A stretch of 64,000 bases of DNA from assembly GCA_002189035.1 (NCBI GenBank), contig NEEC01000020.1, positions 1,798,001-1,862,000 on the forward strand. Reading direction: 5' to 3'. A model generated the notes under the pieces. The model saw only the letters and a list, made by a program, of their open reading frames with translations, was not told the origin of the DNA and searched no databases. Below are positions 1 to 64,000 of this stretch, in pieces. How positions within the stretch are numbered: position 1 is the stretch's first letter; each line of letters begins with the position of its first letter. Position numbers and translations under genes: made by a program. Origin of the DNA: Utricularia gibba. Taxonomy: Eukaryota > Streptophyta > Magnoliopsida > Lamiales > Lentibulariaceae.

Positions 1-1503
1 GAAAGAGAATGAACAAGTTGCCACACGAAAAGGGTAGAAGAAACCTGAATGAAAACTTTCAATGACGGCGATTTGGAAAATGGATCATAAAAATACAGCA
101 TAAACTCCATCATTCCAAGAACCCCAATAAAATCTTGGAAGCACCAGAATCAACCAGAAAAATCCATACAGCATGACTCGAATCCTCATTGTTTAAACTT
201 ACTTGCTCTATTTTCCGTGCTCCAAAATTGAAGGGGAGATGTAAACAGCGAAGCGCCACCCAAAGGGGCTTCACATTTCAAAAGGGATAAGTTGCAATAC
301 GAAAGCACTAGAAGAAACTTACAATGAAATCGAAAGACCTACCACCACACCCACAAATAACAGACAGCAACCATCCGGAAGAACATATTACATATTAATC
401 CACCTAAAGGCTGTAAAACTAGGTGTTCCAAATCTATAAAAAGTACATGGCCAGAAACAAAAGAAAAGGAAGGTTGGTTCTTGGAGTTGTTATATAAAAG
501 CCTCAAAAAGTAAGCAGTAAGTAGACAGCTTCTAGAAAAATGGCAAAAAAAATAACAAGAGGAAATAGCACATCAGCTTCATACACGTGCATACTAAACA
601 GGCCAGAAACCAAAGGTAATAAATTTTCATAGTTTCTAGAATAATACCCTCTTTCTCCAACAAATATGTGCCAAGGAAAACCATCATTCACAAGCAAATA
701 GAATTTTTGCACAAAAGTTCAACAACATTAATCTTGCAAACAAGAAATAAATGCAATAATACAGTGAAGCAAAAAAAAGAAAGACTAAAGCCATACCTTA
801 AGATCCAGAGCAACTCCTCTTCTACAATTTTCTTCCACTTTTTTCAAATCCCAAGAAAAAAAAACAAACTTTAACCTACTTAGAACCAGAAAAAAAGAAA
901 AACATATCCAATCTTCATGTCTTTCCAAATGGTATCTCTACTTCCAAGGAGTTATATTGTAATTGCAACTCCACAATTTAGGAAGCCCAGAACATAGATG
1001 GGATGGGAGGTGGCCAACGAAACTGTTTATCCCCAATCTTGATGCCTTTCCAGTTGTTCGGAAATCTCGAGCTCTTCCTTTACCAGCAAGAGAAGAATGG
1101 GCCATCCTCAATTCGATTTAGGGTTAATGCAGGAATAATCAAATATAAAAAACTTTAAATTTTTTTATTAATTATTATATATTATTAAATAATATTATTA
1201 TTAAACCGGATTCAATTGTGTGGGTCAAATATGCTGAATCGATAAACTATTTGGATCAAATAAATCAAAATCTAAACTTTATCGGGGAAATCTATCATTA
1301 TTGAATGGGTGACTTCTACAGTAACAAAGATTCATGAAATAAATTTGTCAATTTATAAAATATGTGTCAAATACTATTCATGAAACTGCATTGGTCCGTT
1401 ATGCCCATTATAAAAATATATGAATCCGTTATGCCCCAAACCCTTGATTTTTAGGTCAAATATGTAATTATCTCTTTTTTTATATTTATTTTTAGAAAAT
1501 AAC
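1..1503. other. Non-coding stretch with a diverged second copy at about 21.9-22.66 kb
   Basis: No convincing gene. Two parts have recognisable counterparts in the same orientation further right: about 20-130 resembles 21,920-22,030, and about 1,290-1,480 resembles 22,470-22,660. A short open frame on the minus strand starts at an ATG at 1,103-1,105 and reads about 50 codons of a basic peptide. It could be a first exon of a gene running leftward out of the window, but no splice pattern or family is recognisable. Confidence 0.3.
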
Positions 1504-2811
1504 TATTAAGTGTTATTTTCTAGTTAATTATCAGGTATTATTATGTGTTAATTATATATTAAGTTGCTCGATTAGGAATTATATTGATAAGTAATTGATT
1601 TTCCTTAGAAAAACTCTATTTTCCTATATTGTATATATTTTCTGTTTTTTTTCATGCTCTTTGATTGTGACATGTCAGGAGACTGTCGTGGAGTATCGTA
1701 GGAGTATTACAGGAGGTCAGACTCTGACTTTTCGTGCCTTTTACGTGACTTGGAACGACTGTGGGCGGAAGAGTGGCACTGATCAAGGCCCCTGACTTAT
1801 GACATGTTAGAGTCTGCAGCAATGATTGGGCGCTAACTTACACGCAAAGGAAAGCTACTGGCGCACACAAGATAGAATGAATTATAGGAAGGGGACCCAA
1901 AGGAGTTAATGCATATGGGGAGTGAGATAAAAACCGACTTGGAACACTTGTTTAAGAACTTTTGAACTTTTTCGCACTTAGCCTTTGTACTTAGAACTTT
2001 TGAGCTCCTCCTCCCCCAAAGTAGGAAGAACACTTAGCTTCCATTTTCGTTTTTGTTTTAATGGCCCTTTTGAGCTAAACCCCTTTAGCTTTTGGGAGAA
2101 GATGAAGTTTCCTTTCAAGTCTTAAGCAATACATTCGGTTCTTCGCTGAATTCAATTCGGATTTCGCATACTTCCACGCATCTTGTTGCAGTCTTCTGTA
2201 ACGACTCCTAGTTAAGGTCCATGGGCCATTCCTCGTGGATTTTGGTGAAAATCAAGGTGAAGAGCACCAATTCCAACCCTGCCGGTTCAAGGGAAGTAGC
2301 GGATTGTTTGTGGCCTAGGTACTGCGACAGTGGACAGGTTGTGACCTCGGACTTGCCACTGGCCATTGGCAACAGCTGGGCACATGCGCACAATTTGATT
2401 TTGAAGGCAATCGAAGGCAATCCTCTAGTTTTCCTGATCGTCCAAAGGGAATCACATGAGGCTATTCCGTGCCTCCTTGTCAATCAAAGTGTAAGGGAGA
2501 GTAGACTATTCCTTACTCCTATAACCAGCTATTCGGAAGAAATCAGTGAAAACCGAAGCAAGGATGGACAAAGGAAGAAAACGGAATCTCATTCTCAGGA
2601 ACTACATACCGTAGTCAAGGCACATCATTTAGGTTGTAACTTTTATTTCTACATCTTAACACCCCCTTTTGCAAAGCCGTGACATTTTGTAAAAGTTTCT
2701 TGCAAACACTTTTCACGAAAAACATCTCTCTGAGATCGATAATCGAACTACACTTTTTGTGTTCTACGTTTTATAAATATTTAAAATTTGTTGAGAAAAC
2801 GATACGCAGCA
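1504..2811 (+). mobile_element. Solo LTR, family E, with unusual TA...CA termini
   Basis: A 1,308-bp LTR starting TATTAAGTG and ending ACGCAGCA, flanked by perfect 5-bp target-site duplications ATAAC (1499-1503 and 2812-2816). It has no internal region, so it is a solo LTR. It is homologous to 48,406-49,755 (opposite orientation) and to the fragment ending at 34,282. Open frames at 2,221-2,682 (+) and 2,208-2,483 (-) lie inside the LTR and resemble no protein known to me; I treat them as chance frames. The 5' end is TA rather than the canonical TG in all three copies. Confidence 0.85.
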
Positions 2812-2996
2812 ATAACCATCAATGGGAGGAGGAAGGATGCTCCTAATTCCACCATCACCTTTACAATGTCTCGTTGTTTGTTATAAGAAATAATCTTCAG
2901 TAGGCTTTTGAGCTAAAGTATCCCCCCCCCCTCCCAATAGTTGATAGGCAGCTTTTATCCCCATCTCGGAATGGAGCATGTTTTTCAGGATATTCC

Positions 2997-4370
2997 TGAG
3001 GACACACATTTTCTCTGAATTTTATAATACAAAATAATTATATTTTATTGTGGTTTAGGTTAGATAAATGTGGTTTTTCATGTTTATGTGTGGTTAAGTT
3101 AATTTTGTGTGTTTATGTTAAAAAGTGGACTAAATCCTTTGATTTAGTCCACCACCTTTCTTACTAATGTTTAACTAAGTTCAGCAGGTAGATCAACCGA
3201 AAAATCAGACTTACAAACGTGTGGAAGAAATGAAAAAAGGCGCAACATCCGAAGAGAGACAAAGAGCATTGTTCTACAGCCGCCTACAGTCTGCAAGTTC
3301 AGGCGGGGAACAGTGCTGAGGTCAAGAACAATGCAATGGAGTGAAGGAGGGAAGATATTTTTTGAAAGAGAGAAGGGAAGCATAGAATGCACACAAGGGG
3401 GCTTCTCCCCAACACGAAAAATACCAACCAGAAGAGGAGAAGGAGGCCTTCATCATCAAGAGCAGCACTAGAGCACAATCCAACACTACTGTTTCAGGCC
3501 ATGAACAGTAGCAACCGGGCGACAGAACAATCTTTATTTCCTTCCGTTTTCTGAACGTTTCGAGTTTCTGTATTTGACTTGCTTACAATGTTCCTGTTAT
3601 TTTCGCCACATTTTCTTAATGAAATCGTGTTTTATTTTCCAAATATGAGTAGTTAGAACCTTAGGAATGTCTTAAGTTGAAGCATGGTGGTGTGGGTCTA
3701 AGATTCTTAATAAAATTCATCATTGTTTATTGGTTCTTGTTTCTATCATTCCATGGGTAGACCTAAGGAGAGAACAAGTAACTTTGCAACTAAGAAGTTT
3801 GGTTTAGAGATAGATCAACAAATCAAGGCGAGCGCAGTAGGTGTTAGTATAGGGTAGAACTAATAGAACCGGGTAGACAAAGTTGTATACGCTTTGCATG
3901 CGGGTAGACCTAATTGTTAGGTTGGTGATGAAGTTGGGAACTAGCTTAGCTGAAAATATGACAAATGACGTGGGTAGACTTAGGCTATTTGAAGTTGTGA
4001 GTCTAGGAACGTGGTAATTTATGTTAATACATTTTAGCACCACACCACCTGCAGATCTTTAAGACATCTTCGTATTATTTTGAGTTAGAACAAGTCCATG
4101 TTACCTTTAGCATTAAGATCTGATATTGTTTACTGATCTTGTTTATTGAACTTGTTTACTACTGTTGGTTTAAGCTTAGACTAAGACTTATTGTTATTCT
4201 GAATTGTGCATTTATTAATACACTGAGCAAGCACAAACTCTTTGTGATCGATCCCATCATCCACTATATAAGTTTTCTAAATTTGTATTTTGTGTAGATT
4301 AGGGCTTATAAATTTATTTGATACGGATTTCTATTTTTATTGCAATGATATTCAGAATTCTCGTTTATCA
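2997..4370 (+). mobile_element. Solo LTR, family B
   Basis: A 1,374-bp LTR beginning TGAGGACACAC and ending CTCGTTTATCA, with perfect 5-bp target-site duplications ATTCC at 2992-2996 and 4371-4375. It is a solo LTR, probably Gypsy type because its 3' end closely resembles family A, which is joined to a Gypsy gag at 31 kb. A strong hairpin lies at 3125-3152. Related fragments occur at about 14,540-15,250 (+) and 21,541-21,685 (-). Confidence 0.88.
3125..3152 (+). repeat. U3 hairpin of LTR-B
   Basis: Perfect 12-bp inverted repeat GTGGACTAAATC / GATTTAGTCCAC around a 4-nt loop, beginning at LTR nucleotide 129. The same core occurs at LTR nucleotide 128 in family A. Confidence 0.85.
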
Positions 4371-5420
4371 ATTCCTCAATCCAAGATTGCTTATCTCATA
4401 GAAAAAAAAATTGCATGCTCAATAGTACCCTTCTTTCCAAAACCGATGTTTAGCCAATACTACTAGTAGCAGCAGCATATGCGCTGGGTGGCTGTGAAAC
4501 AGTTACGGATTGTTTTTTTAAAGTCAAGTCCCGCACATTATGCTGAGTCCTATCCTACTCTACATATTGGCGGCTTTCCTTTCCATTGTAGCCTGGTTAT
4601 GATTATATCTTTAATTATTTCCAGAAATACTGATGTTACATTTTAAGAAATGAGATAAATGTTTCAGAAACGAGTAAACTTATTTTTCATTTTTCCGGAA
4701 ATGGAAATGAGAAAATTCAGGTTACTTTCAGAAATGATTTAAAATGCAGTTTATAATATTTATTTTAATATTATTTTAACATTATGATTTTCTAAAATGC
4801 ATACAAATGTAACGAAAACTTAATAAAGTAAATTTAATAAATCAATTTTCGAAAATGCCATATCAGTATTTCTAGAAATAAGTAAAGATGCTATTAAACA
4901 TTATTTTTAATTGCCAGTCACATATAGTCTCGTATATAAGATCTAGATATCAAATAGTATCTATATCTTTTTTTTCAATTGCAATCGCATCTATAGATCT
5001 AACAAAAAGAATGGTTGTATAAATGACGTCAACTCGTGGGAAATTTTTTTTTTTTTTTACTGGGGATAAAAAAAACATATATGTATATGCTGTGAAAGAG
5101 GTGAAATAAAGAGGAATGAAGAAAGAAGAAAGGCCCCTGTATTTAAAGAGGAAATTTCCAGGGGAAGGATAATCCCCTGCCAACGCTACGCAACACATGG
5201 GTGAAAGAGGTGGGCATTTGGTATTGTAGATCATATCATCATCCCATACCCATACTTGTAAAAAAGAAAAAAAAAGAAAACATGGGAATTCGTAAACTGA
5301 AGGCATCAACTGTTGATTGGTGGAGCATGCAGCTGCGCCTACCCATAATACATTTCCTATCTTTTGAACCCCCATTTCTACCGTTTGGGAATCGGCAACG
5401 TGATACTTGAATTTATGTTC
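4371..5420. other. AT-rich intergenic region, 3' flank of the LecRK gene
   Basis: No gene is recognised. The segment nearest the LecRK stop (about 5,040-5,420) would contain its 3' UTR and poly(A) site. A T15-16 run near 5,044-5,060 reads as poly(A) on the gene strand, but no canonical AATAAA on the minus strand is obvious. A 141-codon minus frame at 4,950-5,375 has low-complexity, non-protein-like composition. Confidence 0.4.
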
Positions 5421-7397
5421 TCATCGACCTCCAGCAACAAGCGAACTTGAAATGGAGAAGGCCCCCGAGATGGTAATTGATGACGGCGACAGGAACAATG
5501 GAGGAACTTGGTTAAATCCATGGGAATACGAGGTGTCCCGAGGAATGGAAAACTCCTGTACTTGCAACGTTGATGGGTCCTCGAAATACGCCACAATGTC
5601 TCTCATGCTTGGCCGAACCTCAGGCCGAAGATCAGAACACATCAATCCAAGTTTCAGCGTCAACTCCGCTTCATCCTTGGGGAACTCACCGTTCAACTTC
5701 GGATCCATGGCACCTAGCATTTCATTTTTAATCCACATAGAATAAACCCAGTCTGCTAGCGAAGTTTGTAATCCTATGGGTCGCCTACCAGTTGCAACTT
5801 CGAGTAACAAGGCACCAAAACCATACACATCACTGCTCTTGGTGGCCCTGCCTGTCTGTATTTGCTCTGGTGCAACATAGCCAATAGTTCCGACAAGTCT
5901 CGTGGTTGATGCGTCGGAGCCATGATCCTGTAGTTTTGCGAGGCCAAAGTCACCCAATCTTGCATTCCATTTCTCATCTAACAGCACGTTGCTAGGTTTT
6001 ATGTCCCTATGGATCACAACTTGCTCCCATTCTTCATGAAGGTAAACAAGTCCACTTGCCACGCCTTTTATGATATGAAATCGTTGTTCCCAGTTGAGGT
6101 TGGAGTTTGTTCCGCTATGAAGATGTTTTTCCAAACTCCCGTTGAGCATACACTCATACACCAAAAGGAATTCTCCCTGTCGTCTGCAATAGCCTAGCAA
6201 AGGTACTAGATTTCGGTGACGAAGACGCCCAATGCTACATATTTCAGATACAAATTCTTTCATCCCTTGTTTTGAATCGTGAGAAATCTTCTTCACAGCG
6301 ACTTGAGTGTTGGAGTCACATAATAAGCCTTTATAAACTTTCCCAAATCCTCCTGTTCCCAATAATTGGTCGTCTTTAAAGCCTTTGGTGGCGGCATACA
6401 AATCTTTGTATTTGAATCTATGAGATACGTAGTCTCGTTCCCAATTTTCCATCACCTCCGAGTACTTCCGCTTCCTTGTGAAATAGAAGGTTATAACAAG
6501 GACAAGCGTAGCCAATAAAACGACGAGAATAACGGGCAACCCAAATACCAAAACTCTGGACGGTCTCTGACGCCCAACCTTGGGAAGTTTAGAGAGATTC
6601 AACTGGGGCGCCTGGGCATTGATGGCAAAACTCCACCCCATCACGTAGTGTGAAGTTACAAAGGCAGCCGTTGAGAAACCCACATACATATTCTGATTTA
6701 AGATGGGGGAAAGCTCGTACCTCGTTGAAATGAGAGGTCTTCTAGGTTTGGTAGTGTTCATGGGAGCCAGAGCGACCTCAATTGTTCCAGAGGCCCCATT
6801 ATAGTCAACCCAAAGTTGCATTGGTGTGCTAGTGTTGAGTCCAAGGGAAACAAAATCTCCATTTCGATCATCATAGTATCCAGCGGGAGAGCTCTTGATG
6901 GAGAACATACTATTGATGTCGATGCCAACATGATTAGCATTTGAGTCATTGAACTCGGGGTTCAAAAAGGTGTCAACTTCAACAGCGAAGATGTGATTAG
7001 AAGAGTTGCCGTTGTTGGTCGCGTTGAGAAGGCCGATATAGCCTCTGGGTGAAGAACCAGGTAGGCCCCTGGTTGGCGCGAGGACGAAAGCAATCCCCTG
7101 TCCACAGACTGCTCTAGTTTCTGGAACAATTTGGAAGACAAAATGGGTGGAGAAGGAATAAACGGAAGAGTTATCCGTATCCTTGAATTGAAAAGGGGTT
7201 GGGTAGAAGGCGTGGCCGGTTGTCAGCGCGCTGTCGTTGGATAGCCTGAGCAGGCCGTGTGATTGGATTTGCGCTACACCGTCGAGGGCGAGATCTGAAG
7301 GTTTAAAACCATTGAAGGAGAAGGAAGATGCGGCCAATGAGGGGAAGATCCGCAAAATGAAAGGAAGAAGACACAGGAAAAGAGGAGGCATAGGCAT
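5421..7397 (-). CDS. L-type lectin-domain receptor-like kinase, clade IV-like, intronless
   Basis: A 658-residue protein of usual length for L-type LecRKs, which are plasma-membrane receptors in plant immunity and development. In order: hydrophobic signal peptide (about 1-23); legume-lectin domain (about 24-260); transmembrane helix (about 281-306) followed by basic RKRK; kinase domain (about 342-605). The lectin Mn/Ca site has the canonical spacing E140, D142, F144, N146, D151, H156. Kinase landmarks are intact: glycine loop GTGGFGKV (347-354), ATP-binding K369, HRD 463-465 (an RD kinase), DFG 483-485 and APE 509-511. The protein should therefore bind metal and be catalytically active. The C-terminal SSSLVAGGR tail and the HRFKYKDLYAATKGF juxtamembrane segment are typical of Arabidopsis LecRK-IV members. 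The first ATG is chosen because the signal peptide follows at once; a second ATG lies two codons on. No introns or disruptions are seen. It is the only intact gene in the window. Confidence 0.96.
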   Translation of the reverse strand: MPMPPLFLCLLPFILRIFPSLAASSFSFNGFKPSDLALDGVAQIQSHGLLRLSNDSALTTGHAFYPTPFQFKDTDNSSVYSFSTHFVFQIVPETRAVCGQGIAFVLAPTRGLPGSSPRGYIGLLNATNNGNSSNHIFAVEVDTFLNPEFNDSNANHVGIDINSMFSIKSSPAGYYDDRNGDFVSLGLNTSTPMQLWVDYNGASGTIEVALAPMNTTKPRRPLISTRYELSPILNQNMYVGFSTAAFVTSHYVMGWSFAINAQAPQLNLSKLPKVGRQRPSRVLVFGLPVILVVLLATLVLVITFYFTRKRKYSEVMENWERDYVSHRFKYKDLYAATKGFKDDQLLGTGGFGKVYKGLLCDSNTQVAVKKISHDSKQGMKEFVSEICSIGRLRHRNLVPLLGYCRRQGEFLLVYECMLNGSLEKHLHSGTNSNLNWEQRFHIIKGVASGLVYLHEEWEQVVIHRDIKPSNVLLDEKWNARLGDFGLAKLQDHGSDASTTRLVGTIGYVAPEQIQTGRATKSSDVYGFGALLLEVATGRRPIGLQTSLADWVYSMWIKNEMLGAMDPKLNGEFPKDEAELTLKLGLMCSDLRPEVRPSMRDIVAYFEDPSTLQVQEFSIPRDTSYSHGFNQVPPLFLSPSSITISGAFSISSSLVAGGR

Positions 7398-7700
7398 GGG
7401 GTGGGATAAAGCTTAATTATGAAGTCTGAAGGAGTCACAAGAAGGAAGCAAATGGCAGCGGCAAATCAGTAGGCCGTGTTAATTGCTGAAGATGCGTAGG
7501 CTGACTGGCTGGCTTTGGGGCGAGACACCAGTCGCCGGTCGCCGGTCGGTCAACCAAAGATAATAATTGGGTGGTCGTTGGGAGTTGAGAAGGCATTCAG
7601 ATGAAGACAATCTGTATTAAAAATAATAATTGCCTTGGAGAGCAACCTGTTGCCAATCATGATTATCTTCTTCCCCGTCGCATTCCTTGACTTGCTTCAC
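7398..7700 (-). promoter_or_regulatory. LecRK 5' flank with a W-box-like site
   Basis: Upstream region of the LecRK gene. On the gene strand it contains TTGACC at 7548-7553, a WRKY-binding W-box core about 150 bp before the ATG, next to a short direct repeat of the heptamer CGCCGGT at about 7,533-7,547. W-boxes are common in defence receptor promoters, but a single 6-mer is weak evidence. No clear TATA box is seen, so the transcription start cannot be placed. Confidence 0.35.
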
Positions 7701-7880
7701 TCAAGGTTCCGAAAACTGATTTTTGAAATCATTTTAATAATTACTATATGTTTGTGCAATAAGAGAAGAAGAAGACAGGGGCTCGTAGTTAAAAGTGCAC
7801 ATAAACCCAAAAAGTAATAAAATAAAATCATATCCATAGTAAATTGTTATTAAAATTTTATTTTCAAAACAAAGACATAA

Positions 7881-8992
7881 AAAGACAAGAAATTTATAAA
7901 CCTAGCTATTCTACTATACAAATAACAGGAATTAATTTAGTATGGCAAGCAAGTGTTGAATCCACAGGGAATAGTTTCAATTTCCCGAAGTTTATCGCAT
8001 TTACTTGAAAACAGGGGGGTTTCTGAGTTTTAGTTCTAACGCGAGTAAAATTTAAAATAATAGTGACTTGAATAAACGAGTTGCAGGGGTAAAAAGGAAT
8101 TAAAATTAACGTGAAGGTGCAGATAACATAAAATAAAAGTAATTTGGCTGGGTTTTAAACCAGGGTCTGGCTCTTGTATCACTCAAGAGAGCCCATAGGC
8201 TTAAACCCAACTTTGGAACGCTTAAAATGAGAGTAAGAGTGTGCGAAAACAAAGTATGCATGTGCAGGAACAGTAAATAGCATACTAAGCTTAAAAGCAA
8301 ACGTGAAAAGCTTAAACAGAAACATGTTTATAAGCTAAAGCAAGGTCTACAAAGAGTTTCCCGTTCACAGCAAGGTACCGAAATGCAGCAGAAAGCATAA
8401 AAATGAAAACAGTAACAATGTCAAGTTCACACAAAAATGGAAGTGCAGAAATGTGCAAATAAAAGTCGTAGGATGCTTATGTGGACTGAAGATCTGCTGG
8501 AAATTGGAGTTTTGGCCGAAAAGGTGGTGTAGACACATAGATCTGGAGGTCGCCGGAGACGTTCGCCGGAGAAACGAAGTTCTCCTTACTCTCGCTCCGC
8601 TACTGTGCATCCCTTTGTGTACTCTTCGTGCACAGTGTACTCTCTTCCTCTCTCTCCCTTCCTTTTCCCTTTTACTCAAGCTTCTAGAAGGGAGATCTCT
8701 GATCCATATCTTATCTCTTCAGAAGGGCGGCTACTTTCGCCCGAAAGTGGCTTTTGCACACCTTTTCTGTCCCTTTTGACTTGTCAACGCGGAAAGTGCG
8801 CTGCTACAGTACTAGCTCTTACTCTGGTAAGACTTAAAACATAAACTAGATGAAATATTAGAGTTTTCACAATAAACATATTTCAACAGTCTAAATATAC
8901 AAAAGAAAGCATTTTAGCACCCTTAGCAATATTTATCCCTACAAAACACACTTAAAAACATATATAAAAATACAATAAAAATAGTGTTATCA
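7881..8992 (-). mobile_element. LTR, family C, probable 3' LTR of a decayed minus-strand element
   Basis: About 1.1 kb homologous to 42,566-43,669 in the same orientation. On the minus strand it begins TGATAACACTAT at 8992. Immediately upstream on that strand is a CTTGAGGACAAGTC-like stretch of the kind seen just before the 3' LTR of plant Gypsy elements, so it reads as a 3' LTR. The other boundary, near 7,881, is uncertain. Minus- and plus-strand frames in 8,365-8,844 overlap each other and show no known domain. Confidence 0.65.
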
Positions 8993-9426
8993 CACTATCC
9001 TACAACGACTCTAGACTTGTCCTCAAGTCTAAAACAGAAAATCTAAGGTTGAGTATGCTGAGACAAAGAAAAGGTTTCGATTCATGCTATCCATGTAATG
9101 AGTGAAAAGATGATATAGAAGTTACTCACATGCTTCATGTGTTCAAAAATCACATTTGCACTAGCCCTAACTTGATCCTAGCAAGCAGTAACATTCGATT
9201 AGTGACATGTATGGCTTCACCCAGTAAGACACTCAAGACTTATGAGGGTGTTATGGCTGAAAGATAAAAATGATGCACATGAAGGTACTAAATGAAAATA
9301 AAAAGGGTTGAGAACTTGTTCACTATGGTGAAGCCTTGCTTGCGCAAATTCTGTGCGTGTGACTGTTTTAATATGTTTTTTGACATTTAAATTGAGGTTT
9401 GATTCTGTTTTTCGCAATGTTTTCTT

Positions 9427-9453
9427 GCCGGCACCTTATGAGAAATCAAAGTG

Positions 9454-9520
<67 letters not shown>
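9427..9520 (+). pseudogene. 18S rDNA fragment
   Basis: About 94 bp match the highly conserved central part of plant 18S rRNA, running from GCCGGCACCTTATGAG through GGGTTCCGGGGGGAGTATGG and GGAATTGACGGAAGGGCACC to GGGCACCACCA. I see one difference from the remembered plant sequence (AAAGTGTTTGGG where plants have T or C at the second variable base). Similarity stops abruptly at both ends, so this is an isolated fragment rather than an rRNA gene. It lies inside retroelement-derived sequence, on the sense strand. Confidence 0.88.
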
Positions 9521-10013
9521 CGAGAGAATTAAAGGTTGGCCTCAAGCACCTAAGGAGAAGGGCTCAATCGGACATCGTTGGTAAGACACATTCTGTCTAA
9601 TCTGTCTGCAAGGTGTGAGGTGTAGGGGTTAGATTTGGGTGTGGGGAAAACATGGGTTATCACAAGAGGTGAAATGGCTCTGGTGGCGTGGTTGATTCCA
9701 TAGTCCCACTAAACGAGAGACGGTGCTATAACGTTCACTGAGTAGCATTATTTTAGAATAACACCCCCAGAACTTGCGCAAGCAGGTCAGTTTTCAAGAT
9801 TTACACACATGCAAGGACGAGTTTTAAGCAAGGTGAATCCTGGATCCAAGGCCAATTTTCTTATTGTTTTTAAAACCAAATCTTTCTTTTCTTTTCGTTC
9901 TTTTTTTCAGTCTTTGTTTGAAAAGAAAATTCCAATAACAATTCCCTGTGAATACAATCTTATTTTACTATTTTGATGGTTTTCGTGCACTTGCTGAATC
10001 CCCATCAAGTTTT

Positions 10014-10031
10014 TGGCGCCGTTGCCTGGGA
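10014..10031 (+). other. Gypsy-type primer-binding site next to an LTR end at 10007
   Basis: TGGCGCCGTTGCCTGGGA matches, with one difference, the primer-binding sequence commonly found just after the 5' LTR of plant Gypsy elements and generally assigned to tRNA-Asp. It is preceded by an LTR-like 3' end (CCCTGTG... to CATCA at 10003-10007). The start of that LTR was not found. Confidence 0.75.
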
Positions 10032-10213
10032 ATTTTATTCCTTTGGATTTTTTTTTCTGATTTCATTTTAGGTTATTTCTTATTTTTCTGTTATTTTCAT
10101 AGTTTTTCTCTATTTGCACACTTGCGCAAGCAACTGGTCTTCTCCATATAAAAAAAGAGGTAAAAAAAAAATCTTTTGTTTTCAATTTTCGTTCATCATT
10201 TGCTTGTATAGAT

Positions 10214-10927
10214 ATGAGGAGACTTGATCGAGATGTAACATTTAATCTTGAATTCGAGAATATTGATGGGCGAATTAGATCAAGAATTCGGTCTGCACAA
10301 CAATATTATCCTTGGGTGGCGGATTCTAGGATGCGGTCTCGGAAGATGGACGACTTGTTTTATCCTGAAGATTATCCTGAAGAATCACGTGTTGAGAGAT
10401 GCATTCTTGAGCACAAATCACATGACCATCAGGTAAATCATTTGATATCATATTTAGATTTGACACCTTCACGCAGGTATGACAGGGATCAAGTGATGCT
10501 TGTGCAAGCATGGTCGAAAAAACAAAGCACACTTCCAGCAACAAATCATTACTACACCAGAGAAAGGACTGTGAATGAATCTCATGGTTATTGTAATGAT
10601 ATAAGGTACGAAAAAGATTAGAGGATCAGAAATCAGCAATACACCAGATATCAATCTTATTCATCATAAGATTCAGAGGACAACAATTCTGGAAGTGAAT
10701 CTGAAGATGAAGAGTTAGAGGAGAAATTCGTGAGGCCTAACAGTAGACTTGCGCAAAGAGAAAGTCATGGGAATCAGGTTGACAACAACCAAAACCCAAA
10801 TCAGGGTTGGAGACAACCTCAATGCCCATCTTTTAGAGGTATGATGAGCCAATTCGTCGAAAGAGAAGAGCAGATGAATAATGAATTATTTGATCAAATC
10901 AAGAAGATGAAATATGGGGGTCATTGA
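10214..10927 (+). pseudogene. Gag-like frame 1 of the non-autonomous element, with stops
   Basis: One reading frame from ATG at 10,214 to TGA at 10,925-10,927, interrupted by TAG at 10,619-10,621 and TAA near 10,665. The first 135 residues are rich in Arg, Asp and Tyr with no recognised domain; the later part is rich in Gln and Asn. Position just after a primer-binding site suggests gag, but the sequence alone does not prove it. Two stops make a full-length product unlikely. Confidence 0.4.
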
Positions 10928-11439
10928 GCAATTCAAGCAAGTCAAAGAAGAATTTTTTAGATCAAATGAAGAGACTGCATGGCATGAATGACAAGTTGCA
11001 GCAACTTATAACTAAAAATCAAATGATGGAAGCTCAATTGAATGATTTGGAAGCCATCTACACACCAGACTATTCATGTCAATTGGAAGAGACCCCCACC
11101 AGATGCGAGGATATTGAAACTGAAGATGGAGTTCCAACGATGCGTGTCTCTGACCTTGCGCAAGTTATAGAAGCAGATTGTGTTACACATGAACATTTGC
11201 AAGTAGCAGATCTTTTTGAGGACCACACCCACGAACTATGTGATCAGGACACATATCAAGAGGAGGTTCAAAGGTCCCTAAGCTTCATAGAAAAAAATTT
11301 GAAGGAAGAAGAACTTGTCATCACAAGTGAGAATTTAGTTCAAGAATATGTTTTTGTTTTTGACAAAGATTTCTTTTGTAGAATGCACCAATTCAAGGAA
11401 GCTTCTATCACAATTCCATGCATTGATTCCATGCACTAG
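10924..11439 (+). pseudogene. Gag-like frame 2 of the non-autonomous element, acidic and coiled-coil-like
   Basis: An open frame of 171 codons overlapping the end of the previous frame by 4 bases. The track begins at TTG, so the true protein start is unclear. The N-terminal 45 residues (KKNFLDQMKRL, then NDKLQQLITKNQMMEAQL) look like a coiled coil. The rest is very acidic, with no zinc knuckle or protease motif. It may be the frame-shifted continuation of the same gag-like gene. Function not recognised. Confidence 0.4.
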
Positions 11440-13250
11440 AGCTTTCCATTTGAGTTATACAAAGAGCAACAAAAACATGGCGTGATGGGCACTTATGCAA
11501 GATGAGACGAATAAAAGATCACGAATTTTCTGTTTTCTCTTCAAAGCATCAGTTTTTTGCAGGAAATTTGAGATCAAAATGGGCTGTGATTTGTTCAACC
11601 AAGAGGCTCTTTCAAAATAAATTCTGAAGCAATAGAAAGTGGAAGAAGCTTCATGGAAAATTCAAGAGGTTTGCTCTTCGTTTTCACACATTTCCATACC
11701 GACCACGCTAATCTTTTTCCAAGGTATGGTTTACTTGTTGCCATTCAAAAACAAGTTGGTTTGTTTGATTTGTTTTATTTTATTTACTTTCAATAAAATA
11801 GGTTTGAGAAGGATAAATCTCTATGTTTTAGAGAAGTTTTGGTTTTCTAATAAATTTGTTGAGAGATGGTTATATAGAGATAAGATCTGAATTTTCGTAT
11901 GAGTTTTGATATATGTCCAGTATGCTTGCGCAAGTATCATTGCAACTTGCGCAAAGAGGTTTCTGCATTTAAAAGGTGCGAACAGGCTTATATGAATGAC
12001 CACGAAAATACACATCTCATGCAACTTATATGGGTTGTCCAGATGAAGAAAATTCCACTTTTTAGAATATGTGATCCAGGTCAATTTTTTTTTTCAATCT
12101 TTGCAAATAAGTTCTTATTCAAGTGTGGGGGAGAAGGATCATTTTCATTTTTTTCTTCAAATGGAATGTGATTTCATTTACTGACTTATAACAACCTCAC
12201 ATTTGGTATTTTGGTGGAAATTAAACTTTTTTTTTTGGTATTATTTTTTCAAAATAGTTGCTGTGCATTAGAATTTTGACATGCTTCTTGTTAAGGCATT
12301 CTTTTGCATGCTGTTCATTTTGTACTCCTTGCGCAAGCTACATAACCCTAACTTTTTGGTATGGAGACCACTTTTATTCTCTTTTCTTTATGAGTGACCT
12401 GAATGTACCACAATCATGGGCTTGTGTCTTGTGTATACTGCTGAGTTATTCTACAGGTTTTGCGCAAAGGGATTGAGGCATTAGGATTTGCCCTATTTTA
12501 TTTCAATATCCCACCTTGAATTCGCTTAGTGAGCCCCGCTTGGCCTGAAACCTTTTTATTTGAATCACCACATCAGAAGCCAAATCCGTTTTTACAATTA
12601 TAGCCTGCTGCAATTTCTCTTTACCCAAGGAGCATCTGGAGAATAGTTTTGTTCGTTTGCTTACGCAAGCTGCAGAACCAGGAGCTCTATTACAAAAGAA
12701 GAAAAGTTGAGAGCAATTTTCAACTGAGTGATCAAGATCTATCTCAGCAAATTATGAAGGGATTTTCAACAGACATCCCATGCAAGAGAGAGATCGATTT
12801 CGAAAAAAAGAAAGAAGGAATGAAAAAAAAAGAGAGAGAGAGAAGAATAAGAAAGAAAAAAAGGCTGAAGTGTTGAAAAGAAGTCGCAAGGCTGAAAGAG
12901 GAGTTCCTTGGTGTACGAAAATCAAAAGGCAAGTATGAAAAAATTGTTTGATGGATGCTCACTCCTTATTACCCATGAAATGGAGACTCCAACCGAATTT
13001 CCTACCTGTCCCAAGCTCCTGCCACGCTACAACCCAAGAAAAAGTCCTCATGATTGCGCAAGCTTGCTGAAACTAGTGGATCACTTGCGCAAGTTTACTG
13101 ACTTGTGAGGAGTAGCTACGTGCAAGGGGAGGTAGTGGATGGTGTACTATTGAATAACTCATGCATTTTGCTAGTCTTACTTCTAATTGCAATTTACTAC
13201 TTTAGAGGAAAATACCTTGAATAATTGCTTAAGGACAAGCACTATCTAAG
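11440..13250 (+). other. Non-coding 3' half of the non-autonomous element
   Basis: Contains only short frames without known domains, a purine-rich stretch (12,800-12,890) and seven of the CTTGCGCAAG-type palindromes. It ends in the sequence GGACAAGC...TAAGTGTGGGGGAG typical of the 3' end of plant Gypsy internal regions. Confidence 0.5.
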
Positions 13251-13261
13251 TGTGGGGGAGT

Positions 13262-14250
13262 TGATAAGTGATTTTGTGTTGTTACAAAACATGTTCTTCC
13301 ATTACTATTGAGTGTTGTTTTTACTTATTTTAGACTCCACTTTTTCATTATTCTCAATTGATATTGTACCTTTCACACTATTTTGATCTTTTTGGAGAGA
13401 AATTGTATTTGGTAGATTTTTAGGGCACTTTTGGATCGATTCGAGGAGAAATCAAGACCCATCAAATTATGGACTTGATGGGCCACGAATCTCAGCCCAA
13501 GACTCGGTCAAACGATGAAAATTTGGTCCAAGATTCGTGGATAAGATAGAGATATGAAGAAGATCTTCGAAGATTTAGATAGAACATCTTATCCAAGCCC
13601 ATCAAATAAACTCAATACGAAGACTTGGATCTACTTTTTCCTTTGTATCTTATGAAAAAACATAAGCATCGCTTCTTGTTTAGTTTTTTTAAAAAAAAAA
13701 TTCTAAAAAATACAAAAATATCAATATTTGTGACATTATGAATTTGAAGAATAGGATGGTGCACTTTTGATAGCCAGATCACTATAACTGATTCCATTGA
13801 GTTCTCCGCCAGAACTCAATGGTGACATCTACCTATTCAACACTGTACCTCAATTCTGCCGATCTAAAAGAACATCGCCTCTAAAAATAGGATGGTCAAA
13901 CATCCAACCGGTATTCCATCTCTACTATACATTGCTCCTATCATGAGTAATCCTTCTTTTATCAGATTATTATAGGTACAATAGTTTCTGTTGATCCGTT
14001 GAGGTCTAAGTATTTCTAGGTTGACGTCTTTCGCTTCGTGTGTCGTTTAATTGCCTTTGTTCTTATTTGCTTTGAAGCTTAATTTCATTTCATTTTGCTA
14101 TCGAGTCTGTTGCGAGTAATGTTGTATTGATCCTTTCAAATTCTTCCAATCAGTACATAGCCATTCAATCTAGCATTCTGCTACAAAACTCAGAAGATTG
14201 CTTCTTCTGACTACCTTGTGCTAATAAACACATCTTATCAATGCTAAAAT
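13262..14250 (+). mobile_element. Truncated LTR-like sequence after the polypurine tract
   Basis: Starts TGATAAGTGATTTTG directly after the polypurine tract at 13,250-13,260, so it is the expected 3' LTR start. No matching copy was found upstream of the primer-binding site and no CA end could be placed. A perfect hairpin (13,794-13,822) lies within it. The right boundary is approximate. Confidence 0.45.
13794..13822 (+). repeat. Perfect 12-bp hairpin
   Basis: CCATTGAGTTCT and AGAACTCAATGG flank a CCGCC loop. The stem has no mismatch although the surrounding DNA is decayed. Its role is unknown. Confidence 0.8.
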
Positions 14251-14539
14251 TGGTATTGGAGCAAGGTTCTTAAGGTGATGACACCAACTTTCAATTCGCA
14301 TAACCATCTGTGGATGCTACATTAGCAAGAGCCATGTGAAAATTTGACGATTTAGATTATGTAGTGTACGCGTTGCTTATGAAGCCTTATCTTGGAGCCA
14401 CAAAACCATAGGATGTGGTAGAAAACAATAAGAGGAACTCGGCCAAAAAGGAAGAGCCAGGGTTGTAATTGATGGTACATATTTTATTAACACTCGAATG
14501 ATATAAAATCATCATGTTTTGTTACAAATTTTTAATATT

Positions 14540-15250
14540 TTAATGATGTTTATATTATCTATAATTTTGTGTGTTAAAGTGGACTACCATTGATTTAGTC
14601 TACCTTATGTTTATTAACATATGGTTGAGTATTAGCAACAGAGTTCGCACACAAATCAAGCTGAAATTACGTGAATCAAGTCGATAGGAGCAGTATAGAA
14701 ATCAAGAATAATAGATGTCATGAAAAAGAGAAAGACACAAAAAGGATGGAATATAATTTTCAAAAGGGAGAGATAGAACAGTCAAAGAACTTCAACCCGA
14801 AAGTGAGATGAAGACGGATAGAGAAGAAGAAAAATTTCATCTGCACATCCTCCATTGTGAAACCCAGTTTCAGCACTACTGTTTTGAATAAAAAACAGTA
14901 GCTAACAGAGAATAAATTTGACTTTACTTTCTTATGCTTTTCGAGTATTCTATGTTCAACTATGAATACTACTTGATCTTTAGTTTTAGTTTATAAAGTT
15001 ACCGATTTATCTTTCAATATGCATGGCTAAGTATAGGGAGATGTCTTTCGGTGTGTGAAAGTGGTGTGATATTTGAGTCTGATTTTTATAATGTATTTTT
15101 ACATGTTTCCCTATTTGTTTTTAACATATCTAGGGTAGACTTAATGGGTAGAATAATCAGCAACACAACTTAGAAATCGAATTGGAGGTAGAGTAAAGAA
15201 TCAAGATGAATAAATTATGTGATATTCTTAAATTTACCTAAACCCTTATT
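14540..15250 (+). mobile_element. Diverged LTR-B-like fragment
   Basis: Shares landmarks with the LTR at 2,997-4,370 in the same order: the GTGTGTTAAAGTGGACTA hairpin half near 14,570, the CACTACTGTTT...AACAGTAGC segment near 14,875-14,905, and a GGGTAGACTTA stretch near 15,125. It is heavily diverged, without clear ends. Confidence 0.5.
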
Positions 15251-16260
15251 TGTATGCATATTATTCTTAGTTTACCAACCGATATCCTGCTGTGATGTTT
15301 GTATAAATAAAATAAATTGAAAACTAGAAGGTAAAGGCTTTACCTTATTTATGAGTATATTTGAATAAAAATAATGAGAAGTCCCAATTTTAATATTAAA
15401 TTATTTTATTAAGTATCAATCCCAACTCATATTTTATTTATATGAACTCAACTTTATTTCGACAATTTGGTATTTTTCAAAATTATATTCATAATTCCAA
15501 TACCACTTCCACCAAAAACATTTCAATAAAATATTGATAATGTTGTGATTGTCAATAGGATATCAAATACACTCAAAGAATTGTACCTGTCATGTTTATC
15601 AAAAGTTATTAATAGATCATAATAGAAAAATAATGAAATATAGAGATAATCACAAAAATAGATATTTATAAGTAAAACAGACATTTAGAACTCATCATCC
15701 CCTTTACCCTAAACCAAATAAATTTCATCTAAAATTAAAACCTTCCACTATTTCTCTGCTATACTCCTAATTTTTAGGATTTTAGCACTATGTCTCTATC
15801 AACCACACATACTACTCACTCAATTCCTTGTTATCAAATTCCTCATGTTTTTCTCAAGTGTGCGCCTCCATAATATTTTTCCTTTACATACAAAAAAAAA
15901 AGGGGGATGCGATTGGTGACATAAGGTGAGAGGATTGGTGGTTCCGCTCTATAAACACTTCCTTCCCCCGCACGAGATAGAATCCCAACATTAGGTCTTA
16001 TGTGTTTTGAGTGAGTTTTGGTTTCCGAGGATAGAATAGGGAAAGGAGAAAGATAGTATTTTTTCATATTCGTGTTTCTCATTCGATAGAGTTTTCGAGG
16101 AAAGGGTAGAAAGAGAGAATAAAATCTGGTAGTTTATCAGGACAAATCTCTGTATTTACTGTGATAAATAGTGAATTTTTCTTGAAGTTGGATGTGGACG
16201 TAGCCCTTATTTTGTGATGAACCACATTAAATCTCAGTGTCTTTTTTCTTGATTTTTGCA
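15251..16260. other. AT-rich intergenic DNA
   Basis: No gene, RNA or repeat recognised. Short minus-strand frames at 15,843-16,261 have no family features. Confidence 0.4.
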
Positions 16261-16264
16261 ATCA

Positions 16265-16657
16265 ACATTAATAAGGTCGTGCACAAATCCAAAATGGGTT
16301 TTCCTGCAAGTTCATCAGTAAAAAGCTCTAGATCCCACATAGATTCCAAAAAGCATAAGCTAGGAAACACAATATGAGCTTCAGCTATACCTTCGTAACT
16401 CCAAATCCCAGGATTCGCTACGGCCCCTCCTATGATAATCCAATCTCCCCACGAAATTGTTATTCCTAACCAAGTCATGAATGGGAACAATGAACATACC
16501 CTATCTCCACATAGGATCATAAGGATGAAAAACTGCTAATTCACACAAAGTCATTCAGCCCACCCGATCAGCACTAGAGCGGTATGCAGTATATGAACAT
16601 AAAATAACCAGCCGGGATCATGGAATACAACGCTATGAACACGTACGGAAAAGCCAT
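16265..16657 (-). pseudogene. psbB: Plastid psbB (CP47) 5' fragment inserted in the nucleus
   Basis: Minus-strand sequence matches the start of plastid psbB, the photosystem II CP47 chlorophyll protein, from the initiator region (ATG at 16657) to about residue 150. The clearest segments are [32 protein letters not shown] and [13 protein letters not shown], against the family's [30 protein letters not shown] and LCFLAAIWHWVYWDLEIF. It is broken by stops, frameshifts and an internal deletion, and is cut before the rest of the 508-residue gene. It is therefore an old nuclear plastid insertion (NUPT) without function. Confidence 0.92.
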
Positions 16658-18016
16658 TCAAAATACCACTTTATTGCATTGGGAAAGACTAGCTTTCACT
16701 ATCGTACATACTTTTTTTGTTCAATGGATTTTTTTGTGTATTTTTCTATTTTATTGGTAGTATTAAAGAGAAACAAATTTATTCTATGAAGAAATGTGAA
16801 GATCAATAGGATTTATTTGCAGAAATTTGAATTTTTTTCTTTTTTTCGAAATTGTTATACCATATGGATGTTGTTCTAGTGACAAAATAAATCTAATAGA
16901 GATAATGTTTTAAAAACAATAAAATGATATTATTGCATTATTAAGTTTCTGCATCAGAGTGAATTAAATAACTATTTAGTTATTTTTTTATTTTAATTAA
17001 AATGATATTATTCTATGCCTATTGGAATTTCCAAGTACCATTATGAGGATTCAAATTTTAAGAATTTTGCTTTTCAATTTCAATTTTTTTTTCTTCATTT
17101 TAACGAAACATCAAGGCATGAAAGTTGTTTATTTGTTTACTTTGACTTTGTATTAAAATTCTAATAGGGGAATAAGTTATGATATTTTTATCGAACCTAC
17201 AACAATCTTTTTTATTTTATGAAAGTATTTTCGAGTCCCAAAGAAATGTGCATATCTTTCTGATTTGAACTGATTTTCATGTGGCTCTTTTTACTAAAGA
17301 GAACTATCCCTATTAGCTTTAAGATGGTATATGTTTTCATGGTTTTTGACTAAAAAAAAAAAAGCCAAAATTGCATGCTTTTGTATCTTGTGCAACATAT
17401 ATTTCTATGTGCTATATGGTAAACAAGCTAAAGAATGAAAGAGGTATGAGCGCATATCTACAGCAACATGGTTGCACATGAACATTACAGTTAGTATGTC
17501 GAGTATGCTTGAGCCACCATATATAAGTGGAAAGCCAAAAAATATAAAGATGAAGCAAGAAAGATATATATGATATGTTATGTATGCATTGAGTTTATAG
17601 TTCTGTGGTTCGAGATGGTACTCTTGACCATAGAATGATGGGCACTTGCTGTTTCACTTATTATGATCTGATAATACTGTCAAAGTTGGATGGTTATAAG
17701 AAGTGAGAAAAGATAGTTATAAGGATTTGCAATGTATTTCAAGTTTTTTTTTACAAAATTTTTATATTCTTTCTTACTATGTTTTATGGTTTTTACTTGT
17801 TTTAAAACTCAAAAACATGATTACTCTTGTATTTATTTGATGGGATAAAGGGAACTAGTAGAGATTTGGTGATTAACCAAGTTTTTTTGAGTATTAGGAT
17901 GTATGTGTAGTAGCATAGTTTGTTTGTTAGGTGTGGCTGAGCATGATTTATGTATGTTATGTTGAATTTTCAGTCTATGTGATCATGAATTACGTGAGAT
18001 ATAAAACACTTGGATA
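16658..18016. other. AT-rich DNA, in part weakly similar to LTR-D
   Basis: No gene recognised. The segment 17,400-17,650 shares scattered landmarks (AGCAACATGGTT, GAAGCAAGAAAGAT) with LTR-D at 58,320-59,676, and a GGGTC...GGGGCATGACA end occurs at about 20,315-20,339. An old LTR of that family may therefore surround the two LTR-A insertions. The match is too weak to draw boundaries. Confidence 0.3.
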
Positions 18017-18021
18017 GAGCC

Positions 18022-19001
18022 TGTTAACACATATTTTTGAGTGATTAAGTAAATGAAAAAGATTCATATTTTTGAGGATGAGACAGAAGTCTGAAAAGAA
18101 GTACATACAAAATCTAAGAAAGAGGAAAAAGGGAGAAAAGATGGAGAGAGAAGACAGATCTCCACCATTGGAGACTCATAACAGCTTTCTGGAGACGATT
18201 TTTCTAGGAGGAAAGTCACAGAAGAACCATGGAGGACGAAGAAGAATTCAGGTACACTTGAACTTTTCGTTTATCATGAAAACTATTCCTAATTAGGAAT
18301 AGATTTAGCTTTCAGCATGGACTGTTTATCATCTTCTGTCTTTGTTTATGTTTCTTTCTTGTTGTTGAACAACGACATGAACATGTTCTAGTTTCTAAGT
18401 TATGAAAATATTTTTCTTTCCCTTGTTATGAGTGGCTAAGTATTTAGAGGTTGTCTTGGGGTGAAAAGGGGAAAAATGTGCTAATCAATCCTTAGACCTA
18501 ATCAGTCATAAGTCACGTCACTTCCTTAACAAACCAGGATAGATCTAGGAGGGGGAAGTAGTGAAACCCAACTTAACAATCCTAATTAGAAGTACACCAA
18601 AGATTAGGGGGAAAACAAGAGTCCGGGTATATGTAGACTTTGTGTGTTAGTTGTTTGATTTATGGTTTGTGTGAGCTTGTTTAGTTATAAGCATATGTCC
18701 CCTAGTACTTTCAAGTCATCATCCATTTCATTCTACAAACAACCGAGTTCAGAAGCTTGTTAGTTTTCTTTACTTTATTTTATCGTAACTTTTCCTTAGT
18801 CCTAGTTAAGAACAAATCTATCAACGTGACACTAATTGTATCCATTGACTTTCACATAGCAAATACCTAGCTCCTTGTATTCAACTCTAGTCAACTATGC
18901 TTATATTTTTCATATGATTTGATGTGAATTAGGTTTATAAATTTTATTTCATAGGAAAATTTGAAATTCTAACGACGTTGCATTAAATTTTTCGTTTATC
19001 A
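18022..19001 (+). mobile_element. Solo LTR, family A (plus orientation, internally deleted)
   Basis: A 980-bp LTR beginning TGTTAACACATATTTTTG and ending TTCGTTTATCA, with perfect 5-bp target-site duplications GAGCC at 18017-18021 and 19002-19006. It is about 190 bp shorter than the 1,170-bp copies because the part carrying the U3 hairpin, shortly after the start, is missing. Family A is Gypsy: another copy adjoins a primer-binding site and gag at 31 kb. Confidence 0.92.
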
Positions 19002-19073
19002 GAGCCTTATGTACAAGGTGTAACTACTTCACCTGTTTACTTACATATTTACTCATTTTAGTGTTTATGTATC

Positions 19074-20243
19074 TGATAAACGAAAAATTCACACGTCGTA
19101 AATGTAAACTTTCCTATCAAATAAATTTATAATCTAATACACCTTCAAGCATAAAACAATTATGAGCATAGTGATTAGGGTCGAACACAAAGAGTAGGTG
19201 CTTGCTATGTGAAAGTTAATGCATGAAACTAGTGTCATGTTGGTAAAATTGGTCTTAGCTAGGACTAAGGCAGAATTAAAATAAAATACAGTAAGGAAAA
19301 GTTATAAGTTATGGAGCTCGGTTGTTTCTAAAATAAAATGGGTGATGCCTTGGGAGTCCTAGGGTATGTATGCTCATCACTAAACAATCTCATACAAATC
19401 ATAAATCATACAACTAACTCACAAGATCTAGGTCTACTCGGATTCTTGTTTTCCCCCTAATCTTTGGTCTACCTCTAATTAGGGTTGTTAAGTTGGATTT
19501 CACTACTTCCCCCTCCTGAATCTATCCTGGTTTGTTAAGGAAATGACATGACTTATAGTTTATTAGGTCTAAGGATGGATTAGCATATTTCTCCCATTTT
19601 CACCCCAAGACACCTCCCTAATTACTTAGCCTCTCATGCTTAAGGTAAACGAAAGTGGAAAAGAAAACATCACCCACAGTGTGCTCATTTCACAGTCGAA
19701 TACCAGAAATCAAACAAGCAAGTAATGTGAAATGTCAACAAAAAAACTAAAAACATCGCTAGCTACTCTTAGCTAGGAGTAATATTCTTCGAAAATAGAA
19801 AAATAGTCTTGAACTTCAGCTTCGTTCCTGTTTTTCTTCCTTCTTCTTCTTCCCTAGAAAAACCTTCTCCAGATAGCTGTTCGTGAGTCTCCAAGGGGAG
19901 ATCTACCTTCTCTCCCCACATTTCCTCCTTTTTTGTCCAAAATCGCCCTTTTTCACCTCCATGGACTTTGTGTGTACTCTTTTTCAGACTTCTGTCACCT
20001 TCTCTGCCACCACACTGTTCATACTCGGCTTCTTGGGATTTGTGTTGCGACCTATGCTGCATTGCTCGAAGGGAACTGTTAGAAGGTTGGGACTAAATCG
20101 CAGATTTAGTCCCAACTAAGACTAAAAGTGCACTCCTACTGTACTTATGTACAAAAATATAGAAACAGGCAATTAAGCTTAATTTTTGTAGCCCAAAATA
20201 AGTAAATTCCATGCATTGAGCCACTCAAAAATATGTGTTATCA
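19074..20243 (-). mobile_element. Solo LTR, family A (minus orientation)
   Basis: A 1,170-bp LTR, TGATAACACATATTTTT to CGTTTATCA on the minus strand, the same length as the copy at 31,706. Flanks are GTATC (19069-19073) and ATATC (20244-20248), a target-site duplication with one change. It lies 72 bp from the plus-oriented copy, so together they form a large inverted repeat. Confidence 0.9.
20086..20116 (-). repeat. U3 hairpin of LTR-A
   Basis: Perfect 14-bp inverted repeat (GTTGGGACTAAATC / GATTTAGTCCCAAC) with a 3-nt loop, starting at LTR nucleotide 128. The equivalents at 32,718-32,748 (one stem mismatch) and 38,993-39,023 (13-bp stem, 5-nt loop) lie at the same offset. Confidence 0.88.
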
Positions 20244-21540
20244 ATATCACATTAGGAAAGTCAACTTGAGTTCTAGTTTTCAGCTAGTATGTGGTGGTCA
20301 CGACTCATTTTTCCCGGGTCTTGAAAGTGGGGCATGACAACCTTCCTCCGTCTCTCCCCAGATTGAGATATAATGCGACTTAGTGAGAAATATTGGGTCA
20401 AATGAGATTTCTCTGTTTTCTACCCTGATTGATATATATGTCTTTTGATTAATAAAATACAAAATTCAATTCTGAATAGTCAAAGTGCAAACTGCAATTT
20501 GATGCATTGATTGCATTGTTTAGGATTGGCCACATCAATCATCCATGTGTCTTTCGTAGCTATTGTGAAGGTAAACGTCTAGCCCCTCACGCCTGGCTTT
20601 TTAGCTGTGAGAAAAACAAAACCTATGCCTTGGCCACATGAACATTAAGTAACAATAGCATGGAACTTCGAATTCGATATAAAAAAAAAATTTGTTAGGA
20701 TTTGTTACAAAAGAAAGTAATTAAATATCAACAATGTGTTATGAAATAAAACATATTTTTTATTTAATCTTATAGATCTGGAATACTAATCAGCATCACA
20801 AACATTTTCATTTTTACATCAAAAAACTCTTAACAATAAGATCTAAAAAAAGGTCGTGAAAAGAAACACATTTTTCATTTGATCAAAAAGAAGATTTGGG
20901 AGTGTTGAATCAAATAAAAAAGAATCAATTTATATTTCAAAAGGTTAAAAATATAGAGCAATGCAATCCCTATAGTATTTAAAGGGTGGCAATGTGATCA
21001 TTCACCCAATAAGTATTAATAGATTTTTTTATGTTAATGGAATGAAGGGGCACAATAGTTGTTTTATTCTAATTCAATGTCTGATTATTTAATTTTTTTC
21101 GAGAAAAATGCATAAAAAAATCTCAAGTTTATTATTTTGGAAACTTTAATCTCTATTGTTTATAGTAAATGGCATAATTAATGTCCATTGGAATAGTAGC
21201 ACTGAGCTACTCTTGGCGGTGTTTTTGAGGATGGGATAATCTCCTTCCTATCCTTCTCAGGTTGGTGTTCATAGTTTTGGAGCTTCCTGTTCGTGCATCG
21301 CTGCTACTTTCCTAAGGTATTGTCTCTTTTTCCTTCTCTCCTCCAAAAATATCTTCCTTCATTTATTCCATTGCACTGTTCTGACATTAGTATTGTTCTC
21401 TACATGAATTTGCAAACTGTAGATGGTAGAATAATGCTCTTTGTCTCTTTTTGAATGTTGTGCCCCTTTAACTTGATCTAAACGTCCCTTAGTCCGATTT
21501 TATTGCTAATCTTTCCATTGAACTTAATTAAACATCATTA
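20244..21540. other. Non-coding AT-rich DNA
   Basis: No gene, RNA or well-bounded repeat recognised. No frame of coding quality is present. Confidence 0.4.
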
Positions 21541-21685
21541 AATCAAAGGATTTAGTCCACTTTACAACATAAATACAAAATTAACATAGACAATACATAA
21601 AAGATGAAAAACCGCACAAACCTAACCTAAACCACAGTAAAACATATCAATTTTGCATTATAAAATACAAAGAAAATGTGTCTCA
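21541..21685 (-). mobile_element. Terminal fragment of LTR-B
   Basis: On the minus strand this reads TGAGACACATTTTC from 21685 through the TTTAGGTTAGG segment to the left arm of the GTGGACTAAATC hairpin. Similarity to the LTR at 2,997 stops within the hairpin. Only the first ~145 bp of the LTR survive. Confidence 0.65.
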
Positions 21686-22780
21686 TTAGGCACACATTTT
21701 AATAATCTTATAACGTGCAACATATTATAAAATAACATGTTTCATTTTTTTTTATCCAAAACCAATGCAAAACCCAATCCATAATAGTATTTGCACCATA
21801 GGCTAGTTGTGATTATAAAAAAAACATCTTTTTTCCACTTCTCTATGACTCATCAAAAAGTTAAAAACACTCTTTCATTGCATTTGATACCATAAAAATA
21901 TCATCGCAATTCCATAGATCCACACACGTGAAGGGGAGAAGAAACCTGAATGCAAACTTTCAATAACTACGATATGGAAACCGAAACTTAAAAGCACAAC
22001 ATAAACCTGAATGCAAACTTTCAAGAATTTCAATAAAATTGAACTAAGATGAGCATTTAATGGATATTAGTGGTCCTTATTAAATGGTGTCATGTAAAAT
22101 CAACAGATGATCAATTACAAGGGAGAGACAACGTATACTATGAATTGAAATAATATGTTCAATAGCAGCTATCTTCAATCTTATGCTTTCTTTAGTGGAA
22201 ACAAAAAAAAGGCTTAGTGAATCCTAAAAGAACACAAAATATGATAAGGAATAGGCTGGCACAAAAGTAGAGTATCTCTAGGTTGACCTTGTGTGGGTAA
22301 ATGGGGAACAAGTATATATTTAATGTCAAAAGAGGCCAGAAGAATGAAAGGAGGTACTGCCATTAAGGCTATCTATTTGCAACCACAGGAATCAACAACA
22401 AAAAAGAAAAGTAAATAGCATGTGGTCTCGAAGGGAGGGGGGGGGGAATTATTAAATCCATAAGAAATTTAATCAGGTCAAATTTGTCATTATTAAATGT
22501 GTCTTCTATAGTAATAAAAATTCCTAGGTCAAATATGCCAATTCACAAAACTTATGGGTCAAATTCACAAAATTGCATGAGCCTGTTATGCCCCGTTATG
22601 AAAATTTCTGTGTCCGTTATGTTCTAATCCATAATTTTTAGGTCTAATATGTAATTATCTCAATCTTTGAATATCAATGTCCCCAGCCATGCTGAATCTA
22701 CAAATAGGCATAGTCTAGAATATGAGGCTCAATAGCACAGATCCAATTCAGCTATTCCTTTAAGATACCTTAGAAGCCAT
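21686..22780. other. Non-coding stretch, partial second copy of the window's left end
   Basis: About 21,920-22,030 and 22,470-22,660 resemble 20-130 and 1,290-1,480 in the same orientation. A G10 run lies at 22,437-22,446. No gene is recognised. Confidence 0.45.
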
Positions 22781-22799
22781 TGGCTATTTCCCAATTTAC

Positions 22800-24990
22800 C
22801 AATCCAGGATTTCATGTGTTACAACTAATGCAACTAAGAGTGTATGCAATGTTGGGTCCTGTACTCATCATCAAATACATCGTAGAGCCCACCAGAGATG
22901 CAGAAGGCACTCGTTCCATTCTCAGGAAATCTGCTGGAGTTTTTGAACATGATGCAATGGAAATCTTTATTGCAAGATTCATTGGAGTGATCACCAATTT
23001 TGTACCATCTAGAGCAAACTTCCTTACCAGTTGCCCAATATACCATGTTTCATTCAGAGATAAGGTTCCAGCCTTTTTGTCTTTGAAAATATCAATACCA
23101 AGTATCCTCTTAGCATCCCCTAAATCTGTCATCTCGAATTCTATCCCAAGTTGCTGCTTCAGGGCATTGATCAAGGTGAGACTTTTGCTAATAACATATC
23201 ATCCATCTACAACACTAAGATAATAAAATCATTTTCTGACCTCTTTACATAATTACATGGATCAGAATTTTCAGCATGAAGGTATCAAACCTACGATTCC
23301 ACTCTCGAGGTGCTTGTTTCAGTTCGTAAAGACTTTTCTTGAGTAATTTATAATTGGGTACCTATTTCATAAACTCTAATTGAGTCTTCATAGAGCCTTT
23401 AATATCCATCTGCTGCAACTTTAATTGCATCTAACTTGATCTTTGATCGCTGTAATGAGTAATTGGTGGTGGTTAATTTTGGTACGCTGTGTACCTCCTC
23501 GATAACCTGCCTTTGATACCAATGGTCAGCATAAAGGCTCACCTTCAGTAGCCTTCCCTACTTAATGTGAAGATAACAAACATGTGTGCTTTAATGTAAA
23601 TCTGTGCATGTGTGTATGTAATACAATAGACAAACAAGATTTAGCTTGGTAACCCCAATTGAGAACCTCCTAGGCTTAGAATTTCTTCTAAACAACAGAA
23701 ATTTACTATGACAAGCAATCAAATACAACCAATCAGTGTTAAAGTACTGATTCCTAGCACTCACAAAAACACTCTCCAATTTGCACTCTTAGCACTCAAC
23801 TGCTAACTCATTGCATGATCAAACAAAATTTATGCTGTCTTTCTACACCTGAGAAGCCAACCTCTGCATGTCCCTTTTATTCCTCTGCCCCCTATTTCAT
23901 GAGGATCATGGCCCTTAGCACGGGATGTGGGAATCACCTTCAGTTCCATCATCAAGTGATGCTGGTCCATTCCTTCACCTCCAGCATGCGAAACACATTT
24001 GATCATTACTGAATGTCAAGAGATAATTTATAAGCCTTTGTCTTGATGGAACGACATGATAATTTGCTCCTTTTTCAGATGTGATAAAGGCAGCAGCACC
24101 TTCATTTTTGTTCCTTTCTTTCCACTCTTTTCGACCTTCTATCATTTTATTGTAATATCTACAATCTTAATGAACATGGCCTTTTCTTCTGCAATGAAAG
24201 CAACTTCTAGTCTCCTTGCCATTTGTGTTTTGCTGCTGATTTTTGCCAAGAGCTTTGATTCTCTCTCAAGACTTGTCTTTTTGGAATTGTGATTCTTTCT
24301 TGCCTTTATTTTTCTCTTTGCCATCATAGAATACAAGTGTATTCCAAGTTTCTGAACCAAAGTTCTTATTTCATGTTTCTTCTTGTATGAGACTATCAGA
24401 AACTCAATGCAACCACTAATAGTTCCCATGACTCTAGTAGAGTGTCCAATAACTGAATTGTATTCAGTTCATCTCTAAAGTTCATATCAACAGTTTCCAT
24501 TAATTCAACGAGTTCCTTGAATTTATTAAGGTGCTCAGTCATACAGTCATGATACTTGAACTTTTTAAGTTGCTTGCACAAACAAAGTTTATTTTGAGCA
24601 TGATTCGGGCATGCCATGGCTTCAATCTCCTTCCATAAAATCTTTGCTGACTGTCTCTAATAGATGGTTACACATATTAGTATCAACACATAGCAGCATT
24701 ATGGCTATTGATTTTTGATGGAGAACATTCCAAGTTTCAACATCTATGCTTTGCAGTCATACATTTCGAGAATGCACACGGGTCCAAAGATCCTTGCAAA
24801 CCAACACTGCATTCATTTTGGTTTTCCAGATAGAATAATCGCGCAAGGTTAACTTAGGAACACCCCCATAGTCTACCAGATGTTGTGCGCTGAAAAATTG
24901 AAGAAAGAACAAACACAAAGAAGTTTTATCCTCGATCACCCTGGAGACAATGGGATAATCTACTGACACAATTCCAATTATACCAAAATG
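22800..24990 (-). mobile_element. Decayed Copia (Ty1) retrotransposon, gag plus reverse transcriptase
   Basis: Minus-strand remnants in order. Gag N-terminus at 24,757-24,969 (YSIWKTKMNAVLVCKDLW). Gag core at 24,396-24,617 (LDTLLESWELLVVAL). A zinc knuckle at about 24,157-24,210, with C-x2-C-x4-H retained but an in-frame TAA before the last Cys. Reverse transcriptase at 22,812-23,460, including LYELKQAPREW, LGDAKRILGIDI and ASLVGSTMYLMM. The integrase and most of the protease are missing, and frames are broken in many places. No LTR was identified. It is non-functional. Confidence 0.85.
22812..23460 (-). pseudogene. Copia reverse transcriptase fragment
   Basis: The best open part (22,812-23,174, 120 codons) covers the C-terminal reverse-transcriptase region, from MINALKQQLGIEFEMTDLG to GPNIAYTLSCIS. 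Upstream to about 23,460, KSLYELKQAPREWNRRFD can be read with stops. The YVDD catalytic motif region is damaged (WMICY where YVDD is expected). Confidence 0.85.
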
Positions 24991-26350
24991 TACAATGAAA
25001 TTAGCAGCTTATACATTGCAAGATGTGAACAAATCAGACTTCACATTTTCCTCTTATGTGATCTTGCTCTAAGTTCATACTCCACCCCTGTATCAAGCAT
25101 CCAGTGATCAGTTTCTTTGCGCATAGCAGGTGAACAACGTTTTTTCATCATGGCTTAACCATCCATTCTCTTGTAGACCTCAACTTGAACCTTTGAAACA
25201 TGGCAGCTGCTGTCCCTCCAGCCCCTTTGATTTTATGATATTCATTCCTTTAAATTTCATAAATCACCGTATACTTAGATCTATTATTTCATAAAGTACA
25301 TAAAACTAAATCTACTTAATTTCATTAATCTCTATTCATGAAAATCTATGTATTTATTCATACCTCAACTCATTGATCTACATTTAAGTTAGATACAATA
25401 TCCTCTTTTTCTCCTAAATTAGTTCTAGTTTGCTAAGAAAAATAGACAAACACACTATGGATTCAGTTCAAAACTAAATAAGCACATCCTCCCATCTCTT
25501 CCTAAGGCATAATGACTATCTTAGCTATTCATGCTATGCATTCAATTCTACTTCTCATAAAACCTAAACATTTAAATACCAAAAGAAAGTATAACATGAA
25601 TGTCAAATTTTCTTCTTTAGGCATCTAGTAATATATTTTCTGCATCAAATTATGTGATGAATTGACTCCAAAGTTTTCTGCTTTCTACATCTATTGTTCT
25701 GATTTCTCCACATCGCTGTTGTTTTACTTCATTTTATTTGTATACATGAATGGATAAAGAAAAAATAATAAACTAGAGTGACAATGGGTCCCGTGTGGTG
25801 CACAATGGGAAAAGATAACTGGACATCTTCTAATATTCTTAGAAATATGTCTAGAAGAATTTGTTGATGGAATTAGACCAACATTGTCTTTTAATAAATA
25901 TGGTTGACAGAACATTTTAGAGAAGTTGAATTATAGATTGTGAACTACATCTGCAATACAATGAAACAACTAAGAATTAGTGGCATGATATGCATGCTTT
26001 CTAGACGCTTTGGAACCGACTAAAGAATTGGATGGAAAAGGATGGGTTTCAATTAAAAATATAATCTTACTTGATGATGAGTGGTGGGTGGAAAGGATAG
26101 TGAGTAATCCCATATTTTATATTTGAAGGATAATCTGGGGTTTTGACATTCTATCTAAATATTCATATTCTATTTGTCAACATGGAGAAAGAAGATGAAA
26201 ATGAATTCCTTAAAAATGAATTCATTTTTTCTTTAAAACTTGTTGTAAATTGTGTTTTCCATCAAGTATTCTGTCCATGTTTGGCAGGTTTCATTCACTT
26301 TAAATTAAAGGATTAATTGATGTGCATTTCTGATACAGTAGGCTATCAAC
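24991..26350. other. Non-coding AT-rich DNA
   Basis: No gene or repeat with clear ends recognised. Confidence 0.4.
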
Positions 26351-26379
26351 TTGAGTAGCAAGTTAAGGAATTCAGCTGT

Positions 26380-27800
26380 AAAACATAATTATGCCGGTTG
26401 TGATCTCATTGAATTCTTTATTTTTAAGGAAGAGTCAGGTTTTGGAATCCATGTATGGTGTCAAGGAAGAAGATCCTTTATGGTGTGTTGCACTTCGTTT
26501 GTTCACAAAATTAGTTTATCGTTAATTGCTTTTATGTCTCAAGCATGATGCATAAGGTGTGTTATGCCTGAAGGATCATTTAGCAAGTTCTCGATCTTCT
26601 TTGGCTTTCATTGTTCCTACAAAAACTAACCTATCCTTCAAGTAAAAACTCCCTTGGATATGTTGATGTTTTTGTTTATTTTTTTAATGATTTGAGAATA
26701 CGAGTGATGTGTATGCTGTGATGAACATCTAAAGGTCTGTTTACGTTTATTAGCTTCATGGATTGCACCACACTGCACGAATCCATTCTCTCAAATCAGA
26801 AATCCATTGACCCCTCGATGCGCCATGTTGCTGAATGTGATGACCAAATCCAAAAAGCTACATTTATTCTTTTCCCTTGCAATTAAATGGGAAACTTCAA
26901 ATATTTCATCCAACGTCCTTCAAATGTTTTTCTTGTAAATCAACATGGTAATTGCATTAACCTGCACCCCATTCTCACAATTAAAAATATCACAACAAAC
27001 GTGCATTGGTGGTGCCTTCATTTTTTTTTTCCAAATATTGTGAGAATTACAAATGTGTGCATTGCCATGCTTACAATTTTTTATAAAAATATGTATCACG
27101 AGCACTGCAAATGTATAACCAAAAAATTGCAAGTACAACAAATATGCATTGTGATGCTGACATTTATTTTATAAAAAAATTAAAAAAATACAAATGTGCG
27201 TTTTCGGTGCTTATCCATCCATAAAAAATAAGTTGAGATTGCGCCGAATGCAGTAAACCACACGATCCTATTCTCTCAAATTCACGATATCACAAATATT
27301 GTAAATGTGCATTTGTGATGCTTGCCTATTTAAAAAATAATTGCAAGCATCACAGAGGTGTATTATTTTGGTGCTTCTGCTTTTTTATAAGAAAATTAAA
27401 AAAATCTCAAGTATTATGCATACACATTTATGAAAAAAAAATTATTTTTAAAATAAGCTGGGATTCTTAAGTGCAGGATCCTATTCTTCAAATTCTTAAT
27501 GTCAGAAATATTGATATTTTTAATATATTTTTTAAAAAATAAGTTGGGATGCTTATGCTTTTTTATAAAAAAAACTAAAAAAAACCACAAATATCACACT
27601 TGCGTTTCAGTACTTAATCGTTTTACAAAAGAAATCCAAGCACAACAAATGCACATTTGCTATGCTTACCCGTCTACTAAAACATGCATACAAATGATCA
27701 AGAAGATTTTTTTAATAATTCATAAGGTACGGGTTATGCAATTTAATTAAATTTGCATGACCCGACTTGTTTTTTTTAAACATTTTATTAAATTTATTTT
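26380..27800 (+). repeat. Complex repeat, copy 1
   Basis: Modules in order: a TCAAGGAAGAAGATCCTTTA module ending in TTTAGCAAGTTCTCGATC (26,400-26,600); a TGATGAACATCTAAAGG module (26,715-26,760); a GATGACCAAATCC / ATGGGAAACTTCAAA module (26,770-26,960); a palindromic minisatellite array (26,975-27,700); and a short AAATTTGCATGACCCGACTTG module (27,740-27,790). The same modules recur in the same order at 51.2-52.9, 54.0-55.3 and 57.8-60.2 kb. Confidence 0.75.
26975..27700 (+). repeat. Degenerate array of imperfect palindromes, array 1
   Basis: About ten diverged copies of a 55-65-bp unit. The GC-richer core reads roughly AAGCAC-x-GCAAATGTGCATTG-x-GGTGCTT, with left and right halves complementary, and is followed by an A/T spacer around TTTATAAAAAA. 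Clear units occur near 27,100, 27,140, 27,305 and 27,345. Confidence 0.7.
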
Positions 27801-28400
27801 TGCAATTAAAAATAAATTTTCAATTTATTTTATTTTTATAATTTTTAGATAATAAGAGTACACATTTTCTACTGTTAGCTATTGTTTGATCAATATATGG
27901 TAATATAAAATCCAATTGAATTAACCAATTCATTTTGTAGAGTAAATAAATTACATATATTGAATTTATTTATTCAATAATATAGTGGGTGAATAAGGAT
28001 ATTATTATTTTAAAGTAGATGGATCCCAATGGAATGGAACTAGAGCATTCGTTTTGAAATATTTTTACTAAATAAAAATGTAACTCAGTTAAGTATGATA
28101 TTTTTATAAGATGTAAATGTATCCTATGATGGTTGTAAGGCTAACCAGATTTTAAGAACAGAGGATTGTGTTGATTTTAAGAAATGTGAATCTGCCTCTC
28201 CAATGGATCTCTTGAGTGTTTTAAGTTTATTTATGGCATTAGACAACTCCTAATATGATTTTAGTTGATTAATATGCTTTACAAAATTATACTTGAATTC
28301 ATTTCATTTTCTTTTTACGACCAAACTCTGAGTTTTTTAAATCAACCATTATCATGAATAATTTTCCGTGCTTCACAGTAATTGTGAGTTTGTTAACTTT
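27801..28400. other. AT-rich non-coding DNA
   Basis: Nothing recognised between the repeat and the ndhD insertion. Confidence 0.4.
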
Positions 28401-28408
28401 ATTTTTCA

Positions 28409-29036
28409 GGGATCCCTTAACTATTTTCTCATGTGGGAGTTAGAATTAATTCTCCTGTATTTATATGGGTAGGAGAAAAATGCTCTGATTCTATACAAAA
28501 TAGGGGGTCTATTTTTCTTTTAATGAGAGTTTTGTATTGGTTTATACAGTTCTACTGAATTAGCATTAGGTATTGAAATATTGGCTGATATGTTATTGGA
28601 AATTATATTGCATTTTTTATTGATTTGATAGTTTGATTACTAATAATACCTCTACATACTAGTTATCAGATGCTCATGGAGAAATCCATTATACTAGTTA
28701 TGCTTTTAGATGGAATATCATTATTTTTAAAATTGGAGGTTACGGATTAGTTTGCATTCATATGAAATTATTTCCTCGTGCTCATTGTATATTTATGCAG
28801 TTTTAACATCTCTTGCTCAACCAACTATTAGACATAGAATAGGCTATTCTTATGTATCGCATATGGGTTTTATAGTTATACGAGATGGAACCGAGATTAT
28901 TTCTCATGAATTTGTAGGCGGTGCACTTTTTTTCTTGGTGTGAATAACTTATGATCGAATACATCTTGTTTATCTTGATGAAATGGGTAGAATGGCTATC
29001 ATAATGCCAAAACTAATCCATGTTCAATAGCTATCT
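28409..29036 (+). pseudogene. ndhD: Plastid ndhD fragment inserted in the nucleus
   Basis: Plus-strand sequence follows plastid ndhD, the NDH complex membrane subunit. From about 28,430 it reads MWELELI, then the STELALGIEILA region (28,555), a GDTHGEAHY-like stretch (28,670), [16 protein letters not shown] (28,825) and [11 protein letters not shown], then YDRI(H)LVYLDEMG (28,950-28,990). Family equivalents are KKRIAYSSVSHMGF and GFIGAALFFLAG. Stops, frameshifts and deletions throughout show an old, non-functional plastid insertion covering roughly the central part of the ~500-residue gene. Confidence 0.93.
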
Positions 29037-29125
29037 TAAAAAGAAATTATGATTTAAAATCAATTTAATGAGTATTTTTAAATAACAATAAAAAACATAT
29101 ACTTCATTCTCAAATTACAAAACCC

Positions 29126-30229
29126 CTAATTTAAATAATTATATTTTTTTTTACAAAAATTGATCTTATTAAACGTATATGACAAATACATCTTGAAGAA
29201 AAACTTTAGTTTCGTGTGAGCTAGGGAAGACTTGAAATTCACATATTTATCTTCTGATTCACGTTCTATAACATTCAAATGCCCCATATTCACCTCAATA
29301 TTTGATTCTTCAACAAAGCCTTCTTTATATCCATTTTCCTTTTTGTCATCTTCTCTCTCTATATGTTCTTCAACTAATTCATCCATGATGTCCACTGAGC
29401 ATACACTCTCAAAATCGTTGGGATAATTGTTCACTTCCTTCATGTCCAGCGTAATCTTTTCTTTATCAAAGGATAACTCAATTGTACCCATCTTCACATT
29501 AATTATGGCGTTGGAAGTGCTCAAGAAGGGTCTTCCAAGGATGATGGTCGTATCCTTTGAACCTCCAGCAGGCATATTCACCACATAAAAGTCTGCTGGG
29601 AACACTAGCTGCTCAATTTTCACAAGAACATCTTCAACAAAACCTTTTAGAGAAATAATTCTTTGGTCAGCAAGCTCAATTTGCACTCCTGAGGCTTGTA
29701 GAGGTCCTAACGTGAGAGTCTCATATACAGAAAATGACATCACGTTTATAGAGGCTCCCAGGTCAGCCATTGCTCTCCTGATGTTCAAGTCACCTATTTT
29801 GCAAGGAATAAAAAATGTTCCAGGGTCCTTGCGTTTTTCAGGTAGCTTCCAAGTCAAAAGGGCTGAACAACTCTCATTCAGCTTCACCTTGCCGTTTTCC
29901 TTCAATTTTGGCTTAGACATGCAGAGTTGCTTCAGGTACTTCACGCTTTTAGGCACCAAATCAATATACTCCAGCAATGTCAAATTTAATTGGGTATTAC
30001 CCAAGGCTCTCAACATCTTTTCTTTTTCATTTTGCTCCTCTCTCGCCTTCAGCCTTCCTGGAAATGGTGGTGGGGTTACTTTTACCACGAGAGGCTCAGT
30101 AGCAATCTCTACTTCTTGTTCTTCAACATCTTCTTCCACCACATCTTCAGAGTCTTCTGCCGTCTCTAAATTACTCTTAGGTAGGATTAATTTTCTTCCA
30201 GGTTTTTCTTTTTCGCTTCTCAATGTCAT
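29126..30229 (-). pseudogene. Gypsy protease region
   Basis: A 367-codon frame. It starts MTLRSEKEK, the junction motif (usually LRSGK) that follows gag in many plant Gypsy polyproteins. An acidic linker runs to about residue 50. The pepsin-like protease has active-site ADLGASINVM (D156), strand IELADQRIISLKGFVEDVLV (182-201) and ILGRPFL (230-236). The usual polyprotein continues into reverse transcriptase; here recognisable sequence ends near residue 335 and the last ~30 codons are unrelated AT-rich sequence. The ATG overlaps the gag stop as ATGA. Confidence 0.9.
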
Positions 30230-31053
30230 TGCGCTAATATTCTGTCCTCCCCAGAGTTAGGATTCTGTTTGGCTTGAGACGGTAGGCTTCCTTTTTGTTT
30301 TAGCTCCCCAACCTCTGTTGCTAGCTGAGTAACTTGAATTTCAAGATTCTTGATAGCTTGTTGGTTCTCAGCTTGGTTTTTTATTGATTGGGTCATGAAA
30401 GTCTTCAAAATATCCTCCAATGAGCTTCTAGAATTTCCTCCAGAATTATTCGAGTTTGGAGGCTGAAATTGCTGTTGCATCTGCTGGTTTGGCTTGCGAA
30501 ATGGTGGAGCTTGATAAGAACGTTGCTGCTGCTCTTGGAAATTCTGCTGAAATCCTTGCTGTCCAGCTGATGAACTCTCACCCTTGTAAGAATTATCATT
30601 GTTACTCCATCTGAAATTTGGATGATCCCTCCATCCAGGATTGTAGATGTTCGAGTAGGGATCATATTTCTTCCTTTGTGGCTCCAAATATCCCATTGTC
30701 TTCACATGTTCTTCCTCCATCAATTCGGGACATTTATCAGCGATGTGTCCCATTCTGTGGCAGTTCCTGCAGGGCATATTCTTAGCTTGGAATAAAAAGA
30801 GTTCCTTCATCATCTCAGACATGGCTGCCACATTTTTCGTCAGCTCATTTTCTGATGATTTTGGCTTGCATTCCAGCTCATATACTCTTCTATTCGAGGC
30901 CTGTTTTCTGATTATGTGCCTGGAATGCTCAGCCAACTCCTCAAGTAGCACAAGAGCTTCTATGGGAGTTTTTTTCCTCAAAAATCCACCAGCTGCAGAG
31001 TCCACCATGGCCCTATCCGTGCATAGAAGACCATCATAAAAATACTTGACCAA
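30226..31053 (-). pseudogene. Gypsy gag, C-terminal half with zinc knuckle
   Basis: Continues the frame of the upstream gag half after a single TAG. It begins VKYFYDGL (a conserved gag segment). It contains CRNCHRMGHIADKC, a CX2CX4HX4C zinc knuckle (C95, C98, H103, C108) for RNA binding, then a Gln/Asn-rich region and a heptad-like stretch (KNLEIQVTQLATEVGELK). Its apparent start is a TTG codon inside gag, not a genuine initiator. The frame ends NPNSGEDRILAQ, off the protease frame, probably through a small indel in the GGGGAGG run near 30,246-30,252. Confidence 0.9.
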
Positions 31054-31062
31054 TGCATTGGT

Positions 31063-31539
31063 CTAAAATCCGTGGTGTGGACAGGAGCCTAGCAGGTGAT
31101 TAAAACGTTCCCAATATTCATGTAGAGATTTTCCACTTGTTTGCTCAATGTCACTGATCTCCTTCCTTATTCCTTCAGCTTTTGAAGCAGGGAAATATTT
31201 GATGAGAAATACTTTCTTCATCCCACTCCAATCTGTGATACTTCCAGGCTTCAAAGAGTTAAACCACGTTTTTGCACTCCCTTCCAGTGTAAATTGGAAT
31301 GCCCTCAAACAGATGGCATCCTCAGTCATACCAGCACTCTTAAAAGAGGTGCAAACAGCAGTCATGTTGTCAAGATGTTCATGTGGGTTCTCACCCACTT
31401 TTCCATAATATTTGGGCAGAAAATTAATCATAGCTGGCTTCAATTCGTTGGCTGTGTCATTAGAGAACCTAATACACAGCCCTCTGTACGTATGGTCAGC
31501 TGCATCAAGCTCATTCAGGGTCTTCTCCTGTTCTGCCAT
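31063..31539 (-). pseudogene. Gypsy gag, N-terminal half (retrotransposon gag domain)
   Basis: 158 codons from ATG at 31,539. Matches the Retrotrans_gag domain: FLPKYYGKVGENPHEHLDN, LRAFQFTLEGSAKTWFNSL, IKYFPASKAEGIRKEI and the conserved CPHHGF end. A TAG at 31,063-31,065 interrupts the frame, which then continues uninterrupted into the zinc-knuckle half. The break is therefore a single nonsense change, plausibly CAG to TAG. Confidence 0.93.
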
Positions 31540-31685
31540 ATTGAAATTAGTTTGAGCAACAGCAGGGAGTCTGCTCTACCTTGCTGCTTCTCTCACTCTT
31601 GTGTGGTTCTGGATGGAAAACAAAATCATCTGCACCAGAAGAATGCAAATGCATCAACCGAATCACAAAACAATTAAACACCGCT

Positions 31686-31703
31686 CCCCGGCAACAGCGC
31701 CAA
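31686..31703 (-). other. Primer-binding site of the Gypsy element
   Basis: On the minus strand TGGCGCTGTTGCCGGGGA, two bases after the LTR end (TATCA at 31,706-31,710). Same type as at 10,014 and probably primed by tRNA-Asp. Confidence 0.85.
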
Positions 31704-31705
31704 TT

Positions 31706-32875
31706 TGATAAACAAAAAATTCAACATCGTAAATGTAAACTTTCCTATCAAATAAATTTATAACCTAATACACATTCAAGCATAAAACAATTATGAGCAT
31801 AGTGGACTAGGGTCGAACACAAGGAGCTAGGTGCTTGCTATGTGAAGGTCAATGCAAGGAATCAATGTCACGTTGGTAAAATTGGTCTTAGCTAGGACTA
31901 AGGCAGAACTAAAACGAAATACAGTAAAGAAAAGTAATAAGTTCTAGAGTTCGGTTGTTTCTAGAATGGAATGGGTGATGCCTTGGGACTCCTAGAGGAT
32001 GTATGCTCATCACTAAACAAACTCACACAAACCACAAATCATACAACTAACTCACAAGATCTAGGTCTACCCGGATTCTTGTTTTTCCCCATAATCTTTG
32101 GTCTACCTCTAATTAGGGTTGTTAAGTTGGGTTTCACTATTTCCCCCTCCTGGATCTATCCTGGTTTGTTAAGGAAGTGGTGTGACTCGTGGCTGTTTAG
32201 ATCTAAAGGTTGATTAACATGTTTTTCCCCTTTTTACCCCAAGGCACCCCCCTAAGTACTTAGCCACTCATGCTTAAGGTAAACGAAAGTGGAAAAGAAA
32301 ACATCACCCACAGTGTGCTCATTTCACAATCAAATACCAGAAAGCAAACAAGCAAGTAATGTGAAGTGTCAACAAAAACTGAAAAATGTCACTAGCTACT
32401 CTTAGCTAGGAGTAATATTCTTCAAAGACAGAAAATAATCTTGAACTTCAGCTTCTTTCCTGTTTGTCTTCCTTCTTCTTCCTCCCAAGAAAACCTTTTC
32501 CCCAGAAAATGTGTTTGTGAGTCTCCAAGGGGAGATCTACCTTCTCTCTCATCTTTCCTCCCTTTTTGTCCAAAATCTCCCTTTTTCCTCCTTGGATTTT
32601 GTGTATACCACTTTTCAGACATTTGGACTCATCTTCTGCCACTACACTGTGCATATTCGGCTCCTTGGGATTCGTGTTGCAACCTGCACTGCATTGCTCG
32701 AGTAAAACTATTAGAAGGTTGAGACTAAATCGTAGATTTAGTCCCAACTAAGACTAAAATAACACAATTGCGGTACTTATCCGCAAAAATATAAAATTAG
32801 GTAGTAAAACTAAATTTTTGTAGCACAATATGAATCTTTTCCATGCACTCAATCACTTAAAAATATGTGTTATCA
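31706..32875 (-). mobile_element. 5' LTR of the Gypsy element (LTR-A)
   Basis: 1,170 bp, TGATAACACATATTTTT to TTTTGTTTATCA on the minus strand, identical in length to the solo LTR at 19,074-20,243 and highly similar along its whole length. It carries the U3 hairpin at 32,718-32,748 with one stem mismatch. Frames seen in both strands of 32,422-32,751 are chance frames; they recur at the equivalent place in the 19.8-20.1 kb copy. Confidence 0.93.
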
Positions 32876-33375
32876 TTGGTCGAATTCCTCAGATGCTAGT
32901 ATAGAAAAACGCCTCCTTGTGGATCAGTCTCAGAGAGCACGAAGACCTTGGAGCAGATCTCAAGATCTAAATCTTTTTTATAGATATTTTTGACATATCA
33001 AATCATATCTCCATGAGATCTTTTATTTTGAGTTTAATCAATGTTAATCTCAAAATAACTCTCTATTTAATTTATCCACTTTACCAATTACATCTCATGT
33101 AATTGTGTCATTCTATTTTATATCGATGAGTGACTCTACTATTGTGTGTGACCCTATAGGCTTCTTCAATCAAGCCCGTCATAATGGATTTATTAATTAA
33201 CTCTTAATTAATCAAATCCATCATTATCGATAATGAGTGATGTCTAGCAACATATCATGATCCCCAAGATTAAAGAATAATCAGGTGAACTGAGTGAGCC
33301 TTTCCATAACCAGTCACCATGCAATAAACAGCTTTCATCATACTTATATCTCATTCGATACCAGAACATGGGTGT
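32876..33375. other. LTR-like sequence of unknown family
   Basis: Contains motifs I associate with plant Copia LTRs (CCCTATAGGCTTCTTCAATC, GGATTTATTAATTAACTC) but no second copy or end in this window. No gene. Confidence 0.35.
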
Positions 33376-33585
33376 GTGTCTTTCTGATGTATCGAACTTA
33401 TAATTGCATTCAATCACTAACACTCAATGACCTACTCAAACAATTCGAGTGTCATTACCCTGGGCCCAGGACTTACTGTTGTGTCTTTCTGATGTATCGA
33501 ACTTATAATTGCATTCAATCACTAACACTCAATGACCTACTCAAACAATTCGAGTGTCATTACCCTGGGCCCAGGACTTACTGTT
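33376..33585 (+). repeat. Perfect tandem duplication, 2 x 105 bp
   Basis: 33,376-33,480 and 33,481-33,585 are identical base for base. Because 105 is divisible by three, the enclosing frame (33,294-33,587) stays open and repeats a 35-residue stretch exactly, but that frame has no recognised domain. Identity in otherwise decayed DNA implies a recent duplication or an assembly artefact. Confidence 0.95.
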
Positions 33586-33589
33586 AGGC

Positions 33590-34282
33590 TTTGATGCAAT
33601 TACGTGAGATATGATCTCATTGCTAATATGAGTGATGAAACCCATTTCAATTCAAAGAAGAGATGAAGATAAGCCAACGAAACATAGATCTAGGGGTATT
33701 CCAACCTAGAAACGGAAGTTTCTAGCCGAGAACAACCATACAAACTAAAGGAAACGAAAACAAAGTTCTAGAGAGAAGCTAGAGGAAAATCCTCTAAAGA
33801 GAGAAACAAAAGTCTAAACTAAACTAACTACTGCTTCCCACGTCTGAACTGAACTGAACTTCAATGAGAGTTTGAGATTTTGTGTCCCCTTCGTTCTACT
33901 GAATTTGGGATGACTTGCAAGCAAACGTCTGCTCTGACACTGATACGCTAATGATATTGCCTGTCAGAGACTCCCATGTTCCGCACGTCAAGGTTCATGA
34001 TTAGGCGTCTGTAGTCTTTCTGAAATCAAGGGAATGCCAGCTCGGGAAGATCCATTTTTTCGCTACCTGACGCCCTCTTTCTCTCAGTTCCTGCCACGTG
34101 TGCGCCTCTAGAAAAACTCAATTAAAAATAACAAAATTATTAGATAAAATACAAGATTTAGGATAATTACCCTAAACTAGATAAAAATCTAAATCACATA
34201 TTATAGACTCCTAATTAGACACTTCTAATCACATTTAGATATAAAAACAACCTAAGAAATAGTAAGAAAATGACACTTCATA
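33590..34282 (-). mobile_element. Truncated LTR-E fragment
   Basis: Closely similar to 49,110-49,755 in the same orientation. On the minus strand it starts TATGAAGTGTC at 34,282, agreeing with the TA start of the two complete copies. It covers the first ~690 bp of the LTR and then leaves the family near the 105-bp duplication. Confidence 0.8.
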
Positions 34283-35253
34283 TTCACCTTGCTATTCATC
34301 AAAATTCATGAGTGACGTGCTACTCATAGACCGTGACTATGAGACATCATATAAAGACTACAACATAATGCATGGAAATATGCAAAATCCAAAAGAAAGA
34401 CTCAAATAGAGTCAATCAAGAAGGCGGCAAGACCCTTGCAGAATTCCCCAATTGCATAGAGCTTGGGAAACTCGGATCCGGTCAAGATCCGAACAACAAG
34501 CCTGTAAAGAACTAAGATTGGTGCTCAAGACATTAAAGGGAAATTTATCTATTCCCATAAACTAAAAAGGTTTAGTCATAAATGACCATAAAATAGAAAA
34601 CGAAAACAGAATGCTAAAGTGTTTTTCCTCTCTTGGGTGGAGAGAAAAGAGCATGTTCAAATCCAAAGTAAAGTGTGGAAAGTTTGATTCAAAGTTTTCC
34701 CAATTTCTTTGAATTCACTCCTTAGTGCATTATCCTCCTCTGCTCCCTTTCATTCATTCTTTATGTTTTACGTTGGCAATCAACTTTCCCATTCATGCAA
34801 GTAAGCACTCAATCATTACTACAGATTCTACTTTGTCATAGTTGCTTCAAGTTGGGTCCTAAATAGTATTAGTCTTTCACCCATAGTTGCTTCAAGTTGC
34901 GTGCAAGTCACGAAATATTAGTATGTGGTCTTTTGTGAGTCTCTTGGGTGAAAATACACGCAAAAGATAACAAAAATATATATAAATAACAATAATTGAA
35001 TTTTTTAATAAAATAAAATACTTATTAACATAACTCCTAATTTGGATGACTTAATTCTAAATGAACACATAATAATACATAATGAAGAAGTAGAAAATAA
35101 CAATGACAATGATCTAAAGACCTTGTTGTAAATTTTTTAGTGGTGCTGTTTCCCCTATGATATGATCTGCGAGCCTTTGACTTTCTGCCAAAGCAACAAA
35201 TTGGAAATGCCACAGGTTGTAGTTTGTTGCCGTGAGATTGATGGAGACAAAAT
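34283..35253. other. Non-coding DNA
   Basis: No gene or bounded repeat recognised. A CCCATAGTTGCTTCAAGTTG-type segment occurs partly twice near 34,840-34,900. Confidence 0.4.
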
Positions 35254-35597
35254 TGTTGATGAAGAATGCAACAGAGGCCACTTGAAATAGTTGGATGATA
35301 CCTACTATGATAGAGTCTTAGGAAGGAATAAAGGGATAATGCTTATGAGGTCATGTTGGATGAAAAAACAACTCTTGAATAATAAGAATTGATGAAAACC
35401 TAACACTCACAAGTTGATGGTAGGGTATATTTATACCCAATACCTTGATTACCCAACAATGGGCCAAAATCAGTAAAAACACACATAAAAGCCCAACAAC
35501 TTGAACCCAACACTTTTTTAGTTGAAACATGACTTCATGACACAAGATTAGTGCTTTCTATCACCTTCAAGGTTTAGATTGAGATTGATCTCCAACA
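35254..35597 (-). mobile_element. 3' LTR of the Copia element
   Basis: 344 bp, TGTTGGAGATC (35,597) to CATCAACA (35,254) on the minus strand, directly after the polypurine tract CTTCGGGGGAG. Similar to 41,497-41,819, with several indels. Confidence 0.9.
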
Positions 35598-35599
35598 CT

Positions 35600-37070
35600 C
35601 CCCCGAAGACCAAGATCTCCCAACTTGAGAAAGTCTTCCATAGTCATTAGATTCATGTTCTTCCTTGCTAACTCAAATTGAACTTTGTTCAAACCTTTGG
35701 TAAGCTCATTAGTAAGCTGATTCCCACTCTCAACATACTACACTTTGATCTTCTTCTCCTTGATGTAATTCCTTATGACATGATACCTGATTTTTTATGT
35801 GTTTGGCTTTGCTGAAGTTTGTTCGATCCTTGGCAATGGAGATTGCAGCTCGATCATCCATAAGTAGATATGTAGCTTCCTTTTGTATGAATCCAAGTTC
35901 ATTTAACATCTGTATCAGTCAAACACAATACTTCAAGCATGTGCTGCAAAGATGTATTCTGCTTCAGTTGTTGATTGTGCTACCACCTTTTGTTTTTTTG
36001 AAAACAAGACTACAGGACTCTTATTTAAGAAAAAGAGTGCACCAGATGTACTCTTGTTGTCTTCAGCCATACCATAATTACTATGTGAGTAGGCTCTAAG
36101 TTTGCAAACTAGTTTTTCACATTCATACAGATAGACCAATCCAAAATCATTGGTATATTTTATATACCTAAAAGCTATTTTTACAGCTACTATGTGAGTT
36201 GTCGTTTCTTTGGTTGAGGAAGTGAGATTAGACATTTACATAAAAACACAGGTCAAGCCTTGTATGCTAGAGATAGATGAGGCTTCCTATCATACTTCTA
36301 TATGAAGTGGCATCCACATTCCTTCCCTAGTTGTTTTCTCCAATCACCTGTTTGTAATCTAGGGGAGTTTTTGAAGGATTTACATCTTTGAACCCAAACT
36401 TTTTAAGAAGTTTATTACAGTACTTCTTTTGAGATATAAATGTTTCAACACCTATAAGTTGATGAATTTCCATGACTAAATGTTTCAACACTCCAAGGTT
36501 AATCATCTTGAATTCATTTTTGAGTAGAGCTTTGAATTCTTCAATCTTTCTTTCATCACATGAAGTAATCATAAGATCATCCACATATAGGCTTACGAAT
36601 AAACGATCATCTCCCTTTCCTTTAACATATAGTGAGTAATCACGGTATGTTTTAATGAAATCAATACCTTAGATAAAGTTATCCATGTGTTCATTCCATG
36701 CTCTAGGAGTTTGCTTCAGATTTTTTTTTGCTTCAATACTTTGTCTTCATTACCTGACACTTCAAAGCCCTTTGGTTGTTCAACAATAACAACGTCCTCC
36801 AACACACCATTCAAAGATGCAGTCTTCATATCCATGTGATGCACTTTCCATCCATGAGCAGCTAAAATAGCAAAAAGTATTTTAATTGTGTCAAATCTTG
36901 CTACTAGTGCAAAAATCTCATGAAAATTTAATCCTATTATTTGACTATATCCCTTGGCTACTAATCTAGTCTTATATTTGTTTACAAAACCATTTGCATT
37001 CATTTTGGTTTTAAATAACCACTTGAGGCCAATAGGTTTGAAACCCCTATCTTTAGGTTTGTCAACTAAC
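35600..37070 (-). pseudogene. Copia reverse transcriptase and RNase H, broken
   Basis: Fragments in order on the minus strand. RT palm at 36,716-37,003 ([15 protein letters not shown], and [10 protein letters not shown] with the catalytic Asp kept). The YVDD catalytic motif at 36,576-36,587 is intact, leading into 36,327-36,584 (FGFKDVNPSKTPLD). RNase H is at 35,933-36,235. There the usual YSDSDWAG is YSHSNYGM, so the catalytic Asp residues are lost, while TEAEY is kept. The tail to about 35,600 reads ELARKNMNLMTMEDFLKLGDLGLRG with stops removed from frame. An in-frame TAA near 36,668 and frameshifts separate the pieces. Confidence 0.9.
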
Positions 37071-37944
37071 TCCTAGATTTCATTTTCATGTATAGAATTC
37101 TTTTCTTCCTTCATGGTAGCTCTCCATTTCGGATTTTCTACAACTACTTCAAATGATTTTGGATCTTCTATCAATAATCAAGCCAAGATATCAGCCACGG
37201 CATCTTGAAAATCATCATTCAACTTGGAGAAACATATTGTTGTAGCCTTGTTTCTTTTGCTTCGTCTTATGTCAATAACGCGATTATCTTCATTATCTAT
37301 TGATTGTCTGATGTTTTTGCACTTCCTTGCTAATCACGATCAGATGAGTAGTAATCCTCATCATCAGTATCAGGTTCCTCTCCATCAGATTCATATGTTG
37401 ATAAGTCATCTACATTTGTACGTTGCTCCTCTTCTGGGAGTACGAGATTTCCATCTGAATATTGATCATTGGCCTGATGTGATTCTTCGTATAAGGGTTC
37501 AGAGATTGATTCTGAATTCTCATTTGATGAGTCTTCCTCCTTTTTGACCTTCTCCTCTTCTCAAGATGTGAGATTTTCATTTGAACTCTGATCATTTACT
37601 TGATTTGAATCTTCATATAAGAATTCTGAGGTAGATTTTGGGTTCTCATTCACCTGTATTTGTTCTATTGCATCTTTAGTTTCTTGGTTTGTTGGATTCC
37701 TAGAAGAGTTGTTTTGAGGCTTATGTATCCAAAGGTCACCTTTCAAGTGAGTGTCATGCCCTCCATGATTTTTATGCGCTTTTGCATCATTCAGAGAAAG
37801 AAATTTATCAATTAAAAGAAACATCATGACTGAAGTTAAATTTCTTCTGGTCAAATATATAAACATTATATCCCTATGCAGTGTTTTTGTAACCAACAAA
37901 TACACTAGATACAGATTTCTTGTCAAGTTTTCCTCGTTTTTGAT

Positions 37945-38865
37945 CTAGTACATGACTAAAACATAAACAACCAAAGATTCTGAAATGATCAACTTTTTTA
38001 ATATAACCATGCCATTTTCATGAGCGGTCTTTCCACTAATCGCCCTGGATGGAAGCAAGTTCAATAGATATACAGACATAGATACCGCTTCACCCCAGAA
38101 ATTTACAAAAAGGTCTTTCTCAAACAATAAACACCTTGATATATCAAGAATTGTTATGTTTCTCCTTTCACATATACCATTATGTTGTGGGGAATATAGT
38201 ACTATGAATTGATGAATGATTCCCTCATTTTCACAAAACATTCTCATGCTATTATTGTAGAATTCACCTCCATTGTCTGATCTAATTATCTTTAAGGAGC
38301 TTCCACTCTAATTCTAAGTCATCACTTTGAATTTTCAAAAGATATGAGGAACTTATGACTTCATTGTAAGAAAGTAAACACAAGAATACCGTGAATAATC
38401 ACCAATGAATGTAACAAAATATCTAATCCCCCCAATGAACACTCCTTAAATAGTCAACAAACATCTATATGTACAAGTTATAATTTCTCCATTGCTACTG
38501 AATCACTGGAATAAAATGGTTTTCAACACTGTTTACCTTGATGGCATACTTCAAATATGGCGGCAGCAAACTTGATATCTTTCAATTCTAGTACTTCATC
38601 ATTCTTCTGCAATATTTTCAGATTGTTGAAGCTATAGTGCCCAAACGTTTATGCCCAAGGCTACTTTGATCCTGAAAGGAGAAAATTCAATTTTTATGAT
38701 CATTGGCCGTGATTTGGTAGAGGTTGTGGGTGGTTCACATACCATGGAACTCAATCTTCATTTTTGGATCAGTAACTTTAACTTTAGTGGTTGTATCACC
38801 AGCATCCTTGATCAGTTCAATGTCAAAGCCTTGCCTGGTTAATTGACCAAAACTCAATGGGTTTT
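37945..38865 (-). pseudogene. Copia integrase, broken
   Basis: The frame at 37,945-38,247 carries the integrase core end: IIHQFIVLYSPQHNGICERRN, corresponding to the family's YTPQQNGVAERKN with the catalytic Glu kept. It continues through WGEAVSMSVYLLNLLPSRA. The Asp-containing part upstream (38,250-38,865) is recognisable only in pieces and is cut by the nested LTR. Between here and reverse transcriptase (37,080-37,940) is an acidic linker. Confidence 0.85.
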
Positions 38866-40019
38866 TGATAACACATATTTTTGAATAATTGAATATATGG
38901 AAATGACTCATATTGTGTGCTACAAAATTTAAGTTTTACTGCCTATTTCTATATTTTTGCGAGTAGTACCGTAGTTGTACTTTTTATTCCTAGTTGGGAC
39001 TAAATTTACGATTTAGTCCCAACCATAATTCTAATAGTTTTCTTTGAGTAACACAACACATGTTAGCAATCTAAATCCCAATGAGCCAGATATGAGCAAT
39101 GCAATGGCATAGGATGAGGCAAAAGTCTTAAAAGAAGGACACAAAATCCAAGGAGATGAAAAAAGAGGATTTTGGACAAATAATGAGACAAGATGGAGGG
39201 AGAAAAGGAATCTCCCCATTGGGACATACAACACATTCTTTCTAGAGAAGACTTTTAGGGGAAGGAGGAAGATGAACCAGGAACGAAGTTGATGTTTGAA
39301 GACGTTCTTTTGTTTCCAAAGAATATTACTCTCAATTAAGAGTAGCTAGCGATAGTTATTGCTTTTTATTGAACTTTTTAATTTCCATGCTTTTTTATTT
39401 TTTGGTAATCGACTGTGAGATTAGTACAATGTGGATGATATTTTCTTTTCCATTTTCATTTATTTTGGGTATGAGTGGCTAAACATTTAGGGGTGCCATA
39501 GGATGAAAAGGGGAGGAATATGCGAATCAATCTCTAGACTTTATTAACTATAAGTCACGCTACTTCCTTAACAAATTAGGATAGATCTAGGGGGAGGAAG
39601 TACTTAAACTCATCTTAACAACTCTAATTAGAGGTAGACCGAAGATTAGGGGGAAAACAAGAGTTCGGGTAAACCTAAATTTTGTTTGTTAAATGTTTGA
39701 TTTATGGTTTATGTGAGCATGTTTTAGTAATAAGCGTACATCCCTTAAGAGTCCCAAGGCACCACCCATTTTAGTCCATGAAAAGGGAGTATAAAAGTTT
39801 GTTACTTTTCTTTATTGTATTTTATCGTAATTCTACCTTAGTCCTAGTTAAGATCAAATCTATCAATGTGGCATCAATGTGACATTGATAATTACATGAC
39901 AAACACCTACTCTTCATGTTCGGCCCTAAACATTATGCTCACAATTGTATTATGTTTAAATGTGTATTAGGTTATAAATTTTATTTGATAGGAAAATTTG
40001 CAATATTTTTCGTTTATTA
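38866..40019 (+). mobile_element. Solo LTR-A nested in the Copia element
   Basis: 1,154 bp, TGATAACACATATTTTTG to TTCGTTTATTA (canonical TATCA with one change), with perfect 5-bp target-site duplications GTTTT at 38861-38865 and 40020-40024. It is opposite to the host element's orientation. The U3 hairpin at 38,993-39,023 is present. Confidence 0.93.
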
Positions 40020-40024
40020 GTTTT

Positions 40025-41400
40025 GTTTGAGGTTTGGTAAATATTAAACATCATCAACTTGAACAATTCCTTCTTTTAGCATGAGTAAAATGCTTCCTTT
40101 ACTCACAATGTCAATATTTTCACCAGTACACGTGCTTCCTTCTCAATCTTCTTAAGCTGGAGAAATGACCTTGTATCACAACATACATGATAGGATGCAC
40201 TAGAATCCAAGTACCAGCCTTTAGGATCTGAGACTACTATCATTAAAGCACACACACACTTATAATCACATGGATCTTCAAAAGATATTTTTGGCTCGTC
40301 TTCAAAGTAGGTAAAAGATGCATGTGATTTTTCATCTCTAGAAGTAGTCTTCTTGTTATTATCAACTTTGATTGGATTAGACATTCCACATACTTTGTCA
40401 AGATGGCCTCTATGATTCCATTTCGTGCACAAAGTATTAGGCTTCCACCAGCAAAACTCACTCCTATGATTTTTTTTGTTGCAATGCTTGCAAGCATTTG
40501 AGGTTAAAGTTCAACAATCTTCACTCTTGTGGTTGGATTTATCACAATGCCTGCACTTTTGATTATGCATGGTTGAAGCGGGGATTGATATTGGAGATTG
40601 TTTGATGACTATTGACTTGACATCCTTGACATTGTTAGATACACCTGAGTTTATATTCATATTCTACATTTTGGTGAGGAGAGCGGCTTCACCATAAGCT
40701 TTGTCAACCTCATAACCATCTCTTAGTTCCAATCTCTTTTTTGTAGATTGCAACACAATCATGAACTCTCTAAATGTTGGCTCTAGTATAACTGGATACT
40801 CAGGATATACCTTATGAACCTTTCCTTCAATAATGTGAAGAATTTTTCCTTATGCCTCAAGTGCGCATAACTTTGTCTTGAATCTTGAAAGTAGTCTCAT
40901 GATTGCCTTGCTAATCACCTTTTTATCCTCAAGTTTTTCCCCCAATCCTCAAATCTCCTTCACAAGTTTTGCAATGCGGTCATAATAGACTTGTATGTTT
41001 CATGGTCCAACATTTTGTTCCTCTCAAAGTCCTCAAACTTGTTTTTACATATTATCTCTCTGAGTTTGACATCACCATCATAGTGGGATTTGAGAGTATC
41101 CCATATTTCTTTCACTGATTGACACTCTGCAATATCATCAAGTAAATGTTTTGAAATGGCTTGATATAAGGCATCCATTGTCTTTTCTCTGTTGAAGATA
41201 CTCAACTTCCTCTTGCTGTTTTGATGTAGATTTACTTGTCACTACAATAGCCGGAATTTCACTTTCAACAACATCCCAAATCTTTCTAACTCGAAGGTAG
41301 CTACGCATCTTTTTGACCCAACTTTCATACTCAGAACCATCGAATATTGGAGGTCCCTACCAGATGCCATCATATTTCAGCTACTGCTTGACAAGCCTCA
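40025..41400 (-). pseudogene. Copia gag and protease, broken
   Basis: Gag core at 40,960-41,205 (AISKHLLDDIAECQSVKEIWDTL, then a LREIICKNKFEDFE segment), as in Ty1-type gag. The zinc knuckle in 40,103-40,432 reads CTKWNHRGHLDKVC, so the second Cys is Trp. The protease active site reads WYLDSSASYHVC where DSGAS/T is expected. Several stops are present. The usual start near 41,370 lies just after the primer-binding site. Confidence 0.88.
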
Positions 41401-41496
41401 GGTTGATACATGATAAACCACTAAGTGAAAAAGACTGAACGGTAAATGAAATACTGAAATGAACATAGGTTTGAGAACCTTACTGCTCCGTTACCA

Positions 41497-41819
41497 TGTT
41501 GATGCAAGAAAAATACAACCTTAAGAAGGAACAAAGGGATAAAGCTTATAAGGTCATGTTGGAAGAAAAACCAACTCTTGAACAATAAAAATTGATGAAA
41601 ACCTAACACTCACGAATTCCTGGTAGGATATATATATATATATATATATGTATATATCTAATGCCTAGGTTACCCAACAATGGGCTATAATCAATAAAAA
41701 CACACATAAAATGCCCAAAAACTCGAACCCAACACTTTTTTAACTAAAACATGACTTCATGACACAAGATTAATGCTTCCAATCACTTTAAAACTTTGGA
41801 TTTAGGCTGATCTCCAACA
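41497..41819 (-). mobile_element. 5' LTR of the Copia element
   Basis: 323 bp, TGTTGGAGATC (41,819) to TGCATCAACA (41,497), followed by the primer-binding site. It contains an (AT)n run at about 41,628-41,658 where the 3' LTR has only a short TATATTTATA stretch, so the microsatellite expanded after insertion. Confidence 0.9.
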
Positions 41820-42565
41820 AAGAAAATATATATGGGGAGAATCAGACTAATCTAAACAAGTGCTTAATTCTGGTAGGCTGATTTGTAGGCTTGGGAATAT
41901 TTCACTTTCCCTGAATTACCAAGATATCAAGGATTTATTTTCAAAATATATCTTATTTCTCATTATTTCCATATTTTGAGCCAATCTTATCCTTATCTCT
42001 TTAATCCTTCCTTATTTCTACATCATCTTTATTACTCCTTTGGTTGGGTGGCAGCTTTGGAATGTTAACAATTTTCTCATATAATAAAAAGGGCATGGTC
42101 AGATTTCTAATAAACTTCTTTGATTCCAAAGGAGGGGGTTCCTTTCGTATCTAGGGGTATTAAGATATTTGGCTATCTTAATTTATTTTTTTAACATTGT
42201 ATGTGTGAGAGTGTGTTAGAATGACCAAATTTGTAAATGAGCCTTCGTATCGATCATGAATTAATAAATAAGAGTGTTCATAACATTCTAATCCCAGCTC
42301 ACGTACCACTTTAATGGAGGAAATTTCCAAATGAACAATTTCAATGAAATCTTTCAATTTTTTATTTTACTATGCTCCGACCTTGAAATGTGGAATCATC
42401 TTCCACACGTTGACCCATAATTCAATGAAGCGAGTCAAAGACTGGAAAATATCTATCTAGTATGATGTATGGAATATAACACAACAGTGATTTTATTGAT
42501 GGAACACATAGACTCTAATGAACATTAGAATGGGATGCTAAATGTCGTGGTCTTAGCACATTCAA
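41820..42565. other. Non-coding AT-rich DNA
   Basis: No gene or bounded repeat recognised. Confidence 0.4.
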
Positions 42566-43669
42566 TGCATCAAAAGAAATTTATAAACCTAGTTATTCTA
42601 TTACACAAATCATATGAATTGATGTAGTGTAGCAAGTAAGGGTTGAATCCATATAGAATAGTTGTAATTTCTTGAAGTCCTTTGCATTTACGAAAAACAA
42701 AGGAGTTTTATGGGGGTGTACCTCTCATGTGCATAAGACATAAAATAACATTAGTTGAAATAAATGAGTTGCATAGATCAAGAGGCATTGAAATTAATGT
42801 GAATGTGTAGAAAACATAAAATAAAAGTGACTTGGCTGGGTTTTAAACCACGGTCTAGCTCTTGTGTCACTCAAGAGAGCCTATAGACTTAAACTCATCT
42901 TTGAAATGCTTAAAAACAGAGTCAAGGTTCGCATGAACAGTAAACTTAAAACTAAACACGAAAGGCTTAAACAAGAACATGTTCATTAGCTAAAATAAGG
43001 TTTACAGAGGATTTCCCGTTCACAACTACCAGAAATGTACAGAAAGCATGAAAACGAATACAGTAATAGTAGCAATTTCAACACAAAAATGAAGTGCAGA
43101 AAATAAAAAATAAAATATCTAGCTATTGCTCTCAGTCATAGGTCTGCTGAAAAAGAAAGTTCTGGGCAGAAAGCCGATGTAGAAATGCAGATCTGGAGGT
43201 CGCCGGAGACATTTGCCGGAGAAATACAGTTCTCCTCGCTCCCGCTACGCTACTGTTCGCTCTAGTCTCTCTCTTCCTTTTTTCTTATTCAACTTAAAAG
43301 TAAGGGTAGTTTCATCTTTTCTTTAAGTTTATAGAAGAGAGATCTCTGCACCAAATCTATCTTTTTAGAAGAGTGGCTGCTTTCAGCGAAAATTGTCTTT
43401 TGCACAGCTTTTCTTTTCCTTTTAACTTGTCAACGCAAAAAATGTGCTGTTACAGTACTAGTTCTTACCCTGTTAAAACTTAAACACATACAAAAAGAAA
43501 ATCTTGGAGTTTTCGGTTCAATTGTTGCCAATTGAGCTTGTTTTTGCAATAAACACATTTTAACATACTAAATATATAAAAATAGACAATTTAGCACACT
43601 AAACAACATTTGATCCTACAAAACACATTTAAAAACATATATAAAAATACAATAAAAACAATGTTATCA
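42566..43669 (-). mobile_element. LTR, family C, probably solo or truncated
   Basis: About 1.1 kb homologous to 7,881-8,992. On the minus strand it starts TGATAACATTG at 43,669 and ends near 42,566. Flanks (TTCAA and AACTC) do not match, so one end is probably lost. It shares the GATCTGGAGGTCGCCGGAGA segment with the other copy. Confidence 0.7.
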
Positions 43670-44840
43670 AACTCCAGTTGAACTTCTAATTGCTTGGTGT
43701 TTGTTGTTATGGGGAAAAGAAGGATTTCCATTCCATAGTCGGTTCTAATGAAGGGAAAACCTTGCAGCTTACTTGCTATATCCTCGCATCATTTCGGTTA
43801 TAACTTTCGGACCATAGCTGCTCACATCAATGTTTTCTTAACAGTCAAGTAGGACAACAGCTCTATCTAACATGTTATAGATGGATTCAATTGAGTTTCT
43901 TTATGACCTCCTCCTTTTGAGACATTATGGCTTTGCTTCGGTTTTATTAATGATCATTCGAGATTAAAAATATCAAGAAACTGATCCCAATACGTTGGTC
44001 TCGAAATAGAAATGCCAGCCACGTATGCTGGCAACATAGATTCATTATCGGGACTAGATCAGATACAATTTCAGGGGTTTTCTACTTTTATCGAATTACT
44101 GGAATATGATAGAACGGTCGGTCTTCAGAACCATCCACTCTTTCTTTTTTTTTATCTTTGATTATGATTTAGGGCAATATATTAAAATACTGCTATTCAA
44201 GAAGAAGATTTCTATTCCGGAACAATAAACGACTACTAGCACTTTCTTTTTCTCTTAGCTTTTGTTTGCAGTATTTCTAGAAGCTATCAATTTTTGTCAT
44301 TATTTTAATTACTTTCTAGGTACAAACTAGTCTCAACGTGTACCATGTATTTCCCTTTACCTCAACTTTCTTGCTATTTTGACATTAATGATGGCCTTTT
44401 TCATCCTTAAGATTCTTATTAAAAAAGAATAAATCCATCGATTTGAGTAGGTTGTTAGGTTTCAACAACTTCAGTTTCTTGAGAAGAGATCTTGAAGGAG
44501 ATCTAATGACAAAACATGCTCAGTATCATCCCTTGTTCCATGTGCTACTATTAAAGAAGGAGATCTTGAATTTGTTACCAACAATCTAATCCATTGCTTT
44601 GGTTTTTTCCCGCTTCCACAGACATTCTCAACCAGATTCATTCCCTAAACTAACACAAGTGCTACTATAAATAAGTGAAATAGTTCAATGAATCTCTCCA
44701 TTTTGTGGGTTCCTGGTTCTTTTGTAGCTGGAACATCCGGAAACCCATTAGAACCCAATGCTCTCAATAAATATCTGGGTGGGGATACCAAATGAAATGG
44801 CTTATTGGGAAAGTTTTTGGATATCAATGGCGGCCGAATC
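43670..44840. other. Non-coding DNA
   Basis: No convincing gene. A stretch near 44,040-44,100 faintly resembles the start of plastid rpoB over about 40 bp but cannot be extended. A 67-codon minus frame at 44,645-44,848 has no recognised domain. Confidence 0.35.
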
Positions 44841-44849
44841 ACACACATG

Positions 44850-45775
44850 GTTCTTCTACTTCCTCGCTCCTCCCGTTATTTTTAAATGTATAGAGAGCCT
44901 TGTCCTTTTGTATTCCTTCAGAAAATGGTCTTGCCCCAACCCCAAGATGAGTGCTCTCTGATATCATCTGGCCTCCAGAAACAAAAACTTTCAGAATGTG
45001 AATTTCTCTTACAATGCTTGCATGGAGAGAATTTTGCTTTCTCTTTTCTTTTGCGTCCTTTATTTTTGCTTGCTTCAGCAGTTTTCTCCTTAGGACCAGA
45101 TTGGTTAAGAGCAGACTTCCCAAGCTGCAAAGCAACTAGTGGTCTCTCCACCGCATGGTCTCTAGCTGCAACCCTGCACTCAAGAGCTTGAAGAGCACTA
45201 GGGATTTTTGCAACCGTGAGGTTTGGATGATCAGTGCTGTATTCTAGAGAGAAAATATTGGGCTCGAAACAGGGCAACACTGTGTGCATGATTTTTTTAG
45301 CTAAAGTGAATTCACTCTTGATATCTCCTAGTATTTGTAATTGGGTAACTACCTTCATAAAACGATCAACATACGTTTTTACCGTCTCAGATGGCAGCAT
45401 TCTCATGCTTTCGTACTCCATTTTAAGGTTTGCGATTCGCGTCTTCTTCAAACTCCATTTTGAGCTTATCCCAGATCTCTTTGGCTGTTTTGCAATTTAG
45501 TGTTCTTGGAATTATGGACTTATCCATACCTGAGTAGAGAATGACTTTGGCTTCTCCTTCCCGAGCTTGGAGTTCTTCTGATCTTTTAACTCGTTCCAAC
45601 GAAGCATTTGCCGGGAGAGATTCAGGCTGCATGATAGAAATAACGGTCTCCCATAGATTCATTGCTTGTAGGTAAGCAGTCATTTGTACTGCCTCTACTG
45701 CATAATCTTCGTCGTTGAACTTCCAGATAGCACCTGATTGAGTAGCATCCATGATCGACAAGCTCCGATACCACT
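44850..45775 (-). mobile_element. Copia fragment: primer-binding site and gag
   Basis: Begins with a Copia-type primer-binding site on the minus strand (TGGTATCGGAGCT, 45,760-45,774) directly after an LTR end (TTTAACA at about 45,777-45,783). Gag follows. No protease or polymerase part is found downstream, so the element is truncated after gag. The 5' LTR extends rightward from about 45,777; its far end was not found. Confidence 0.85.
44918..45761 (-). pseudogene. Copia gag with one frameshift
   Basis: N-terminal frame 45,423-45,761 reads ATQSGAIWKFNDEDYAVEAVQM and CKTAKEIWDKLKMEFEE, the UBN2/Retrotran_gag type. A frameshift near 45,440-45,450 moves it to 44,918-45,451, which continues TRIANLKMEYESMRM and SETVKTYVDRFMKVVTQL. 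That frame ends in a zinc knuckle variant CKHCKRNSHSESFC (CX2CX4HX4C). Each half is otherwise open, so this is the least decayed Copia gag in the window. Confidence 0.88.
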
Positions 45776-45783
45776 TGTTAAAT

Positions 45784-47100
45784 TTGAAGACGTAACTCTC
45801 AGGCTTTGCTGCTAAGTGTAAGGACTGAATTGTAAAGGAAAGGTTGAGTGTTATTGAAGAAAAGAACTGCTATTACATCAGTGCAGCAGCACTGTCATAA
45901 ATAGACAAAAAACACTTTATAACTAACGACATGAAATTAGAGATTGGCTGCAGGGTAAAAATGGCAACAACAGACTCCAACTATGTTTGATACACCAACG
46001 GTTTCCGTGAGACCAGGGACAGGTGGACATGGCGTTATTAGCAGTGAAAACTGGTTGTACTTAGACATGAGAAGAACGATCAGTATCACCGACATTATTT
46101 TGTCTATAAAAAACATTCTTGAGAAAATAAAATGCTAAACACGTTATTGTAGTAGGCGGCATTTGCGTGAAGAACTTGCATTTGTAAAACGTAAAAGTAA
46201 TTCGAAAATATTACTAAAACAAATTAATTGAATAGTAAAGTTTTTTCTTATCAAATTATAATTCCTTTATAACATAATTTATGGCATCTCTTTTCCATCA
46301 TGCTTTACTACTTAGCATTTCACTATCCTTTTTTTACCTAACACGTGTAGATGACTGATGGAATGATCATCTTACTCTCTAGCCTTTGTCTACATGGAGC
46401 TACATGTCTGTTCATTGGCCTTCAAATCTATAATTTTCTTTAATTTGTGTTTCCCCACCTTTCTCCAATTGTCATCAGTACCATGAAAATGACATCATTG
46501 ATAGAAGGGATAGGCTTCATGAGAAGAATTTGATTGTGTGTAACTTCAAATGTAGGGCCTAATCCACGAGCAAAGGGTTGGAGGTATAAACCAACAACGT
46601 AATCCATGATATTATTTATATTTTCTCTGCTAATCTTGTTGAATTTTCTTCAACATCAATGTCAATTTTTTTTTTGACAATCTATGATATTATTTATATT
46701 TAAATAACAATTTTTTTTTGTTATTCAGCAATTCCTAAACTTTAGAGAAAAATAGAAAAATAGGATTCTATGAATCCCCTTCTTCAGTTGAGGATGATAA
46801 TGCTTTGACTCAAAAATTAGTAATATCAAAGTATATTGTCTCCTACTTAAACTAGTGGATCTAAAGAGGATTACCTTATCCCTTCATTCAAAAAAGAGAG
46901 TTTGGTTTGAATATAATGTTCATTCATAAAAATGTAACTCATAAAGAATTAGTAAACAAAGAATTCGTTTATCTTGAAAAAAAAGACAAACAATTTATTA
47001 TGTATCAAATCTTAAATATTTGATTGGTTCATAAACTAAGCACAAGCACCGAACTTATGATTGCAATACAGACAAGAAGGATTCAGGAAAAAAACTTATG
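45784..47100. other. Non-coding DNA, left part probably Copia LTR
   Basis: The first few hundred bases should be the 5' LTR of the gag fragment just described. The rest is AT-rich with nothing recognised. Confidence 0.4.
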
Positions 47101-47122
47101 ATTGCACAAATTATGAATAAAA

Positions 47123-47640
47123 AAACACCTCATGATAATTGATGTGGACCTCATTACCTCTCAATGCATGGTGTTCTACTTATTGTTACTCTTCAATGCG
47201 AAGATGCTATTAAATTAAACCAATGTGGGTTACTTACATAGAAGTATGGAGAGAATTGTAGAAAATAGGACTATATATGCATTATGTAGCATGTTGGGAT
47301 TATTAAGCTACTATGTTCAAAGAAGTGATAACCATAAATGGATCCTAACAGGTAGGAAATATTCAAGCACCTTAAAGGGCTATTTATTATGTTCAAGTAG
47401 CATTGCTTCACATTTTTCATGGCTTGGACCTTTTACAACAGATGCTAACAAGATGCGCATAATTCATATTTATTTTCAGATCGGAGGCGTACTATTGATC
47501 AACCCCATGGATGGATCGACAAATGTTTGGATTTTTCTGATTATTTTTTCATTGGAATTGCTGAATAGCAAATGTTTATTACATAGAATCATATTTTCCA
47601 GTAAAGCCATAGGGGTGATTGACATAGAAAAGCCATAAAT
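47123..47640 (+). pseudogene. ndhH: Plastid ndhH 5' fragment inserted in the nucleus
   Basis: Follows plastid ndhH, an NDH complex subunit, from near its start: PHYLSMHGVLLIVTL (47,150-47,200), GYLHRSMERIVENRTI (47,228-47,275), SIASHFSWLGPFTTD (47,398-47,442) and [12 protein letters not shown] (47,455-47,490). After a one-base shift it continues [17 protein letters not shown] (47,504-47,555). It is interrupted by stops, a deletion and frameshifts. It covers about the first 180 of 393 residues. Old plastid insertion, not functional. Confidence 0.93.
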
Positions 47641-48405
47641 TGGGGTTTATCAATTCCAATGTTCCATGTTTCATTAATTGATAAATGAAAATTTATAAAT
47701 AAAAATTAGATTTTCAAATTGATGCTGCGTCATATTTCAACGTATTTGAGTTAATTTCGATGTTAAATGTTAGGATTATGTGAATTAGCATAGAAAAAAT
47801 GCTAAAACGTGCATTGATCAAATTATTGTCGTTGAAAACATGATTCGACCAATTTTTTTCCATTAGTCCAATTGAAGGGGCGTTTTACTGCTCATCTAAT
47901 ACCACGTACGTTCAACCCGTTTGGGCTAGATCGCATAATTTGACAAGTCTGAGAAGTTATTATTAGCATAAGGTAAAACAGAAATTATAAGTCCACCTTG
48001 AAGTGAAAAATAAGGAAACTCAATGCAAAGGAAGGAAGTAATAAAAAAAAGTCTCACACTGGCATGCAGCAGAGGAGCAGGCACGTTAAGGACAGTGAGT
48101 AGAGAGAGTGAGGGAAGAATATATATTGCTGGAGATATTCTCTGACAAGCATTACTAGAGTTTTTTTTTTTTTTCCTTGAACTGCATTTTCCGACGGACG
48201 AGAAAGGAAAAGAAGTTCTAGCATGACATTGGAACAAAACTTCGGCATTCGGAAATTCTGCAGTCCGAGACAGAGATGGAAGGAAAAGAAGTTTAGCAAT
48301 CATGCTGTTCAAGGAGAAGATAAAAAATGCTGGAGCATCTTTTTCTAATATTTTATTTTCTACAAACTTTATTTCTTTGTTTTACTTCCATGCTATTTAC
48401 GTTTC
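47641..48405. other. Non-coding DNA
   Basis: A 128-codon minus frame at 47,926-48,312 is hydrophobic and Ser-rich, with no family features; I treat it as chance. Nothing else is recognised. Confidence 0.4.
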
Positions 48406-49755
48406 TGATGCGTGTCGTTTCCATAACAAATTTTAATACTTTTAAAACTCGTAAAACACTAAAGTGTAGTACGGGTGTCGAACACAGAGAGTTGTTTTTG
48501 AGTGAAAGGTGAGGCACTCCGAATACAACTGTCACGATTTGTAAACGGTTTTGAAGGTAAAAGGTGCGAGAAACATTGATGATGAAGCTTGAGTAAAGGA
48601 AAGAGAGGGGTTTTGAGCAAACAACTAAAATGAACGTAAGCGATGAACCTTAAATAAAGTAAATGTTCCTGGGTTTGGAATTCTGTCCAGCTATGTTCGT
48701 CGTGTCTTCACTCTTCTCTGGTCCTTTCGAGTACTCAGTTATAGGAGTAAGGAATTGCCTACCCTCCCTTACACTCTCTTGCAAGAAGGCACGGGAATAG
48801 CCCGATGTTACTCCTCCTTAGACGAACGTGAGAATAAGAGGTCCTGCCAACGTACCCTCACGGCCGAATTGCGCGCGTGTACCCGAGTATGTCCAATGAT
48901 CCAATGAGTCCAGATACGAGGTCACTACCTGTCCATTGATCCTAAGGTACGGCCACAGACCAAACGTTGTCTTCCTCCTGCCAAAAGGGCTCGAGTTGGT
49001 GCTTTCCACCTTGCTCCTCTCCAAAATCTGCGGGTAGTGATCAGCTAACCATGAACCTTGAACAAGGGGACTGTTACAGAAAGACTGCAACATAGTCGCG
49101 CGAAGACATAGAAACCCGTTCGGATTCAGAGAAAATGTGAAGATAAGCTAACGATACACAGATCTGGGGGTGTTCCAACCCAGAAACGGAAGCTTCTAGC
49201 CGCGAACGGCCATACAAACTAAAGAAAACGAAACAAGGTTCTAGAGAGAAGCTAGAGGAAAATTCCTCTAGAGAGAGAAACAAAAGGGAAAACTAAACTG
49301 AAGGTTTTTCTCCCAACTTGCCTGAACAGGACTAAACTTTATTGAGAGTCTGAGCTTTCGTGTTCTTGTGATTCTGCTGAACTTGGGATGACTTGCAAGC
49401 AACGTCTGACACTGGTACGCTAATGATGCCACCTGTCAGAGACTCTCGTGTTCCGCACGTCAAGGCTCATGATTAGGGGGTCTGCAGTCTTCCGGAAATC
49501 AAGGGAATGTCAGTTCGGGAAAATCCAATTTGTCGCCATCTGATGCCCTATTTCTCTCACTTCCTGTCATGTGTGTGCCTCTAGAAAAACTCAATTAAAA
49601 CTATTAAAATTAATAGATAAAATACAAGATTTAAGATAATTACCCTAAACTAGATAAGAACCTAAATCTCATATTATAGACTCTTAATTAGATAGTCCTA
49701 ATCATAATTAAGCATAAAAACAACTTAATAATTAGTAATAAAATGACACTTAATA
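48406..49755 (-). mobile_element. Solo LTR, family E (minus orientation)
   Basis: 1,350 bp, reading TATTAAGTGTCATTTT at 49,755 to CGACACGCATCA at 48,406 on the minus strand. Perfect 5-bp target-site duplications GTTTC lie at 48401-48405 and 49756-49760. Homologous to 1,504-2,811. The TA start is fixed by the duplication, not only by similarity. Confidence 0.87.
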
Positions 49756-49760
49756 GTTTC

Positions 49761-51240
49761 ATGTTTGAATGTGTAACTTGCATGAATGACCTGTTTTTTC
49801 ATGCACAGTTAGAACCCCAGAAATCTGATGATGAATTTAATCCATTCTTGCACAGTTTAATCTCAGATTAAGTGCAGTAACCACTATTTGTTGCTTGTAG
49901 TGCTGATTTATCTACTCTGTTTTCTGTTTGTAGTTTTGGAGCCAATAGAAGTATTTTATCAATTATAGTTAAAGTAGTGAATCATTTCAACAAAGACCTT
50001 CCTACTTAATTCAACTTATGCATAGGATCAACAATGAAAAATCGTTTATTCTCTATAGATCGATCTAGATTTATTATTATTATTTTAATTTCTTTGTACA
50101 TTATATGTAGATTTGTATGATCAGAATACAAATTAATTTTTATGAGAAAAATCTTTAGGCTTACAAAACCTATAAAATTTTTCATTCATCACATATCAAA
50201 TAAATTTATAAACTTTAATATACACAACTTCAATGGATTAAATCAAAGTAAACATAAAAAGTCTGCACTTTTTATCCCAAGCGTGGCTCATTAGTTATTA
50301 TATTTTGAAGCAGATTTACAATATAAAGTAAACGAGGTTTTTATTAAGTATTTCAGTGGATAGATTACCTTATTCAAAGATAAAAGTGGTGTGGTTCGGA
50401 AGGACCAGATACTAAATTAGTAAAAGATACTTTTCTTCTTGATGCATCATTCCAAAAATTTATTTAAAAGTCTAATGGACAGATATTTTTCTAATTGTCT
50501 TGGGTTCAGAAATTTTTCCCCATAAAATCATTTATACAATCTTACAAATATTTTACTAGAAAATAAATGAAGTTGTGAAACGTTTACATCAATCCAAGAA
50601 ACTAATAGGTTTTCAGCTATAAGTTTCATGCATAAGTTAAATTAAACACGATTTGGAAGATGATGAAAAAAACAAACTTCTCTAAGAAAACTAGGGATCT
50701 TATTAAACAAAATAACTTACTAGCATTTGGTAAGCATTTAAATTTAAGCAAACATGTTCTGATTCAAAGCTAGTAAACACATTTCCAAGTTAAACCCTAC
50801 CATAGGTAATGCAATTTTAACAGTAACAGTAAACAAGCACAACCAGGCAGATCAAACGCATTTAATGAAACAGTTGCATAGCTGACATGTCTAAATAATA
50901 AAAGTAGTAAATAAAAGTGCCGAAATATTTTGATTGGTCTTCTTATTGAAACGGATCTTTAGGAGAGATTTCGTTCATCATCATTCCTATTCCTTTTTTT
51001 TCCCTCATAATGCTCCTTTTTCCAATACAGATACAGAAATCTGTAAAGATAGGTTTGAACTCAGAATTTAACACCTTATATTGATGATTTCTGTACTCTT
51101 CCAATAAAGCAAGCCTCCATGCATTTGATCAGGAAGAACAACAACAGTTCACATGTTCTAAAAAGAAAGAAAGCATGCTCCAGCAACAGTGATTCACTTG
51201 CCAAATTCATATGAGAAATTGCTGATTCCATTTTTTACCA
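49761..51240. other. Non-coding AT-rich DNA
   Basis: No gene or bounded repeat recognised. Confidence 0.4.
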
Positions 51241-51249
51241 TATTAATTT

Positions 51250-53350
51250 CAAGGAGAAGTTCAGGTTTTGGAATCAATGGAGATCATTTATTTGTTGACA
51301 AAACCAGTTCATTGTTAATTATTTTTGCGTTTCTTATGGCTGAATGATTATTTAGCAAGTTCTCAATCTTATTCGGCTTTGATAGTTCTTTTAGAAGATA
51401 GTTCACTACTCGAGTAAAAACTTCATTAGATGCGTTGGTGCTTTTATTAATTTCATGTTATTTATCTTTTTTAATAATATGAGAATGGGAATGATGTGTA
51501 TGCTGTGATGAACATCTAAGGGTCTGTTTACTTTTATTAGCTTCAAATTAGTAATTCATTGACCCCCAAGCAGCGTGTAGGTGAACATGATGCCCAAAAC
51601 TAAACAATTATATTTATTGTTTTCTCTTATAATTAAGTGCAAAACTTCAAAGATTTCATTGGAGATCTTTCAAATGCCTTTTGTGAATCAACATGGTGAT
51701 TTATTTTAAAAATTGGTTTAAAAAAAAAATAACAATCGTACGGATATCAGTAAACTGCACAACCCCATTTTCTCAAATTAGTAATCCATTGACCTCCGAT
51801 GCACCTTGTTGGCGAATTTGATGACCAAATCCAAGCACTTATATTCATTCTTTTCCCTTATAATTAAACGGGAAACTTCAAATATTTCATCGAAGTTCCT
51901 TCAAATGTTTTTCTTGTAAATAGACATGGTAATTGCGCTAAAATTCACAACCCCATTCTCTCAAATTAAAAATATCACAACATACCTGCATTGGAAGTGC
52001 CTTCCTTTTTTAAAAAAAAAAAAAATTTTGAGAATCTCAAATGTGTGCGTTGCGGTGCTTACAATTTTTTATGAAACAATTAAAAATGTCACAAACACTG
52101 CAAATTACGTTTGTAGTGCTTGACCATTTATAAAAAAAAAAAATTGCAAGTACTACAAATGTGCATTGCGATGCTGACAATTTATTTAAAAAAAATATCA
52201 AAACAACACAAATGCGTGTGTTTTCGGTGCTGGCCCATTTATAAAAATAATTATTTTTAAAAAATAAGTTGGGGTATTGCAGATTGCACTACCGCACGAT
52301 CCGATTCTCTCAATTTGGTAAAGTCACAAGCATTGCGCGCTGGTTGCCCGGTTATATAAAAAATTACAAGGCCCACAAATGCGCATCGTTGTGGGTATAC
52401 TTTTTATATAAAAATTAGAAAATCACAAGTATTGCAAATGCGCATTTCCGGTGATGGTCTATTTATTAGAAAAAAAAAGTTGCACCACCAATATCCATTA
52501 TGGTGCTTACATTTTTTTCTAAAAACATTTAAAATATCATAAACACTGCAAATGTACGTTGGCCATGCTTGCCTATTTATAAAAATAAATTGCAAGTAAC
52601 AGTATTGTGATGCTTATGCTTTTTTGTCAAAAAAACTAAACAAAAACCGCAAGTATCACAGTTATTTGGTTTAAGTGCTTGTTCTTTTATTAAAAAAAAA
52701 AATCCAAGCAAAATGCACGTTTACCGTGCTTACCCATCTATTAGAAAATTGCAAGCAACAATTTTTTTTTAATAACTGATCAAGAAATTTTTTTTTAATA
52801 ATTAATAAGGTTTGAGTCATCCGATTTAATGAAATCTGCACGACCTGACTTGTCGTTTTAAAAAACATTTTATATAATTTATTCTCTAATTAAAAATATC
52901 ACATTAGTTTTCATGTAATTAGATTGTAATAGTTTATCCGGTTTAAAGGTGTGCCAAGTCAAAAGATGCTTGTACTTTGCAATTGAAATATGTGCTTTGT
53001 CTTCTGGATTGCAAGGTATGAATATGCAAGTCATTATAACTAGATACTGTGAGAGACGATGAGCGAGATGGTAAGAAACAACAACCTCCACAGGTTGGAT
53101 GAGCAAGATACGTCTCTAACAATGGTCTTATATTAAGATTCCAGTCGTCATTGCTCCAACGGGATTATCAATAAAACATTGTGTTGCTCTTGAACATTGT
53201 TCTTTAACAATGACCTCTCGATTCAAATAATCTGGATTTTAGTTGGATAAAATGTGCTATTATGATAAAATGTTATTTATATTTTATTAAATTTACATTC
53301 TACTTCTCAAACAATAATATTTTTGTTATATGAGAAATGTTGTTTTCAAA
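51250..53350 (+). repeat. Complex repeat, copy 2
   Basis: Same module order as copy 1: TTTAGCAAGTTCTCAATC (51,350), TGATGAACATCTAAGGG (51,507), two tandem copies of the GGGAAACTTCAAA module (51,550-51,720 and 51,770-51,940), array 2, and TAATAAGGTTTGAGTCATCC (52,800). A further GTGCCAAGTCAAAAGATGC... module (52,950-53,300) recurs near 55,350, 57,310 and 60,220. The 53-codon-scale minus frames inside are chance. Confidence 0.75.
51970..52755 (+). repeat. Degenerate array of imperfect palindromes, array 2
   Basis: About thirteen diverged units at roughly 60-bp spacing; cores near 51,985, 52,040, 52,100, 52,158, 52,212, 52,332, 52,378, 52,437, 52,495, 52,550, 52,601, 52,660 and 52,712. The typical core is GCAAATGTGCATTGCGGTGCTT, preceded by CAAGCAC, so the two halves can pair. 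Spacers are A/T with a TTTATAAAAAA motif. Best preserved of the arrays. Confidence 0.75.
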
Positions 53351-53354
53351 TCAA

Positions 53355-53985
53355 TGGGCACAGGTCGCAACTTGCCGGGTAATAAGTCAGACTCATCGAG
53401 TTATGAGCCATTACGGATTCACGAGTAGACAAGTTGACAGTTTTTGACGCCCAACTCATATCGTACCTGAGTTGACTCGTTACTTGTCTATTCTTCGAGT
53501 CAACCTAGTATGAATTTGTCAACCCGTATTTTCATCTTATTTTGTTAACATATTATTCTAATTTTAAGTTAATTATTTATTGTATGAGAATGTTTTTATT
53601 TATATATAATCTATTTAATCATTAAATATTTGATTTCAAATATAAAGTTTTCCTTATTTTTTTATCAGGCTTGTTTAGCTGTATATAATATAGGTGGAGC
53701 TCAAAACTTTTTTTTAATAATATCAATTTACAAATATTAAATGAAAAAGACATAAAAACTAAATTAAGAAAATTAATCAATTTCAGAACTCCCTAAAACT
53801 CAGCATAGTATATGTTGAATAAAAATAAAAGTAATGTTAATAACTAAAATTATCCAGGTAAGTCACCGAATCGAAAATCACCGATTCGACTCGTACTTGT
53901 TTTTCACGAGTATAGATAAATCATACCATTCTGTATGTGTGGACTCACGCCTAAACTTGGTTGACCTGTACTCATGTCCAAGTCT
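53355..53985. mobile_element. Possible TIR transposon interrupting the repeat
   Basis: The module TTTTCAAATTAATGGATGG... to GGAGATCCTTT (intact at 57,855-57,895) is split here by about 630 bp. The insert begins near TGGGCACAGGTCGC (53,354) and ends near GACCTGTACTCATGTCCA (53,980). These ends are partly inverted copies (TGGGC-ACAGGTC against TGGACATGAGTACAGGTC). No clear target-site duplication was found. Confidence 0.35.
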
Positions 53986-53989
53986 AGAT

Positions 53990-55840
53990 GTTATTAAAAA
54001 GATCCTTTTATGGTGCATGGCTCTTCATTTGTTGACAACACCAGTTCTTCGTTGATTGTTTTTTTTTTCTGATGGTTGTATCTTATGGATGAAGAATCAT
54101 TTAGCAAGTTATCGATCTCTTTTGGCTTCGATTCTTTAGAAGCTAGCTCACCACTCTAGTAAAAAGTAAATTGGATATGTTGATGTTTTCAATAGTTTAT
54201 GTTGTTTACCTTTTTTAATACTTCTAGAATGGAAATGATGCGCATAATGTGATGAACATCTAAGAGTCTATATATGTTTATAAGCTTCATGGACTGCACT
54301 GAATTCCATGACCCCCAGTTTCTCAAATCAGTAATGCATTGGGCCCAAATGTGATGACCAAATCCAAACAATTACATTCTTCTTTTCCCTTATAGTTAAA
54401 TGGGAAAATTCAATGATTTCATAGAAGCTCTTTCAAATATTTTTCTTAGAAATCATGATGGTGATTTATTAAAAAAATGGGGGAGCAATAACCGCACAAC
54501 CCCATTATCTCAAATTGAAAATATCACAACAAATGTGCATTGGAAGTGTGTTCCAATTTTTTCTAAAAAAAATAACGATGTGGTGCTTATGTTTTTTTTT
54601 ATATATAAAGTAAAAATATTACAAGCGCTGCAAATGTGTATTGCGTTGCTTATGCTTTTTTATATATAAAAAAATAAAATATCATCAATAATGCAAATGT
54701 ACATTTTCCATGCTTGCTCATTTATAAAAAATAATTATTTTTTTAATAGAAGTTGGGGGATTCTCTTAATTTAGTAATATCAAATTTATGAAAAAAATAT
54801 TTTTAAAAACAAAATAAGTGGGATTGTGTAGATTGCATTAAATTATATGATCTTATTCTTCAAATTTGTAATATGAAAAATATTGCAAGATATGTATTTA
54901 CGGTTCCATTTATATAAAAATTGCAAGCACTACAAATAAACATTGCACTACTTACATCTTTTATAAAAATGTCACAAGCACTTTAAATAGGCATTTGGTA
55001 TGCGTACCTATTAATAAAAAAAATTGCAACAACCGCCCATGTGTATTGGGCAGCTTATGCTTTTTTATAGAAAAAACTAAAAAAACAAGTATCACACTTG
55101 CGTGTTTTCAGTGCTTATTCTTTTACAAAAAAAAAAAAATGCAAGCAACAATTTTTTTTAATAACTGACTAAGAAGACAATTTTTTTAATAATTTATAAG
55201 GTTTGGGTCATACAATCTAATTAAATTTGTACGACCCGAGTAGTTTTTTTAAAAAACATTTTTTAAAATTTAATTTCTAATTAAAAATATGACATCAATT
55301 TTTTTTTTTTATGTATTAGGACTATATTAGAGTTATAGAGGTTAAAAGTGAGAGAACTCAAAATATGCTTGCCCTTTGCAATTTCAATATATGTGTTGTC
55401 TTTGCTATGATCAGGTATGAAGGTATAAGTAATGATAATTAAAGACACCGAGATTGTTTAAATGATGAGTGAGAAAGTAAGAAATAACAATACTCACCCA
55501 TTCAACGAGTAAGGAATATCTGTGCATACCTTGTTATTTATTTGGATAATATTGCAGAAGAAATTAAGGAGTATTCTTGAAAAAGACATTGTGTTATTTG
55601 GACAAAATGTCATTTATATTGTTATGAATATATTATATGTGCATTTTACTAATTAAAATGAGAAGGAAAAAAAGTAAAATGAAATTTGAGAAGAAGAGCA
55701 TAACATTCTCTAAATCTTGGATAGAAATTTATTTTACCCATTTTCTTAGGTAATTTATTATTAACCACTTCATTCCAGCTTTTTTCATCTGTCTAAAACT
55801 AAGACAATGAAAAAAAAAAAAAGACAGGTTATTTATGAGC
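53990..55840 (+). repeat. Complex repeat, copy 3
   Basis: Modules: GATCCTTTTATGGTGC (54,000), TTTAGCAAGTTATCGATC (54,098), TGATGAACATCTAAGAG (54,250), GATGACCAAATCC (54,352), ATGGGAAAATTCAA (54,400), array 3, TAAGGTTTGGGTCAT (55,197), then the TATTAGGACTATATTAGAG module (55,305) shared with 60,190. It leads directly into the ndhI fragment at 55,847. Confidence 0.75.
54520..55150 (+). repeat. Degenerate array of imperfect palindromes, array 3
   Basis: About eight diverged units of the same type, clearest near 54,535, 54,625, 54,695, 54,935 and 55,030. Confidence 0.65.
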
Positions 55841-55846
55841 ATTCGG

Positions 55847-55912
55847 ATATTCCCTATATTGACTCAGGTCTAGTAGAATCCTTTGCACCAAACAATATGA
55901 GATGCAAGGTAC
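55847..55912 (+). pseudogene. ndhI: Duplicated start of the ndhI insertion, truncated
   Basis: ATATTCCCTATATTGACTCA to AGATGCAAGGTAC corresponds to the first ~22 codons of plastid ndhI, and is nearly identical to 62,090-62,156. About 170 bp of preceding nuclear sequence is shared too, so this is a duplication of an already inserted plastid fragment. It breaks off abruptly into the palindromic repeat. Confidence 0.8.
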
Positions 55913-55944
55913 TAAACAGCACGATCTGATTCTCTCAATTTGGT

Positions 55945-57290
55945 AATATCACAAGTATTGCAAATGTTCATTGCGATGCTGACACCTTTTATAAAAAAAA
56001 TATCAAAAACAATGCAAATGTGCGTTTTGTGCTTGCTCATTTATAAAAAATAATTCTTTTTTCAAAATAAGTTGGGGACGTGCAGATTGCACATAGAGTT
56101 GCGATTGGTTCCAACAGGAATCACGGTTCCATTCCCATACATGGGTGTCTGTACGGTTCTAGTTTGGTTTGATATTATTGGAACTAATGGTTCCAACTCA
56201 TGCAAAACTGATTGGATCGCTGGTTCGCAATTGTGAACCATCGACTCAATTTAAAATATTAAAAAATTCCTATATGTAATTCCTAGACATCTATATAAGA
56301 CAATGTGGATATCTAGAAAATAATCCCAAATGCACTTCCCACATATACATACGGGCTAATGTGAGTGATTGGAGTAAGGATTTTCAGATTTTCGATGCCC
56401 ACAGTAGTGGATCTAGGCATCTAAAACAAATTCCACCAATTATTCATTAAATTAGGTCACGATTCATCTTCAATATCATTTGAAAAACAAAATCATGCAA
56501 TGGGTTAACTAATTCACATCCAACCCACTATTCCCACCTTCAATACGAGCTTAATTAGCTAACATAAGTCTCTCAATTGAACGTAATCATTACATTCAGA
56601 CAGTAACCGATCTACTCCGATTTAGTTCAAGGGTTTTGGAATCTAGTTTCGAACCAAAACCAAAACCATGGTACACAGTGAACCACAGTTTATGAATTGA
56701 TGGTTCACTAAAACCGTATGGTTCGGAACCAATCGCACCTCTAATTGCACTAAACAGCATTATCTGATTCTCTCAATTTGATAATATCACAAGGATTGAA
56801 AATATGCATTGGTGGTCCTTGTCAATTTATAAAAAAAATTGCAACAACTGCAAATATGCATTGCGGTGGTTTCCTGTTTATTGAAAGTAATTACAAGGGC
56901 CAAGAATGTGCATTGTGGTCATATGGTGGTTATATTTTTTTATATAAAAATTAGAATTATCACAAGTATTGCAAATGTGCATTTGCAATGTTTGCACATT
57001 TATGAAAATTTTTTGAAAAAAAAAGCAAGTTGAGATTGTGCATAATGCACTAAACTGCACGATCCTATTCTCTCATATTCATAATATCAAAAATATTGCA
57101 AGCACCACCAATATACATTGCATTGGTTAACAAACAGTGCAAATGTGCGTTTGTGATGCTTGCCTATATGTATATATATATATACGTATAAACGCAAGTA
57201 CCACAAATGTGTATTGTGATGCTTATCCTTCTTTATAAAAAACTTAACAAAAATCAAAAGTATCACAATGATTTGTTTTAAGTGCTTTTT
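55945..57290 (+). repeat. Palindromic arrays 4 and 5, one array split by a transposon
   Basis: Units at 55,945-56,045 and 56,785-57,290 (for example near 56,855, 56,910, 56,965, 57,145 and 57,205). The hAT-like insertion at 56,094-56,743 separates them; joining the flanks at its target duplication recreates the GATTGCACTAAAC sequence found in other copies. An (AT)n run lies near 57,166-57,187. Confidence 0.7.
56094..56743. mobile_element. hAT-like non-autonomous DNA transposon
   Basis: 650 bp with terminal inverted repeats TAGAGTTGCGATTGGTTCC (left) and TAGAGGTGCGATTGGTTCC (right, complement), 18 of 19 matching. The 8-bp flanks ATTGCACA and ATTGCACT match at seven of eight. An 8-bp duplication and a TAGAGG start are typical of the hAT superfamily. 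The interior has repeated GGTTCC/GGAACC motifs and no transposase frame, so it is non-autonomous. Confidence 0.83.
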
Positions 57291-57805
57291 TTTTATCGGG
57301 CATGAAGGTGAGCCAAGTCCAAATATACTTGTCGTTTTAATTTTAATATGTGCTTTGTCTTGTGGATGGCAAGGTATGAATATCTAGCTAGATAATGTGA
57401 GATTGTTTAGACGATGAGCTACACAGTAAGAAACAACGACCCCCACAGAATCGATGACCTGCCATCAGTAAAACATTGTGTTAAGATTCAAGGGTCGGCG
57501 ATGAGCTAGATATGTCTCTAACAAGCCTTCCGTTAAGATTCAAGGGTCGGCGAGCGTCCAGACAAAAGCTCGAATGGGCATCATCAGTAAAACATTGTGT
57601 TATTCTTGAGCATTGTTCTCTAAAAATGACCTGACAATTCAATTAATATGGTTTTTATTTGGATAATGTTGCAGAAGAAATTAAGGACCATTCTTGAATA
57701 AGACATTGTGTTATTATGACAAATTGTTATTTATATTGTTATTAAAATTACATTCTACTTCTTACACAAGAACATGCTATATGAGAAATGTGTTAGGGCA
57801 TATTG

Positions 57806-57978
57806 ACTTTGAATCTGATCCATGGCCTTTGATATCTGAAAGTGCTAAAGTTTTCAAATTAATGGATGGTATCAAGGAAGGAGATCCTTTATGGTGTGTT
57901 ACTGCTCATTTTTTCACAAAATCAGTTCATCATGAATTGCTTTTATCTCTCAAGCATGATACAAGATGTATCTTATGA
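57806..57978 (+). pseudogene. Recurring coding-like fragment, family unknown
   Basis: An open stretch of about 57 codons reads ESDPWPLISESAKVFKLMDG, then IKEGDPLWCVTAHFFTKSVH and LLLSLKHD. Parts of the same sequence, more broken, occur near 26,430-26,600, 51,260-51,360 and 54,000-54,110. The composition is more protein-like than its surroundings, so it may be an exon captured by the repeat. I do not recognise the protein. Confidence 0.45.
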
Positions 57979-58201
57979 CTGAAGCATCATTTAGCAAGTT
58001 CTCAATCTCCTTTAACTTCTATAGTTTTTTCAAAGGCCAGCTCACCACGCAACTAAGAAGTCCATTGGATATGTTCATGTTTTTATTAGTTCTATGTTGT
58101 TTACGTTTTTTAATGCTTCAAGAATGTGAATGATGTGCATGGTGTGATGAACATCAAAGGGCTTTTATATGTTTATTAGCTTCATGGATTGCATTAACCC
58201 G

Positions 58202-58220
58202 CCCCCCCCCCCCCCCCCCC
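58202..58220 (+). repeat. C19 homopolymer
   Basis: Nineteen consecutive C residues at the place where the other repeat copies have only a short CCCC stretch (ACCCCATTCTCTCAAA). Able to form G-quadruplex on the minus strand; also prone to sequencing error. Confidence 0.9.
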
Positions 58221-58319
58221 TCATTTTCTCAAATTAGTAGTGCATTGCCCCCAATGCACCCCATTGGCAAATATGATTACCAAATCCAAATACTTTCTTC
58301 TTTTCCCTTGTAATCAAAT

Positions 58320-59676
58320 TGTTATGGTATGCAGTCTCTAGTGTCATAGTTAGACATAGTGCATGTCTATTGATTATAGCTATGTATGAAGTGAATAAGG
58401 GATGGGGGTCCACATCAGTATACCGGTTGTTTCTAGCAACGAATAGAAAAGGATGCAGGTGCTAACTTAAGTAAAGACTACATGACAACCTTGGGTTAGA
58501 GGGGGTGCTGATTCATGGAGTCTTTTAAGTTCTGGAGGATAGAGTTATTTGGGAAACCTTGAGGATCAAAGTTGTAGAGGATAAGGGATACAGCAAGAGA
58601 GTGAGGGGACGTTCTTGATTCTAGTTATAAGAAGTGATTACTTCTGTAAAGAATAGACTAAATGGGATGATTGCTACTGACTTTTGTTAGAAACATGTTG
58701 CTCATGTTTCTTTCGAACAAGATGTGGCTATGCAAGCTCATGTTTATTCCTTGTCATTTGTTGTTCTGAAAGGACCAGCAGAACATGCTCTTTCGAAATG
58801 ATCATCTCTTTTGTTGACGGTATTTGAAAATCCATTTAAAGTCCCTAAAATACTCTTATTTCAGCTTTAACTGCTCCTTTTAAGGGATGGGTGCCCTTGT
58901 TGGTTGTTTTAAAGCATGTTTTCCCCTCTTGAAGTACATAAAGCTCCCAATGTTCTTTATCTATGTACTATGTGAACATATGTTAGAAAATGGTGAGGGT
59001 GTGGACCCACACTTCTAGCAACATGGTTTAAACCATGGAATTTATAGCTAACTATGTCAGACATGTATTAAGCATCCTTATGAGATAAGCGAAGCAAGAA
59101 AGATGAGGGAAACATGTTTATCTATGATATGATCTAGGCTTGGAGGTGTTGATTGGTTTGTGGCTCTTCTGATCTCTATTGAAAAGCTTTGGACAATACA
59201 TGATCCGACTCCTAAGACTTGGAGGTGATGTCTAAACCAAAGGGTCAAGGGACTTCGTTTAAGATAGGCTATGAGACTCATAATGTGCTTTGTGCTTGTT
59301 TTTTTAAATTTTACGATCAAACGTTTCTCTCTTTACTTCACTCATGTTTATCTTTTTGTAAGCTGCAGTAGCATGATCACTTCATGTCTTTAACTTGTTC
59401 TAGGTATGGAGGGCAATAGCTAGAGGTAAGGTGATCTACCAAAGTAGGAGTGCACATTTCCAAGCTGTGGAGAGCTTCTTAGTGGCTATAGGATAATAAG
59501 CTGCGTGTGGGATGTGTCCCATTTAGACTTGCTTAAGCTGGTGATGTAACAATACGTATGTAAATCGATCATAAATTGCACTTTATGTAAATTATGTGGG
59601 TAAGGTTATCTTAGATTCCTACATCTGGGGGTTGGCAGTCATGACTGTGCCTTGGCCTTGAGCATGGGTCCTGACA
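58320..59676 (+). mobile_element. Solo LTR, family D
   Basis: 1,357 bp, TGTTATGGTATGC to GGGTCCTGACA, with perfect 5-bp target-site duplications CAAAT at 58315-58319 and 59677-59681. It interrupts the complex repeat exactly: the pieces on either side join to the uninterrupted version seen at 26,880 and 51,865. Probably a Gypsy LTR, judged from the CCTGACA end, but no internal region is present. Confidence 0.9.
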
Positions 59677-59744
59677 CAAATGGGAAACTTCAAAGATTTC
59701 ATCGAAGTTCTTCAAATTAAATCAACATGGTGATTTATTAAAAA

Positions 59745-60150
59745 TCACAACAAATGTGCATTGGGAGTGCCTTCCCAATTTTTTTTAAAAAAAATCACGA
59801 TGCGGTGTTATGTTTTTTAATAAAACATTAAAAATATTACAAGCACTGCATATGTGTATTCTGTGCTTTTGCCATTTTATAAAAAATAAATAACAAAAAC
59901 AACACAAATGTGCATTTTCAATGCTTGCCCATTTATAAAAAAAGTAATTCTCTTTTTAAAAAAGAAAAAGAAGTCGAGGATTCTCTCAATTTAGTAATAT
60001 CACAAGCATTGCAAATATGTGTTGGTGATGCTTATCCATTTATAAAAAAGTTTCCAGCACCACAAATGACAAGCGGGCATTGTGGTGCCTACGTTATTTT
60101 ATATAAAAATTAAAAATATTAAAAGTACTGCAAATGTGCGTTTAAATATT
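59745..60150 (+). repeat. Degenerate array of imperfect palindromes, array 6
   Basis: About six diverged units, for example near 59,755, 59,850, 59,910, 60,015 and 60,060 (AGCACCACAAATG ... GCATTGTGGTGCCT). Confidence 0.65.
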
Positions 60151-60700
60151 TTTATAACTAAATGTATATGACATCAATTTTTTTATGTAATAGGACTATA
60201 TTAGAGTTATCAAGTGTAAAAGTGAGCGAACTCAAAATATGCTTGCCCTTTGAAATTTAAATGTGTGTTGTCTTTGATATGATGGCGTATGAAGGTATAA
60301 TAATTAAGTACTGTGAGATTGTTTAAGAATATAAGAAACAACAATCATGACGCATTCAACAAGAAATTTATATCTTTAACAATGACGTCCCATTAAGATT
60401 TAAGTGGTCAGTGAGCGGTTATACGAAGGCTTCAATGGTAGTCGTCAATAAAATATCACGTGATTCTTGAACATTGTTTTATAATAATGGACTTCCATTT
60501 GTGTTATCTGGTTTTTATTTGGATAATGTTGCAGAAGAAATTAAGGAGTTTTCATAAAAAAAATTGTCCTATTTGGACAAAATGTCATTTATATTATTAT
60601 GAATATATTATATTATATGTGCATTTTATTTGTTAGAATGAGCAGCAGAAGTCAAATGAAAAATGAGGAGGGCGATGTTCTAAATGACTTTTGAGTTAAT

Positions 60701-62085
60701 TCTTTTTCTTCAAGCATCAGAATGTGATTGTATCAGATTTTTATTTTACTCTACATCCATTCACTCTCGGTTGGAATGAGTTCCGTACTAACTTTTACAT
60801 TCTCATTTTAATTTCTTTCTACAAGTAATAGATGAAATTATCTTTCTGCCCACAGTTTTCTTAATTCATTAAAAAAACTTGAAAACCCTGAGAAATTCAC
60901 ATCCTGATCCACGTGGAACCGAGGGTTCTAAACTGTGAACCATCGTTTTTGTTTTAAAATATTCAAAATACTCATTAAATATATACCAAATCATTCACCA
61001 GTCATATTTTTTTTTTAAAAAAACATTAACAAACTACAAATATTTATAAATGATCATGAATAATTTTTTAGTTAATATTGCATGATTAAAATAAGATTAA
61101 AAAATATAAAGCATGTTACCTGAAAATAAATAGATAAATTTTCAAAAGACACCCACATGCACTGCTGTGGATGTCGAAAATACTTAATCTAGCCACCCAT
61201 ATGACCTATCCTAGGAGCCTACAAATATTTTTCTATTTTAATTTTATATTTCAAATCAATTCTTAATCTATGACCCATATGACCTATCCTAGTTTTTTTT
61301 AATTTAAATTTGTATAGAGTATTTCTCTTGAGTACTAAGGACACCTGGGACCAATTATGGGCACCCATAACGACTGTTAAAAACGTTTAGAAACTCTTCT
61401 ACAAAATCGAGATTCATTCTCAGGTACCCATATGAGCTTTAGATTCATGGCATCATTCATTTAAATGGAAACTGTTCGGTTTCAGTTTCAATTCGATTCA
61501 AGGTTTCATAATCTGATTTCAAAACAAAATTAGAATCTAAAGTCTACAGAAAACTGGGGTTTATAAACCGATGATTCGAGAAAATCGTTTGGTTCCTTTC
61601 ACGAATAGTCAAGTGTTTAACATTCAAGTGGTTGACGAATAGTCGGATAAAAGTTTTGAAAGCCATTGTTAATAAAACCATTGTATTTAGTGTAGCCTGT
61701 ATTTGGATACATTTGCAAAAGATATCAAAAGACATTTTGGTAAATGAGATTTTATTATTAGGATGAAAATGTCATTTATATTGTTATTAAATTTACATTC
61801 TCTTTCTCAAGTAGAGCATATTATATAAGCATTTTACTTCCTAAAATAAGAAAGAGAATGAATTTTTATTACTTTCATTCTAAGAAGAAGTAAAATTAAA
61901 AATTAGAATGAGATTAAAACATCCTTTTATCTTGAGTGAAAATTTCTTTTATTAATTTACTTAGTTAATTTATTACTGACCACATCATTCCACATCATAA
62001 AGGATTAGACTATTCTATGTTACAAAACCTATCTAAAAAATAAGAGAATGAAAAAATATAAAAAAGACATGTTCTTTGTGGGTAT
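60701..62085. other. Non-coding DNA, right part duplicated at 55.68-55.85 kb
   Basis: 60,900-61,620 contains GTGAACCATCG and GGTTCC motifs reminiscent of the hAT-like element at 56.1 kb but without clear ends. 61,640-61,800 resembles the module at 57,600-57,780. 61,890-62,089 is the counterpart of 55,680-55,846. Confidence 0.4.
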
Positions 62086-62089
62086 TCCG

Positions 62090-62385
62090 ATATTCCCTAT
62101 ATTTACTCAGGTCTAGTAGAATCATTTGCACTAAACAATACGAGATGCCAGGGTACATTGGTCTAGGATTCCTAATTGCCCGTTTAGCTGTAACTATTGA
62201 ATGGTTCCGAGGACGAAGTGAATGCAATCAATGGGAAACGATTACTTAATTACAGCATATTTTGTAGTAATTGTGTTGAATGCGAGCTTTTTACTTACGG
62301 CCGGTTCTACATTTGAATTATAATCAAATGGCTCTGAGGCGGTCATGGGTGTCAATAACTGATGATTGGAGAATTCATACAAAAT
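62090..62385 (+). pseudogene. ndhI: Plastid ndhI fragment inserted in the nucleus
   Basis: Follows plastid ndhI, the 4Fe-4S NDH subunit, from its start (TTCCCTAT...ACTCAGG for MFPMVTGF). It continues through the region of AARYIGQSF (62,145-62,170) and RLAVTIEWFRGR (62,187-62,218; family RLPVTIQ...FRGR). The C-terminal part resumes with NCVE (62,268) and LNYNQMALRRSWVSITDDWRI (62,317-62,378; family [20 protein letters not shown]). The iron-sulfur Cys clusters are mostly deleted. Stops are present. Old non-functional insertion. Confidence 0.92.
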
Positions 62386-64000
62386 AACAAATCTAAAACC
62401 CATGTTTTATAAAACTTGAAAAAAGAGAGGTACGTGACAAGAATATTATTTTCATTTTGTTTTGAAATCCATTTCTATTCGAAAATAATGATTACACAAT
62501 CCAAATCTTTATATTAATTTTTCAAAATTATTTTTAAATTTTTATCTTATTCATGAATTTTGTAGCGAATATTCATCCTTTGATAGATTATTGGTCTTAG
62601 ATTCATGCCCTATCAAATCTTTAAATTGGAAGGTTTTGACTTCTACATAAATTGACTTAAAAATATCTTAAAAAATTTATAAAATATATTTTCTTTTCGA
62701 AAAAATCCAAAGATATATAAAATGTAAAATCAATTGAAAATAATGAGAACGTAGTATGTATGATAAATAAAAATAATATTCAAGAATAATAATAAAATAA
62801 TGTGTTTCAAAAAGATATAGAATCACTTATCAAGAATATTAATTTATGTCAAAATTATTTCGGAATCTATTTTTATAGTTTTTCAGAATAAATACAATTT
62901 ATTTTTTCTTCTATCAAAAGTAGAAACATGTGTATAAAATTTTCCATAACATTTATTTAGTTATTTTAAAATTATTTATTTATCTATTCTAAAAATAATA
63001 CGGATAATAATGTTTCACATAAAGCTGCGTATCTTAATATTATCATACTTAGGTGCATTATTAGCCATTCCGATTGAAGAGAAAGAGACTACTTTTAAAA
63101 GACTCTGAAGTAGCAAATTCCAATGTAAAAATAGCACTTTTCCCAATCGTGTTGCTTAAAATATTTTTTAATTTTTGAAATATGGAATTATGTGAATCGG
63201 AGACAAACTTAATGAAAAAAAAAGGATTATCTATTAATATAAATTACTTAGTGGAAAAAGTCTCAAATTAATCCAACGGAAGATTAATAATCCTATTATG
63301 GATGACCATACTATTTTCAATATGAGTTTTAATCCTGTTAGTGGTGTAATACCAGTTTTATAATTTCACTTTGTGGGAGTTTTAACTATTGAAAATTTAT
63401 CATATTTAACTATGCTGCTTGGGCATTCATAAGTTCGAAGGGCACCTCAATGAACTTGTGGTGCAGTATCGTATGTTGACAGTGGTCCTTGTAGTGTCAT
63501 TTTCCCACATTCTCAGTTGCTGGGTATCCTCATCTCCTAACATGTTGGAGTACACGGATATTCCTTGTGGGTGATCAAACAAGTCGAGTAGCAATTCCTC
63601 ATAGTTAACCCAATTCAATTTCCGATAGTATATAATAAGTAACACGAGTGCTTACATAGGAGTCACTCGGCCTTGTAAATTTTTTCTCTAGTACATTCTC
63701 TAGTTATAAACTAAGCTCCTTCTCCTTGACAGGTGCCATCCGGTATGGTATCTTGACGATAAGTTCATTGCCCATTACCAACCAAATTTCAACTCGATTT
63801 CTCATTCCTGCATATGTCCAAAGAGTTCTTCACGAAGCATGTCATTGAATTCGAACATAGGTGCTTCCACCTTGACCCATCGGGTTGTTGCCTAAGTGAC
63901 TATGTGTGCCATCAAGTGGAACATAATATGTTTGCTAGTCCCTTTCTCCAGCCTTCTTACATTCTGTTGTTCTTGTTGTAATATTTAATTATTGAAAGGA
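62386..64000. other. Non-coding AT-rich DNA
   Basis: No gene, organelle fragment or bounded repeat recognised. A 72-codon minus frame at 63,427-63,645 has no recognisable domain. Confidence 0.35.

Follow-up and report, generated by a model that had tools for sequence, protein, structure and literature searches.

The DNA analysed here, a stretch of 64,000 nucleotides from Utricularia gibba (the window), contains about 50 diverged units of about 55 bp, which lie at 26.98–27.68 and 51.97–60.14 kb. The units were found with nhmmer, using an HMM built from the window units, and by a repeat-family search, which between 51.9 and 60.2 kb returned two families of 50–66 nt, one with 17 copies and one with 12. 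With the HMM grown from these units, no further units above background were found elsewhere in the window. TRF had been proposed for this region in the original prediction, and at default settings it reported no array between 51.9 and 60.2 kb, because the units are too diverged, the mean identity among copies being about 62%. The consensus core of the unit, AAGCAYYRCAAATG-TG-CATTTGYRRTGCTT, is an imperfect palindrome, which explains why one unit HMM profile matches both strands of most units.

The window also carries an L-type lectin receptor kinase gene on the minus strand at 5,421–7,412, with an open frame of 663 aa, and Copia genes are also near. A perfect tandem duplication of 105 bp is found at 33,375–33,585, and since the match in TRF is 100% it appears to be recent.

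Arrays and flanking gene remnants

Clustering of 188 units gave two subtypes of nearly equal size, A (consensus AATATCACAAGCATTGCAAATGTGCATTTGCGGTGCTTGCCCATTTATAAAA) and B (consensus AAATTACAAGCACCACAAATGTGCATTGCGGTGCTTATACTTTTTTATAAAA). Of 112 pairs of adjacent units, 88 consist of one A and one B, as compared to a mean of 56.5 and a maximum of 71 in 2000 shuffles, and the spacing is 52 bp from A to B and 61 bp from B to A. Taken together, the alternation and the spacing mean that the basic period is a dimer of about 113 bp, formed by two imperfectly palindromic half-units, A and B, of about 55 bp each. The arrays contain from a few to about a dozen half-units. The repeat of 55–65 bp first described is thus recognizable in the half-unit, while the true period is that of the A/B dimer.

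The flank upstream of the arrays contains a coding exon with open-frame relatives across the genome. In a more complete copy at 1,437 kb of contig C317 (L051) the same exon is part of an open ORF1 of 201 aa that ends in a stop codon, and transposase exons follow 0.5 kb downstream. Remnants of both genes were located in the window by tblastn with the L051 proteins, and the arrays were delimited by their nhmmer units; all features are on the plus strand. The first copy consists of a remnant of the C-terminal exon of the Myb/SANT-like ORF1 at 26,436–26,642 (59% aa identity, E 3e-20) and an array at 26,979–27,682. In the second, an ORF1 remnant in two pieces at 51,068–51,414 (E 3e-23) is followed by an array with alternating A and B half-units at 51,967–52,749 and a DDE_Tnp_4 transposase fragment at 52,933–53,034 (E 3e-7). 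The same exon is repeated at 54,008–54,136 (E 3e-6), before the third array at 54,521–55,135 and a transposase fragment at 55,320–55,439 (60% aa identity, E 1.8e-11; genome-wide E 5.8e-8). The fourth array, at 55,945–57,290, is split by an insertion and is followed by a transposase fragment in two pieces at 57,292–57,380 (E 2e-4). The fifth copy has an ORF1 remnant at 57,832–58,044 (59% aa identity, E 4.5e-21, or E 1.3e-24 when the exon served as query), an array at 59,741–60,143 and a transposase fragment, again in two pieces, at 60,194–60,299 (E 0.001).

The ORF1 exon thus precedes four of the arrays in the window and a transposase fragment of the L051 type, short at 30–40 aa, lies 3' of four. 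The remnants that flank the arrays are on the same strand, and the order ORF1, array, transposase piece is repeated head to tail. The original prediction counted five clusters; the arrays are present, but they are not independent of each other, as one is divided by the insertion and the flanking segments are duplicated.

The insertion that splits the fourth array (56,095–56,742) is 648 bp long, with terminal inverted repeats of about 20 bp (TAGAGKTGCGATTGGTTCC) and near-identical flanks, ATTGCAC, and by its look it is a hAT-like MITE. Another insertion, of 1,357 bp at 58,320–59,676, has TG...CA ends, lies between a 5-bp duplication, CAAAT, and looks like a solo LTR. A third, of about 630 bp, is found at 53,358–53,986; the matching copy on contig C321 (L034) is without it, and there the ORF1 remnant is uninterrupted. 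Adjoining an ORF1 remnant is also a run of about 20 C (58,201–58,220), which may stem from the assembly or from slippage.

The carrier element and its copies

The flank exon by itself had no meaningful match in Pfam or PDB. The N-terminal part of the L051 ORF1 matched Myb_DNA-bind_3 with an E-value of 3e-4 and 22.1 bits, just under the curated cut-off of 23.6, and the match of L051 itself to DDE_Tnp_4 was weak (E 0.09). The L051 transposase pieces gave 151 matches in the genome. Several of them fall on DDE_Tnp_4 hits, among them those at C4:2168 kb, C142:354 kb and C413:2105 kb, and the protein matches loci that score over the DDE_Tnp_4 cut-off. An ORF1-like exon followed by a same-strand transposase was observed at C142:353.7–355.4, C451:3267.0–3268.5 and C402:2494.7–2493.6 kb, and further at C402:2353.6–2352.7, C460:536.3–537.8 and C2:2766.6–2767.9 kb. 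Transposase fragments also lie directly 3' of the arrays in L031, L033, L034, L035 and L041. The pairing of ORF1 and transposase is the plan of PIF/Harbinger elements, as set out in the account of the Medicago elements (PMC2213677), and the superfamily is most likely PIF/Harbinger, an assignment based on the gene pair and not on the element's termini.

The original prediction suggested that the repeats could be the internal minisatellite of a Helitron-like or other element. A transposable element is indeed the most likely carrier, but the rolling-circle affiliation does not fit what flanks the arrays. Satellite-like internal arrays are known in Helitron-related elements, for instance in oyster (PMC7492417), but a Helitron or another rolling-circle element is extremely unlikely here, since the flanking proteins are a PIF/Harbinger ORF1 and a DDE_Tnp_4 transposase, which belong to cut-and-paste transposition. 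A search with Helitron_like_N (PF14214) gave no match, but neither did its control. Helitrons are further marked by a Rep/Helicase protein and by a 5' TC and a 3' CTRR end with a hairpin, and such ends were not located.

In L051 no unit was found by nhmmer within the 3.3 kb examined. In the copies with arrays, the surviving transposase starts near residue 38 of the third L051 piece and its N-terminal half is missing, and the array stands where this half would be. No element was seen with both an array and an intact transposase. A location of the array inside an intron of a host gene or of ORF1 was considered and rejected, as the stop codon of the L051 ORF1 precedes the array position. Genome-wide matches to the unit, collected with DNA blocks and a degenerate pattern as queries, are concentrated on clusters with ORF1 or transposase remnants. 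In L040 and L042 units are present and neither ORF1 nor transposase was detected; L042 also has an open frame that resembles a B3-domain gene.

BLAST with a single array gave about 20 clusters in the 100 Mb searched, most of them on contigs C317 and C321; their flanks are repeated too. The junctions seen in the window recur on C321 (L034) and at C317:1,700–1,711 kb (L031 and L032). Three copies at C317:1,514.5, 1,536.1 and 1,557.7 kb (L017, L016 and L019) are equally spaced, 21.5 kb apart, and have near-identical scores, which indicates a recent large tandem duplication. On two contigs the composite has undergone tandem as well as segmental duplication, and a few copies are dispersed. Farther downstream, L036, L038 and L039 have a region in common, but this is a dispersed repeat of its own, which is also present at 2,997–4,370 in the window.

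Strict scans for terminal inverted repeats (TIR), which in PIF/Harbinger elements are of the G...GTT type, with a 3-bp target duplication (TSD) found none in the flanks examined around the copies, and looser criteria gave 30 candidates against 16–28 in shuffles, no clear excess. These scans concern old copies, which have been truncated and duplicated in tandem, and the element ends may lie beyond the flanks examined. The missing ends are also what would be expected if an unrelated minisatellite happened to lie beside an ORF1 remnant and owed its spread to tandem and segmental duplication instead of transposition. The repetition of the same junctions in the tandem copies is in line with this, and so are the flanks at C3:4,833 kb and C321:190 kb, which are more than 90% identical beyond the element. 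However, the copies on C244, on C4 and at 25.5 kb in the window have the element in common and differ in their outer flanks, and all of them keep the array just after ORF1, which makes a chance neighbour an unlikely explanation.

We consider it probable that a plant PIF/Harbinger-like DNA transposon left deletion derivatives and that the arrays are internal minisatellites of these, old and in decay. The fuller element has ORF1, coding for the Myb/SANT-like protein, followed by the DDE_Tnp_4 transposase on the same strand. The derivatives lack the stretch from just past the ORF1 stop codon into the catalytic domain of the transposase, and repeats of the A/B dimer of about 113 bp take its place. 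Slippage, unequal exchange or abortive gap repair inside the element may have given rise to the array, which is the model proposed for the MtPH elements of Medicago (PMC2213677). Hairpin formation may have aided the expansion of the array.

Hairpin pairing in the units

In 29 aligned units from the window, the 14 pairs of the hairpin are formed in 75.1% of the cells, and a control in which the 3' partner was shifted by 1–3 columns brings the pairing down to 31–53%. Among 142 units, 36 have a fold that ranks in the best 5% against dinucleotide shuffles of the same unit, where about 7 would be expected. When the right arms were letter-shuffled as a control, 37% of the 188 units lay above the 95th percentile. 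The hairpins are individually weak, with a mean MFE of -6.5 kcal/mol and a mean z of -0.8 (142 units), and a Watson-Crick score of at least 8 is reached in just 4% of the 188 units. The palindrome is thus real and beyond chance, also if single units are weak, and the palindromic units first reported at 26.9–27.8 and 51.9–60.2 kb are borne out by this contrast in pairing as well as by the HMM and repeat searches.

That many units keep two complementary halves, as the original prediction noted, is no evidence of selection. When the right arms were dealt among the 29 window units, 74.2 ± 1.0% of the pairs were still formed as compared to 75.1% with the true partners, and 119 of 500 shuffles reached the observed value; dealt arms pair equally well. 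Two finer measures on the same units lean upward, further pair types (12 of 500) and a covariation score (42 of 500), but sequence kinship alone can raise both of them without any structure. Compensatory changes between the arms, for which the original prediction proposed a test, did not appear: in an alignment of 162 units none of 15 column pairs tested beat its shuffles at p<0.1, and the hairpin energy was -6.77 with true partners against -6.69 ± 0.19 with permuted ones, which shows no compensation within units. With A and B pooled the partners match slightly better than random (Watson-Crick score, p=0.006), but within each subtype the match is no better than random (A, p=0.29; B, p=0.13), which implies that the pooled excess reflects the existence of two subtypes. 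Selection on arm pairing is not supported, and nothing indicates that the hairpins have a function. The palindrome would have been inherited from the founding unit and would now be eroding with no selection on pairing.

Transcription of the arrays into hairpins that feed small RNAs would agree with the excess of arm pairing over shuffles. It is nevertheless a very remote alternative, as compensatory changes are lacking, the hairpins are as weak as described above, no Rfam family matches the window, and 24-nt siRNA silencing of a transposon, the ordinary kind, needs no hairpin.

Subterminal repeats act as protein binding sites in other DNA transposons, and the half-units could be sites for the Myb/SANT-like ORF1 protein of the element or for its transposase. 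The element that houses the array codes for a DNA-binding ORF1, and the most constant columns of the unit, AAAT, CATT and TG, fall in the arms. A dimeric protein on a symmetric site would explain the palindrome, and repetition would raise the affinity. We find this quite improbable, however, because the arrays accompany dead ORF1 and transposase pieces and much of the symmetry is lost in individual units, and the lack of an array in the 3.3 kb of L051 means that it is not needed between the two genes. In a bolder form, which we regard as highly improbable, the A/B dimers would be a putative array of sites for the ORF1 protein, and the Harbinger derivative would have multiplied the sites by which it is recognized where its transposase used to be.

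Comparison with known systems

Decaying minisatellites inside Harbinger derivatives, the reading we prefer, would make a plant minisatellite that had no explanation a marker of one transposon family. The results also give a clean negative: when the consensus of a diverged repeat family is palindromic, it does not follow that the hairpin is selected.

Oyster Helentron and Helitron-related elements resemble the present ones in being non-autonomous and in having internal short tandem arrays that are dispersed together with the element, but the oyster elements are of the rolling-circle type (PMC7492417), whereas the coding remnants here are those of Harbinger. The MtMaster/DcMaster lineage M of PIF/Harbinger has orf1 followed by TPase on one strand, like L051 and several other loci in this genome, but the passages on that lineage mention no internal minisatellite (PMC2213677).

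The nearest precedent is MtPH-A6-4 of Medicago truncatula, described in 2007 with 2–35 imperfect tandem repeats of 60 bp that are confined to that subfamily and are associated with rearrangement and with abortive gap repair (PMC2213677). Both are Harbinger-type elements with imperfect internal tandem repeats of about 60 bp, variable copy number and rearrangements. In MtPH-A6-4 the repeats have a subterminal position and a triplicated AAACNNCTTATT motif, no palindrome is reported for them, and TPase comes before orf1 (PMC2213677); the present arrays lie between ORF1 and a transposase remnant and have palindromic A/B half-units, and a TIR was not found. The present unit consensus has no AAACNNCTTATT triplets and the gene order is ORF1 before transposase, which implies that the arrays are a parallel case and not a member of the MtPH-A6-4 subfamily. 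They would then be, after Medicago, a second example of Harbinger elements growing internal repeats of about 60 bp, with another unit and in another position.
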